Below, piece by piece: positions 1 through 43,857 of a stretch of 43,857 nucleotides of DNA. Location: the NCBI GenBank assembly GCA_018648225.1, contig JABGRQ010000108.1, positions 1 to 43,857 of the forward strand, given 5' to 3'. How positions within the stretch are numbered: position 1 is the first letter of the stretch; every line of letters starts with the position of its first letter. The position numbers and the translations under genes were made by a program. The notes under the pieces are model-generated. The model did not search any database. It was not told the DNA's origin and worked only from the letters and a program-made list of their open reading frames with translations. The stretch comes from Chloroflexota bacterium. GTDB lineage: Bacteria; Chloroflexota; Anaerolineae; Anaerolineales; UBA11858.

Positions 1-1375
1 CTAGCACCCCTTTGACCTGGCCCTTTGAGATCAGCGGCAGCCCATAATACGTAAGAAACTGTTCCCTGATAAATGGCTGAATACCCTCTTCGTCGAGCTG
101 CGATAAATCTTCAATATGGATAATTTTGCGTTCTAATGCGACTCGCCCGGCCAGCCCTTCGCCCAAACGGAACATTGAATAAGCGAGCGTTTGTGAGCGG
201 AAGCCGCGCACCGATTTGTAATCCAGCATATTTGCGTTCGCAGGCAATAAAGCAATGCTGCATGCATCGGCGTTGAGGTGCGCTTCAACTTGTTCCAGCA
301 AAATATTCAGGGTGATTTGTACATCGATACTGGCTGAAATGGCGACATCGATATTATGCAGCGCTTCCAGTTTATGGAGTTGGCGTTGTGTATTTTCAAG
401 CAGGCTCGCGTTCTGAATGGCGATAGCGGCCACATTTGCCAATGCTGCGAGAATATCTACATCGTCTTGCTCATATCCTTCGAGTTCGTGGCTTTGCACT
501 TGTATCACGCCAACCGTCTCGCCTTTTTCTTTGATCGGCGCAAAAATGGCAGAACGGGTTACGGGCTCTTCGTATTCTGATATGGGATGTGTTTTGTTTA
601 CCTGCCCGGTATCTGAAATATGGTACAGTGTTTTAGAGGCTTCGATAGCGGCCAGATAATCGGGATAATAAATGGCTTTTCCTGTGATGATAACCTGGCT
701 TTGTGGGCCACCATTTTCGCTCTCATTGAGTGGAATCGGTGGGTATGCCGTCACATCGCATACCTGACCATTTGTGAAGACATATTTTGCGTGGATCAGG
801 TTAGTCTGATGACTGAAAGATGAAATAATAAACGTATCGACACGCATCAGGTCGCGTACATATTCATGAATGATCTGATACACATCTTCGAGCTGCCGGG
901 CATCTCCCAGGGCAATAGAAAGTTGATTGGCCGCCATTTGATGTTGTAAAAGATGTTGAATTTTCTGCGCATCTGCGCGGCGCTGGCGCTGAATTTGTTT
1001 TTCATCCAAAGCGCGCCGAACCGCCAGGCCTAACCGGGATAAGCGGTCTTTAAGTACATAATCAGTGGCCCCCAGTTTTAAGGTTTCTACGGCAAGTTCT
1101 TCCCACAGATTACCAGAGACGATAATAAAAGGGATATCCAGGTTTGTTTCTGTGAATAGTTTTAATGCTTCAAGTCCGGTGAAGGTAGGCAGGTTATAGT
1201 CTGCCAGGATGAGATCGTATGCGCCATTTTCCAATGAAGCAATAAATTCATCCTGCGTTGCAACGCGGTGCCAATCGCAGGCGAATTCATTTTCTTCAAG
1301 TCTTAGAATTGCCAGTTCTGCATCTAACGGATCATCTTCGAGATACAGAATTCGCAATGGGAGCGACGGCGACAT
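1..1375 (-). CDS. Receiver-GAF signalling protein, 3' end outside window
   Basis: Translation from ATG 1375 gives an N-terminal CheY-like receiver domain with the acidic pair D14/D15, the phospho-acceptor D59, S87 and K109. A charged helical linker follows (about residues 115-160). Then come two GAF-like regions, the first including a stretch reading THPISEYEEPVTRSAIFAP and the second after a linker near residue 345. The frame is open to the window edge, so the output domain (histidine kinase, cyclase or other) is not visible. The start is set by CCAGGAG eight bases before the ATG. It lies 30 bp downstream of a single-domain response regulator on the same strand, so the two probably form one phosphorelay unit. 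The receiver-GAF call is firm; the final output is unknown. Confidence 0.85.
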   Translation of the reverse strand, partial: MSPSLPLRILYLEDDPLDAELAILRLEENEFACDWHRVATQDEFIASLENGAYDLILADYNLPTFTGLEALKLFTETNLDIPFIIVSGNLWEELAVETLKLGATDYVLKDRLSRLGLAVRRALDEKQIQRQRRADAQKIQHLLQHQMAANQLSIALGDARQLEDVYQIIHEYVRDLMRVDTFIISSFSHQTNLIHAKYVFTNGQVCDVTAYPPIPLNESENGGPQSQVIITGKAIYYPDYLAAIEASKTLYHISDTGQVNKTHPISEYEEPVTRSAIFAPIKEKGETVGVIQVQSHELEGYEQDDVDILAALANVAAIAIQNASLLENTQRQLHKLEALHNIDVAISASIDVQITLNILLEQVEAHLNADACSIALLPANANMLDYKSVRGFRSQTLAYSMFRLGEGLAGRVALERKIIHIEDLSQLDEEGIQPFIREQFLTYYGLPLISKGQVKGVL

Positions 1376-1405
1376 TTAATTCTCCTGGCAATATAAGCTG
1401 GCCTG

Positions 1406-1837
1406 TTATTTGGGGACTTCGTTCGTCAAAATCCAGAACAAGCCCAGTTGCCGGACAACTTCCAGGAATTGTTGAAAAGCCACCGGTTTGACGACGTATG
1501 CATTGACCCCAAGATTATAGCTCTCAATAATATCCTGTTCTTCGCGCGACGAAGTCAGGACAACGATGGGAATATGCTTGAGATCAGGGTCGCCCTTTAC
1601 CTGACGCAGAACTTCCAGGCCGCTCACTTTTGGCATCTTCAAGTCTAGCAACACAACTACAGGATGCTCTTTAGGGCGGTCTGAAAATTCGCCGCGTCTG
1701 TATAGGTAATCGAGCGCAATAACGCCATTATGGGCAACAACAACCTGATTGCCCAGTTTATAGTCTTCCAAAGCGATGAGTGTAAGTTCAACATCTTTGG
1801 GATCATCTTCGACAAGTAGGATTATTTTTGATTTCAT
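1406..1837 (-). CDS. Single-domain response regulator (Rcp1/CheY-like)
   Basis: This 143-aa protein is a receiver domain only. Acidic residues D11/D12, phospho-acceptor D65 (in LLDLKMP), T95 and K117 (in VVKPV) are all present. The long insertion between helix 2 and strand 3 (RRGEFSDRPKEHP) is typical of the Rcp1-type regulators that pair with phytochrome or GAF-containing histidine kinases. It probably receives phosphate from a kinase and signals by protein contact, since there is no DNA-binding domain. The receiver-GAF gene follows after 30 bp on the same strand. No clear Shine-Dalgarno is visible at the start. Confidence 0.9.
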   Translation of the reverse strand: MKSKIILLVEDDPKDVELTLIALEDYKLGNQVVVAHNGVIALDYLYRRGEFSDRPKEHPVVVLLDLKMPKVSGLEVLRQVKGDPDLKHIPIVVLTSSREEQDIIESYNLGVNAYVVKPVAFQQFLEVVRQLGLFWILTNEVPK

Positions 1838-1866
1838 AGGTCTCTAAACAAAAATCATGGGAATAA

Positions 1867-1892
1867 CCTCTGCTCTAAAGCAGGGGGTTTTT
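1867..1892. other. Hairpin with T-run in leader of the response regulator
   Basis: CCTCTGCT, a CTAA loop and AGCAGGGG form an 8-bp stem (one G-T pair) followed on the plus strand by GTTTTT. It looks like a plus-strand terminator, but no plus-strand gene precedes it. On the minus strand it lies in the 5' leader of the regulator at 1406-1837. Its role is uncertain. Confidence 0.35.
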
Positions 1893-1980
1893 GATATTTG
1901 AACGATAACACAATGATACTATGATTTACGCGTTTCTCGACAAAATAGAGTACGAATCGCTACTATTTTGCATAATTTCA

Positions 1981-2898
1981 TCATCGCGGCGTGAATATGG
2001 CTAGGGAAAAATCATCATCACCAACCGGCGGGATACGCTCAAGCCAATTCAGCCCTGCCAGGGGCTGGGTGCATGCACCATACGAACAAATCAGAATCTC
2101 GCGCTGTTGCGCTTCCTGGCGCAGTCGCTCCAGCACTGTTGCAAAAATATCGCCCCCAAAGGGATTGAACAAAAAGAAAACCGTACCATCGGCATAGTCT
2201 GCTACGCGCGCATCGGCCTGGATATAATCTGCATTTATCAACTGTAAGGCTGCTGCCTGCTGGCGCGCATAGGCACAAAACGCAGGCTGATACTCTACCC
2301 CAACGCAGCGCACGCCAGTCAGTAAGTGCATTAACGCGGTCACTTTCCCCAGCCCCGAGCCCAGATCATAAAAAACATCGTTATCCGTGAAGGCAACTCG
2401 CTCGGTCAATTCAAGGATCACGCTGGCGGGCGCAGGTTCATAGCGCACCATGCCATATTCGCGCGGGAGATTCGCCTGGGGCTGCGGCTGGGGAAGTAAG
2501 ACGCCATCGAGTAAAAAATCGAGATTTTCATAGCCATAATGGGATATGCCCCATTGGTGCGGCGCGTAATTTGTGTAGGGTTGCAGCCATTGGCGTAATT
2601 TTTCGCGAGAAGGCGGTTGGTTTTTAATGCGGATTTTCCAATCGTGGAACAGGGCTGCGTTGGTTGCTTCTAACTGCTCACCCAGCGCCTGAGCCTGTTG
2701 AAATAAGCGGACTCGCTCAGGGCTGGTTTGGTGATCCTCGGTGTGGAGCTTGCCGATAACGCGCACAAAATCGAGCGCTTCTTTGCGAGCCTGAAAATTC
2801 AGCGCGTCAAAAAGCACCGGGGAGCTTTGTAGTTCATCGAGATCGCGCTGTAGTATGGCAATATTCATTCGTATTCCAGACATCGGAATATTTTTCAT
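1981..2898 (-). CDS. SAM-dependent methyltransferase, DOT1-like fold
   Basis: This 305-aa protein has a variable helical N-terminal half and a class I methyltransferase C-terminal half. Motif I is FYDLGSGLGKVT, motif II is the acidic VGVEYQ, and the strand-4 motif reads FFLFNPFGGD. The DLGSG-x-G-x-V plus GVE pattern recalls the histone-lysine methyltransferase DOT1 family, which has bacterial members of unknown substrate. Protein, lipid or small-molecule methylation are all possible. Two starts compete: ATG 2898, used here, has no good ribosome site; ATG 2868 (MNIAIL) has GGAA seven bases upstream and may be the real one. The gene lies downstream of the tRNA-Glu gene, separated by a terminator. 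Confidence 0.75.
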   Translation of the reverse strand: MKNIPMSGIRMNIAILQRDLDELQSSPVLFDALNFQARKEALDFVRVIGKLHTEDHQTSPERVRLFQQAQALGEQLEATNAALFHDWKIRIKNQPPSREKLRQWLQPYTNYAPHQWGISHYGYENLDFLLDGVLLPQPQPQANLPREYGMVRYEPAPASVILELTERVAFTDNDVFYDLGSGLGKVTALMHLLTGVRCVGVEYQPAFCAYARQQAAALQLINADYIQADARVADYADGTVFFLFNPFGGDIFATVLERLRQEAQQREILICSYGACTQPLAGLNWLERIPPVGDDDFSLAIFTPR

Positions 2899-2924
2899 CG
2901 TTTTGCGTAAGTTCCAGCTTAATC

Positions 2925-2955
2925 AAAAAAGTCACTCAAGTGATGAGCGACTTCT
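2925..2955 (-). terminator. Terminator of tRNA-Glu
   Basis: On the minus strand AGTCGCTCA, TCACT and TGAGTGACT form a stem with one wobble pair, followed by TTTTTTG. It lies 11 nt past the tRNA 3' end. Confidence 0.75.
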
Positions 2956-2965
2956 TTGATGGCGA

Positions 2966-3038
2966 TGCCCCCACGGGGTTTCGAACCCCGGTTTTAGCCT
3001 TGAGAGGGCTACGTCCTGGGCCACTAGACGATGGGGGC
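2966..3038 (-). tRNA. tRNA-Glu (anticodon CTC)
   Basis: A 73-nt cloverleaf can be drawn on the minus strand. The acceptor stem is GCCCCCA/TGGGGGC, the D stem GTC/GAC, the anticodon stem TAGCC/GGCTA with loop CTCTCAA, and the T arm carries GGTTCGAAACC. Position 33 is T, the anticodon is CTC (reads GAG) and the discriminator base is A. The 3' CCA is not encoded, because TCG follows, so a CCA-adding enzyme is needed. The tRNA has its own promoter and terminator. Confidence 0.95.
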
Positions 3039-3059
3039 GGGGTTTCACAAGCGGGAAAA

Positions 3060-3088
3060 ATTCTACCATGCAGGGTATTGCCCGTCAA
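3060..3088 (-). promoter_or_regulatory. Promoter of tRNA-Glu
   Basis: TTGACG and TAGAAT separated by 17 bp on the minus strand fit a housekeeping promoter. The expected start point is about 15 nt before the mature tRNA 5' end. Confidence 0.75.
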
Positions 3089-3094
3089 CGATGG

Positions 3095-3103
3095 TGATAC
3101 AAT
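3095..3103 (+). promoter_or_regulatory. Extended -10, possible leaderless start
   Basis: TGATACAAT ends six bases before ATG 3110, and no Shine-Dalgarno is seen. Transcription would then begin at or next to the start codon. Confidence 0.5.
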
Positions 3104-3109
3104 TCTGGC

Positions 3110-4366
3110 ATGCTAAAAAAGCGAATGATATTCACCCTTGCAGTTATATTGGGCCTGTTGCTGGTTGGCCTGCTCTTGTATCAAATTCCGGCGATTAACC
3201 AGCGCTTGTCGTGGCGTCTGGATATTGCCCTGACCTACCTGCGGGGGGTGGTCAGCCCGGTTGAGGCCATCCCCACCCCGGTGGCGCAAGTTTCGCCCAC
3301 GGCTCCGGCGTTGTCGCCTACCCCTTCGGCCACGCTCACCACCGAGCCAAGCCCAACCCCCCTCCCCGCGGATATTCCCACAGAAACACCCCTGCCATCC
3401 CCCACGCCGCTCCCCGAAAAAGTTGAATTGCCCGTACTGGGCTGGGAGCAGCAAGACTGGAACAACTGTGGCCCGGCGGCGCTTTCGATGTATTTGCATT
3501 ATTATGGTTGGGAGGGCGATCAGTTCAGTATTTCGAATGAACTCAAGCCCGTGCGCGGCGACCGCAATGTCAATGTAGAAGAATTGGCCTATTTTGCGCG
3601 CAACTATGCGGGTTGGCTGAACACCCAATACCGCGTGGGCGGCGATATTGAGTTGCTGAAGCAGTTTGTAGCGGCTGAAATCCCGGTGCTGATTGAATCG
3701 AGTTTCTTTTTTGCAGGCCAGTATTGGCCTAACGACGATCTCTGGGCGGCGCATTATTTGCTGGTGACGGGTTACAACGAAGCCCGCGGGGTATTTCTGG
3801 TACAAGATACCTATCATGGCCCCGATCAGGTGTTGACGTATGCCGAGTTGGATGAATACTGGCAGCCCTTCAATCGCTTGTATATGTTGAGTTATTTGCC
3901 CGCGCAAGAAGAGACGGTGCGGGCGATCCTGGGGGAGGCGTGGGATGAGGCCATCAGCCGCCAGCAAGCCCTGGACGCGGCCCAGGTCGAGATTGATGCA
4001 GACCCCGAAGATGTTTATGCCTGGTTCAACCTGGGCACCAATCTGGTCTATTTTGAACGCTATGAAGAAGCTGCCCAGGCCTACGATCAGGCGCGTAATA
4101 TCGGACTGCCGCAGCGCATGTTGCGGTATCAATTTGGGCCGTTTTTCGCCTACTTCCACACCAACCGCATTGATGATTTGCTCACGGTGACCAAATATGC
4201 CCTACAGCGCACACCCAATTCGGAGGAAGCGTTGCTTTGGCATGGTTGGGGATTGTATCGTCAGAGCGATATCAATGGTGCCGTGGCCGATTTTCGGGCC
4301 GCACTGGAAGCGAATCGTTTTTATTTAGACGCGCAGTACGCGCTGGATTTTGTACTAAATCAATAG
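3110..4366 (+). CDS. Membrane-anchored C39-like cysteine peptidase with TPRs
   Basis: This 418-aa protein has one N-terminal transmembrane segment (about residues 7-25), then a Pro/Thr/Ser-rich spacer (about 50-103), then a papain-like C39-type domain (about 107-265). The catalytic residues can be read as C120 in NNCGPAAL, H215 in AAHYLLV and D233 in VQDTY. The last 140 residues form TPR-like helical repeats (DVYAWFNLGTNLVYFERYEEA). The domain should lie outside the membrane on a flexible stalk. C39-type domains cleave peptides or peptide bridges; the substrate here is unknown and no export ABC transporter or bacteriocin gene is adjacent. The start has no Shine-Dalgarno but has an extended -10 just upstream. 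Confidence 0.8.
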   Translation: MLKKRMIFTLAVILGLLLVGLLLYQIPAINQRLSWRLDIALTYLRGVVSPVEAIPTPVAQVSPTAPALSPTPSATLTTEPSPTPLPADIPTETPLPSPTPLPEKVELPVLGWEQQDWNNCGPAALSMYLHYYGWEGDQFSISNELKPVRGDRNVNVEELAYFARNYAGWLNTQYRVGGDIELLKQFVAAEIPVLIESSFFFAGQYWPNDDLWAAHYLLVTGYNEARGVFLVQDTYHGPDQVLTYAELDEYWQPFNRLYMLSYLPAQEETVRAILGEAWDEAISRQQALDAAQVEIDADPEDVYAWFNLGTNLVYFERYEEAAQAYDQARNIGLPQRMLRYQFGPFFAYFHTNRIDDLLTVTKYALQRTPNSEEALLWHGWGLYRQSDINGAVADFRAALEANRFYLDAQYALDFVLNQ

Positions 4367-4371
4367 AAAGT

Positions 4372-4442
4372 CACAGAGCACACAGAGACTACAGAGAAAA
4401 AATTTCATATCAGCTCTCAATGATCTCTATGCGCTCTGTGGT
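4372..4442. repeat. Degenerate CACAGAG/CTCTGTG palindromic repeat
   Basis: CACAGAGCACACAGAGACTACAG is answered 40 bases later by CTCTATGCGCTCTGTGG. The structure (iterated CACAGAG units, AT-rich centre, inverted copies) resembles the other dispersed repeats near 7612, 22558 and 39123. It fills the gap before the aldo/keto reductase. Confidence 0.5.
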
Positions 4443-4459
4443 TCATCAAGGAGTTTGTC

Positions 4460-5314
4460 ATGCAAAAACGACGTTTTGGACGCAGCGGACATGAGAGCAG
4501 TATCGCTATTTTTGGCGCGGCTGCGTTGTGGGAGATTTCGCAGGAAGATGCCGATGTGGTTGTGGAGCAGGCACTCGCGGCGGGCGTGAATCATTTTGAT
4601 GTCGCACCCTCCTACGGTCAGGCGGAATTGCGCCTCGGCCCGTGGATGCCGCGCATTCGCGAACAAGTTTTTTTAGGCTGCAAGACGATGGAGCGTACAA
4701 AGGAAGGCGCCGCCGCTGAGATGCGCCGTTCGCTGGAATTGCTGCAAGTCGAGTCATTTGACCTGTACCAAATGCACGCCGTCACCACTCTGGACGAACT
4801 CGACGCGGCCACGGCTCCGGGCGGTGCGCTGGAAGCGATCATCGAAGCCCGCGAGCAGGGCTTGACGCGCTATATCGGCATCACCGGCCACGGCGTGGAC
4901 AGCCCGGCAATTTATCTAGAAGCTCTGGAACGGTTTGATTTTGACAGCGTGCTTTTCCCGCTTAATTTTGTACAATATGCCAACCCCGAATATCGGCGCA
5001 ACAGCGAAGAATTGATACGCGTCTGTCGGGAGCGTGATGTAGGCACGATGATTATCAAAACCGTGTGCCGTAGGCCGTGGGGCGAGCAAGAGCCAACGCA
5101 TACGACCTGGTATCAGCCCTTCACCGAACAGGGGATCATTCAGGAAGCGGTCAATTTTGCGCTTTCGCAAGATGTCAGCGGGTTGTGTACGGTCGGTGAT
5201 ACGCGCGTGCTGCCGTTGGTGCTGCAGGCTTGCGAACAGTTCACACCGCTGAGTGACACGGCGCAGGCAGAAATGATTACTAAGGCGAATCAGTACGAGC
5301 CGTTATTTGCGTAA
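4460..5314 (+). CDS. Aldo/keto reductase family oxidoreductase
   Basis: This 284-aa protein is somewhat short for the family. The catalytic tetrad is complete: D47, Y52 (in FDVAPSY), K75 (in GCKTMER) and H106 (in YQMHAV). The family reduces carbonyls with NAD(P)H on a TIM barrel. The C-terminal part (GLCTVGDTRVLPLVLQACE) matches the usual phosphate-binding end of the barrel. Start: AAGGAG seven bases before ATG. It stands alone, followed by a strong terminator shared with the convergent gene. Substrate unknown. Confidence 0.88.
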   Translation: MQKRRFGRSGHESSIAIFGAAALWEISQEDADVVVEQALAAGVNHFDVAPSYGQAELRLGPWMPRIREQVFLGCKTMERTKEGAAAEMRRSLELLQVESFDLYQMHAVTTLDELDAATAPGGALEAIIEAREQGLTRYIGITGHGVDSPAIYLEALERFDFDSVLFPLNFVQYANPEYRRNSEELIRVCRERDVGTMIIKTVCRRPWGEQEPTHTTWYQPFTEQGIIQEAVNFALSQDVSGLCTVGDTRVLPLVLQACEQFTPLSDTAQAEMITKANQYEPLFA

Positions 5315-5331
5315 AAATGTGGTCAGAAAAC

Positions 5332-5362
5332 AAAAAAGGGCGTGCAGCGCACGCCCTTTTTT
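5332..5362. terminator. Bidirectional terminator
   Basis: AAAAAAGGGCGTGC, loop AGC, GCACGCCCTTTTTT: a perfect 14-bp palindrome between two convergent genes, with a T-run in both directions. Confidence 0.95.
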
Positions 5363-5370
5363 GTTTCTAG

Positions 5371-7155
5371 CTACGGGCAATCGCACCAGGCTGGACAGGG
5401 CGGATTCAGACAATAGGTTGTATGCCAGCTTCCTCCCGTTGATTCACATTTGGATTGGCTCATATCCTGCGAACAGCTTTCTGATTCGTTGTCATTATCA
5501 CCATCATTGCCATCATCCTTGTTTTGCGGAGGGGGATTGCCAGCATCTTGTTGGCCCTGATCTTCAGGCGGCATGACAGACCAGCTCTCATGAACAACAA
5601 AGGTACAGCCATCAGGTGTTGTCAGCGTAACTTGGCCTAAAGTCTCTTCCATTTTCTGATTAAAGTAGCAGTAAAGCATGGGGTCAGCTTCATCATCACA
5701 CTTTGTAGTATAACGACCGGCAACGTTGACAGTGCAACCAGCCAGCGGTAATTTGCCATCAATATCTTGCATGATGTCATATTCAATCCCAATCGTCCAG
5801 GTACCATCATCACGGGCATAGTTCTCTACCGTATAAGAACCGGGTGGGGGATAGCCGCAGTTTTCGCCATTGGCTTGCTGCGTGCCAGGGACGGCGCGGG
5901 TAGGCTCAAAGTCTCCCGCGTTATTTCGTTCGAAGACGATGCCGCTGGCACAGGTGTTCCAATCCGCATCGAGCGTTTCCCAGATGATGCGAACAACTTC
6001 ATCCTCTTTTGCAACGGGAGCCGCACAGTGCAGGACATCATCTTCCAGGGTACAGCCCACCCACGAGACGTTTTCATCCCAACCCCAATCGGCGGAATCA
6101 GCAGGCGGTTCGTAACCTTCGTTATATATCCAGGCCCGCGAAAGGTCTATTGGCACGCCATTCGGGGTTGTCAGAACGACTTTTTCATCCCAGCCCAGTG
6201 CATCATCGTTGGGTTGGGTATCTACCTGATAGTCGGGGGGAATATGAACATCGAAGGTGTAATTACCTTCATCGTCCTCACCATAAACGGTCATGTGCCC
6301 AAGTCCGAGCCAGGTATCTAAAGCAGTGCAGGAATCATCCGGGACAACGCCACCTGGGATAACATCCTGTTGCTCTTCATCGGGCTGGCCGTTTTCCTGT
6401 TCGTCTCCTTGGTTTTGTTGATCTTCCGGGACAACGCCGCCTTCAGGGGCCGGATCGCCGGGGCCAAAATCGTCAAAGCGGAGGACGAAAAAGTGGTCGA
6501 TGAGCAACTGCGAATTTTCAACAACGGCCAATAGATTCCAGTTATCGCGTTGAAAATCGCGGCCCAGATCAACTTCGAGATGGGATGATGCCTCGGGTTC
6601 AGCGACCTCCCAAAAGTAGACCAACGCAGCGCCATCTTCTTTAATGGCTACCAGCACGTCGTACCAGATACCCACTTCAAAGGCTGAATTTCCATCCAGT
6701 TCAAAATATTCGGTTTGCTCTTCATACATCCAGGAACGCGCCTGGCCGTACTCGATAAATGACCATTCTCGATAACCGGGTTCCCAGCGTACACCACTCT
6801 CCATGCTGTAGATGAAATTATATTCTTCGGTCAGTTGCAGGCGTGTCAGATAAGCCACTGGCGCACCGTCTAGATAAAGGTTGGTGAAATAGCCTTCCCA
6901 GCCGCCATAGGATGTCAACTCAATGATGCCGTTGCGGTGTTCAAGATCGCCGTAAGCGTATTTTTCTTCGTCGAACTCGTCAAAACTTTCGACAAAAGAT
7001 ACGGAAACGCCCGATAGCGCCTCATAGACATACCAGGGCAGTTCCGGTTCATCATCCGCCAATTTCATCTGAAGCACGGGCGGCGATGGCGCAAAACCGC
7101 TGAAACAGAAGACAGCCAGCCCTAGAAAAAAGAGTAAAAGGTTTTTTCGTATCAT
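5371..7155 (-). CDS. Large secreted protein of unknown function
   Basis: This 594-aa protein has a signal peptide (RKNLLLFFLGLAVFCF, cleavage near residue 20-30). Residues 60-240 look like an all-beta, concanavalin-like domain. A Gln/Glu/Asp-rich linker (about 245-275) follows, then two or three beta-rich repeats with paired Cys (for example WVGCTLEDD and LAGCTVNVAG). After a second Asp/Asn-rich linker comes a Cys-rich tail (CSQDMSQSKC, CLNPPCPAWCDC). The even number of Cys suggests disulphides outside the membrane. There is no catalytic motif that I recognise and no sorting signal. GGAGGT eight bases before ATG 7155 is a strong ribosome site. An adhesive or surface-binding role is a guess. 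Confidence 0.75.
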   Translation of the reverse strand: MIRKNLLLFFLGLAVFCFSGFAPSPPVLQMKLADDEPELPWYVYEALSGVSVSFVESFDEFDEEKYAYGDLEHRNGIIELTSYGGWEGYFTNLYLDGAPVAYLTRLQLTEEYNFIYSMESGVRWEPGYREWSFIEYGQARSWMYEEQTEYFELDGNSAFEVGIWYDVLVAIKEDGAALVYFWEVAEPEASSHLEVDLGRDFQRDNWNLLAVVENSQLLIDHFFVLRFDDFGPGDPAPEGGVVPEDQQNQGDEQENGQPDEEQQDVIPGGVVPDDSCTALDTWLGLGHMTVYGEDDEGNYTFDVHIPPDYQVDTQPNDDALGWDEKVVLTTPNGVPIDLSRAWIYNEGYEPPADSADWGWDENVSWVGCTLEDDVLHCAAPVAKEDEVVRIIWETLDADWNTCASGIVFERNNAGDFEPTRAVPGTQQANGENCGYPPPGSYTVENYARDDGTWTIGIEYDIMQDIDGKLPLAGCTVNVAGRYTTKCDDEADPMLYCYFNQKMEETLGQVTLTTPDGCTFVVHESWSVMPPEDQGQQDAGNPPPQNKDDGNDGDNDNESESCSQDMSQSKCESTGGSWHTTYCLNPPCPAWCDCP

Positions 7156-7262
7156 TGTAGCTACCTCCAGACAGTAATGATAGATTCTTGAATTGCAGCC
7201 TATTTCATTATATATAAATTCTCACTTTTCTCTATACCTCCCTGAAATCAGATATATTTACG

Positions 7263-7291
7263 TTGACCCCTGTTTTACTTTATGGCATAAT
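7263..7291 (+). promoter_or_regulatory. Promoter of the ileS leader
   Basis: TTGACC and CATAAT with a 17-bp spacer. The predicted start near 7298 is just upstream of T-box stem I. Confidence 0.7.
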
Positions 7292-7297
7292 CCACGC

Positions 7298-7595
7298 CAT
7301 CATTAAAAAATAAAAGCGATGATGGAAACGAGTAAATTTGCTACGCTCTGACAGCGAACCCGGGGTTGGTGTGAGCCGGGGCAGAAACGCAGATTGAAAA
7401 TCCTTCCGGAGCTTTGACCTGAAAGCCATTGGCGAGTAGGGAAAACGGAATTGCAATCCGTTATCAATTGCACGGGAATGCTCAGTGAATGCTGAAAGTC
7501 CCCGACCAAGTGCCTGCTTGATTTTGGCAGGAATCCGGGTGGTACCGCGTGAGTTATCAACTCTCGTCCCTGAGTGGGTGAGAGTTTTTATTTTA
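7298..7595 (+). promoter_or_regulatory. T-box leader controlling ileS
   Basis: The RNA carries the conserved T-box TGGTACCGCG at 7540-7549. Its TGGT pairs with the 3' end of uncharged tRNA-Ile. Stem I has the AGTA element at 7331-7334, and its base pairs GGAA (about 7324) with TTCC (7404-7407). A likely ATC specifier triplet lies at 7400-7402, which fits isoleucine. The terminator is AACTCTCGTCCC, TGAGT, GGGTGAGAGTT, then TTTATTTTA (7559-7595). T-boxes let uncharged tRNA stabilise an antiterminator, so ileS would rise when isoleucine is short. The specifier assignment rests on position and on the downstream gene, not on a folded model. Confidence 0.93.
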
Positions 7596-7611
7596 ATCAA
7601 CAAAGGAAATT

Positions 7612-7697
7612 AACCACCAAGACTCCAAGACGCTAAGAAAAACAAAAAGATAATATTCATCTCTTTGTGCCTTTGTGCCTTTGTGTCTTCGTGGTAA
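7612..7697. repeat. Dispersed palindromic repeat between T-box and ileS
   Basis: ACCACCAAGACTCCAAGAC is answered by GTGTCTTCGTGGT after CTTTGTGCCTTTGTGCC units. This is an imperfect palindrome of about 86 bp built from short CAAAG/CTTTG-type units. It separates the T-box terminator from the ileS ribosome site. Confidence 0.65.
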
Positions 7698-7718
7698 ATT
7701 GTTTTTCGGAGAGGAAAC

Positions 7719-10700
7719 ATGGCCTTCAAACAAGTACCCAACAAAGTCGATTTTATCGAACAAGAACACGAAGTATTGCAATTCTGGAAAGAGTCGAATG
7801 CTTTCGCCAAAATGCGCGCTATCCATAAGGGACAGCCAACCTGGTCGTTCATTGATGGGCCGATTACGGCCAATAACCCGATGGGCGTGCATCACGGCTG
7901 GGGACGTACCTACAAAGACCTTTACAACCGTTACTGGACAATGCGCGGCCGCGAGTTGCGCTACCAGAACGGCTTCGATTGCCAGGGTTTATGGGTTGAA
8001 GTGGAAGTCGAAAAAGAGAAAGGTTTCAAATCGAAAATGGATATTGAAGCCTACGGCCTGGATGCCTTCGTCAAAGAATGCAAGGCGCGCGTGCTGCGTT
8101 ATGCGGGTGTGCAAACGGATCAATCCGTGCGTTTGGGCTACTGGATGGAATGGAACGACCCTGAAAAACTCAACTGGCTGGCCGACCGGCTGCTAGAAGA
8201 CCCGCTGCAAGAGATCACCTTCACTGGGCCGAATGGCAAAACCGTCACCGACACGGTGGAACAGGTCATCGGGCAATTGGGTCTACCCCAACTGGGCGGC
8301 AGCTACTTTACCTTCTCCAACGAGAACAACTTCATGATCTGGAAGATGATCAAAAAGAGTTGGGAGAAAGGTTGGCTTTACCGCGGCGCTGATGTCATGC
8401 CCTGGTGCCCGCGTTGCGCCACCGGCATCAGCCAGCACGAAATCGTCACCGATGGGTATATGGAGTTGACGCATCGCTCTGTTACGCTCCGTTTCCCGTT
8501 GCGCGAACGCCCCGGCGAATCACTCTTGGTTTGGACGACCACCCCTTGGACGCTCACCAGCAACGTCGCCGCGGCCGTTGGCCCCGAACTCGACTACGTC
8601 AAAGTGCAAAACGGCGAGCATATCCTGTATCTTTCCAAAGGTACGCTGCACATGTTGCGCGGCGAATATCAGGTATTGGCCGAACTCAAAGGCAAAGAAA
8701 TGGAAGGCTGGACCTATGACGGCCCCTTTGATGATCTGCCCGCCGCCAATACACCCGGTGGCGTGACTTATCTCAACGAACTGATTGAAGGTATTGAAGC
8801 CACCGCCGCTCAGACTCATCAGGTCATCCTGTGGGATGAAGTCGGCGAAGCCGAAGGTACGGGCATCGTCCACATTGCCCCCGGCTGCGGCGCCGAAGAC
8901 TTTGAACTTGGCAAGGAGCATAAATTCCCGCTGATTGCCCCCATCGAAGATGAAGGCGATTTCATTGAAGGCTTCGGCTGGCTCAGCGGGATGCACGTCT
9001 CCGAGGTGGGCGAACCCATTTTCAAGAATCTCGAAGAAAAAGGCGTACTCTATGTGGTAGAACCCTACACCCACCGCTACCCTACCTGCTGGCGCTGCAA
9101 AACCGAGTTGGTTTTCCGACTGGTGGATGAGTGGTTTATCAGCATGGGTGAACTCTACGACAAACCGCGCGAAGAAGTCACCGCCGCCGAGAAAGAAACC
9201 TCCCTGCGTTACCAGATCATGGACGTGGTCGATCAAATTCGCTGGATTCCTGAATTCGGTCACAAGCGCGAACTCGACTGGCTGCGCAATATGCACGACT
9301 GGATGATCTCCAAGAAACGCTATTGGGGTCTGGCGTTGCCTATCTGGGTCTGTGAAGACTGCGACAGCTATCATGTGATTGGCGATGAGCACGAACTCGA
9401 AGCGCGCGCCATCGCCGGTTGGGATGAATTCAAAGGCCACACGCCCCACCGCCCCTTCATCGACAAGATCAAACTCGCCTGCGAGTGCGGCGGTGAGATG
9501 AACCGCATCCCCGATGTGGGCAACCCCTGGCTGGATGCCGGCATCGTCAGCTTTTCCACGCTCAGCTATCGCGAAGACCCCGATTTCTGGCGTAAATGGT
9601 ACCCCGCCAATTGGATCAGCGAATCCTTCCCCGGCCAATTCCGCAACTGGTTCTACTCGCTGCTGGCGATGGCAACCGTACTCGACAATTCAGTGCCCTT
9701 CCTTGAAAACTTTGGCTATGCCAGCCTGTTGGCTGAAGATGGCCGCCAGATGCACAAAAGCTGGGGCAACTCCATCGAATTCAACGACGCCGCCGACAAA
9801 ATGGGCGTAGATACCATGCGCTGGCTCTACTGCGCCCATAAGCCCGAAAATGACCTGCTTTTCGGTTTTCACCGCGCTGAAGAAACCCGCCGCCGCTTCA
9901 TTATCCCGCTGTGGAATGTCTATTCTTTCTTTGCAACGTATGCCAGTTTGGATGGTTGGGTTCCCTCACCCCCTTCCCCTCTCCCATTGGGAGAGGGGGG
10001 AGGGGGCCGGGGGGCGGGGGGGGGGGGCTTCAACCCTGCAATCCCGGAGGGAGCCACGCCCCAAAGCGACAATCCGTTAGACAGGTGGATACTCGCCCGC
10101 CTGAACCAGGTGGTGGCGCGTGTGACCGATGCTTTTACCAACTCCGATGCGTATTCAGCTACTCTGGCCTTCGAATCCCTGATGGATGACCTGAGCAACT
10201 GGTACGTGCGCCGTTCGCGCCGCCGCTTCTGGAAATCGGAACACGACAGCGATAAAGATACCGCCTACGCCACCCTGTGGCATGTGCTCGTCAAAATGAG
10301 CCGCGCTCTGGCTCCCGTGATTCCTTTCATCACCGATGTGATGTACCAAAATCTGGTGCGCGGTGTCTTCGAAAACGCCTACGAGAGCGTCCATCACACC
10401 GATTGGCCTGATGTCGACCAGGCTGCGATTGACGAGAAACTCATCTACGAGATGGATCTGGCCCGCCGCCTGGCCAGCCTGGGCCTCAGCGCCCGCGGCG
10501 ATGCAGGCATCAAAGTGCGCCAGCCGCTTAGCAAAATGTTGGCCTATGTCAGCGAGGGGCAGGCCGAGTTGAGCGACGAATTGGTCGAAATTGTGGCCGA
10601 TGAACTCAATATCAAGGCCTTTGAATTTATTGCTACTGCCGATGATTTGGTGAGCTACAAATTGCTGCCCAATAACAAATTACTTGGCCCCAAGTTTGGC

Positions 10701-11195
10701 GCGGATTTCCCGGCTCTTCGGGCGGCATTGGCTGCGCTAGACCCCGCCGAAGTCGTTGCCAAAGTCGAAGCGGGCGAACCCGTAACTTGCAGCTTGCAGC
10801 TTGCGACTGGGGAAGAAACCGTTACACTAACCAGCGAAGAAATCATCGTCACCACCGAAGCCGCCGAAGGTCTGGCTGTGGCTGCGGACAAGTTGGTCAC
10901 GGTAGCGATTGAAACCACCCTAACGGCAGAACTCAAAGCCGAAGGTCTGGCGCGGGAGATTGTCCGCCGGGTGCAGGCCCAACGCAAGAGCGCAGATTTC
11001 AACATCGAGGACAGAATCACCACCTGGTACACGTCCGCTGGCTCGCTTGAAGATGTGTTCCGGGCCTGGGGCGAGTACATCCAGGCGGAGACGCTCACCA
11101 CTGAGCTAATCCCCGGTGATCCCCCCACCGAAGCCTTCATCGAGACGCATACGATTGAAGGTGAGCAAGTCACCATCGGCATGAAACAGAACTGA
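7719..11195 (+). CDS. ileS: Isoleucyl-tRNA synthetase
   Basis: This 1158-aa class I synthetase charges tRNA-Ile. The HIGH box is HHGWG (residues 58-62) and the KMSKS box is MHKSW (678-682). The editing domain lies between them, with Cys pairs WCPRC and CWRC typical of the IleRS/ValRS group. The anticodon-binding domain starts at DRWILARLN. Identity as IleRS rather than ValRS is supported by the T-box with an ATC specifier. Residues about 748-771 (PSPPSPLPLGEG and Gly-rich sequence) are encoded by an inserted repeat in the linker between catalytic and anticodon domains; the frame is kept. GGAGAGGAAAC precedes ATG 7719. A terminator follows the stop. Confidence 0.95.
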   Translation: MAFKQVPNKVDFIEQEHEVLQFWKESNAFAKMRAIHKGQPTWSFIDGPITANNPMGVHHGWGRTYKDLYNRYWTMRGRELRYQNGFDCQGLWVEVEVEKEKGFKSKMDIEAYGLDAFVKECKARVLRYAGVQTDQSVRLGYWMEWNDPEKLNWLADRLLEDPLQEITFTGPNGKTVTDTVEQVIGQLGLPQLGGSYFTFSNENNFMIWKMIKKSWEKGWLYRGADVMPWCPRCATGISQHEIVTDGYMELTHRSVTLRFPLRERPGESLLVWTTTPWTLTSNVAAAVGPELDYVKVQNGEHILYLSKGTLHMLRGEYQVLAELKGKEMEGWTYDGPFDDLPAANTPGGVTYLNELIEGIEATAAQTHQVILWDEVGEAEGTGIVHIAPGCGAEDFELGKEHKFPLIAPIEDEGDFIEGFGWLSGMHVSEVGEPIFKNLEEKGVLYVVEPYTHRYPTCWRCKTELVFRLVDEWFISMGELYDKPREEVTAAEKETSLRYQIMDVVDQIRWIPEFGHKRELDWLRNMHDWMISKKRYWGLALPIWVCEDCDSYHVIGDEHELEARAIAGWDEFKGHTPHRPFIDKIKLACECGGEMNRIPDVGNPWLDAGIVSFSTLSYREDPDFWRKWYPANWISESFPGQFRNWFYSLLAMATVLDNSVPFLENFGYASLLAEDGRQMHKSWGNSIEFNDAADKMGVDTMRWLYCAHKPENDLLFGFHRAEETRRRFIIPLWNVYSFFATYASLDGWVPSPPSPLPLGEGGGGRGAGGGGFNPAIPEGATPQSDNPLDRWILARLNQVVARVTDAFTNSDAYSATLAFESLMDDLSNWYVRRSRRRFWKSEHDSDKDTAYATLWHVLVKMSRALAPVIPFITDVMYQNLVRGVFENAYESVHHTDWPDVDQAAIDEKLIYEMDLARRLASLGLSARGDAGIKVRQPLSKMLAYVSEGQAELSDELVEIVADELNIKAFEFIATADDLVSYKLLPNNKLLGPKFGADFPALRAALAALDPAEVVAKVEAGEPVTCSLQLATGEETVTLTSEEIIVTTEAAEGLAVAADKLVTVAIETTLTAELKAEGLAREIVRRVQAQRKSADFNIEDRITTWYTSAGSLEDVFRAWGEYIQAETLTTELIPGDPPTEAFIETHTIEGEQVTIGMKQN
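9963..10027. repeat. GC-rich palindromic repeat inserted in-frame in ileS
   Basis: CCTCACCCCCTTCCCC...TCTCCC, ATT, then GGGAGAGG...GGAGGGGG form a palindrome, followed by a G-rich tail with 12 consecutive G at 10016-10027. It differs sharply in composition from the surrounding gene. A related CCCCTCCCCCG/CGGGGGAGGGG palindrome lies at 31855-31879. Confidence 0.8.
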
Positions 11196-11199
11196 TGCT

Positions 11200-11236
11200 A
11201 AAAACTCCGAGATTACCTAAATTTCGGAGTTTTTTT
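11200..11236 (+). terminator. ileS terminator
   Basis: AAAACTCCGA ... TCGGAGTTTTTTT with a 13-nt loop, five bases after the ileS stop. Confidence 0.85.
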
Positions 11237-11269
11237 GAATTTCCAACAACGCGTAGAAGGAGCAAAGCA

Positions 11270-12310
11270 ATGAAAGCAGCCATTTTTGAAAAATTTGGTC
11301 AACCTCTGGAAATTAGAACCCTACCTGACCCCACGCCGCATGCCGATGGTGTTGTCATTCAGGTTATGGCTAATGGCATTTGCCGCAGCGATTGGCATGG
11401 CTGGATGGGACATGATTCTGATGTTCATTTGCCGCATGTGCCTGGGCACGAGTTGGCTGGTATTGTTGTCGCGGTTGGCAAAGATGTGCGCCGCTGGGCC
11501 GAGGGCGATCGCGTCACGCTGCCCTTTGCTTGCGGCTGTGGTCATTGTGAACAGTGTCTCTCAGGAAATCAGCAAGTTTGCGATAATTATTTTCAACCCG
11601 GATTCACGGCCTGGGGTTCGTTTGCCGAATATGTTGCTATTCGTTACGCGGACACCAACCTCGTGCGTTTGCCGGACAGTTTAGATTTTATTGAAGCGGC
11701 CAGCCTGGGCTGTCGCTTCATTACATCCTTTCGCGCTGTGGCGGTTCAGGGACGCGTTGCACCGGGGGAGTGGGTTGTTGTGCATGGCTGCGGCGGGATT
11801 GGCCTTTCGGCAGTGATGATCGCCAGCGCCATGGGCGCCCAGGTTATTGGGGTGGATATTAACGATGATGCTCTCAAGCTTGCGCACACGTTGGGGGCTG
11901 CGGTCACGCTCAATGCGCGCGAGGAAGCGCAGCTTATAGAAGCCATCAAAACGATCACCGGAGGCGGTGCGCAGGTTTCTATGGATGCTTTGGGCAGCAA
12001 CGAAACCTGTCGTAACTCACTTATGAGCTTGCGCAAACGCGGCCGTCATGTTCAGGTTGGTGTGATGGCCGACGCAGACAAAGAAACTCCCATCCCGATG
12101 GGTTGGGTGATGTTCAATGAAATTGAATTGATCGGCAGCCATGGTATGCAGGCTCATGCGTATGCTCCGATGCTGGATATGATTACAACGGGTAAACTGC
12201 AGCCCGGAAAAATGATCAGCAAGACAGTTTCCCTGGAAGAATCTTTCGAAGTATTACAATCTATGGGTGAATCGCCTCCGACCGGAGTTGTGGTGATTGA
12301 TCGGTTTTAG
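11270..12310 (+). CDS. Zinc-dependent alcohol dehydrogenase (MDR family)
   Basis: This 346-aa protein is a usual length for medium-chain dehydrogenases. Catalytic zinc ligands are C38 (GICRSDW), H60/E61 (PGHELAG) and C148 (SLGCRF). The structural zinc site is C90, C93, C96, C104. The NAD(P) Rossmann motif GCGGIGL is at 173-179, with VDIN at the end of the second strand, where the Asp favours NAD. A longer reading frame opens at 11195, but it lies across the ileS terminator; AAGGAG nine bases before ATG 11270 decides the start. It is probably transcribed alone. The alcohol or polyol substrate cannot be read from the sequence. Confidence 0.92.
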   Translation: MKAAIFEKFGQPLEIRTLPDPTPHADGVVIQVMANGICRSDWHGWMGHDSDVHLPHVPGHELAGIVVAVGKDVRRWAEGDRVTLPFACGCGHCEQCLSGNQQVCDNYFQPGFTAWGSFAEYVAIRYADTNLVRLPDSLDFIEAASLGCRFITSFRAVAVQGRVAPGEWVVVHGCGGIGLSAVMIASAMGAQVIGVDINDDALKLAHTLGAAVTLNAREEAQLIEAIKTITGGGAQVSMDALGSNETCRNSLMSLRKRGRHVQVGVMADADKETPIPMGWVMFNEIELIGSHGMQAHAYAPMLDMITTGKLQPGKMISKTVSLEESFEVLQSMGESPPTGVVVIDRF

Positions 12311-12437
12311 CCAGATTCTTTGACAAGCTTACGCGCCATTTTTTGTGCTCTTCGTTGTCGTATCTTCATCCAACGAAACGGGTTATAATATTTAGCAAAT
12401 CGGAGTATATTAGTCCGTATTGTCAAAGGAGAATAAA

Positions 12438-12863
12438 ATGGATTTTAGTTCAATAAACTGGTTGGCAGTTGTGGCATGTGTAGTCGCCAGCATGATCTCA
12501 GGGTATGTCTGGTATAACCCGAAGACGTTCTTCCCCATCTGGTGGCGCGGAATTGGCAAAACTGAGCAGGATGAGCCCGATACCAGTAATATGGGTATGA
12601 CCTGGGGATTAACGATCCTTGCCTCGCTTGTTCAGGCTATATTTATGGCCCTGTTGGTCAACGCAATGGGAAGTATGGCAGGGGGTGCCACGCTTGTCTC
12701 GGGCGTGACGACTGGCTTTTTGCTTTGGCTTGGTTTTGTGGCTCCGACCAATTTGGTCAATAAATTATTCGCAGGGCACGGTCTAAAAATCTGGGCGATT
12801 GAGGCTGGCAATCATCTACTCAATTTTGTGGTCTTTGGCGCGATTTTGGGCGCATGGCACTAG
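12438..12863 (+). CDS. DUF1761-like integral membrane protein
   Basis: This 141-aa protein has four hydrophobic helices (about residues 7-27, 54-76, 80-100, 115-138). The early WYNPKTFFPIWW and GFVAPTN stretches resemble DUF1761 proteins, small four-helix membrane proteins of unknown function. AAGGAG before ATG 12438 decides the start over the upstream TTG at 12420. It ends in a strong terminator. Its role is unknown. Confidence 0.8.
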   Translation: MDFSSINWLAVVACVVASMISGYVWYNPKTFFPIWWRGIGKTEQDEPDTSNMGMTWGLTILASLVQAIFMALLVNAMGSMAGGATLVSGVTTGFLLWLGFVAPTNLVNKLFAGHGLKIWAIEAGNHLLNFVVFGAILGAWH

Positions 12864-12885
12864 GCTCAAATTCAAACAAGCGCAC

Positions 12886-12923
12886 AAAAAATCCCCTGGT
12901 CATATATGACCAGGGGATTTTTT
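12886..12923 (+). terminator. Terminator after the DUF1761 gene
   Basis: AAAAAATCCCCTGGTCAT / ATGACCAGGGGATTTTTT is a perfect 18-bp palindrome around a TA centre. It has a T-run both ways. Confidence 0.92.
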
Positions 12924-12928
12924 GTCTA

Positions 12929-12937
12929 TGATACAAT
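12929..12937 (+). promoter_or_regulatory. Extended -10, possible leaderless start
   Basis: TGATACAAT, identical to the box at 3095-3103, ends seven bases before ATG 12945. It lies directly after the terminator. Confidence 0.5.
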
Positions 12938-12944
12938 CCAGCCC

Positions 12945-13121
12945 ATGAATTTGAGCAAGCCCTTCGTTGCCTTGTTTTTGCTCACCGCGGCTTGTCGCCC
13001 AGTCCTTACGATTGGCTGGAGTGAAATTGCCATTGTCATCGTCTTGGTAGTGGTACTCGTCGGCCCGATGCTTTTTCGCCTTTACCGTCGCTGGGATGAA
13101 TTTCAACGCAGGCGGCGGTAA
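12945..13121 (+). CDS. 58-aa TatA-like single-pass membrane protein
   Basis: It has a short hydrophobic N-terminus ending LLTAAC, then IGWSEIAIVIVLVVVLVGP, then a basic tail (RLYRRWDEFQRRRR). The G-x-x-E-I start, the hydrophobic helix and the GP hinge recall TatA/TatB, but the usual amphipathic helix is reduced to about 16 residues and FGP is VGP. It could be a divergent Tat-type component, a small lipoprotein (the LTAAC context is a poor lipobox) or an unrelated membrane peptide. Its frame extends up to 12906, but that start lies within the terminator. No Shine-Dalgarno. Confidence 0.55.
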   Translation: MNLSKPFVALFLLTAACRPVLTIGWSEIAIVIVLVVVLVGPMLFRLYRRWDEFQRRRR

Positions 13122-13201
13122 CATGGCGTGATAAGCACAGAATTCCGGCGGGATTTGATGTGTTGCCTGCCGTGTAAATGAAGGTTCCTCAGTGAGGAAA
13201 A

Positions 13202-13366
13202 ATGAACCCCCGCATTCAAGAACTGGAACAACAAATCAAAGAAATAAAAGACCGCTGGCCCAAACATTCTGTTCAACCGTGGCTATTACAGCAACTGGAA
13301 GAATTGGAAGATGAGTTGGCCGCGTTAACGAATGAAGATGCAAACCACCGTGCTGAAAACCCCTAA
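13202..13366 (+). CDS. 54-aa coiled-coil-like small protein
   Basis: A short frame starts with ATG 13202 after GTGAGGAAAA. It encodes two charged helices (IQELEQQIKEIKDRW and LLQQLEELEDELAAL) joined by PKHSVQPW. The heptad pattern and lack of hydrophobic stretches suggest a soluble helical hairpin. Its last 35 bases overlap the start of the MFS transporter in another frame, which points to translational coupling. Function unknown. Confidence 0.65.
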   Translation: MNPRIQELEQQIKEIKDRWPKHSVQPWLLQQLEELEDELAALTNEDANHRAENP

Positions 13367-14549
13367 ATCGAAAACACTTAATCATAACCCGTTGCTCGTG
13401 ACGTACGCTTATTATGGAGCTTTCATAATTTTGGGCATGGTCACCGCGTCAATGGGGCCTTCGCTGTCTTTTTTGGCTGAAAATACCAGCACGGCCCTGG
13501 GCAATATCGGGTTGGTTTTTTCAGCCCGGGCGGGCGGCTATTTGAGCGGCTCTCTGCTCAGTGGGGGCGCGTACGACCGTTTCTCTGGGCATCGCATCAT
13601 GGCGGCGATGTTGTTTTTACTGGGGGTGTTATTTTTCGCGCTTCCGGCGGTGATGCATTTGTGGCTGCTGATATTGATTGTCTTTTTTCTTGGATTTACT
13701 GAGGGCGCTGTCGATGTGGGGGGGAATACACTCTTGGTGTGGGTGCATCAGAAAAAAGTTGGCCCCTTTATGAATGCGTTGCACGCTTTTTTTGGCGTTG
13801 GCTCTTTTCTGGCGCCGCTGATTTTGGCGCAAACCATGAATTGGGGCAGTAATTTTGTCATGGGATATCGTCTGATTGCCATATTGATTTTCCCAATGGC
13901 ATTTTGGATCTGGCAGTTACCCAGTCCGGCCGCGCCTATACAGGAGAAACCTTCGCAGACTGTACAAGTACCGCAAAAAAGCGCAACCAGCAAATGGATA
14001 TTCTTGCTCGCGTTGTTTTTATTTTTATATGTGGGATTGGAAGTTGGTTTTAGCGGCTGGATTTTTACCTATGCCCGCGCCATGGGGCTGGCGACCGAAA
14101 CATCTGCCGCCATTTTGACTGCCTTTTTCTGGGGTGGATTTACGGTGGCGCGCATCTTCAGTATCCCTCTGGCGACGCGCACACAGCCGAAGACGTTGCT
14201 GCTAATGAGCCTGGCAGGTGGGCTGTTGAGCATAACCGCGATCGTACTTTTCCCATCGTCGGTGCTTGCGCTTTGGGGCGGAACACTTAGCTTGGGGATG
14301 TCCATTGCCGCCATTTTTCCGAGCACCATCTCGTTTGCTGAAAATATTATTTCACTTACTGGAAAATTGACACGTTGGTTTTTCGTGGGCGCTGGCCTGG
14401 GGGCGATGGGCCTGCCCTGGCTGTTGGGGAAATTCTTTGAGAATTATGGCGCTTTGGCTGTTGTTCGTGCCCTCTTTGTAGATACGCTCTTGGCGCTGAT
14501 CGTCTTTCTGTGTATTGTAATGATGGGGCGAGCGCGGCAGAAAAATTGA
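13332..14549 (+). CDS. Major facilitator superfamily transporter
   Basis: This 405-aa protein has about 12 transmembrane helices and a loop near residue 200 (SPAAPIQEKPSQTVQ). The first helix region and the motif SGGAYDRFSGHR (residues about 75-86), in the helix 2-3 loop, match the MFS A-motif position. Similarity in layout is to the FucP/sugar-type and Bsc-type facilitators; the substrate is unknown. The start at ATG 13332 (or 13338) has no independent ribosome site and is nested in the end of the 54-aa gene, so translation is probably coupled. A long terminator follows. Confidence 0.88.
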   Translation: MKMQTTVLKTPKSKTLNHNPLLVTYAYYGAFIILGMVTASMGPSLSFLAENTSTALGNIGLVFSARAGGYLSGSLLSGGAYDRFSGHRIMAAMLFLLGVLFFALPAVMHLWLLILIVFFLGFTEGAVDVGGNTLLVWVHQKKVGPFMNALHAFFGVGSFLAPLILAQTMNWGSNFVMGYRLIAILIFPMAFWIWQLPSPAAPIQEKPSQTVQVPQKSATSKWIFLLALFLFLYVGLEVGFSGWIFTYARAMGLATETSAAILTAFFWGGFTVARIFSIPLATRTQPKTLLLMSLAGGLLSITAIVLFPSSVLALWGGTLSLGMSIAAIFPSTISFAENIISLTGKLTRWFFVGAGLGAMGLPWLLGKFFENYGALAVVRALFVDTLLALIVFLCIVMMGRARQKN

Positions 14550-14550
14550 A

Positions 14551-14595
14551 TCCAAAAAGGAGTGGCCGCATATTTCCACCACTCCTTTTTGGATA
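14551..14595. terminator. Long terminator hairpin after the MFS gene
   Basis: ATCCAAAAAGGAGTGG pairs perfectly with CCACTCCTTTTTGGAT, loop about 13 nt. Convergent genes on both sides could share it. Confidence 0.85.
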
Positions 14596-14680
14596 GAGCT
14601 TGTATCGTTTTTATCCTGCATAGTTTTAAAAATAGTGCAAGGTAAAACTTATCTAAGCACTATCTGACTGATTTTCTAGA

Positions 14681-14917
14681 CTATCCGCCCCACTCGGCAC
14701 CCTTCATAATTTCTTCCAATGCAATTGTATGACTGCATCGTCCACGGGTTTGAAAGAAATCACAATCACACTTCCATTGTCCTTGCTCAAAACCAACTTG
14801 ATGAGGGTTGTTCTTACCGTCAAAAGTTACGCTCAGGGTATTTACCTGAATGCGGCTGCGCTCTTCTGTTGCATAGCGTTTTGCTTTTTTGATCTTGCCG
14901 ATCATCCCATAATCCAT
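14681..14917 (-). CDS. Small SWIM zinc-finger protein
   Basis: This 78-aa protein ends in a SWIM motif C50-x-C52-x8-C61-x-H63 (WKCDCDFFQTRGRCSH). SWIM fingers bind zinc and contact DNA or proteins. Usually they are part of larger proteins such as SNF2 helicases or transposases; here the finger makes up nearly the whole protein, after a basic beta-like N-terminus. AGGAG eight bases before ATG 14917 gives a clear start. It may be a free-standing accessory factor. Confidence 0.82.
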   Translation of the reverse strand: MDYGMIGKIKKAKRYATEERSRIQVNTLSVTFDGKNNPHQVGFEQGQWKCDCDFFQTRGRCSHTIALEEIMKGAEWGG

Positions 14918-14948
14918 AATCTTGTCTCCTGATATATTGTAATTAGAG

Positions 14949-15042
14949 CTTACGCAATCGTGCCGGGAAAATCCAAAAACAGGTATGTGGTGAAGCCCCC
15001 GCCTGCTTTGTTTAGGATAGATCCTTCAGCGTACTGCGTAAG
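14949..15042. repeat. MITE-like element with CTTACGCA/TGCGTAAG ends
   Basis: CTTACGCA and TGCGTAAG are inverted 8-bp ends about 94 bp apart. Inside, AAAAACAGG is partly answered by CCTGCTTTGTTT. There is no coding capacity. Similar ends bound the element at 28451-28573, and a lone half (TGCGTAAGTTCC) lies near 2905. The rest of the gap 14918-15254 holds only the hairpin at 15134. Confidence 0.55.
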
Positions 15043-15133
15043 GCCGATTGAATTATTAACTGCCCGGGTTGATGCCATCTATATGGAAGTTTATGCGTGT
15101 TTGCGAGGTGAGCAATAATATTGGATTAAACGA

Positions 15134-15159
15134 AAAGCACGCGAAAACGCGCGTGCTTT
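15134..15159 (-). terminator. Probable terminator of the GNAT/endonuclease V unit
   Basis: AAAGCACGCG and CGCGTGCTTT flank a 6-nt loop. On the minus strand the stem ends in GCTTTTCGTTT, a modest T-run. Confidence 0.6.
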
Positions 15160-15254
15160 AGTTTGCCACAAAATAAACTCGGTTTTTGCATGATACTCGC
15201 ATAAGCAAACAGCCTCCGAAGATGTTTCCAGTATACGCTGAGTTGTGGGTAAAG

Positions 15255-15521
15255 TCAACTCTTTGCAGAAGCCAGGCGGTGTGCCAGGCGAGTGGGTTCG
15301 AGCAGCGCTACCGCGGCGCGGGCAATAGTCTTCCCGCGTGGAAAACCGACGTCGATCCCGGCTACGCTCTGGAGTGGGTGGCTGCTCAATGGGGCGTGGA
15401 CAACCTTTGAGCGCAACTCTGTCTGAATACGGATCGCATCTCTGGGGGTTAGATTCCAGCTATGGGCCTGGCGCGCCAACTCAATGCGGCGCGCGAATAT
15501 CCTTGTGGTTGATGAGGTCAT
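15255..15521 (-). pseudogene. nfi: Truncated endonuclease V remnant
   Basis: The 88-aa frame matches only the N-terminal third of endonuclease V: a leading helix (DAIRIQTELRSKVV), then VAGIDVGFPRG, whose Asp is the first metal-binding residue of the family, then RAAVALL. Full-length enzymes are about 220 aa and need further acidic residues and the FVDGHG region, which are missing. The frame ends at LASAKS and the next 75 bases show no continuation in any frame that I can see. Endonuclease V nicks DNA beside deoxyinosine; this remnant should be inactive. It follows the GNAT gene by 19 bp. Confidence 0.72.
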
Positions 15522-15540
15522 CTTTCGGATGGTGAAAAGG

Positions 15541-16521
15541 CTAACGCTGGCTGAACTTCATCCACAATAATGTGTGCTGGGGTTCGAAGCCTGCATCCAT
15601 CAATGTGGTCTGGGCGCGCTCGGAAGGATAGTCGAGCGCCAGTTTGCGACGCAGGAGAAGCTCTCGCCGGATGAAAGGCAAGATAATTTTCAGGGCCTGG
15701 TCTTCGTTTTGGGGCGAGGCAGACAGCCAAAGATGATCGGCATGGGTGTGCGAAGCTTGCCAGGTGAGTACGCCCAGCAATTTGCCCTGATGCTGGGCTG
15801 CCCAGTGACGGGTTTGTACTTCGGCAAAAAAGCGCAATAATAGCCCCATCAGTCCGGGCTGGAGATAGCGTGTTTTTAGCGGGAAATGCCAGCGCAGATC
15901 GGCAGGATAATTGGCCTGCAGCCAGGCTGCTTGCTGTGCCCAGTGCCGTTGGCTGCGAATGGTGACGCTCCCTGGTTCGGGTACAGCGTTTTCTACCAAT
16001 GAACGGGGATGGATTAGCCAGGTGGTGCGCCGCGCCTGGGGACTAAAGCCCATATTCTGGTAAAGGTTGAGTGCGGCTGGGTTATCTGTGCGGGCTTGCA
16101 GCCACACTTCATGGATGCGCCGTCGGTGGGTTTTCTCCAGTGCGGCCTGGGTGAGACGTTGTGCGATGCCGCGTCGGCGAAAATTGGGATGGACGGCAAC
16201 ATTGGCGATCAAATTAAGCCGCCGTCCCTGATGGAAAAAGTGAATCAGATTCAGGTTGCCGATGATTTCACCATCTTCTTCCCAGACAAAACCGCCTAAA
16301 GGAAAATTATTCCGCGGATTATTCAAGGCTGCCCAATAGGGGCTGCCGGGGGAGCGGGCAGCTCGGCGCATATTTTGCAGGTAGCGGTGTCCATCGGGAG
16401 TGAGCGTTTCAGCGAAACAAAGCTCAATCAGATCGGCGGCGGGTTGGAGGTCGCGCCGGGTATCGAAAGGACGAATATTTTTGGGCAAGTCGGCGAGTAA
16501 ACCGGATGCAATGGATGCCAT
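15541..16521 (-). CDS. GNAT-family N-acetyltransferase
   Basis: This 326-aa protein has an N-terminal GNAT domain (about residues 15-175). The acetyl-CoA-binding motif A is VAVHPNFRRRGIAQRL (about 108-123), and NPAALNLYQNMGF is the motif-B segment. The second half (about 180-326) looks like a degenerate second GNAT-like fold, ending HTLLWMKF. The reading frame opens 270 bases further up, but ATG 16521 fits the domain and has AGGA five bases upstream. A -10-like TAGAAT also ends seven bases before it. Substrate unknown. The endonuclease V remnant follows on the same strand. Confidence 0.85.
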   Translation of the reverse strand: MASIASGLLADLPKNIRPFDTRRDLQPAADLIELCFAETLTPDGHRYLQNMRRAARSPGSPYWAALNNPRNNFPLGGFVWEEDGEIIGNLNLIHFFHQGRRLNLIANVAVHPNFRRRGIAQRLTQAALEKTHRRRIHEVWLQARTDNPAALNLYQNMGFSPQARRTTWLIHPRSLVENAVPEPGSVTIRSQRHWAQQAAWLQANYPADLRWHFPLKTRYLQPGLMGLLLRFFAEVQTRHWAAQHQGKLLGVLTWQASHTHADHLWLSASPQNEDQALKIILPFIRRELLLRRKLALDYPSERAQTTLMDAGFEPQHTLLWMKFSQR

Positions 16522-16528
16522 AGTCCTG

Positions 16529-16537
16529 ATTCTACCA
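16529..16537 (-). promoter_or_regulatory. Extended -10 close to the GNAT start
   Basis: TGGTAGAAT on the minus strand ends seven bases before ATG 16521. Confidence 0.45.
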
Positions 16538-16677
16538 CTCGCTTCTATGGGGTAAAATAGGTTTGTTAAAAAATTGCACAGGTGCGATGCATTTTTACGG
16601 ACGTTTTTTGCCCTGAAAGTACGCCCCATCGTCTTTGCCCCCGTTATCTCAAGCCCTCGTCGACAGGAACATCTCTT

Positions 16678-18210
16678 ATGGATCAAACTCCGATCACAAA
16701 GCCCACCACCTGGCGCACGGCCGTGCGTCACTTTTGGCGGCGAATTGTGCCGCCAGTCAGTCAGGAACAACGCGGCAAAGTTCAGGTGCAATTGCGCAAT
16801 TCATCGCATCCCGATTTTGATTTTTTCTTGCTGGTATTGCTCTCCAGTGTAATTGCCACCTTCGGCCTGTTGATGAATTCACCGGCGACAATTATCGGGG
16901 CCATGCTGGTCGCGCCGCTCATGTCGCCGATTATCGGCCTGGGGCTGAGTTCAATCCGCGGGGATGACCGTTTGCTCAAAGATGCCGCCACGGCCTTGTT
17001 GCGCGGTGCGGCATTGGCGGTGCTGATTGCCACCATACTCACCCTGGGCAACCGCTTGTTGCCCTTTTTGCCGCTGACTGCCGATTCGTTGCCATCAGAG
17101 GTGATGGCGCGCACGCGTCCCACGCCGATGGATTTGGGGGTAGCGCTGGCGGGTGGTTTGGCGGCGGCCTTTGCGCTGGCAATGCCGCATATTTCTGCGG
17201 CGCTGCCCGGTGTGGCGATCGCTACGGCGCTGCTGCCTCCGCTGGCGACGGTGGGAATTGGGCTGGCATATCAGCGCTGGGATGTGGCCGGGGGCGCGTT
17301 TTTGCTCTTTGTGACCAACGGTGTGGCGATTTCGGCCTCGGCGATGGTGGTTTTCTTTGCCCTGGGGTTTATGCCTCGCTCCGTAGAGAAGGTCGGACGC
17401 CTGTATGGGCTGCCGCGCAGTTTAGTGGTTTTGTCTTTGGTGACGATGTTGTTACTGGCCCCGCTGACCTATATCAGCGTGCAATTTGTGCGCGAGGCCA
17501 ATACGACGCGTTCGGTGGCAGAACGCAATGAGCAGATCAAAGAAATTACCGCGCAAGAAGTGGCCGAATTCCGCCAAGCTGAAGTGACCGAATGGCAGAT
17601 CAGCGATGATGCCAATGTGCTGATTTTGGAAATTACTGTGCGCACATCATCGTTGTTAGGCTATGCCGATATGCTCAGTATGCGCGATGCCATTGGCAGC
17701 CGATTGCAGGCCGATGGTTTGCTGGCTGAAGAACAGGAATTTCAATTATTACTGAATCAGTTCCAGGCGCAACGCCTTGACCCGCAGGTGCCCCCCACAG
17801 CCACAAATACACCTCCTCCTACTTACCCCCCCACCCCGGGGCCGAGTCCAACAGTCACTGCTTCGGCCACGCCGACCGCTACACCTACAAGTTTGCCCTC
17901 GTCAACCCCGCTTCCCACAGAAACGGCTACGTCCCTCCCAACCGTTACAGGCACGCCTACGGTGTATCCGGGGTACGCGGCTGCGGTGCGTTTTCCAGGG
18001 ATGCAGTTGCGCCAGTCGCCCGGCGGCCCGGCAATTGCATCGCTGCGAGCGGGTGAATCGCTGGTGGTTTTATACGGCCAGGAAATTGCGGATGGTTTGG
18101 TGTGGGTGGAAGTTCAGGATGAAGATGGACGTGTAGGCTGGGTGCCGCAAGTGTACGTGCTCACGCCAACCCCCACACTGACTCCGATTATGCTCACGGC
18201 TACGCCGTAA
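16678..18210 (+). CDS. DUF389 membrane protein with C-terminal SH3 domain
   Basis: This is a 510-aa protein. Residues about 45-270 carry the DUF389 core with six or so helices and the conserved-looking LMNSPATIIGAMLVAPLMSP and LPGVAIATALLPPLATVG. A hydrophilic part (270-365) follows. Then comes a Pro/Thr-rich stalk (about 365-440, many TPT/TAT units) and a bacterial SH3-like domain (VRFPGMQLRQSPGGPAI ... GWVPQVYVL). DUF389 proteins are uncharacterised; the SH3 domain suggests contact with cell wall or surface polymer. ATG 16678, with CAGGA upstream, is preferred to the earlier frame opening at 16582. The 3' end overlaps the convergent DUF123 gene by 11 bp. Confidence 0.85.
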   Translation: MDQTPITKPTTWRTAVRHFWRRIVPPVSQEQRGKVQVQLRNSSHPDFDFFLLVLLSSVIATFGLLMNSPATIIGAMLVAPLMSPIIGLGLSSIRGDDRLLKDAATALLRGAALAVLIATILTLGNRLLPFLPLTADSLPSEVMARTRPTPMDLGVALAGGLAAAFALAMPHISAALPGVAIATALLPPLATVGIGLAYQRWDVAGGAFLLFVTNGVAISASAMVVFFALGFMPRSVEKVGRLYGLPRSLVVLSLVTMLLLAPLTYISVQFVREANTTRSVAERNEQIKEITAQEVAEFRQAEVTEWQISDDANVLILEITVRTSSLLGYADMLSMRDAIGSRLQADGLLAEEQEFQLLLNQFQAQRLDPQVPPTATNTPPPTYPPTPGPSPTVTASATPTATPTSLPSSTPLPTETATSLPTVTGTPTVYPGYAAAVRFPGMQLRQSPGGPAIASLRAGESLVVLYGQEIADGLVWVEVQDEDGRVGWVPQVYVLTPTPTLTPIMLTATP

Positions 18211-18655
18211 GAAGTTGCCGCAAATCGGATAGCTCGAAGCCTGGCGGTAACAGCACAAGATGCGCCGGGCAGCCATGACGACAATCGCGTGCGCCAAACT
18301 GTGTAAGGGGGATTTGTGCCGCTGGAAGTTGTGCCAACGCCTGGCTCCCGCGGCATTCTGTGGGAATGGCTGTTGCAGAAGCAATATTGAGTTCGGGCAG
18401 AAAGGAATACCCGGCTATTTCAGTCTTGGCGCGTAGATAGTCGATATGCCAGCGCTGTGTTTTGCCCCCGGCGATATGCCGCCCCAACCTGGCGCGGATA
18501 CCGCCGGGGCCGCGGGCGCTGCCCAGGTAGGCATAGATGCCTGCCGGGAATTGGGTTTCCCCCAGCGCGCCGATGGTGATGGTTAATGGCGTGGTAAGTT
18601 TTAGTAGCAAGATATAGCTGCCGGGGGTGGATGGAAGAAGCGTTTTTTTCGTCAT
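18200..18655 (-). CDS. DUF123 / GIY-YIG-like nuclease-fold protein
   Basis: This 151-aa protein matches the DUF123 pattern: PGSYILLLKL, AGIYAYLGSARGPGG, RLGRHI, HIDYLRA, ECRGSQALA and FGARDCRHGCPAHLV. The family is thought to adopt a GIY-YIG-like fold, sometimes fused to endonuclease III; some members are called sugar-fermentation-associated or putative endonucleases. Here it stands alone. Two Cys in DCRHGC may bind metal. No Shine-Dalgarno; a weak TAGACT lies seven bases before the ATG. Confidence 0.82.
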   Translation of the reverse strand: MTKKTLLPSTPGSYILLLKLTTPLTITIGALGETQFPAGIYAYLGSARGPGGIRARLGRHIAGGKTQRWHIDYLRAKTEIAGYSFLPELNIASATAIPTECRGSQALAQLPAAQIPLTQFGARDCRHGCPAHLVLLPPGFELSDLRQLLTA

Positions 18656-18695
18656 TGGCTTGAGTCTAACTACTGGCGAGCAGCACGTTCAGTTA

Positions 18696-18704
18696 TGCTA
18701 TAAT
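18696..18704 (+). promoter_or_regulatory. Extended -10 promoter of the HNH gene
   Basis: TGCTATAAT is a good extended -10, with no clear -35. It predicts a leader of about 100 nt that includes the hairpin at 18733-18778. Confidence 0.55.
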
Positions 18705-18732
18705 TTTGCTTGGCGCTCCTTGAAAATTCCAA

Positions 18733-18778
18733 AAAAAGGGATATGCACGGGGGCATTGCCCCATGCATATCCCTTTTT
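18733..18778 (+). other. Terminator-like palindrome in the HNH leader
   Basis: AAAAAGGGATATGCA, one mismatch, GGGG, short loop, CCCC, TGCATATCCCTTTTT. It lies between two divergent gene starts, so neither neighbour needs a terminator here. It could be an attenuator of the HNH gene or a mobile palindrome. Confidence 0.7.
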
Positions 18779-18810
18779 GCTTATTGCTTGTTTCATCTGT
18801 GAGGGGCTAG

Positions 18811-19323
18811 ATGGCTAATTTGTCGGAACCGGTTTTAGTGTTGAATGCAAACTTTGCGCCGATCAATGTTTGCACGACAAAACGCGCCATTCTATTAATG
18901 TTCTCTGGCAAGGCCAGTTTGGTGCTCAATGGCCGCGGGGTGATTCAAGCGGTCACACGGGTGTTTCCCAGGCCTTCAATTATCCGGTTGGGGGTGATGA
19001 TCAAACGCCCGCGTCCACATGTTAGCTTTAGCAAGCGTGAAATCTTCCGGCGGGATAATTATACGTGCCAGTATTGCGGCCAGCACAAGAAAAACCTGAC
19101 GGTTGACCATGTGCTGCCGCGCCATTTGGGGGGCGAGCACTCGTGGAAAAATCTAGTGGCGGCTTGTGCGGCTTGCAATCACTTTAAAGGCGGTCGTACA
19201 GTTCAGCAGGCCAATATGCGCTTGTTGAAACAACCGGTTGAGCCATCTTCTTCGGCGCAGTATATTTTTGGCAAGTATGTCAGAGAAAACCAGGAGTGGG
19301 AACCTTTTCTGCAAGGCTGGTAA
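18811..19323 (+). CDS. HNH endonuclease
   Basis: This 170-aa protein has a C-terminal HNH domain. CQYCG (C86, C89) and AACN (C119, C122) bind structural zinc; the catalytic beta-beta-alpha residues are in TVDHVLPRHLGG (D99, H100), N114 and H124. The N-terminal 70 residues (VLVLNANFAPINVCTTKRA) are shared by a widespread stand-alone HNH family found in Chloroflexota, actinobacteria and cyanobacteria. Its role is undefined: DNA repair, restriction or phage defence are all possible. GAGGGG lies before ATG 18811. Expression may be limited by the leader hairpin. Confidence 0.9.
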   Translation: MANLSEPVLVLNANFAPINVCTTKRAILLMFSGKASLVLNGRGVIQAVTRVFPRPSIIRLGVMIKRPRPHVSFSKREIFRRDNYTCQYCGQHKKNLTVDHVLPRHLGGEHSWKNLVAACAACNHFKGGRTVQQANMRLLKQPVEPSSSAQYIFGKYVRENQEWEPFLQGW

Positions 19324-19373
19324 CGGCGATTCGCCGAAAACAGGGGTACAAATAACCTTGTTTTTTTATTTTC

Positions 19374-20129
19374 CTAAATCTCAATTTCCATAAAATCTTC
19401 AGCCAGCGTCACGGGGCCTCGAAAGCTCTCCCGGGCTTGCTGGGGCAGTTTAAGATAATTCTCATCGCGCGGATTGTAGTGAATTAGATACAGCGAATTG
19501 GCTTTGGCGCGCTGGGCAATTTCCCCGGCCTGGCGCGCCGACGAGTGCCCCAGGGCTTCGCCGGTGGCTTCGTGAATCAGCATATCAACACCAGCCGCCA
19601 ATTCTTCAACCGCCGCGCAAGGTTCTGTATCGCAAGAATAGGCAAAGATTTTGTGGCTGTTTTTCAATTCCACGCGCAGACCGAGGGTGGGGAGCAGGTG
19701 TTTTACCGGAGATGTAAAAATGCGTAATTCGTCTGTTTCCAAAGCCAGGGACATCTTCTCGGCAGGCAGCACGCGGAAGTTAACCGGAAAGAAATTGGGC
19801 CACTTCGACCACTCGTAGGCATCCATTAAGTTCTGAATCAGAGTCAGAGTTTCTTTCAATCCGAAAATATTCAGTGGATGTTTTCGTCCAAGCAGCCACA
19901 TATTCATTAAGAGCAATGGCACGCCTGAGATGTGATCGGGATGCGAATGAGTCAGGATGAGATTGTGTAATTGATTGAAATCTAACCCGGCTTGCTCCAG
20001 GCGCACAATGGGCGTCCCGACACAATCTACGAGAATAAACGCATTGTCTTCCTGAATAGCCAGATGTGTATTTTCGTGTTGTGCATCGGCGATAGAGTTG
20101 GCAGACCCCAGGATGATGATCTTGATCAT
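19374..20129 (-). CDS. MBL-fold metallo-hydrolase (RNase Z-like)
   Basis: This 251-aa metallo-beta-lactamase-fold protein has metal motif H61-S-H63-P-D65-H66 in LTHSHPDHISGVPLL, a later Asp in YSCDTEPC and HEATGE, and a final His in YLIHYNPRD. The order GSANSIADAQHENTH, metal motif, then the SCDTEP and HSSARQAGEIA parts follows RNase Z-type and phosphodiesterase-type members. It lacks the long exosite of true RNase Z, so tRNA processing is uncertain. The start has no Shine-Dalgarno; TAAAAT ends seven bases upstream. Confidence 0.85.
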   Translation of the reverse strand: MIKIIILGSANSIADAQHENTHLAIQEDNAFILVDCVGTPIVRLEQAGLDFNQLHNLILTHSHPDHISGVPLLLMNMWLLGRKHPLNIFGLKETLTLIQNLMDAYEWSKWPNFFPVNFRVLPAEKMSLALETDELRIFTSPVKHLLPTLGLRVELKNSHKIFAYSCDTEPCAAVEELAAGVDMLIHEATGEALGHSSARQAGEIAQRAKANSLYLIHYNPRDENYLKLPQQARESFRGPVTLAEDFMEIEI

Positions 20130-20136
20130 AATGCGT

Positions 20137-20142
20137 ATTTTA
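20137..20142 (-). promoter_or_regulatory. -10-like box close to the MBL gene start
   Basis: TAAAAT on the minus strand ends seven bases before ATG 20129; the sequence just upstream is AT-rich. Confidence 0.35.
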
Positions 20143-20180
20143 TATCATATATTCTATCGAGTTGAGGTAGTTCTATAGAG

Positions 20181-21611
20181 CTATCCCCCAAAAATTTTCA
20201 GCACCACCGCAGGGGTGATAAAAACTTCCAGCGCAGCGGCCCCGATGAGCAGCGGCAGCACCAAAACCAGTATGGTCTTAACCCACTCGGCCAGCGAGTG
20301 CAATAGCGCTTCGCCGATTGTTTTTCCCTCCGCCGGGGTTGAGAGCGTAGCCCCCAGGCGCAGAATAGCGGCTCCGGCAATCGCGATGGCCGGAATTTCA
20401 AGGATGCCGTGCGGCAAAATAAATGCCCCCAGAAAAACGGCTGGCGAAATACCCACCCGCGCTACGGTGACTGTGAAATAGCCAATAATGATAAAGGGCA
20501 GCATCAGCACGATCAGGCCCATCACGCCAAAGGAAAAAATACCCAGCACGGTAGCCAGCGCAATCACCCGCAAATTGTGCATCGCAATCAGGGGGATGCT
20601 TTCTATAGAGAAAAATCGCAGCGATTCAAAACCCTCCACGCCTTGCACAAATCCATCCTGAATATTGCTAATACTCATCAGGTTGGCAGGTAGTACGAAA
20701 ATCTGTGCCTGTTGCGCGCCAATCCAACCCGCGGCAATAAAGGCAGCCAACACGAAGACCAATGCCAGCCGCAAATTTTTGAATGTGTTCGGAATCTCGC
20801 GCCGCAGCCACGCCCAGGGCGAATTTGCTTCACCCCGAAAAGACTTCCAAAAAACCTGCCAACCCCATTTAAAGTTGAGTACATCCAACTCGCGCCCCAG
20901 TAATTCTTCGCGGTTGAAATAGGCAATTCCCATACGGATCAGCAGCCCGGAAATCAGAATTTGTCCGAAGATCGCCCACCACAAAATATGGTAGCGCGCC
21001 CAGAACATAATCATGCTTTCCCCGATCAATAACATTGCCACTGGCACGATGATAAACGAAGCCAGCAAATTAGCCGCGCGTGCCGAAGTTGCTTGCGATG
21101 AAATCACCACTGCCCCGCTGACCATCAATAGCGATTGCACTGTTGTCAGGGCGACAACCTGCACCAACAAAACCGGGTCGGGCGACCAACCTACTTGTTG
21201 GTAAACCCCGTTGAGGTAGACTGCAATCCCCAGGTAGCTTGCCAGCAGCGGCGGCAGCATCACCGCCAAAAGCTTGCCGAGATATAGCTGCAGATCGGTC
21301 AGCGGGCTGGAGAGCAGCGGCTCGATACTGCGGCGCTCTTTTTCGCCCACAAAACTCTCCAGGGCGATCACCAGCGACACCGAAATCGGGAAGAACCCCA
21401 CAACCATCAGCAAAAACGGGATCAGCCGGTCGCCAATTATTGGCGCGCCATAACGTTCTACAAAGCTGACGGCTTCGCTGGCGGCAAAATTCATCAGGCC
21501 GGGGAAGAATAACGTCAACGCCAAAATTGGCAGCAAAATACGCCAATCTCGAAACTGGTCACGGATTTCACGACGGGTAATAATCAGCGCCGGGCGCAGG
21601 TTACGCAACAT
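20181..21611 (-). CDS. ABC-2 type permease fused to a SpoIIM-like domain
   Basis: This 476-aa membrane protein has two parts. Residues 1-235 form an ABC-2 export permease with six helices, and the motif EKERRSIEPLLSSPL at about 89-103 sits in the usual cytoplasmic loop. Residues about 265-476 match the SpoIIM/DUF95 layout: helix 285-305, ALATVLGIFSFG, and PHGILEIPAIAIAGAAILRL, then two more helices. SpoIIM domains are normally separate. The start overlaps the end of the ATPase gene by 11 bp, so the two are translated together. The substrate is unknown. Confidence 0.85.
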   Translation of the reverse strand: MLRNLRPALIITRREIRDQFRDWRILLPILALTLFFPGLMNFAASEAVSFVERYGAPIIGDRLIPFLLMVVGFFPISVSLVIALESFVGEKERRSIEPLLSSPLTDLQLYLGKLLAVMLPPLLASYLGIAVYLNGVYQQVGWSPDPVLLVQVVALTTVQSLLMVSGAVVISSQATSARAANLLASFIIVPVAMLLIGESMIMFWARYHILWWAIFGQILISGLLIRMGIAYFNREELLGRELDVLNFKWGWQVFWKSFRGEANSPWAWLRREIPNTFKNLRLALVFVLAAFIAAGWIGAQQAQIFVLPANLMSISNIQDGFVQGVEGFESLRFFSIESIPLIAMHNLRVIALATVLGIFSFGVMGLIVLMLPFIIIGYFTVTVARVGISPAVFLGAFILPHGILEIPAIAIAGAAILRLGATLSTPAEGKTIGEALLHSLAEWVKTILVLVLPLLIGAAALEVFITPAVVLKIFGG

Positions 21612-22542
21612 GGGGTGCCTCCTCGCCCGCGGGCGCGCTCACGGCTTGCAGGTAGACTTGCTCCAGACTACGCGGCACTTCTTGCAACGCAATCACGGGG
21701 ATATTCGCTTCGAGCAAAGCCTTCAGCATTTGCGGATTGTCTTTTTCGGGTTGCATGGTGCGGTAACGCAGCCAGGTGGCGCCCCGGGCGCTGATCTGCA
21801 CCCCGGGCGGGATATTCGCCGGATCGCCATTGAGGTGGGCTGCCAGTTGAAGAACGAATTCCCCGGCCCCCAGGAGTTGCTGCTTCAAAGCGAGCGGCGT
21901 GCCCCGGGTAATGATCTTCCCCCGGCGAATGATGGCGATCTGATCGGCAAGCTCTTCAGCCTCGGCCAAATTATGCGTGCAAATGATGATCGCCCGCTCC
22001 GCCGAGCGCAGTTCCTGGATGGCATCGCGCACCAGCCGAGCGCTCTCCGGATCCATTGCCGAAGTAGGTTCATCGAGCAGCAGCACGGGCGGATTATGCA
22101 GCAGGGCGCGTACCAGGGCCAGTTTTTGGCGCATCCCCTTGGAGTATTCGCCAATGCGGTGTTGGCGGGCGTTCGCCAGGCCGAACTGGGCCAGTAATGC
22201 GGTAATTCGTTGCGTGCGTTCGTCAGGCGTCATGCCGTAAAGTTCGCCAAAAAAATGCAGGTATTCGATGGCGGGCATGCGCGCATATAGGCCGTGGTTT
22301 TCGGTCAGGACTCCCACCGAGGCGCGTACCCCCGCGGGGCTGCTCACCACATCGTGTCCAGCCACGCTGGCGCGTCCCTCACTGGGCTTGAGAATCGATG
22401 TCAACATGCGCACGGTGGTCGTCTTCCCGGCTCCATTGGGGCCGAGCAACGCCAACACTTCACCGGCTTTTACCCTGAAGCTGATTTTATCGACAGCCGT
22501 AAAATCTTCGAAATCTTTGCGGAGGTTTTCAACAATAATCAT
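21601..22542 (-). CDS. ABC transporter ATP-binding protein
   Basis: This 313-aa protein has Walker A GPNGAGKTT (residues 34-42), signature YSKGMRQ, Walker B VLLLDEPTSAMD and a switch His in ICTHNLAEAE. The C-terminal extension (about 220-313) is typical of the exporter ATPases that partner ABC-2 permeases (drug, lipid or antibiotic export). It is translationally coupled to the SpoIIM-fused permease. Start: GAGATGAAGC before ATG 22542, a modest ribosome site. A dispersed repeat lies just upstream. Confidence 0.93.
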   Translation of the reverse strand: MIIVENLRKDFEDFTAVDKISFRVKAGEVLALLGPNGAGKTTTVRMLTSILKPSEGRASVAGHDVVSSPAGVRASVGVLTENHGLYARMPAIEYLHFFGELYGMTPDERTQRITALLAQFGLANARQHRIGEYSKGMRQKLALVRALLHNPPVLLLDEPTSAMDPESARLVRDAIQELRSAERAIIICTHNLAEAEELADQIAIIRRGKIITRGTPLALKQQLLGAGEFVLQLAAHLNGDPANIPPGVQISARGATWLRYRTMQPEKDNPQMLKALLEANIPVIALQEVPRSLEQVYLQAVSAPAGEEAPHVA

Positions 22543-22557
22543 TGCTTCATCTCTTGG

Positions 22558-22623
22558 TTAGCGCAAAATCGCAAAGAAATTATAAAAACCTTTGCGGCTT
22601 TGTTCATTGCGCCCTTGCGTTAG
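22558..22623. repeat. Dispersed palindromic repeat (CGCAAAG/CTTTGCG)
   Basis: TTAGCGCAAAATCGCAAAG is answered by CTTTGCGG and CCTTGCGTTAG around an AT-rich centre. It is an imperfect palindrome of about 66 bp, similar in design to those at 7612 and 39123. It fills the gap between lgt and the ABC genes. Confidence 0.65.
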
Positions 22624-22635
22624 TTTTTTTGCTTG

Positions 22636-23427
22636 CTATTTTTTGCGGTGTCGCCAAAACAACGCCGCGCCTGCCGCCAGCGCGACTACGGCCATAAAGG
22701 CCTGATTGGCGTTAATACCCCCAAGCTGCGACGAATCGAGGCGCACAAATTCCAGCAAGAAACGACCCACCGGATAAACAATCAAATAGACCAGGAAAAT
22801 ATCGCCATTATGCAGCGATTTGGCAAATTTACGCCCCAGCCAGAGCAGCAAGGCCATATTGGCGAAACTCCATAGCGATTCGTAGAGAAATGTGGGGTGG
22901 AAATGTGTGAACTGTGTGAAACCGGCCACGCGGTACGCCGGTTCAATAAAAATTCCCCAGGGGAGTTCGGTTGGTCCGCCGTAAAGCTCCTGATTGATGA
23001 AGTTGCCCCAACGCCCGATGGCCTGCGCCAATGCCAGGGAGGGGGCAACGATATCGGCCCAGAGTAAGAAGCTGTTTTTTTGTTTGCGGCAGTAAAAATA
23101 CAAAGCCAGCCCGCCGCCGATGACCGCGCCAGGAATTCCGAGACCGCCGCGCCAAATCGCCAGCGCATCCAGGGGATGGGTTAGATAGTAATTCGTGGTG
23201 ATGCCCAGCGCGACCATGGAGGGCGGCGGTGTGAAAATATGCCACAACCGCGCCCCAATTACCCCGCCAATGAGGACCCAAACCAGACTATCCCAAACGA
23301 ATTCAGGGTCTTGTTTACGTTGCTTGGCGCGATAAGCAGCCAGAAAGGTTCCGGCTACTGTGCCGAGCATAATGATGATGCCATAGAAATGTACGTCAAG
23401 TGGGCCAATGCTGAAACTGTTGGGCAT
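22636..23427 (-). CDS. lgt: Prolipoprotein diacylglyceryl transferase
   Basis: This 263-aa protein has about seven transmembrane helices. The family signature GRWGNFINQELYG is at residues 138-150; H14 in DVHFYG and the ARLWH segment also fit. Lgt moves a diacylglyceryl group from phosphatidylglycerol onto the lipobox Cys of preprolipoproteins. ATG 23427 is two bases after the stop of the upstream phosphatidyltransferase gene, so the two are coupled; both act on phospholipid. Confidence 0.96.
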   Translation of the reverse strand: MPNSFSIGPLDVHFYGIIIMLGTVAGTFLAAYRAKQRKQDPEFVWDSLVWVLIGGVIGARLWHIFTPPPSMVALGITTNYYLTHPLDALAIWRGGLGIPGAVIGGGLALYFYCRKQKNSFLLWADIVAPSLALAQAIGRWGNFINQELYGGPTELPWGIFIEPAYRVAGFTQFTHFHPTFLYESLWSFANMALLLWLGRKFAKSLHNGDIFLVYLIVYPVGRFLLEFVRLDSSQLGGINANQAFMAVVALAAGAALFWRHRKK

Positions 23428-23429
23428 AA

Positions 23430-24056
23430 TTATTTCTTCATCTCAATATGCGCTTGCTTGCGCACATAGAGAATGCGCTGCAGCGCGGTGATATTTGCCA
23501 GCAAGGCGATAATGCCAATGCCGATAACAGGGATATTAAAAATCAGCGCGGGCACCAGCACAAAATAACGTTCCATGCGGGTGAGAATGCCAACCTTGGC
23601 ATCGTAATCCAGCGCTTCGGCGCGGGCGCGCACATATGAAACCAGCATGGATCCGGCCGCGGCCAGATACACCAACAGGCTGGCAAACCAATATTCACTC
23701 TGATGGAAGTGATACAGCAACCCTAAAAATGTAATCAACTCTGCATAGCGGTCGGTGACCGAGTCGACAAAAGCTCCAAATGTGGATGGCTCGCCGCGCA
23801 GGCGCGCCATGGTGCCATCCAGCGCATCAATAGGCGCCATGACCAGAATAATCAACCCTCCGGTCAACATATCGCCGCGCGCTAGAAAGACGGCGCCGAC
23901 CGTGTTCCCCGCCAGACCGATCAGGGTCATTGTATTTGGTGTCAGGCCCATCTGATTGAGAAATTTGCCGATGGGGTCGAAAAAACCCTTGAAGAGTTTT
24001 CTCATCATATCGGTAAAGGTTTGGGGTATTTCTTGGTTTTCAGCTAGTTGTGTCAC
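23430..24056 (-). CDS. CDP-alcohol phosphatidyltransferase
   Basis: This 208-aa membrane protein contains the complete CDP-alcohol phosphotransferase motif: D77-x2-D80-G-x2-A-R85-x8-G94-x3-D98-x3-D102. These enzymes join a CDP-activated lipid to an alcohol headgroup. Length and sequence around the motif suggest a phosphatidylinositol-phosphate or phosphatidylglycerol-phosphate type, but the acceptor is not certain. The start is GTG 24056 with AGGA upstream. It is followed by lgt with a two-base gap. Confidence 0.9.
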   Translation of the reverse strand: MTQLAENQEIPQTFTDMMRKLFKGFFDPIGKFLNQMGLTPNTMTLIGLAGNTVGAVFLARGDMLTGGLIILVMAPIDALDGTMARLRGEPSTFGAFVDSVTDRYAELITFLGLLYHFHQSEYWFASLLVYLAAAGSMLVSYVRARAEALDYDAKVGILTRMERYFVLVPALIFNIPVIGIGIIALLANITALQRILYVRKQAHIEMKK

Positions 24057-24247
24057 GATACGTTCCTGTTTTATGAGGAAACCAGGAATACCCTACCAGG
24101 ATTTTATTTGCTTGGTTTCCCGGCGTCCTCATGGATATTTGACGCTTTGAGCAATGTGTATGCTGCCCAGTACAAAATCTCTGAAATTTGGCGCAATTTG
24201 TACCAAGCATGAATGCTATCGCAGTGGAGATGGGCTGTCAAGCAAGG

Positions 24248-26497
24248 TTATTGCAGATAATCCATCCAGCTATCAGCTTCGTTAATCAGCACATCGCGTT
24301 CCTTGCCGCCGCCTTGAGACTCGCCAACCACCCCCAGGTCTTCCAATTCGTCAATCAGGCGTGCCGCCCGCGGGTAGCCGATGCGCAACTGCCGCTGGAG
24401 CATGGAGATGCTGGCGCGTTGCGTTTGCTGTACCAGTTTGATCGCTTCTTCGATCAGCCCATCGCGATCCGAAAGTACGGCTTCTTTTTCGAGCATGGCA
24501 TCCCAGGGGGGCGTATCTTCGGCTTTGATCTGGCTGGATTTCTGCCAGAAATCAACAACTTTTTCCAATTCATGGTCAGTGATCCACACGCCCTGGACGC
24601 GAATGGGGCTGCCCGCTTCTGGCGGTAAAAAGAGCATGTCGCCGCTGCCCAGTAGATGCTCGGCCCCGGTGGTATCCAAAATCACGCGCGAGTCAATTGA
24701 AGATGCTACTGAAAAAGACATACGCGCCGGGAAGTTGGCCTTAATCAACCCGGTGACCACATCGGTGCTGGGGCGCTGTGTTGCGACTACCAAGTGAATA
24801 CCCGTGGCGCGCGCCATCTGCGCCAGACGTACCAGATTGTGCTCGGTTTGTTCAGGAGCCGACATCATCAAATCGGCCAATTCGTCAATCAGCACCACAA
24901 TGCGCGGCAGGGTTTCGCCATCTTTGCGGCGCGCCATCTTGCGGTTGAAGGTATCGATATTGCGCGAGCGTGATTCTTCGAGCAATATATAACGCCGATC
25001 CATCTCGCTGACCACCCAACGTAATACCCCTAGAATTCGCTCCAGGTCGGTTTCCACTTTGCCATACAAGTGCGGCAATCCGTTGAAACGAATCAATTCC
25101 ACCATTTTGGGATCAATCATCACCAGGCGCAAATCGCGCGGGGTATTATTCATCACCAGACACGTTGTGATCGCCGCGATACTCACCGATTTGCCCGAAC
25201 CGGTTGTTCCGGCGATTAACAGGTGTGGCATGGTTGATAAATCGGCCACTACAGCCTCGCCCGAGACATCGCGCCCCAGTGCAATTGCCAGCGGCGACTT
25301 GGTCTTGTGAAAAGCCGCCGACTCCAGAACCGCCCGCAAGCGCACTACGCTCGATTGCGAATTGGGCACTTCGATACCAATATACGCTCGGCCCGGCACC
25401 GGAGCCTGAATACGCAGCCGCGACGCCGATAACGCCAGCGCCAGATCGCGTGATAGCCCCGAAACCTGCGAAACGCGCACTTTGCGCATATGCGCAATTT
25501 CATCGGCGGTCGCGCCCGGTTTCTCAATATAGCCCGGTTCTACGGCAAATTGCGTTACCGTTGGCCCCACCTGAAAACCGACCACCTTGGCCGGGATGCC
25601 AAACTCAGCCAGCGTTTGCTCGATCAGCCCGGCGCGCTGGTTGATATGTCGCTCGCTGGGGCGATGCCCTTTTTCGGCAGAGAGCATCTCCAGACTGGGC
25701 AAATCTTCGGCACGCGTCAGTGGCTCGATAGGCAATTCATCTTGCGTGGGTTCAACTTTAAAACTCTTGCGGAATTCGGGCGCGACCCGTTGAGGTTTTT
25801 TCTTGGATGCCTGTGCCGCGGCTCGTTGTGAATTACCAAGATCGGCAGGCGCCACGCTGACGGCAGAGGCGCGTGGTCCTGCAATTCTCGGGGTAGATTC
25901 CGCCGAAAGGGCGCGTTCCAGCCAGCCCGTCAGCCACCCCACCAGATTTAACCCCATCGTGACGAAAATCAGGAAGGCAATCAGCGTGACCCCCAAAGCC
26001 AACAAATAGGGCATAAATGACTTCAACAACTCTGCCAGACCCCAGCCCACCAATCCGCCGTCCAGGCCAAGTTCGGCGCGTTCCAGCGTATTGGCGGTGA
26101 GATTATCATCCCGGATCAGCGTCAGCAATGCCATAAACGAGAAAGCCGCGCCCTCCAGGGCAAAAATGCGCCCCCAACGGATCGCGGGCATATCCTCCGC
26201 CCGGCGGCGCAGCAGGAACAGCCCAAGCGCACCAGTAGAAAGCACCACAAAAATGCTGCCCCAGCCTAGCCACCGTTTAATAAAACTAACCCACGCGGTG
26301 AGCAGTTTGCCGCTGGCTAACTCAGGGGTGAGAATGCCCAATAATGTCATCAGGGCAATGGCGATGACCAATACTCCGGCGATATCCCCGACGAAGCGCT
26401 CGAAGCGCAGCCATAGGCCCACAACCCGGTTTGAGAATTGAGATTGTGGGGATGACGGAGTTTTTTTATTCGCTGATGAGGAAGATGAGCGTGCCAT
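24248..26497 (-). CDS. ftsK: DNA translocase FtsK/SpoIIIE
   Basis: This 749-aa protein has four N-terminal helices (about residues 38-58, 74-96, 108-128, 160-185), a short linker (200-265), the alpha/beta motor domain with Walker A GTTGSGKS (430-437) and Walker B VVLIDELAD, then the FtsK motif ATQRPSTDVVTG. The C-terminal gamma winged helix (SMLQRQLRIGYPRAARLI) reads polar DNA sites. The protein pumps chromosome ends across the division septum. The short linker makes it SpoIIIE-like in size. The start is ATG 26497, with only a weak ribosome site (AGGG 11 bases upstream). Confidence 0.96.
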   Translation of the reverse strand: MARSSSSSANKKTPSSPQSQFSNRVVGLWLRFERFVGDIAGVLVIAIALMTLLGILTPELASGKLLTAWVSFIKRWLGWGSIFVVLSTGALGLFLLRRRAEDMPAIRWGRIFALEGAAFSFMALLTLIRDDNLTANTLERAELGLDGGLVGWGLAELLKSFMPYLLALGVTLIAFLIFVTMGLNLVGWLTGWLERALSAESTPRIAGPRASAVSVAPADLGNSQRAAAQASKKKPQRVAPEFRKSFKVEPTQDELPIEPLTRAEDLPSLEMLSAEKGHRPSERHINQRAGLIEQTLAEFGIPAKVVGFQVGPTVTQFAVEPGYIEKPGATADEIAHMRKVRVSQVSGLSRDLALALSASRLRIQAPVPGRAYIGIEVPNSQSSVVRLRAVLESAAFHKTKSPLAIALGRDVSGEAVVADLSTMPHLLIAGTTGSGKSVSIAAITTCLVMNNTPRDLRLVMIDPKMVELIRFNGLPHLYGKVETDLERILGVLRWVVSEMDRRYILLEESRSRNIDTFNRKMARRKDGETLPRIVVLIDELADLMMSAPEQTEHNLVRLAQMARATGIHLVVATQRPSTDVVTGLIKANFPARMSFSVASSIDSRVILDTTGAEHLLGSGDMLFLPPEAGSPIRVQGVWITDHELEKVVDFWQKSSQIKAEDTPPWDAMLEKEAVLSDRDGLIEEAIKLVQQTQRASISMLQRQLRIGYPRAARLIDELEDLGVVGESQGGGKERDVLINEADSWMDYLQ

Positions 26498-26524
26498 ACA
26501 AAAACAGACCCTACGGGTTTTTAA

Positions 26525-27442
26525 TTAGCGACTACCAGCAACCCAGATGCCAGCCAGAATAAGTATAGCACCAAAACCCATCATCAAGGATGGCGTCTCC
26601 CCCAAGAGAAAATAAGCCAATACCGCCGATCCGATGGGTTCGCCCAATAAAGTGATCGAAACAAAAGCCGCCGATAGATAGCGCAAGGCCCAGTTAAAGG
26701 TTGAATGACCCAGGAGTTGCGGCACCAGCGCCAACAGCAATAACCACAAATAAGCCCGCGGTGGATGCCCGGCCAATGTTTCACCGGCGATCAGCATATA
26801 CCCCAATAGAAAAATCGCCGCTACTCCGTATACCAGAAAAATATATGGGACAAGTGAAATTCCTTCGCGCAATCTACGCCCGATGAGCAAATACCCGGCT
26901 CCGGCCAATGCGCCTGCCAGGGCGAGTAAATCCCCCGTGAAGGCCTCCCCCGCCACAAAATCTGAGAACGGCGGACATTGCAGGCTGCCTCCCCCCAGGG
27001 TGCATGAATCACTCAACCCTACGATCGTCCCGCCGAGCAGCGCCAATCCCATACCCAATACGACAACCCGCCTGACTGGCTCTTTGATCGTTAGCGGGGC
27101 CAGAAGGGCTACCCACAGCGGCGCGGTGCTCACCAGCACCACTGAACTGGCAACACTAGTGTATTCGAGGGAGGTAATCCAGGTGGCAAAGTGCAGCGAC
27201 AAGAAGAAGCCCGAAAGCAACGCCAGCAGTAATTCGCGCAGCGTGAGGGCACGGATTTCGGCGCGATGACGCCATGCAACCAGAACAGCCAAAATAGCCC
27301 CGGCAATGCTCAAACGCCCGGCAGCGATGACGATTGAGGCCATATCGGCCTGCGCGTAACGAATAAATATGGAAGATGTTGAAACGGCCAGGATTCCAAA
27401 GGGGATGGCGAGTTTTGGGGAGATGGGGGGGCGCGATTCCAT
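26525..27442 (-). CDS. EamA/DMT-family transporter
   Basis: This 305-aa protein has ten transmembrane helices in two EamA repeats (about residues 12-145 and 165-300). Typical phrases are LHFATWITSLEYTSVASSVVL in the first repeat and FVSITLLGEPIGSAVLAY in the second. The family exports metabolites or amino acids; this substrate is unknown. It lies 18 bp after sodX on the same strand and 27 bp before ftsK. No Shine-Dalgarno, but TATAAT ends seven bases before the ATG. Confidence 0.9.
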   Translation of the reverse strand: MESRPPISPKLAIPFGILAVSTSSIFIRYAQADMASIVIAAGRLSIAGAILAVLVAWRHRAEIRALTLRELLLALLSGFFLSLHFATWITSLEYTSVASSVVLVSTAPLWVALLAPLTIKEPVRRVVVLGMGLALLGGTIVGLSDSCTLGGGSLQCPPFSDFVAGEAFTGDLLALAGALAGAGYLLIGRRLREGISLVPYIFLVYGVAAIFLLGYMLIAGETLAGHPPRAYLWLLLLALVPQLLGHSTFNWALRYLSAAFVSITLLGEPIGSAVLAYFLLGETPSLMMGFGAILILAGIWVAGSR

Positions 27443-27449
27443 AGCGCCG

Positions 27450-27455
27450 ATTATA
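27450..27455 (-). promoter_or_regulatory. -10 box close to the DMT transporter start
   Basis: A perfect TATAAT on the minus strand ends seven bases before ATG 27442, inside the 18-bp gap after sodX. Confidence 0.45.
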
Positions 27456-27460
27456 AACGA

Positions 27461-27757
27461 TCAGCGTGGCTTGCGGATATGCCAGATGGCTTTGCCGATT
27501 AGATTTGTCGGGGAAATGGGGCCGAAGGTGGCGCTATCGATACTGTGAGGGTGCGTGCCGGTGACGAAGATTTGTGCGCCATCAGGTGAGATATGTTCCA
27601 CGCGCTTTATCATCCGCCCGTAGATTTCATGCCGAAAGACAATCACATCGCCAGAACGCAAACGCCGGACGCGGACATTGGTTGCCAGTAGCACATAATC
27701 CCCCGTCTGATATCTGGGCGATAAACTCTCACCGGTGACTTTAATAATTTTGAGCAT
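27461..27757 (-). CDS. sodX: Nickel superoxide dismutase maturation peptidase
   Basis: This 98-aa S26 signal-peptidase-like protein has catalytic Ser S11 in GESLSP and general-base Lys K51 in RMIKRV. It has no membrane helix, unlike a true signal peptidase, as expected for the protease that trims the SodN leader to expose the nickel-binding His. It directly follows sodN. The frame opens at TTG 27763, but ATG 27757 is preferred; neither has a ribosome site. The start lies only 9 bases beyond the terminator stem that follows sodN. Confidence 0.88.
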   Translation of the reverse strand: MLKIIKVTGESLSPRYQTGDYVLLATNVRVRRLRSGDVIVFRHEIYGRMIKRVEHISPDGAQIFVTGTHPHSIDSATFGPISPTNLIGKAIWHIRKPR

Positions 27758-27765
27758 GAACAATG

Positions 27766-27816
27766 CCGAAAAATAAAGCTGTCAGCGTGACCCATGCTGA
27801 CAGCTTTATTTTTCGG
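27766..27816. terminator. Terminator hairpin between sodN and sodX
   Basis: A perfect 21-bp inverted repeat beginning CCGAAAAATAAAGC and ending GCTTTATTTTTCGG, loop 9 nt. As it lies between two co-directional genes it should lower sodX relative to sodN. Confidence 0.9.
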
Positions 27817-27826
27817 CTCTTTTTTT

Positions 27827-28315
27827 CTAGAGTTCGGGATAAACCATCTCCAACGCCGGAGCGTAGGGAGCTTTGGCTTTCTTGGTCTTTACGTTCTTGG
27901 TCGCCCAGAAAATCTCGGCAAACTGATTGACAGCCTCAACAAAGGCCACGCCCGCCTCGCGGTCGGCAGTCTGGCGCACCTTGGAACCAAGCTGCATAAC
28001 TTTGTGAACCACGCCGGTCAGTTCGGGGTGTGCTTCAACGTGGTGATCTTTAATATAATCACCCCAGATAATGCGAACTTCGTGCTTGGCATTCTCGGCG
28101 TGCTCTTCTTTCACGGCAATATAGCGAGACATGCTGTTGTCGCGGGCAACGCCTTCGCTTTCCAGACCGGCCATCAAATCCATCATACGCACAACAGTCA
28201 GGGCGCTGATTTGGGCAACAATCGGGTCGTAGATGCCACAGGGAACGTCGCAGTGCGCTTTGGCTTCTTCAAAGCCGAGTTTCGTATCCAGGGTTTGAAA
28301 AATTTTGTGGAACAT
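27827..28315 (-). CDS. sodN: Nickel superoxide dismutase
   Basis: This 162-aa precursor has the nickel hook HCDVPCGIYDP at residues 21-31, preceded by a 20-aa leader that must be removed so His21 becomes the N-terminus. Mature ligands would be His1, Cys2 and Cys6. The rest is the four-helix bundle of the family, which removes superoxide in the cytoplasm. AGGAGG seven bases before the ATG and a consensus promoter suggest strong expression. sodX for maturation follows. Confidence 0.97.
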   Translation of the reverse strand: MFHKIFQTLDTKLGFEEAKAHCDVPCGIYDPIVAQISALTVVRMMDLMAGLESEGVARDNSMSRYIAVKEEHAENAKHEVRIIWGDYIKDHHVEAHPELTGVVHKVMQLGSKVRQTADREAGVAFVEAVNQFAEIFWATKNVKTKKAKAPYAPALEMVYPEL

Positions 28316-28382
28316 CGTAGCCTCCTAAGGGGGTGGATAGGGTTAAGAGTTAATTTGAAACTCAATAATTTAATTTATATAT

Positions 28383-28411
28383 ATCATAAATAATAAGACT
28401 ATTTCTGTCAA
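28383..28411 (-). promoter_or_regulatory. sodN promoter
   Basis: Consensus TTGACA, a 17-bp spacer and TATGAT on the minus strand. The leader is about 60 nt and AT-rich. No obvious Nur-type operator could be confirmed. Confidence 0.8.
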
Positions 28412-28450
28412 GAATAGATGTGATTTTGCAGTGGAATCATACAAAATTCA

Positions 28451-28573
28451 TATATAGGACTACGCAAAACGATGAGAAATATACCAAAAATAGGGGTGTG
28501 TGGGGTGCAAAGCACCCCACACACCCCTATTTTTGGGTTTTCTTTTGCGAAAGTGCGTAAGTCCTGATATATA
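28451..28573. repeat. Nested palindromic element with 24-bp perfect inner arms
   Basis: Outer arms: TATATAGGACTACGCA and TGCGTAAGTCCTGATATA, with small bulges. Inner palindrome: CAAAAATAGGGGTGTG onward at 28485-28508 pairs perfectly with 28512-28535 around an AAA loop. It lies between two divergent genes. The inner arm is shared with the hairpin at 34964-35018. Confidence 0.8.
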
Positions 28574-28575
28574 AT
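28570..28575 (+). promoter_or_regulatory. -10 box close to the PIG-L gene start
   Basis: TATAAT ends seven bases before ATG 28583; a TTGCGA lies 19 bp further up. It overlaps the right end of the palindromic element. Confidence 0.5.
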
Positions 28576-28582
28576 CTCACCA

Positions 28583-29299
28583 ATGACTTGGATTTACCTC
28601 TCCCCGCATCTCGATGATATTGCCCTCTCGCTCGGTGGGCTGCTGTGGCGGCAAAGTCTGGCTGGTGAACGCATCAGTGTGTGGACGATCTGCGCGGGTG
28701 ATGCGCCCTCAGGCCCACTCTCGCCCTTTGCCCGCGCTCTGCATCGGCGTTGGGGTGTGGGGCGCGAGGCCACAGCTGTGCGTCGGGCCGAAGATATTGA
28801 ATCATGTCGTGTGCTGGAAGTAGCATACCGTCATTTTTCGCTGCCCGATTGCATTTATCGCCGCTCGCTGCGCACCGGTGAACCGCTTTATGCTACCGAA
28901 GAAGCCATTTTTGGCGAAGTTCACCCAGATGAAGCCGTGCTGGTGGATCAGTTGGCTCAAACCATGAAGGCTACCCTGCCCGTCGATGCCAAAATCATCA
29001 TTCCCTGGGGGTTGGGTGGGCATGTGGATCATCGCCTGACGCGGGCCGCGGCTGAGCGATTGGGCTGCCCCCTGGGGTATTACGCCGACTACCCCTACGT
29101 GCTGGATGTCCCTGCCTGGGATGTAGGTGATCTGACTCCCCGGCAATATCCTATCTCGAAGGCTGCACTGGCAAAATGGCAATCTGCAGTGGCGGCACAT
29201 CAATCTCAAATTAGCACCTTTTGGGCCAGTCGTGATGAAATGTACGCCGCGATCCAATTTTACGTTGAAAGGCAAGCAGGCGTGACCCTTTGGTGCTAG
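28583..29299 (+). CDS. PIG-L/LmbE-family deacetylase
   Basis: This 238-aa protein has the zinc-binding N-terminal motif SPHLDDIALSLGG (H9, D11, D12; a variant of the usual HPDD) and the later GGHVDH (H147, H150). The family removes acetyl groups from GlcNAc-type sugars in GPI, mycothiol, bacillithiol or lipid synthesis. The substrate is not clear here, and no glycosyltransferase is adjacent. No Shine-Dalgarno; probably leaderless. Confidence 0.9.
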   Translation: MTWIYLSPHLDDIALSLGGLLWRQSLAGERISVWTICAGDAPSGPLSPFARALHRRWGVGREATAVRRAEDIESCRVLEVAYRHFSLPDCIYRRSLRTGEPLYATEEAIFGEVHPDEAVLVDQLAQTMKATLPVDAKIIIPWGLGGHVDHRLTRAAAERLGCPLGYYADYPYVLDVPAWDVGDLTPRQYPISKAALAKWQSAVAAHQSQISTFWASRDEMYAAIQFYVERQAGVTLWC

Positions 29300-29321
29300 A
29301 ATGAATGTTCTGTTTTTGCCC

Positions 29322-29350
29322 TTGTCATGCATAAAAACTTGTGCTAGAAT
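29322..29350 (+). promoter_or_regulatory. greA promoter
   Basis: TTGTCA, a 17-bp spacer and TAGAAT. The predicted start near 29357 leaves a leader of about 245 nt before greA. I see no clear fold or terminator in it; a 54-codon frame from 29392 lacks a ribosome site. Confidence 0.7.
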
Positions 29351-29601
29351 TCTGCCCGCGGCGCAGAAAGTTATGCGTCATTTTTTTGTTCATGGCGCTT
29401 CTTGCTGATAATAATCTTCACTCATCCGAACGATTACGCTCAGTAAGAGGTTTTTTGTTACAGGATGGGGCGCAGACCATTATAGTTGTGCAGGCCCTAA
29501 GAATTTTTGCAACAACCAGAAGTTGTAACCACTCAAATGACTCCTTTTGGGATTGACCTATATTGAGCAGTTACATGAGCATAAAGGTGCAAGGACGAAT
29601 G

Positions 29602-30069
29602 ATGCCACCAACCTATTTGACCCAAGAAGGTTATGAAAAACTGCAAGAAGAGCTTGAATACTTGCGCACAACTCGGCGAAAAGAAGTTGCCGAGCGTTTG
29701 CGCGAGGCACTTGAAGATGGCGATGCAGGCGTCGATGCGGATGCCGAATGCGATGCCGCACGCAATGAGCAATCTTTTGTTGAAGGGCGCATTCGCGAAC
29801 TTGAGTTGATTCTTGCAAACGCCAAGTTAATCTCAGACGAAGACAAAAACGGGTTTGTGCAAATTGGCACCAAAGTGACAATTAAGGAAGACGGTATGGA
29901 GCCTGAAGCCTATACTATCGTTGGGGCTGTTGAAGCCGACCCGCGCAACGGATTGATTTCGAATGAATCTCCCTTGGGGAAAGCATTGCTAACACATAAA
30001 AAAGGCGATCTGGTGACTGTAAACGCACCCAATGGTTCATTTACGGTATCGGTATTGAAGGTCGAATAA
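29602..30069 (+). CDS. greA: Transcription elongation factor GreA
   Basis: This 155-aa GreA has the N-terminal coiled coil (YLTQEGYEKLQEELEYL to EGRIRELELI) and the C-terminal FKBP-like domain (GLISNESPLGKALL). GreA enters the RNA polymerase channel and stimulates cleavage of backtracked RNA with acidic tip residues. The tip here reads GDAGVDADAEC in place of the usual GDL-x-ENAEY: D41 is kept, the loop is two residues longer, and the Glu is replaced by Asp. Four possible starts exist (29563, 29575, 29599, 29602); AAGGA six bases before ATG 29602 decides. Confidence 0.94.
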   Translation: MPPTYLTQEGYEKLQEELEYLRTTRRKEVAERLREALEDGDAGVDADAECDAARNEQSFVEGRIRELELILANAKLISDEDKNGFVQIGTKVTIKEDGMEPEAYTIVGAVEADPRNGLISNESPLGKALLTHKKGDLVTVNAPNGSFTVSVLKVE

Positions 30070-30091
30070 AAGTTAAGGCGTGATAAAATTT

Positions 30092-30126
30092 GCCCCGCGC
30101 CAATTTGTTGGTGCGGGGCTTTTTTA
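30092..30126 (+). terminator. greA terminator
   Basis: GCCCCGCGCCAA, TTTG, TTGGTGCGGGGC, then TTTTTT. Confidence 0.92.
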
Positions 30127-30159
30127 TAGTATTTTGATACTACAAAAGTGTAGTTTTTT

Positions 30160-30265
30160 ATCACGAATGATAACGAGTAACTCAAATAACACGAGTGTTT
30201 TTCTGTGAAATCTGAACCCCGTCATTATATTCGTGCCATTTGAGCCATTCGAAAAAATTCGTGAT
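30160..30265. repeat. Dispersed repeat with ATCACGAAT/ATTCGTGAT ends
   Basis: Perfect 9-bp inverted ends about 106 bp apart, with further CACGA/TCGTG units and ACTCAAAT/ATTTGAG inside. There is no coding capacity. It occupies the gap upstream of lysS; no clear lysS promoter could be picked out between it and the gene. Confidence 0.6.
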
Positions 30266-30323
30266 TTTCCAACCATATGGGATAGCGACTTCCGAGATAT
30301 TCCCACAGACTAAGGAGTACAAC

Positions 30324-31841
30324 ATGGCGGCTGAGTTATCCAATTTAGAGCAAATTCGTATTGAAAAAATTCATGCGCTGCGTGCCGAAGGTGTAGAGCC
30401 TTTCCCTTCACGGGCAGAGCGCACGCATACTGCGCAGGCTGCCATCGAGGCTTTCGAGACGGTTGAAGGGGATGAGAACGCAGACTCGGTGATCGTCACA
30501 TTAACCGGACGATTGCGTTCAATGCGCCCGATGGGTAAGATTACTTTTGCACATATCGAAGACGGTACAGGACGCGTGCAACTTTTCTTGCGCCTGAATG
30601 ATGTTGGCGAAGAAGCGCTGCAATTTTTCAGCCGCAACTTTGATCTGGGCGATTTTGTACAGGCCACTGGATTAATGTTTCGTACGCGCACCGGCGAAGC
30701 CACAGTACGGGTTGAGGCTTTCCGCATGTTGGCAAAGGCAGTCACGCCGCTGCCAGCCGCAAAAGATGAAGTTGTGGATGGCGAAGTTGTGCAACATGCC
30801 ACGCTCAACGATCCCGAAACGCGTTTTCGCCAACGTTATGCCGATTTAGCCATCAACGCTGAGGTGCGCGCCGTTTTCCGTAAACGTTCAGCGATTCTGC
30901 GTGCCTTGCGCGATTTTATGGATAACGAGGGTTTTCTCGAAGTGGAAACGCCCATCTTGCAGCCCATCTATGGCGGGGCGGCGGCGCAGCCTTTTGTGAC
31001 TCATCATAACCAACTCAAGCAAGATTTATATTTGCGAATTTCATTCGAGTTATATCTGAAACGTTTGTTGGTTGGCGGCTTCGAAAAGGTCTATGAAATT
31101 GGGCGCGATTTTCGTAATGAGGGCGTGTCTTTCAAACACAATCCAGAATTTACCCAACTAGAATTTTATTGGGCCTATGCCGATTACGAACAGGTAATGG
31201 CGCTCACCGAGCAAATGCTGGCATTTGTGGCCAATCGAGTCTTTGGTAAGGGTACATTTGTATTCAAGGGGCAAGCGATCAATCTTGATCCGCCCTGGCA
31301 GCGCGTGGAATTGCGCCAGGGCCTTCTCGACAAAATCGGCATTGATATTCAGAATCACCTCACGAGCGAGAGTCTCGCCGCAGCGATGAAAGCCCAGGGC
31401 ATCGATTCCCCACCCGGAGCCACGCGCGGCAAACTCATCGATCTACTGGGCAGCACCTATCTGGAGCCAACCTTTATCCAGCCGACGTTCCTCTATAATT
31501 ATCCGCGCGACATTTCTCCGCTGGCAAAATCCATCCCCGGCGATCCGCTGACGGTGGAGCGGTTTGAGGGTTTTATCGGCGGTATGGAGTTGTGCAACGC
31601 TTTCACCGAATTGAATGATCCGCTCGATCAAGAGGCGCGTTTTGTTGAAATGGGGCGGGATTATGATGCCGATGACGAAGAACACCATCCCATTGATGAG
31701 GATTATCTGCGTGCCATGCGCTACGGGATGCCCCCGAACGGCGGTTTTGGTTTAGGTGTGGATCGCCTGGTGATGCTTCTGACGGATCAGCATAGCATAC
31801 GCGAGGTGCTGCTATTCCCCCATTTGCGCAGCAAAGAATAG
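30324..31841 (+). CDS. lysS: Lysyl-tRNA synthetase, class II
   Basis: This 505-aa protein has an N-terminal OB-fold tRNA-binding domain (about 60-160) and a class II catalytic core. Motif 1 is near FLEVETPILQP, motif 2 is KVYEIGRDFRNEG with the following HNPEFTQLEFYWAY, and motif 3 is GFGLGVDRLVMLL. The length and the SIREVLLFPHLR end match LysRS. AAGGAG eight bases before ATG 30324 decides the start. A GC-rich palindrome and a strong terminator follow the stop. Confidence 0.97.
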   Translation: MAAELSNLEQIRIEKIHALRAEGVEPFPSRAERTHTAQAAIEAFETVEGDENADSVIVTLTGRLRSMRPMGKITFAHIEDGTGRVQLFLRLNDVGEEALQFFSRNFDLGDFVQATGLMFRTRTGEATVRVEAFRMLAKAVTPLPAAKDEVVDGEVVQHATLNDPETRFRQRYADLAINAEVRAVFRKRSAILRALRDFMDNEGFLEVETPILQPIYGGAAAQPFVTHHNQLKQDLYLRISFELYLKRLLVGGFEKVYEIGRDFRNEGVSFKHNPEFTQLEFYWAYADYEQVMALTEQMLAFVANRVFGKGTFVFKGQAINLDPPWQRVELRQGLLDKIGIDIQNHLTSESLAAAMKAQGIDSPPGATRGKLIDLLGSTYLEPTFIQPTFLYNYPRDISPLAKSIPGDPLTVERFEGFIGGMELCNAFTELNDPLDQEARFVEMGRDYDADDEEHHPIDEDYLRAMRYGMPPNGGFGLGVDRLVMLLTDQHSIREVLLFPHLRSKE

Positions 31842-31854
31842 CCCCCACCCTTGT

Positions 31855-31879
31855 CCCCTCCCCCGTATCGGGGGAGGGG
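31855..31879. repeat. GC-rich palindrome after lysS
   Basis: CCCCTCCCCCG, TAT, CGGGGGAGGGG: a perfect 11-bp palindrome with a CCCCCACCCTTGT lead-in. It resembles the repeat inside ileS. Confidence 0.65.
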
Positions 31880-31888
31880 AATTGGTCG

Positions 31889-31932
31889 AAAAAAGATAAG
31901 TCGAAGCAATATTGCTTCGACTTATCTTTTTT
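31889..31932. terminator. Bidirectional terminator between lysS and the kinase gene
   Basis: AAAAAAGATAAGTCGAAGCA onward is a perfect 22-bp palindrome with no loop bases between the arms. Its right arm overlaps the last four codons and stop of the convergent kinase gene. Confidence 0.93.
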
Positions 31933-32602
31933 TGACAATATAATTGCGCCCGTTGGCGACTTCTTCAGGGTCAAAAACGACCACATCTTTTCCGGTGAGT
32001 TTTTGTTGCACCTTTTGGACGATTAGCGCCAAATGGCCGGGGTGTTCGACAAAATCCATGTCATCGGCGGGGACGGTGAGTACCGGGCATAAACTGAAGT
32101 TGTTGACCCAGGATTCGTATAACTGGTTGAGTTGGTGCAAATAATCCTGGCTGATTTCTCGCTCGTAGTCGCGGCCGCGGCGATGGATGCGGCGCAGCAG
32201 CGTAGTTTCGGAGGCGCGCAGGTAGACCACCAGGTCGGGCGGGGGTAAGAATTCACTCAAAACCTGATACAACTCCCAATAGGTTGTGTAATCGCGCTCG
32301 CCCATCTGGCCTTGCAGGTGGAGGTTGCGGGCGAAGACCTCGGCATCTTCATACACGCTGCGATCCTGAATCACCGAATGGGGTTGATCGATCAGGCGAC
32401 GATGAATGCGCAGCCGGTGGGTGAGAAAGAAAAGTTGTGAATGGAAGGCCCAGGTTTTCATATCCCGGTAAAAATCTGGCAGGTAGGGATTTTCAGCTTC
32501 CGGTTCGTAGAACGGCTGCCAATTCAGGTGTTTGGCGAGCATATTTACTAGAGTTGATTTTCCAACGCCAATATTTCCAGCAACAGCAATAAATTTTTTC
32601 AT
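31922..32602 (-). CDS. Deoxynucleoside kinase
   Basis: This 226-aa protein of the dNK/dCK/dGK family has P-loop GNIGVGKST (9-17), YEPEAENPYLPDFY, DRSVYEDAEVFA (the DRS motif with catalytic context) and the LID RRIHRRGRDYER. It phosphorylates deoxynucleosides for salvage, most likely deoxyadenosine or deoxyguanosine, though specificity is not readable. Its start is 3 bp after the stop of the PEP-synthase-like gene. Its 3' end is part of the terminator palindrome. Confidence 0.92.
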   Translation of the reverse strand: MKKFIAVAGNIGVGKSTLVNMLAKHLNWQPFYEPEAENPYLPDFYRDMKTWAFHSQLFFLTHRLRIHRRLIDQPHSVIQDRSVYEDAEVFARNLHLQGQMGERDYTTYWELYQVLSEFLPPPDLVVYLRASETTLLRRIHRRGRDYEREISQDYLHQLNQLYESWVNNFSLCPVLTVPADDMDFVEHPGHLALIVQKVQQKLTGKDVVVFDPEEVANGRNYIVKKR

Positions 32603-32605
32603 TTT

Positions 32606-34930
32606 TTAGTCCGCAGCAAGGAATGCTACCGCCCGCCCAACTGGATTATCCATGATTAATTCAAGGTGGTGGCCGGGCCGATAGCTTGAAACCTCGATCA
32701 GGCGCAAACTATTTTGCAGATGAACCTCATCAAGGGCAAATTCGATCAGACGGTTGGGGGTGTTGTAAAAGAAATCGCGATTAAAGATGACATCTTCATC
32801 ATCCAGATAAATTGCCAGCGGGTATATGCGCGCTTCCACCAAATCTTGGAAGAAGTGTGTCCCGAAGGATGGTTCCGGGGCAGGCCCAATTCCGGCTCCG
32901 GAAAGCTCAATCAGCGAGTCGGTATTATAAATTTCTGAGTAGCGGATATTGACACCCAGATCGGGGTTGCGTGTACCCCAGCGCCCAGGGCCAATGCAAA
33001 TGAAGGTGTCGTTTGCCAGTGCAGTGTTGAGGCGCCCGATAGTGCGCCCTAATTCGGCGCGCGCCGCCGAGGTGGGCAGTGCGAAATAGCCCTCGGGAGA
33101 TACATATAAAACATAGCGAATATTTTTCACTTTCCCTTGCGGCACCATGCGGCTGGTTGAGAAGATAATTGTATCTTCAGCCAGGTGTTCGGGGATATGC
33201 GCCTCTTCATCTTCAGCGTGGCTTTGTGGACGGCATTGCAAAATCGAAATGGTCAATTCCGGTGTCAGGTTTTGTAGTTCTTTTAGGCGGATAGTAAATT
33301 CCATATCTACAGGGGTTTTATAGTAATGTTCCAGCATCGTGAGAATGCGTTTCATCCGGTCGGCAAATTGGGTACGTTGAATCAATGTATCAAAAGTCAG
33401 CACAACATTTTGGACATCTTCATCTGAGAGCAATGAGCGGATGGGCATAAGATAGCCACCCTGATCAAGTTCGCCGATATAGCGTAGCAGCGGGTAACGC
33501 CGGTCGAGCACATTTTCGATTGGCAGGCTTTCAAAACGATTTTCTTTCAGATTGATCACATCGACAGCGTGCTGCGAGTATTGGCGAATCAGCTTGGGGG
33601 CTGATTCTGGGCGCAGATGGGGATGGCTGAGCGCCACCAGACGAGGATAATCGGTGCCCACGCGATCTACTGCCCGCGTGCCCATTCCCCAGACCAGGCG
33701 TAAAAAGCCATCTTCGCTGCGAATTTGAGGCGACCAGCGATAAAGATTGCGGCTGAAACCAACCCCGGCCGCGTGCGGGAAGTAGTAATCGCCATATTGC
33801 TCCCCCTCTACAACCTGAATCAAAATTGCCAACCGTTCGTCATAATCTTGCAGGCCCATGCTGCGGCGGTAGAGCAGCGCATCGGGGTTCAGGCCGCTGG
33901 CGAAAACATGAATAATCGCTTGCGTAAGATCGCGCAGATTTTGTTTGACTGAACCCTGATTAGGGCAAAATACGCTATCGTACTTTCCGGCAAAAGAGGT
34001 GCCAAAATTATCTTCCAGCAAACTGGATGAGCGCACAATTAGCGGTTTGTCCCCGACTTCGTCGAGCAAGGTGCGCAATTTTTCGAGAATATCATCCGGG
34101 AATTCGCCTTGCGTATATTCGGCTTGAATTGTGGGGTAGTCAGCGTGAATTTGCGCTTCAGATTTGTATTTTTGATCATTCCAGTGCAGCAAATTATTGT
34201 ATGTCATAAAGGCATACATTACATCGGAGCCGATGAAAAACGACTCTGGAATGCACAGCGAATCGCGAATATCATCTTCAGCAACTTCGCTAAGAATGCG
34301 CGCGGCCAGCAGCATCCCCGCTGCCTTTCCGCCAATTTTTCCCAGCCCAATTTTGCGCCTTCGAATTTCCATCAAATCGCTGGCTGTAAACCAGGCTTTG
34401 GCAATATTGATATAAGCCAGTTGATCGCTGATCATGCGGCGGATGAGTACAACGATCAACTCGTTGTAACGGTGTTGATAATGGGCTTTTTCTTCAGCAG
34501 GCAAGCGCTCAAGGGCCAGCGCGTGCTCAAAGAGCATTTCCTGGGGCGCCAGTTCCGGATTGAAGGACACTTCAATCTCATCTGGGCGTGAGCCGCGTTC
34601 GGCGACAACATCTTTGACAATGCGTTCGAAATCTTCGTAACGCAAGTTGTAGGCAAAATAAAAATCGGTGAGATGCGTGCGGATGCGCGACATGCGCGTT
34701 TCCCAAATCTCCTCAGTTTCTTCCCAGAGCGGATCGTGCAACCCCTCGCGCGCCTGCGATTGAATCGCTTTTTCGCGTACTTCGGCCTCGAAATTTTTGG
34801 GCGAGATAATTCCGCGTTCAAAAAGCTCGCGACGCATACGGGCGCGAATCCGCGTGCGCAAAATTGGGTATTGCGCCAAGGCCAAGTGAATGCGTAAAGA
34901 TCGGTCGGTGGATGGGCTGGGTAATGTCAT
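32606..34930 (-). CDS. PEP-synthase-like ATP-grasp protein without His domain
   Basis: This 774-aa protein has an N-terminal helical region (1-195) with no family that I recognise. The middle (about 200-560) matches the PEP/pyruvate-binding ATP-grasp part of PPDK and PEP synthase: GLGKIGGKAAGMLLA, PLIVRSSSLLEDNFG, SFAGKYDSVF, ILIQVVEGEQYG, DRVGTDYPRLVAL and SILQCRPQS. The phospho-His swivelling domain and the C-terminal PEP barrel are missing. The last 160 residues (FICIGPGRWGTRNPDLG) are another conserved unit. It could be a phosphotransferase regulator or an ATP-using enzyme of other specificity. AGGAAAAC before ATG 34930. It is in an operon with the kinase. Confidence 0.75.
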   Translation of the reverse strand: MTLPSPSTDRSLRIHLALAQYPILRTRIRARMRRELFERGIISPKNFEAEVREKAIQSQAREGLHDPLWEETEEIWETRMSRIRTHLTDFYFAYNLRYEDFERIVKDVVAERGSRPDEIEVSFNPELAPQEMLFEHALALERLPAEEKAHYQHRYNELIVVLIRRMISDQLAYINIAKAWFTASDLMEIRRRKIGLGKIGGKAAGMLLAARILSEVAEDDIRDSLCIPESFFIGSDVMYAFMTYNNLLHWNDQKYKSEAQIHADYPTIQAEYTQGEFPDDILEKLRTLLDEVGDKPLIVRSSSLLEDNFGTSFAGKYDSVFCPNQGSVKQNLRDLTQAIIHVFASGLNPDALLYRRSMGLQDYDERLAILIQVVEGEQYGDYYFPHAAGVGFSRNLYRWSPQIRSEDGFLRLVWGMGTRAVDRVGTDYPRLVALSHPHLRPESAPKLIRQYSQHAVDVINLKENRFESLPIENVLDRRYPLLRYIGELDQGGYLMPIRSLLSDEDVQNVVLTFDTLIQRTQFADRMKRILTMLEHYYKTPVDMEFTIRLKELQNLTPELTISILQCRPQSHAEDEEAHIPEHLAEDTIIFSTSRMVPQGKVKNIRYVLYVSPEGYFALPTSAARAELGRTIGRLNTALANDTFICIGPGRWGTRNPDLGVNIRYSEIYNTDSLIELSGAGIGPAPEPSFGTHFFQDLVEARIYPLAIYLDDEDVIFNRDFFYNTPNRLIEFALDEVHLQNSLRLIEVSSYRPGHHLELIMDNPVGRAVAFLAAD

Positions 34931-34963
34931 GTTTTCCTAAAATCGCAACTGCAAGCGGAAAAC

Positions 34964-35018
34964 TCGAAAAATAGGGGTGTGCGGGTTACCAAGTAACCCG
35001 CACACCCCTATTTTTCGA
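34964..35018. terminator. 26-bp palindrome downstream of dnaN (repeat-related)
   Basis: TCGAAAAATAGGGGTGTGCG onward at 34964-34989 pairs perfectly with 34993-35018, loop CAA, T-run at the end. It can terminate dnaN transcription and shares 15 arm bases with the element at 28485. Confidence 0.85.
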
Positions 35019-35097
35019 AAATTTTCCACGACGCGGCGAAAGCCCTATAAGGCCCGAAGCCGCAATGGCTTTGGATGAAAACGAAACACAGGTGAAA

Positions 35098-36231
35098 TTA
35101 ATTCCCCAGGTGCATGGGCATAATGACGTGCAAAAAATCCCGATTACTTACCGGGCGCAACATGCCTGGGCTGGTGTCGGCGGTAGTTTCAAGCGCAACC
35201 GTTGGCGTTTTCATCACCTCCAGCGCCTCGCGCAAGAAACGCACATTGAAGGCAATCAGCACTGGCGGCCCCTCAATTGAAGCATCCACCACCGCCTGGC
35301 TGGAGCCGGTTTCCTCCGATTGGCCGGAAATTTCCACCGTGCCGGGTTGCAGTTCGCCCCCTGGGGTGATGCTCACCCGCGCAATCAGCGTGCCTTCGCG
35401 GGCGAAAATCTCGGCTTGTTTGCAGGCTTTCAAGAATGCATCGGTTGAAAGTACGGTACGGGTTTGGTGGCCGCGGGGGATGATTTGCTCGTAATCGGGG
35501 AAATTCCCCTCGATGAGTTGGGAAGCCAGCTCAACATTTTTTGTGCGGAAAATCACGCGCCCGCTCTGGGGTGGCAGCATCATTGTGACGGTTTCACTGC
35601 CATCGGAGCTGATCCTGGCTAATTCGCTCAACGCCCGAGCGGGAATCACCGCTTTGATGGGTTGCCCCACCGGGGAGGAAAGTTCCGCCGAGCGTACCGA
35701 TAATCGGAAGCCATCCGCGGAGGCAAAGGTCATCTTGTCGCCCTCCACATTCAGCAATACCCCGGTGAGAATAGGGCGGGCTTCATCATTCGAAGCCGCA
35801 AAGACCACCTGCTGAATCATCTCTTTGAGATCGGCCACATTGAGTTGGATGCCGTCCCGCATGTCGGGGGTGGGCATGGGGGGGAATTCTTGCGCATCGA
35901 TACACTTCATATCCGTGGTGGATGAGCCGCAGCGCACATTCATCGTTTGTGAGCGAATATCGAGGTTCATGCTGACTTGACTAGAGGGCAAGGTATTGAT
36001 TAAATCGGTAAACGTGCGCGCCGGTACTGTGGTGGAGCCTTCTTCCTCAATCTTGGCGCCAATCCAGCAGGTGATGCCCAGTTCCAGGTTGGTTGCCGAA
36101 AGGCGTAAACGCCCTTCATCGGTGGCGACCAGAATATTGCCCAGCACTGGCAGTGTGCTGCGCGGGGAAACTGCACGCGATACGATATTCAAACCATGGG
36201 TGAGATTCTCTTGCAGAACAGAAACTTTCAT
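35098..36231 (-). CDS. dnaN: DNA polymerase III beta sliding clamp
   Basis: This 377-aa protein is the normal length for the clamp, which rings DNA and holds the polymerase. The N-terminal MKVSVLQENLTHGLNIVSRAV, mid TDMKCIDAQEFPPMP and the C-terminal SNRDFLHVIMPMHL are characteristic. Three similar clamp domains of about 125 residues follow each other. GAGGAGAGAGC lies before the ATG. Unusually there is no dnaA or recF beside it, and I see no cluster of DnaA boxes upstream. Confidence 0.97.
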   Translation of the reverse strand: MKVSVLQENLTHGLNIVSRAVSPRSTLPVLGNILVATDEGRLRLSATNLELGITCWIGAKIEEEGSTTVPARTFTDLINTLPSSQVSMNLDIRSQTMNVRCGSSTTDMKCIDAQEFPPMPTPDMRDGIQLNVADLKEMIQQVVFAASNDEARPILTGVLLNVEGDKMTFASADGFRLSVRSAELSSPVGQPIKAVIPARALSELARISSDGSETVTMMLPPQSGRVIFRTKNVELASQLIEGNFPDYEQIIPRGHQTRTVLSTDAFLKACKQAEIFAREGTLIARVSITPGGELQPGTVEISGQSEETGSSQAVVDASIEGPPVLIAFNVRFLREALEVMKTPTVALETTADTSPGMLRPVSNRDFLHVIMPMHLGN

Positions 36232-36366
36232 GTTGCTCTCTCCTCAATGGGTATGCTGTTAAAGCCTTGCGGTACGAGTAGTGTTGTGCTACGAGTATAC
36301 AACGGGAAGCGCAAAAACTCCAGTTCGAGGCCTTATCTGAGACTGAAACGCACCACGCCGATTGCC

Positions 36367-36615
36367 TCAGGCTAGCGTTTCGAGTTTCTGATTTAAAACT
36401 GTGTTGGAGGGTTCAACGAGAACATCGCCATCGGGGAAGATAATGGTTGGCACACTGCGATTGCCATTGTTGAGTTTTTCAACCTGGGCGCGTGCCTTGT
36501 CGTCGTTACTAATGTTGATCCATTCGTAGTCAGCGTTTGCTTTGTCGAGCACGCGTTTCGCTCGATGGCAGTCTGGACACCACGCTGTTGCGTAGACGAT
36601 GATTTTTTGGCTCAT
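36367..36615 (-). CDS. Glutaredoxin-like protein (CPDC)
   Basis: This 82-aa thioredoxin-fold protein has an active site C13-P-D-C16 in TAWCPDCHRA, the cis-Pro loop SVPTIIFPDG and the C-terminal EPSNTVLNQKL. The size and CPDC suit a glutaredoxin/mycoredoxin-like disulphide reductase. It starts 11 bp after a 38-aa membrane protein gene and is probably the third gene of the operon from 37140. Confidence 0.9.
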   Translation of the reverse strand: MSQKIIVYATAWCPDCHRAKRVLDKANADYEWINISNDDKARAQVEKLNNGNRSVPTIIFPDGDVLVEPSNTVLNQKLETLA

Positions 36616-36626
36616 GGCAGCCTGAT

Positions 36627-36743
36627 TTACTGGATGAAAGTTAGCACGGATGGGAGTATCATAGCGAGAATAATTAAAACGCCAATAATAAGCATAACCG
36701 TTTGCGATGTTGATCGTCTTCTTTTTGCTTGTTTTTTAGCCAT
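36627..36743 (-). CDS. 38-aa single-pass membrane protein
   Basis: A basic head (MAKKQAKRRRSTSQ) and one helix (VMLIIGVLIILAMILPSVL) ending TFIQ. Its ATG overlaps the stop of the response regulator (ATGGCTAA), and AAGGA lies about eight bases upstream, inside the regulator's last codons. The positive-inside rule puts the N-terminus in the cytoplasm. No family recognised. Confidence 0.7.
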   Translation of the reverse strand: MAKKQAKRRRSTSQTVMLIIGVLIILAMILPSVLTFIQ

Positions 36744-37140
36744 TTTTTGATTTCCTTTCTATAAATTGATTACGGCTTTGTATAGCCTGTGCTATTTTAT
36801 CCTCTAATTCGTCAATGGTCACTGGTTTAAATAGGTATGCATCCGCGCCCAACCCAACCGCCTCATTAATCACCGTATCGGTGACTTCAGAGGAGAGCAT
36901 AATCACCGGAAGCGCATCTAAATCGGCGCGGCTGCGGATATATTTGAGTAAATCGATGCCGGTAACAATGGGCATGTTAATATCTAAAAGGATAATATCG
37001 GGTTTTTCTCCGGCCAGCAGCGTTTTGGCAGCCCGTTTGCAATCGAAAAAGGAGCGCGTTTCATAATCCAGCAGGCGCAGCATCAAACGAATGGCCTGGA
37101 TCATTTCCCCATCGTCTTCGACATACCATGCAGTTTTCAT
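36736..37140 (-). CDS. Single-domain response regulator
   Basis: This 134-aa CheY-like receiver has acidic D9/D10, phospho-acceptor D53 (LLDINMP), S83-region VIMLSSE and Lys in YLFKPV. There is no output domain. It starts with CAGGAT before ATG 37140 and leads an operon with the 38-aa membrane protein and the glutaredoxin. Its partner kinase is not in the window. Confidence 0.9.
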   Translation of the reverse strand: MKTAWYVEDDGEMIQAIRLMLRLLDYETRSFFDCKRAAKTLLAGEKPDIILLDINMPIVTGIDLLKYIRSRADLDALPVIMLSSEVTDTVINEAVGLGADAYLFKPVTIDELEDKIAQAIQSRNQFIERKSKNG

Positions 37141-37156
37141 AATATCCTGATACTCC

Positions 37157-37218
37157 AGGTGACAGGCACTTTGCTTACTCGCTTTGCACGAAATACTACA
37201 CGAAAGTGCCTGTCACCT
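37157..37218. repeat. 16-bp inverted repeat after uvrC
   Basis: AGGTGACAGGCACTTT at 37157-37172 is exactly inverted at 37203-37218, with a 30-nt spacer. There is no T-run, so a simple terminator is unlikely. Confidence 0.7.
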
Positions 37219-37222
37219 TTAG

Positions 37223-39097
37223 CTACTGTAAATGCGCTTTGACGGCGGCAGCGGCGTTGACGTTCATTTTGGGTGCGGCAGCGAGTTCTTTTTCGGAGGC
37301 CTGGCGGATGGCGTTGATGGAGCCGAAGTGTTGCATCAAGGCTTTGCGGCGTGCCGGGCCAATGCCGGGGATGGTGTCGAGTTGGGATGTGATCCCCAAG
37401 CGGGAGCGCTGCTTGCGGTGAGCCGTGATAGCGAAACGGTGCGCTTCGTCGCGGATGCGCTGCACGAGATAGAGTCCCTCGGATTTGCGGGAGAGCAAAA
37501 TAGGGCGCGGCTCTCCGGGGGTAAATAACTCTTCCTCACGTTTTGCCAACCCCACCACAGGCACCACATCAACCAGCCCAAATTCATCCAACACCTTGAC
37601 GGCACGACTCAACTGTCCTTTGCCACCATCCACAATCAACAAATCGGGCAGAGCGGAAAAAGACGCATCGGGTTTCTTGGCTCCGGGGCTGTCATCCTGC
37701 TTCAACTCTTCGGCGGCCTGCCAGCGGCGGAAGCGGCGCATGAGTACTTCTTCCATGCTGGCGAAATCGTCGGGGCCGACCACATTTTTGATGTTGAAGC
37801 GGCGGTAGTGCTGTTTGTTGGGCACGCCCTGTTCGAAAACGACCATGCTGCCGACCATGGCTGTGCCTTGTGTGTTGGAAATATCGTAACACTCGATGCG
37901 GGCGGGCGCTTTGGGCAGATTGAGGGCTTCATGCAGTTCAGCCAGCGCCTGAGTTTGGCGGTGTTCGTCGCTTTCCCATTGGGTTTTGAGTGCCTTGAGC
38001 GTTTCGGCGGCGTTCTCAGCGGCCATTTGCACCAGTTCGCGCTTTTGGCCGCGCTTGGGAATTTTGATTTTTACTTTTTTGCCCGAACGTCGGTTTTCCA
38101 GCCATTGGTGGATAATTTTGGTTTCTTCGACTTCGTGGGGTAGCAATACCTGGGGCGGAATGCTGGGGCTTTGGTCGTAGAATTGTTTGACAAATTCGCC
38201 CATTATGTTGGCGTCGGGGGTATCGTCGGTGCCTTCCATGAGGAAGTACTCACGCCCGATGAGCCTGCCGTTGCGGATGAAGAAAACCTGCACGCAGGCT
38301 TCACGCTCGGAGCGCGCCAGGGCGATCACATCGGTATCTTCGTAATCTGATGATAGCACAATTTTTTGCCGGGCAACGATATGCTGGATGGCGTCGATCT
38401 GGTCGCGTAGCGCAGCGGCTTGCTCGAAGCGTAGCTCGTTGGCCGCGGTCTGCATATCACCACGCAACCGATTGACAATGCCGTCGGTGCGCCCGCGCAA
38501 AAATTCGCCCAAACTGCCGATCATGGCGCGGTATTCGTCTTTGCTGATGGCCCCAATGCACGGCCCGACGCAGAGCTTGATGTCGTAGTATAGGCAGGCG
38601 CGCGTATCTTCGCCGGTGATTTCGCGGTTGCAGGTGAGGTAAGGGAAGATGCGCCGCAGCACATCCAAAGTTTGATGCACCGCCCATACGCCGGTATACG
38701 GCCCGAAGTATTGCGCCCCGTCTTCGACTACGCGGCGGGTAACGGTGACTTTAGGGTAATCTTCCCCCCAATGGAGTTTGATGTAGGGATAGCGTTTATC
38801 ATCCTTCAGGCGCACGTTATAGAAGGGCTTGTGCTTTTTGATCAGGTTCATCTCCAGGATCAGGGCTTCCAATTCGGAGCCGACTACGATCCATTCGATG
38901 TCGCGGATCTTATGCACCAATTGGCGCGTGCGCGGATGATCTTGCCCCCCGCTGTTGAAGTACGAGCGCACGCGGCTGCGCAGATTGACGGCCTTGCCCA
39001 CGTAGACGACTTTTCCGGCTTCGTTTTTCATCAGATAGCAGCCGGTTTTGGTGGGCAGGGTGTCTAATATGCCCTGAAGTTGATCGGAGATTTGCAT
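37223..39097 (-). CDS. uvrC: Excinuclease ABC subunit C
   Basis: This 624-aa protein has a GIY-YIG domain near the N-terminus (GCYLMKNEAGKVVYVGKAV) for the 3' cut, Cys residues in YLTCNREI and ACLYYDIKLCVGPC that may bind a cluster or metal, a UVR motif (RFEQAAALRDQIDAI), the RNase H-like 5' nuclease domain (IECYDISNTQGT, LLIVDGGKGQL) and C-terminal helix-hairpin-helix repeats (TIPGIGPARRKALMQHFGS). It makes both cuts in nucleotide excision repair. No Shine-Dalgarno; an extended -10 ends seven bases before the ATG. Confidence 0.97.
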   Translation of the reverse strand: MQISDQLQGILDTLPTKTGCYLMKNEAGKVVYVGKAVNLRSRVRSYFNSGGQDHPRTRQLVHKIRDIEWIVVGSELEALILEMNLIKKHKPFYNVRLKDDKRYPYIKLHWGEDYPKVTVTRRVVEDGAQYFGPYTGVWAVHQTLDVLRRIFPYLTCNREITGEDTRACLYYDIKLCVGPCIGAISKDEYRAMIGSLGEFLRGRTDGIVNRLRGDMQTAANELRFEQAAALRDQIDAIQHIVARQKIVLSSDYEDTDVIALARSEREACVQVFFIRNGRLIGREYFLMEGTDDTPDANIMGEFVKQFYDQSPSIPPQVLLPHEVEETKIIHQWLENRRSGKKVKIKIPKRGQKRELVQMAAENAAETLKALKTQWESDEHRQTQALAELHEALNLPKAPARIECYDISNTQGTAMVGSMVVFEQGVPNKQHYRRFNIKNVVGPDDFASMEEVLMRRFRRWQAAEELKQDDSPGAKKPDASFSALPDLLIVDGGKGQLSRAVKVLDEFGLVDVVPVVGLAKREEELFTPGEPRPILLSRKSEGLYLVQRIRDEAHRFAITAHRKQRSRLGITSQLDTIPGIGPARRKALMQHFGSINAIRQASEKELAAAPKMNVNAAAAVKAHLQ

Positions 39098-39104
39098 CGT
39101 GGGG

Positions 39105-39113
39105 ATTCTATCA
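39105..39113 (-). promoter_or_regulatory. Extended -10 close to the uvrC start
   Basis: TGATAGAAT on the minus strand ends seven bases before ATG 39097. No -35 is seen; a dispersed repeat begins 10 bp further up. Confidence 0.5.
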
Positions 39114-39122
39114 TATCGTTTT

Positions 39123-39206
39123 TAACGCCAGGGCGCGAAGAAGCAAAGTCGCAAAGATTTTCCAGGTTTTTTCTTTGCGGCTCCGCGTCTTCGCGCCCTG
39201 GCGTTA
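39123..39206. repeat. Dispersed palindromic repeat (GGGCGCGAAGA/TCTTCGCGCCC)
   Basis: TAACGCCAGGGCGCGAAGA is perfectly inverted at the other end, with GCAAAG/CTTTGC units inside and an AT-rich centre. About 84 bp, between the MFS gene stop and uvrC. Confidence 0.75.
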
Positions 39207-39211
39207 TGTTT

Positions 39212-40555
39212 TTATCCTTCGTCGTGGTCGGGAAGGATGTCTTCGGCGTTGCGGATATAAGGGATGAAATACCCCATCAGGCCCCCCAGCGCGGCAGCCA
39301 GACCCACAAACGCGATTAACACCCCCATGCCTGCGCCGGGGCCGGTGCCGAAAAGCGGACCAAAAACCGCGGCTAACCCGCTGGAAGATTGCATGGCCGG
39401 TTCCATAACGAAGTCGGCCAGCGTGCCGCCGATGATGGGCGAGATCGGCTGTGCAAACCAGGCAATCAACCGCCGCGCCGAGAAAACGCGCCCCTGCAAG
39501 TCGGGGGAAACTTTGCTTTGCCAGATGGCCTGATTGGATGTGTTGATGAGCGGGAAGAAGAGCGCGGCTACGCCCATCACAACAATCCACAGCGTTGGCC
39601 CGGCATCCAGGCCCATCAAGGCGAATAAAATACCGCTCATCATCCAGCCCAAAAGTACACCATGCACGCGGCGCTTGAATCCGCCCCAGGCGCTGATGAT
39701 GACCGCCCCTAAAATACCACCCACGGCCCCGGCAGTTTGCACCGAGCCGAAGATGAGGCTGTCTTGTCCGGTGCGCGCCAGAATCATAGGCGCAAAAACG
39801 GTAAAGCCAATGCCGCTAAACAGATTGCCGAAGAAAAAGATGATCTGCAAACCGAGCAGGCTGGGGCGCTCAAAGATGTATTTGAAGCCGTACAATCCTT
39901 CTTGCCAGAGACTGCCGGAGGCTTTTTCGCCTTCGGTGGTCTGTTTGGGCTGCGGAATGTAGACCAGGAGCAGCGCCCCAATGGCAAAGAAAAACGTAAC
40001 CAGGTCAATCAGCATAATCAGTGCGAAGCTATCAAAGGGGCCATCCAAACTGAGCGCCAAAACCGCGCCAGCCAGCATGGGAGCCAACACGCCCGGCCCG
40101 GCTTCAACCATGGACATCATGCCGTTGGCGCGCCCGTATTGCTCTTTGGGAACCATCGTGGTGATAGCCGCAGAATAGGCAGGCCATTGGAAGGTATTCC
40201 CGAGGCCATTGACAACCGCGGCAACATAGAGATGCCAGAATTCCAAATGTCCCGTAGAATAGAGAATCAAAATGCCTGCTGTGGAGAGTACCGCGCCCAA
40301 ATCGCTGAGCATCATCATCAGCTTGCGGTTGTAGCGATCCACCATCGCCCCAGCGATGGGCGAAAGTAGTAGAAACGGTGTGATAAATGCCACCTGCATC
40401 AACCCCATTGCCGTGGCGCTCTCGGTTTGTTTATACATCCACAATGTCATACCGAAGTTGGTCATCATTGAGGCTAACACCGAGATAATCTGTCCCAGCC
40501 AGACAATGCTGAAGCCTAGCATCCCGGTGGGGCGTTTTTGCGTTGGTTGTTGCAT
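39212..40555 (-). CDS. MFS exporter (MFS_3/EntS-like)
   Basis: This 447-aa protein has about 12 helices. The loop motif GAMVDRYNRKLMMMLSD (helix 2-3) and a second DxxGRV-like stretch, SPDLQGRVFSARR, are typical of multidrug or siderophore exporters of the EntS/MFS_3 group. The C-terminus is charged (EDILPDHDEG). AAGGAG seven bases before ATG 40555 decides the start over a frame opening at 40597. Transcribed alone; substrate unknown. Confidence 0.9.
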   Translation of the reverse strand: MQQPTQKRPTGMLGFSIVWLGQIISVLASMMTNFGMTLWMYKQTESATAMGLMQVAFITPFLLLSPIAGAMVDRYNRKLMMMLSDLGAVLSTAGILILYSTGHLEFWHLYVAAVVNGLGNTFQWPAYSAAITTMVPKEQYGRANGMMSMVEAGPGVLAPMLAGAVLALSLDGPFDSFALIMLIDLVTFFFAIGALLLVYIPQPKQTTEGEKASGSLWQEGLYGFKYIFERPSLLGLQIIFFFGNLFSGIGFTVFAPMILARTGQDSLIFGSVQTAGAVGGILGAVIISAWGGFKRRVHGVLLGWMMSGILFALMGLDAGPTLWIVVMGVAALFFPLINTSNQAIWQSKVSPDLQGRVFSARRLIAWFAQPISPIIGGTLADFVMEPAMQSSSGLAAVFGPLFGTGPGAGMGVLIAFVGLAAALGGLMGYFIPYIRNAEDILPDHDEG

Positions 40556-40590
40556 GGGGGCACTCCTTGTTGAGTATTTTTTGCGCACGA

Positions 40591-40650
40591 CCCTCACCCT
40601 GACCTTCGCTATCTCTTCGTTTTGCTCAGAGCTTCGGCTCAGGGTGAGGG
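40591..40650. repeat. CCCTCACCCTGA/TCAGGGTGAGGG palindromic repeat
   Basis: Perfect 12-bp inverted ends, with CTTCG/GCTTCGG units inside. It lies upstream of the MFS exporter and may overlap its promoter. Confidence 0.7.
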
Positions 40651-40685
40651 CGATGTAGTGTAAAGTCTGATTTTATCCCTTACGT

Positions 40686-40719
40686 AGAAGGCGCACAAGC
40701 CAACACTTGTGCGCCTTCT
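40686..40719 (-). terminator. Hairpin ending the SHOCT operon
   Basis: AGAAGGCGCACAAG and CTTGTGCGCCTTCT, loop 6 nt, 22 bp after the last operon gene. The T-run on the minus strand is weak. Confidence 0.65.
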
Positions 40720-40741
40720 GGCATGGAGGAATAAGTTGTTT

Positions 40742-41125
40742 TTACTCTATGAAAACTTCAATGTGTTCGCCATCTTCGGCGTCTACCACATCGACGATTT
40801 TCCCGGTCATGCCTTCGGCAATCGCCTCACTGACTGCAGTACCCAGTTCTTCAAAATCGACATCGGGCGTGAATTGGGCGGCAATATTCAACCCGGCGTC
40901 AATAAGTTTGAGTGGCAAATTGACATTAACTTTGGCTTTGCCCTTGTGCATATCGGTGACGCGCACGCGCAGCCAGCGTGCTCCGCTTGGGTTGGTTTTA
41001 TCGCTGCGTTTGGGTTTATCGCTGCTGGCGCTGAGCGCTTTAAGCAATTTTGCGCCCTCATCGGCAGAAATTTTGCCTTCTTGTATCATTTTCAGAATTT
41101 TCATGCGTTCTTCGGCTGTGGTCAT
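40742..41125 (-). CDS. SHOCT-like domain protein, soluble paralogue
   Basis: This 127-aa protein has an N-terminal SHOCT-like helical pair (EERMKILKMIQEGKISADEG), a short spacer and a beta/alpha domain starting WLRVRVTD and ending EDGEHIEVFIE. That second domain is clearly related to the end of the preceding gene product (WLHVRV ... DDGERVQVFIG). There is no membrane segment. GGAGACAACC before the ATG. Last gene of a four-gene operon, 12 bp after its neighbour. SHOCT-like units are thought to mediate oligomerisation; no enzyme motif is seen. Confidence 0.8.
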   Translation of the reverse strand: MTTAEERMKILKMIQEGKISADEGAKLLKALSASSDKPKRSDKTNPSGARWLRVRVTDMHKGKAKVNVNLPLKLIDAGLNIAAQFTPDVDFEELGTAVSEAIAEGMTGKIVDVVDAEDGEHIEVFIE

Positions 41126-41137
41126 GGGTTGTCTCCT

Positions 41138-41779
41138 CTATCCAATAAATACCTGTACGCGCTCACCGTCGTCGCCTTCGCTGACATCGACAAAGAGCGG
41201 GGTATCTTCGGTTTTGCTGTCGCCCAGGGCCAGGATGACTTCGTCCAGGCCGGTGGCATCTATATTGGGGATCAAATGCCCAAAGTTCCGTAAGCCCCAA
41301 GCGGAGAGGCGGATGGGCAGCGGAAAGCTGATACTAATCCGTTGGGGTTTTTCACCCGTTTTTTGCTTGACGCGTACATGCAACCAGGGCGAAGTTTGGC
41401 TGCTCCAGGCGATAGCCATAAACAGCACCCCGATTAAAAAGGGCATCCAGGTGCAGGCGAACCAGAAGCCAAACCCCGACGCGTGCCAGGCCCAATACAT
41501 GAGCAATCCGCTGAACGCGGTAACACCCGCCCCAACGTACAACGGAATCAGCCACCAGCGCTTCCAGCGGGCGATCTCTTCGGGGTCGGGGGCCATGTTT
41601 TCTTCGCCGCGAATCTCATTGGGGAGAATTTCTGCCTCGGTAGCAGAATCCACACCGGAGGAGTTATGCTCGTCCGGTTCGGCATTCAGCGCTTGCAGCA
41701 GATTGAATCCCTCCTCTGCGTTGATAATGCCCTGATCGATCATCCCCAGGATTTGTTTGCGTTCTTCGGAAAGTGGCAT
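41138..41779 (-). CDS. SHOCT-like domain membrane protein
   Basis: This 213-aa protein has an N-terminal SHOCT-like unit (EERKQILGMIDQGIINAEEG), an acidic linker (about 35-65), two membrane helices (about 74-96 and 98-121) and a C-terminal domain (WLHVRVKQ ... DDGERVQVFIG) paralogous to that of the next gene. Both ends should face the cytoplasm. It lies 3 bp after the preceding gene with no ribosome site of its own, so translation is probably coupled. Unknown function; the two helices could place the operon's products at the membrane. Confidence 0.8.
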   Translation of the reverse strand: MPLSEERKQILGMIDQGIINAEEGFNLLQALNAEPDEHNSSGVDSATEAEILPNEIRGEENMAPDPEEIARWKRWWLIPLYVGAGVTAFSGLLMYWAWHASGFGFWFACTWMPFLIGVLFMAIAWSSQTSPWLHVRVKQKTGEKPQRISISFPLPIRLSAWGLRNFGHLIPNIDATGLDEVILALGDSKTEDTPLFVDVSEGDDGERVQVFIG

Positions 41780-41782
41780 GAT

Positions 41783-43018
41783 TTATTTGCCCTCCAACGC
41801 TGATAGCAACTCTTCGGCCTGGTCTACGCTGATGCTGTTGTCTTGCAACATTTTGAGAATGAGCAGGCGCTCTTCGTCGCTGACCGGATCGGCGCCAGTT
41901 TTGGCGGCGGATTGCAGCGCGTCCACATCAATGGAAAACGATTTATGGGATTGTTTGCGAGTTTCGCGCACCGCTTTGCGTTGGGCGGCGGCTAGTTTTC
42001 GCTCCAGGTTGGCCTGGGCGCGTTCGGCGGCTGCCTGGGCGCGCTGTGATGCCTTCAGGCGGGCCTGCTCGAGGCGTTGGTAAATTTCTTGTGAACGCTC
42101 GGCGGGCAGACCGGCTTCTTCGAGGGTTTTTGAAAGGCCGGATAAGTGTTCGTTGAGTGAGCCAAGCTGGGCTTCGATTTGTTCGGTAGCCTGGCGGGTG
42201 ATGCTCTCGGCCATGCGGCTGAAATCGCCCTCGAGATGGATGTCAAAAGAGTCGTCATTATCCCAATCGGAATCCAGGCCGACGAGTTCAATTTTCCCCC
42301 CGGCGTTGAATTGGATGCTGGTGCCGCCTTCACCAAATTCGGCGGTGTACAGCCCTTCGCGGACGGTTTCGCTGCGATTTGGGAAAGAAAGCTGAATTTT
42401 CTGCGCCCCGCTGCTGAAAGCAATTTCGGCGTTCAGGTCTTCGGGGGCATGGCAGCGAAGATTGCCCCCCGCAGTGATGTTGTAGGCCTGCCAGGGCACG
42501 GGCGAAATTTCGATGCGGGCGCTGCCCCGGGCTACGGCAGTCACGCCGCCGCTGACATCGCTCAGGCGCAGGTTGCCGCCGATGCTGGCGGCAGCGAATT
42601 GACCATCAATATCGCGCACACGCGCCCCGCCGCCAATTGTGCCCACGCGCAAATCGCCGCGCACGCGTTTGGCCGAAAATTCGGCGCCCACGTTTTCGAC
42701 GTTGGTTGCGCCGACATCGCGCAGCGTCAGCCCGCCGCCCACAGTGTGGATTTTGGTAACGCCCTCCAGGGCTTGCAGGCGTACATGTTTACCGACCTGC
42801 TGAATATTCAATTTAGAATCGTGTGGGGCGTAGAGAATGCAATCTTCGGGGCAGCTAATCTTTAGGGCTTTATCGCTCAATTCAAATACAATTTTGTTTT
42901 CGCAAGTCGTTTTTAGCAGCGCTTCACTGCGTTTCCAGCCCTTGATGTGCAGGTCTCCGGCAACTTGCTCAACGAATATTTCGGGCGCAGGCCCGAGTTC
43001 GAGTGATTTTTGCACCAT
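41783..43018 (-). CDS. DUF4097-like beta-repeat protein with C-terminal SHOCT unit
   Basis: This 411-aa protein has three parts. Residues about 15-240 are short beta repeats with GG/DLR steps (VAGDLHIKG, GDLRVGTIGGGARV, IGGNLRLSDVSGG), as in DUF4097/YvlB-type adhesin-like polymers. Residues about 255-350 form a long Ala/Gln/Glu/Arg coiled coil (QRAQAAAERAQANLERKL). Residues about 380-411 are a SHOCT-like unit (EERLLILKMLQDNSISVDQA). There is no signal peptide. The frame opens at 43126, but ATG 43018, one base after the regulator stop (TGAGATG), is the clear start. It may assemble into filaments at the membrane. Confidence 0.8.
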   Translation of the reverse strand: MVQKSLELGPAPEIFVEQVAGDLHIKGWKRSEALLKTTCENKIVFELSDKALKISCPEDCILYAPHDSKLNIQQVGKHVRLQALEGVTKIHTVGGGLTLRDVGATNVENVGAEFSAKRVRGDLRVGTIGGGARVRDIDGQFAAASIGGNLRLSDVSGGVTAVARGSARIEISPVPWQAYNITAGGNLRCHAPEDLNAEIAFSSGAQKIQLSFPNRSETVREGLYTAEFGEGGTSIQFNAGGKIELVGLDSDWDNDDSFDIHLEGDFSRMAESITRQATEQIEAQLGSLNEHLSGLSKTLEEAGLPAERSQEIYQRLEQARLKASQRAQAAAERAQANLERKLAAAQRKAVRETRKQSHKSFSIDVDALQSAAKTGADPVSDEERLLILKMLQDNSISVDQAEELLSALEGK

Positions 43019-43019
43019 C

Positions 43020-43406
43020 TCAGGCCTCGCCTTCTTCGAGCAATTTGATGGCGTCTTCGTAGCTGATTTGCCCCGCATCCAGGTCTTCGAGTACTTTGCG
43101 GCGGGCAGTTTCGGAAAGCGCGCCATCTTCGGGGGCGCCGGGTTCGTGCCCCATCGCCCGAATGACTTCGTGCAGCCGATTGCGAATGGTCGGGTACGAG
43201 AGATTTAGCTCTTGCTCCATGCGATTGATTTTGCCTTCGCAGCGCACAAAGGTTTCTACAAATTCGAGTTGCTTGCTGGAAAGTTGGGCAAAAAACGTAC
43301 CCGCCGAAAAACGGCCTTCGTAGGTTGTATCGCATTCGCGACAGTAAATTTTTGTAACTGTGACTTCGCCGCTGCAGAAGGGACATTGGGTAGGGAGAGT
43401 GTGCAT
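43020..43406 (-). CDS. DUF2089-family zinc-ribbon HTH regulator
   Basis: This 128-aa protein has a zinc ribbon C8-x2-C11 ... C22-x2-C25, then a helix-turn-helix (about 55-92; INRMEQELNLSYPTIRNRLH) and a C-terminal SHOCT-like tail (ARRKVLEDLDAGQISYEDA). DUF2089 proteins are presumed DNA-binding regulators. It leads the operon, AAAGG lies before the ATG, and a terminator-like leader hairpin precedes it. It likely controls its own operon. Confidence 0.88.
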   Translation of the reverse strand: MHTLPTQCPFCSGEVTVTKIYCRECDTTYEGRFSAGTFFAQLSSKQLEFVETFVRCEGKINRMEQELNLSYPTIRNRLHEVIRAMGHEPGAPEDGALSETARRKVLEDLDAGQISYEDAIKLLEEGEA

Positions 43407-43423
43407 AGGGCTTTACCTTTCAC

Positions 43424-43485
43424 TAAAAAAACGCCCGGAGGTTCCGAATTGCAAAACAGGGTTGCTGACCGGTATCCCCGGGCGT
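43424..43485 (-). terminator. Terminator or attenuator before the DUF2089 gene
   Basis: On the minus strand ACGCCCGG ... CCGGGCGT followed by TTTTTTT, with about 46 nt between the arms that hold further G/C-rich segments (ACCGGTCAGCAACCC). It lies between a 59-aa gene and the operon leader gene on the same strand. The large structured loop is unusual for a plain terminator. Confidence 0.65.
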
Positions 43486-43497
43486 GGGGGTTGTATC

Positions 43498-43677
43498 CTA
43501 ACCGGCGTGCAATACTGTGCCGTATTGATGGCGGGCTTGCAGACGGCGTCCCACGCGGATTAACAGCGTCCCTAAGATGGACAACAAATCATGCTGCGCC
43601 GGGGAAGGGGGGATTTGGGCGGCGGCTTCAAGTGTTTGGTGCTGGCGAATTTTTGCCATTTCAAATGTTGCGTACAT
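43498..43677 (-). CDS. 59-aa small protein of unknown function
   Basis: A short frame from ATG 43677 with AAGGAG eight bases upstream and a consensus-like promoter. It is mostly helical: MAKIRQHQTLEAAAQ, then LLSILGTLLIRVGRRLQAR, an amphipathic helix rich in Arg. It could bind membrane or nucleic acid. It precedes the DUF2089 operon on the same strand, separated by the terminator-like hairpin, so read-through might link them. No family recognised. Confidence 0.65.
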   Translation of the reverse strand: MYATFEMAKIRQHQTLEAAAQIPPSPAQHDLLSILGTLLIRVGRRLQARHQYGTVLHAG

Positions 43678-43724
43678 GTGGTGCTCTCCTTGTGAAAATT
43701 AGGTGGCACTTAAATCTAAATGAT

Positions 43725-43752
43725 ATTGTACGCAAAAATATTAATTTGTCAA
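43725..43752 (-). promoter_or_regulatory. Promoter of the 59-aa gene
   Basis: TTGACA and TACAAT with a 16-bp spacer on the minus strand, in very AT-rich DNA. It may drive the whole right-end cluster by read-through. I see no gene in 43753-43857. Confidence 0.75.
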
Positions 43753-43857
43753 TAGTAAAACTTGAAAATATTGAAATTTGTATTGTTATTATTAATATTC
43801 CGCGTATTCGTTCAGTCAGTTGAAAACCGAAAACAGACAAGTGAAAAAAGTTCGGGA

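Follow-up and report, generated by a model that had tools for sequence, protein, structure and literature searches.

GreA, a common factor that rescues stalled transcription, is often treated as a single conserved function marked by two acidic residues. In E. coli, GreA and GreB divide the work, and in Thermus the homologue Gfh1 coexists with a true GreA; TFS4 of Sulfolobus solfataricus is a TFIIS-like archaeal factor whose fold is unrelated to that of Gre. According to the papers cited here, D41 and E44 of GreA contact the catalytic Mg2+ (PMC7527559), and substitutions at D41 or E44 of the E. coli protein generally reduce or abolish cleavage while mostly preserving RNAP binding, the mutants inhibiting elongation at high concentration (PMC3078854). 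For MtbGre, the D43N variant is described as inactive and E46R as active, the second acid being dispensable, and S127E as having lost RNAP binding (PMC3132773). Rv3788, as described there, keeps both acids, has neither the Asn nor the Tyr of the tip and fails to stimulate cleavage; a further report describes it as competing with GreA and preventing nucleotide addition, an activity that depends on its acids (PMC4598747). The same source describes Gfh1 as an inhibitor of all catalytic activities of RNAP, and both Gfh1 and Rv3788 as able to displace Gre factors in vitro (PMC4598747). TFS4 is likewise described as a cleavage-factor paralogue turned RNAP inhibitor (PMC5715097).

The gene analysed here lies at 29602..30069 on the + strand of the window, that is, the whole stretch of 43,857 nucleotides under study, which comes from an uncultured Chloroflexota bacterium. 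This open reading frame codes for a GreA protein of 155 aa plus a stop, with its start at the ATG at 29599 or 29602; relatives start near the same Met. The protein belongs to GreA by its scores against the curated profiles NF001263 (164.4 bits, cut-off 145) and TIGR01462 (153.6 bits, cut-off 139) and by the presence of both Gre Pfam domains. Its conserved downstream neighbour is lysS, encoding lysyl-tRNA synthetase, at 30324..31841 (+; start placed at an internal Met of the listed frame). This adjacency on the same strand, together with a position on the GreA2 side of the trees described below, places the gene in a group for which we coined the name "lysS-linked GreA2 of Anaerolineales", shortened to "GreA2". 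The order name is taken from the nearest named relatives among the matches listed (L101-L103), which are titled as Anaerolineales and whose proteins are 77-83% identical. Of the 104 loci that offer 600 bases or more of room, 100 have lysS downstream in the same orientation, a count in which some loci represent the same place fetched twice. The four misses are L075, where a different frame comes next, L172 and L177, which are GreA1 by their tips, and L179; at L176 the gap between greA2 and lysS measures 1107 bases. A literature search with thin coverage of subscription papers found nothing on a GreA carrying D41E and, with noisy search terms, nothing on such a GreA paralogue in Chloroflexi or Anaerolineae.

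The tip of the window protein reads E38-D39-G40-D41-A42-G43-V44-D45-A46-D47-A48-E49-C50, and the codons of G40 to C50 (GDAGVDADAEC) occupy 29719..29751 on the + strand, as placed by the sequence and an alignment of 19 copies. An earlier, sequence-only reading of this DNA had described an altered tip, two residues longer than usual, that keeps Asp41, and both points agree with our comparisons. The HMMER alignment shows a two-residue gap at the tip in E. coli GreA (1grj) and in the three Thermus Gfh1 entries displayed; GreB (2p4v) is likewise two residues shorter in the tip stretch, with the gap set about 10 residues further on. Asp41, on which membership in GreA was also assessed, is literally residue 41 of the window protein. 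The same reading took the second acid to be an Asp, which holds for one placement of the gap only: HMMER sets Glu44 opposite Ala46 and Asn45 opposite Asp47, while a shifted gap brings Glu44 opposite Asp45. Compared with canonical GreA (1grj, TIGR01462, NF001263), the protein is alike in its profile scores, Asp41, its C-terminal Ser-Pro and its modelled fold. It is unlike canonical GreA in its tip, which exceeds the standard length of the consensus G-D-L-x-E-N-A-E-Y by two residues and is changed at the Glu44, Asn45 and Tyr48 positions, in its coexistence with a canonical GreA1, and in the loss of Asp41 from sister copies. Its status as a paralogue, the Asp41 loss in sister copies, and the changes at the Asn45 and Tyr48 positions had been missed by the earlier reading.

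That reading had further suggested that slippage within GATGC-like repeats produced the insertion. The repeats are indeed present, with 4 in the 45 bases examined, and they would favour recent slippage or an assembly error confined to one genome, as would the division of the source assembly into 226 contigs. However, synonymous draws for the same peptide gave a mean of 3.27 such repeats and contained at least 4 in 45% of 20,000 draws (P 0.45); because Asp-Ala codons spell such units, the count is what the peptide demands. Moreover, the longer tip occurs in 20 of the 20 GreA2 copies found in the window's family and in all four copies from f7, another family of the same order (GGD[LR]G[VI]D[PM]DAEY), with differing codons; the f7 tips have the length of the window tip and no repeated Asp-Ala run. 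We reject a recent origin by slippage or misassembly, whose probability we regard as negligible.

Within the window's family, the tip reads GD[ASD]GVDADAEC in six copies from the window's genus and two from g4, GDAGIDND[AV]EV in the single copies of g3 and g5 (the latter partial), and [SG]PLGVDAD[VGA]EV in the ten copies of genus g2. Residues G43, D45, D47, E49, A52, A53 and N55 are invariant among the 19 full-length copies, a tally that sets aside the partial copy L024. Of these 19 copies, 9 have Asp and 10 have Pro at residue 41 (Asp41 is kept in 10 of 20 when L024 is counted), and at residue 50, which takes the Tyr48 position, 8 have Cys and 11 have Val; the Asn45 position is altered in the family copies as well. 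The copies that are missing Asp41 carry an Asp at residue 38, where the remaining copies have Glu. In f7, both Asp41 and Tyr48 are kept in 4 of 4 copies. The GreA2 tip of this family has thus gained two residues and carries an invariant G-[VI]-D-x-D-x-E loop; its Asn45 and Tyr48 positions differ from the consensus, and Asp41 is gone from half of the copies.

Tip codons differ among the family copies though the residues stay. For GreA2, dS was computable for 11 of the 15 pairs, and these gave dN/dS of 0.037-0.101; dS stays below 1 in just two of them (dN/dS 0.043 and 0.101). For GreA1, values of 0.039-0.192 were obtained in 6 of 15 pairs. Judged from these alignments, the lengthened tip of the window's family is old, conserved and under purifying selection. 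The sequence-only reading had named, as evidence that would count against it, a gapless alignment with relatives that carry the same tip and retain full activity; the first half of this, relatives with the same tip, is found at the level of sequence. Motif searches with a strict tip pattern in 396 genomes of the class and a relaxed one in 400 genomes of the phylum each returned only the source genome, in samples that, by our own reading of their rows, held no other genomes of the window's family, f7 or f14.

The source genome (4.02 Mb, 97.35% complete) contains two Gre genes. The second greA, whose existence the earlier reading had proposed to check, is a canonical greA1 with the tip MGDLSENAEY at C83:9840-10049. 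Of the 21 genomes of the window's family, 19 yielded GreA1 and 20 yielded GreA2, and those missing a copy are 80-89% complete; G004 and G012 (89% and 80% complete, respectively) have GreA2 and no detected GreA1. Of 201 genomes sampled from the order, 200 gave a Gre match, most of which gave two. The GreA1 tip has normal length in 19 of 19 family copies. A tip that compensates for an altered polymerase is an unlikely explanation, because GreA1 of the same genomes keeps its normal tip, in a comparison that covered the Gre proteins.

The presence of GreA1 in 19 of 21 family genomes, together with the variation of residue 41 and of tip length within the order, would also suit a tip that drifts under relaxed constraint, with GreA1 covering the function and GreA2 kept for a role independent of its tip. 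This account is at odds with the four loop positions that are invariant in the family despite varied codons, and with the low dN/dS; a G-x-D-x-D-x-E pattern would hardly be kept under drift. We consider it improbable.

GreA2 occurs throughout the sampled part of the order, and the separation of the two paralogues holds there as well. GreA1 was labelled by a tip containing SENA, so that Glu44 and Asn45 are present in it by definition. In a tree built without the tip columns, 28 distinct GreA1 rows split from 187 others with 99 SH-aLRT, and in a 110-row tree 8 GreA1 rows split from 102 others with branch support of 100/96; since the GreA1 rows form one side of a supported branch, the SENA label corresponds to a clade. 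The partial L005 was left out of both trees, and the 110-row tree also excluded L024, L180, L174, L239, L246, L247 and L252, with duplicates of tip types thinned. Asp41 and Tyr48 are present in 28 of 28 distinct GreA1 rows, which outside the family are the best-scoring matches of the order sample. Among the 126 distinct unextended GreA2 rows, one of which is L180, a long branch titled Actinomycetota, 119 have Glu at residue 41 and 7 have Asp; Glu occupies residue 44 in 117, Asn residue 45 in 105 and Tyr residue 48 in 111. The GreA2 tip has thus moved off the cleavage consensus, with Glu41 in most unextended copies of the order; among these is L123 of the cultured Bellilinea caldifistulae GOMI-1, whose GreA2 has a Glu41 tip.

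Lengthened tips take several forms among the GreA2 rows. Because the GreA2 rows were best matches ranked by likeness to the extended type, with 80 further listed places fetched, order-wide proportions are biased in favour of extended types, and it is with this bias that the tip stretch is at least two residues longer in 45 of the 187 distinct rows and one longer in 16. The f8 copies (L217, L221, L224, L228-L236 and L243; 13 genomes read) and L152 have two added residues in the tip E-A-A-E-[NSA]-S-L-G-E-F-V-E-D-[PA]-E-F, and the SLGEFVED[PA]EF tip type forms one clade (100/99). Another clade (100/100) is formed by the tip type GGGDDLLENAEY, also two residues longer, in L169, L170, L171 and L175, the last from the isolate Flexilinea flocculi TC1. 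In f14, L100 and L190 have the tips GGDMGVDLDAEY and AGDMGVDPDAEY, which are three residues longer and resemble the window loop; these two group in the tree with rows whose tips read GGELIEDAEY, and their likeness to the window loop would reflect convergence or gene exchange.

The groups submitted to AU tests were named after their tips with the first tree, whose bootstrap was unsettled, already seen. A single origin of all lengthened tips is disfavoured, with p 0.032 when the GVD, SLGEF and GGGDD types are held together, and the lengthened tips of further lineages probably arose independently. Holding all 25 GVD-type rows as one clade gave p 0.051, and holding the 23 that remain without L100 and L190 gave p 0.216, so that a single GVD-type clade is neither rejected nor shown by these alignments. 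Separately, L252 (G058:C49:2999-3463) is a divergent Gre protein with a lengthened, Asp-rich tip, GDYSDIDMDAEIINARHDQ; the same genome has a GreA2 of ordinary length, L187.

The AlphaFold2 model of the window GreA2 (39 sequences) has the GreA fold with a mean pLDDT of 90.7, helices at 8-42 and 44-72 and a turn at G43, and the model of L135, a copy missing Asp41 (28 sequences, mean pLDDT 86.7), has an open loop at 39-45; in both models confidence is lowest at the tip, with pLDDT of about 75 in the window's tip block and about 68 in that of L135. The model of the window protein shows the GreA-like conformation only, whereas Gfh1 is marked by pH-dependent inhibition in which its C-terminal domain turns. 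Its best Foldseek match is 9a7t_B, the GreA of an integrative RPOB-GreA model (TM 0.91), followed here by RNAP-bound Gfh1 (3aoi_X, 0.86), E. coli GreA (1grj, 0.85) and free Gfh1 (2f23_A, 0.47); the last value fits the turned domain of Gfh1 described in PMC4598747. Thermus Gfh1 (2f23, 2eul, 2etn, 3aoi) is alike in its Asp-rich tip and in this RNAP-bound fold. We nevertheless rejected an assignment of GreA2 to Gfh1, given the two-residue gap at the tip and a match of 59.9 bits against 94.7 for E. coli GreA. An Rv3788-like identity was also discarded, since NF004548, which we take to be the family of Rv3788, gives GreA2 66.3 bits against a cut-off of 126. As far as it is described, Rv3788 of Mycobacterium tuberculosis is similar in being a second Gre homologue that accompanies a working Gre and has neither the Asn nor the Tyr of the tip; the available portion of PMC3132773 mentions no tip extension in it. 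TFS4, as described, is alike in logic, as a cleavage-factor paralogue that inhibits RNAP, and unlike in fold.

The RNAP-docking C-terminal domain contains the conserved stretch S123-P124-L125-G126, encoded at 29968..29979 (+), in which S123 and P124 are invariant in three alignments; aligned by eye, S123 appears to match S127 of MtbGre. The fold of GreA2 is predicted to be kept, and the docking Ser-Pro is kept as well. Because this Ser-Pro is retained, the Asn45 and Tyr48 positions are changed and Asp41 is lost in half of the family, we read GreA2 as a modulator and a poor cleavage factor, or none at all. Our preferred explanation, to which we assign about an even chance, is that greA2 is a GreA paralogue of Anaerolineales, old and linked to lysS, whose product acts as a secondary-channel modulator, with cleavage weakened or lost, beside GreA1. 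GreA2 would still enter the RNAP secondary channel, its acidic loop would sit differently at the catalytic Mg2+, and its stimulation of transcript cleavage would be weakened or lost; it would compete with GreA1 and slow or re-tune nucleotide addition and backtracking, like Gfh1 or Rv3788, and GreA1 would supply ordinary cleavage. It was reasonable of the sequence-only reading to suggest that a factor with this altered acidic tip may have a different effect on backtracked polymerase.

Several observations weigh against this explanation. The window protein itself has Asp41, whose equivalent is described as essential in MtbGre, where the second acid is dispensable (PMC3132773), and it may retain cleavage. 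In addition, f7 combines the same loop length with Asp41 and Tyr48, the genomes G004 and G012 show GreA2 without GreA1, and D38 might stand in for Asp41 in the copies that have lost it. The main competing account, which we hold to be a serious candidate though clearly the less probable of the two, is that GreA2 still cleaves, its loop merely re-positioning Asp41 and a second Asp, and shares the work with GreA1. It draws on Asp41, which the window protein and half of the family copies retain, on the invariance of D45, D47 and E49, on the reported activity of MtbGre E46R (PMC3132773), and on f7. It has to accommodate Pro41 in 10 of the 19 full-length family copies, the changed Asn45 and Tyr48 positions, and a Glu41 that is already present in most unextended GreA2 of the order.

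A bolder reading is offered tentatively, at clearly short of even likelihood: Anaerolineales could have evolved secondary-channel factors that form a clade of their own and carry the longer Asp-rich loop G-[VI]-D-x-D-x-E in place of the GreA catalytic tip. Encoded ahead of lysS, such a factor could be a natural anti-Gre or an RNAP brake that binds Mg2+, and the tip would have been lengthened several times in the same paralogue. If true, this would be a regulator resembling Gfh1 with a separate origin in another phylum, and living intermediates would persist: tips with Glu41, lengthened tips with Asp41 and Tyr48, lengthened tips without the Tyr, and lengthened tips without Asp41. In GreA2, tip length has changed more than once and the key acid has been lost in places, with an intact GreA alongside, which offers a natural series of tip variants with which to find out what in the tip distinguishes an RNA-cleaving factor from an inhibitor. 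It also warns that not every GreA match should be annotated as a cleavage factor. The cultured carriers of GreA2, Flexilinea flocculi TC1 and Bellilinea caldifistulae GOMI-1, make such tests feasible.

Between greA2 and lysS, a terminator-like hairpin of 12 pairs, 9 of them G-C (30092-30119), is followed by a T run, the whole site spanning 30092..30125 (+); terminator-like sites number 2 in the region against a shuffle mean of 1.2. Because of this hairpin before lysS, greA2 may be transcribed alone, separately from lysS. Upstream of greA2, a PIG-L family deacetylase (PF02585) is encoded at 28583-29299 (+), and many of the 110 loci examined have a homologue of it close to greA2. Further upstream, on the - strand at 27827-28315, the window encodes a nickel-containing superoxide dismutase (PF09055, 146 bits) that contains HCDVPCGIYD.

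Follow-up and report, generated by a model that had tools for sequence, protein, structure and literature searches.

A four-gene DUF2089/Toastrack operon of an Anaerolineae bacterium with a SHOCT-like hairpin on every protein and a TTNAA array at its promoter

Why would a regulator, a beta-structured protein, a membrane protein, and a small soluble protein, encoded side by side, all carry the same short helical unit? The question is raised by one locus of a 43,857-nt contig (JABGRQ010000108.1; hereafter the window) from a Chloroflexota bacterium. The initial annotation described a tight operon of four genes with a SHOCT-like unit on each product, placed C-terminally in the first two proteins and N-terminally in the other two, and suggested that the set forms an assembly that couples membrane state to transcription. 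Here, we ask how much of this holds, what else belongs to the unit, and how it may be controlled.

The four proteins and their shared hairpin

All four genes lie on the minus strand, and the gaps between them are 1, 3, and 12 bp, as had been described. The first, REG (43020–43406), encodes a DUF2089 protein of 128 aa in which a zinc ribbon and a helix–turn–helix (HTH) precede a SHOCT-like hairpin at the C-terminus. TOAST (41783–43018; 411 aa) has a Toastrack beta-helix (beta-ladder) and a long coiled-coil hairpin, and it too ends in a SHOCT-like hairpin. In MEMB (41138–41779; 213 aa), an N-terminal SHOCT-like hairpin is followed by two transmembrane helices and a C-terminal domain that we call WLRVRV. 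SMALL (40742–41125; 127 aa) is soluble, with an N-terminal SHOCT-like hairpin and a C-terminal WLRVRV domain. The unit is thus at the ends where it had been placed, and the two hydrophobic segments of MEMB (approximately residues 75–95 and 101–127) bear out its description as a two-helix membrane protein. No transmembrane segment is predicted in TOAST.

The shared unit is PF22746 (SHOCT-like_DUF2089-C), with E-values of 1e-12 for SMALL, 1.9e-7 for TOAST, 2.9e-6 for MEMB, and 2.7e-4 for REG. It is distinct from the original SHOCT family (PF09851): no match to that model was listed with any operon protein at E up to 1, so the anticipated similarity of the tails to SHOCT profiles holds for the former family and not for the latter. 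Against a cut-off of 27 bits, SMALL (47.6), TOAST (30.9), and MEMB (27.1) score above and REG (20.9) below. REG carries the weakest tag, but this tag is backed by leave-one-protein-out profiles, in which a profile built from three tails was searched against the fourth. Median scores were 23 bits for REG, 35 for TOAST, 42 for MEMB, and 52 for SMALL; because these far exceed the residue-shuffled controls (≤8.4 bits), the similarity of the tails goes beyond chance. A genome-wide search of the 4.02-Mb assembly returned exactly four PF22746 matches, all in the operon, and together with the profiles this rules out a chance likeness. AlphaFold models place the hairpin at H4–16/H21–33 in SMALL and at H381–392/H398–408 in TOAST (model pLDDT 85).

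Such hairpins might act as membrane-surface anchors, so that the proteins co-localize without direct contact, an arrangement compatible with either sign of transcriptional control. Inner-leaflet anchoring is proposed in the main text of Ravi et al. (2024; PMC11237479). However, REG has to reach DNA, and mutual docking would account for four tags confined to one operon no less well; we consider pure anchoring somewhat unlikely.

REG passes the DUF2089 cut-offs for the zinc ribbon and HTH (PF09862 and PF22747, 74.4 and 40.8 bits; E-values 5.4e-21 and 2.4e-10), and it is the sole PF09862 match of its genome. The CPxC/CxxC and SYPTxR motifs are invariant among 26 homologs. For TOAST, a Foldseek search with the predicted model found 4qrk as the best match (E 1.8e-6), along with 3lyc, 4opw (1.1e-3), 3ljy, and others; 4QRK and 4OPW are the reference Toastrack structures named in the main text of Ravi et al. 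(2024). The fold of the model places TOAST among the Toastrack proteins, and its sequence is divergent: the DUF4097-type Toastrack Pfam models (DUF4097/DUF2154/DUF2807) gave no match to it at E up to 1, and the NCBIfam LiaG model gave only 12.5 bits. Pfam matches to PspC, LiaF, LiaI-LiaF-TM, or B-box were found in none of the four operon proteins. The LiaX model NF038025 (cut-off 350 bits) reached 15.9 bits, covering only the N-terminal hairpin of MEMB. PDB sequence searches with SMALL and TOAST gave no convincing match, and an Rfam search across the operon gave none.

Beyond what the initial annotation had noticed, MEMB and SMALL share a second domain. Their C-terminal domains are homologous (BLAST 3e-9), and on sequence grounds the two proteins are paralogs that have this domain in common besides the SHOCT-like tag. 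Its name comes from the motif WLRVRV...V.V.LPL..., and no Pfam model for it was found across 28 homologs. In SMALL, it is predicted to fold as beta-beta-alpha-alpha-beta-beta. The SMALL model (pLDDT 73.5, pTM 0.48) gave a best VIA-align Z of 5.0, for the hairpin only, and with this model Foldseek returned no match at E up to 0.001.

Gene order in relatives and similarity to described systems

The REG-TOAST-MEMB-SMALL order is kept in 56 of 80 loci of relatives, and several of the others are cut by contig ends; given the shared ancestry of these loci, the counts are descriptive only. Of the 21 genomes from the organism's own family, 19 have PF22746 matches, and the four-gene order is kept in most. 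Because the tails share profile similarity and the order is conserved, neither of the two observations that would count against the initial proposal (dissimilar tails, an unconserved gene order) holds. A relative of SMALL is present in 128 of 301 Chloroflexota genomes. In more distant families, the constant part is REG plus SMALL, to which a Toastrack gene is usually added, and this pair is the operon core. The pair is also found on plasmids of Paraclostridium, Niallia, and Embleya (Bacillota and Actinomycetota; phyla outside Chloroflexota were sampled unevenly). Many relatives (L050, L131, L134, L164, and others) have a second Toastrack gene, after SMALL or after the first one, often also with a SHOCT-like end.

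The initial annotation regarded the set as having no described function. This is only partly so. In their main text, Ravi et al. (2024; PMC11237479) report Toastrack genes together with DUF2089 (ZnR-HTH-SHOCT-like) in a four-gene context found in several bacterial lineages, and they predict that it acts in a lia-like way, passing a membrane signal to transcription; the kind of operon was therefore already known. As there, a DUF2089 ZnR/HTH/SHOCT-like regulator sits here among Toastrack genes in a four-gene unit. The partners differ: LiaI-LiaF-TM, B-box, or PspC in that main text, and here a SHOCT-2TM-WLRVRV protein with its SHOCT-WLRVRV paralog. Relative to the same text, though the overlap may be larger, the present operon adds a tag on every protein, a promoter array, and linkage to genes of the major facilitator superfamily (MFS). 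We found no description in the literature surveyed (with Ravi et al. compared by main text) of an all-tagged paralog pair with WLRVRV, the array, the upstream ORF, or the exporter linkage. What does stand is that no experimental function for DUF2089 was found in the literature surveyed.

Two other systems invite comparison. The LiaX/YvlB proteins of Firmicutes (liaXYZ, yvlABCD) likewise join a SHOCT-like or alpha-helical part to a Toastrack-type beta domain, have membrane-protein neighbors, and play a role in envelope stress. Two-hybrid assays show contacts of YvlB with PspA-family and Yvl membrane proteins (PMC9239133), and LiaX senses antimicrobials (PMC10269926). In contrast, the operon here has no PspC or LiaF match, its control is predicted to run via a one-component DUF2089 protein, and the SHOCT-like part, which is N-terminal in YvlB (Ravi et al. 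2024, main text), is C-terminal in TOAST, after the coiled coil. Leaderless bacteriocin clusters (thucin, bawcin, enterocin DD14) resemble the operon in that DUF2089 is encoded close to genes for export and for a small membrane protein. However, that DUF2089 protein is shorter (89 and 98 aa in two clusters vs. 128 aa for REG), export is of ABC/HlyD type, PH-domain genes occur in some clusters, and neither a Toastrack gene nor SMALL is among the listed genes. In our survey (loci L275, L276, and L277), DUF2089 genes were seen near leaderless bacteriocin genes in Lactiplantibacillus and Priestia, and one adjoins an SbmA/BacA-like peptide transporter gene on a Legionella adelaidensis plasmid.

The promoter array and its candidate reader

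The unit extends both upstream and downstream of the four genes, again beyond the initial annotation. Upstream, a promoter scan found TTGACA-N16-TACAAT at 43725–43752 on the minus strand. Exact TTGACA/TATAAT pairs occur in 46 of 131 upstream regions of relatives and in none of the shuffled ones, with spacers of 15–19 nt (16 in nearly all). Embedded in the promoter is an array of TTNAA half-sites (43724–43798, minus strand) that alternate at 9 and 12 bp to give a 21-bp period. Self-match at lag 21 has a z of ∼15 in relatives when anchored on the −35 element and ∼13 in the repeat run; lags 20 and 22 are far lower, further signal appears at 9, 30, and 42, lag 10 is near zero, and lag 11 is negative. 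The final unit extends across the −35 element into the spacer, and the units upstream are phased with the −35 element at 21 bp.

The array tracks the operon closely. In a weight-matrix scan of 3.28 Mb on both strands, strong sites are nearly all at operon promoters. The sequence-only model R1 ranks the window array first genome-wide (E 6.8e-5), the window being one of its 28 training rows. When a sequence-only model was applied to 21 family genomes, the operon site came out on top in 11 of the 12 outside the training set (G001–G010, G013, and G020). Only in G004 does it rank second, behind a site that precedes an ORF0-like gene (see below) at a contig end. In MFS-first operons, the array precedes the MFS gene and so still heads the operon. 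In one genome it also lies ahead of a detached MFS gene, and in a different genome ahead of an additional copy of SMALL. A control set of other promoters retained a lag-21 z of 5.8. Sorted by eye and post hoc, its array-bearing members mostly precede MFS-first units, and others precede a second SMALL copy or lie farther upstream of REG than the region cut; the control class TTGACAAATAGACAA, sorted in the same way, is without the array. A recurrent, array-free, promoter-like TTGACAAATAGACAA...TATAAT (TACAAT in one case) was seen near operons L084, L104, L107, L112, L115, L170, and L180.

The array could instead be an UP element or a stretch of curved DNA, or a different protein could bind there, with REG acting elsewhere. 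Its region is 75% A/T, an A/T-rich UP element is reported upstream of liaX in E. faecium (PMC10269926), and REG genes occur without the array. Yet the positive lags, together with the near-zero and negative values at 10 and 11, argue against phased A-tracts, the units run past the −35 element into the spacer, and the array specifically follows the operon and detached family members. We therefore think this explanation quite improbable.

From the array evidence, we infer that REG is the protein that binds it. The predicted recognition helix reads SYPT(I/L)R at array-bearing loci vs. AYNTAR at many array-free ones, although SYPT is retained at some of the latter. Upstream of the Paraclostridium DUF2089 gene there are TTNAA repeats with 9/12 spacing, in DNA that is very A/T-rich. 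The array was undetected in high-GC Chloroflexota families that retain REG and SMALL, and AYNTAR is the helix sequence in many of these. A Chloroflexota-wide array can be ruled out, as it was seen mainly in Anaerolineae. The search for a regulon beyond the operon in the organism's own genome was likewise negative, with no other full-length site and weaker matches mostly to the promoter half.

The direction of control is suggested by the position of the last unit: because it overlaps both the spacer and the −35 element, in a promoter close to consensus, we propose that the operon is repressed and that REG acts as a repressor rather than an activator. Conversely, REG could be an activator, or a co-activator resembling sigma region 4, that, bound in phase to the upstream TTNAA units, would recruit RNA polymerase, with the membrane SHOCT assembly keeping it inactive by PspA-PspF logic. 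The helical phasing of the upstream units with the −35 element at 21 bp fits polymerase contact, and sequestration by a membrane partner is a known psp theme. However, a promoter already near consensus is rarely in need of an activator, and the location of the last unit is typical of repressors. On this balance, activation seems unlikely.

Flanking genes and a possible membrane-stress circuit

Between the promoter and REG lies ORF0 (43498–43677, minus strand; 59 aa). It is upstream of REG in all seven genomes of the genus, with a codon-position pattern of coding sequence, and its C-terminal stretch is hydrophobic and basic (LLIRVGRRLQARHQYG). Short ORFs resembling it follow the array in other family genomes. 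A terminator scan found an attenuator- or terminator-like hairpin with a 10-bp outer stem and U7 between ORF0 and REG (43431–43485, minus strand). By eye, three of the seven genus members retain it, whereas those with a gap of 15–29 bp lack it, and it folds no better than shuffled sequences (z −1.0). Attenuation at this hairpin is possible.

Downstream of SMALL is an MFS exporter gene (39212–40597, minus strand; PF07690, 5.8e-33). It begins 144 bp after SMALL, or ∼187 bp with the likely ATG at 40555. Related MFS genes, which fall into two subfamilies, accompany the operon in 36 of the 80 loci; they lie between MEMB and SMALL, immediately downstream of SMALL, or immediately upstream of REG. In five loci, the stop of SMALL and the start of the MFS gene overlap, and no opposite-strand MFS genes of these subfamilies were found in the 949 kb surveyed. 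The organism's own genome has 29 MFS matches in 4.02 Mb. In the window, co-transcription of SMALL and the MFS gene is uncertain because a strong 15-bp hairpin without a U-tract separates them (40686–40719, minus strand; fold z −6.9). In genome G015, an array promoter lies ∼750 bp before the detached MFS gene (L264; reversed locus 1308–1381), and this gene is likely a second regulon member.

The explanation that we favor, held at slightly short of even confidence, is a lia/psp-like membrane-stress operon in which REG represses both the operon and the exporter, and a SHOCT assembly at the membrane lifts the repression. The SHOCT and WLRVRV domains of MEMB would both be cytoplasmic, as predicted from the inferred topology, and MEMB, TOAST (as a beta-helix scaffold), and SMALL would form a sub-membrane assembly via SHOCT–SHOCT or SHOCT–membrane contacts. 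REG would be a one-component Zn-ribbon/HTH DNA-binding protein with a tail able to join it. In unstressed cells, REG oligomers would sit on the tandem TTNAA-N4-TTNAA units and keep the operon off. Membrane perturbation, by analogy from antimicrobial peptide- or drug-like compounds, would draw REG to the assembly; with repression lifted, ORF0, the four proteins, and often the MFS exporter would go up. Recruitment via the SHOCT tail is suggested by the shared tag and the LiaX/YvlB analogy, and membrane-active compounds are the presumed signal given the links of DUF2089 to leaderless bacteriocin clusters and of the operon to MFS genes.

We favor this explanation because the four homologous tags are on operon proteins and nowhere else in the genome, gene order is conserved, and the Toastrack fold was found; because the near-perfect promoter bears an array of 21-bp period that tracks the operon and detached family members; and because of the split in recognition helices, the Paraclostridium repeats, the occurrence of DUF2089 genes in leaderless-bacteriocin and export clusters, and the reported YvlB contacts and LiaX sensing. 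It is weakened by the high-GC families in which the array was undetected, SYPT at some array-free loci, the SMALL/MFS hairpin, the weak REG tag, the nonindependence of the 80 loci, and the potential of A/T-rich upstream DNA to serve as UP elements. The suggestion that an assembly couples membrane state to transcription is supported in part, by an operon of a regulator and a membrane-linked scaffold with a common domain and conserved order.

Taken jointly, the SHOCT-like hairpin could be a shared plug by which a one-component regulator of the DUF2089 type is linked to a Toastrack scaffold beneath the membrane. DUF2089 would read tandem TTNAA-N4-TTNAA at a 21-bp period and the circuit would control MFS drug-type exporters across Anaerolineae, as a stress-sensing architecture with no kinase, PspA, or PspC in the operon. 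In this full form, we regard the reading as doubtful. Proteins with DUF2089 and SHOCT-like parts are widespread, and we found no demonstrated function for them. The operon is a compact test case, with one tag on four proteins, an operator predicted at base level, and a likely output in MFS export. If true, the proposal would account for the link between a soluble regulator and the membrane, would give an orphan family of regulators a binding site, and would point to an efflux regulon in Chloroflexota.
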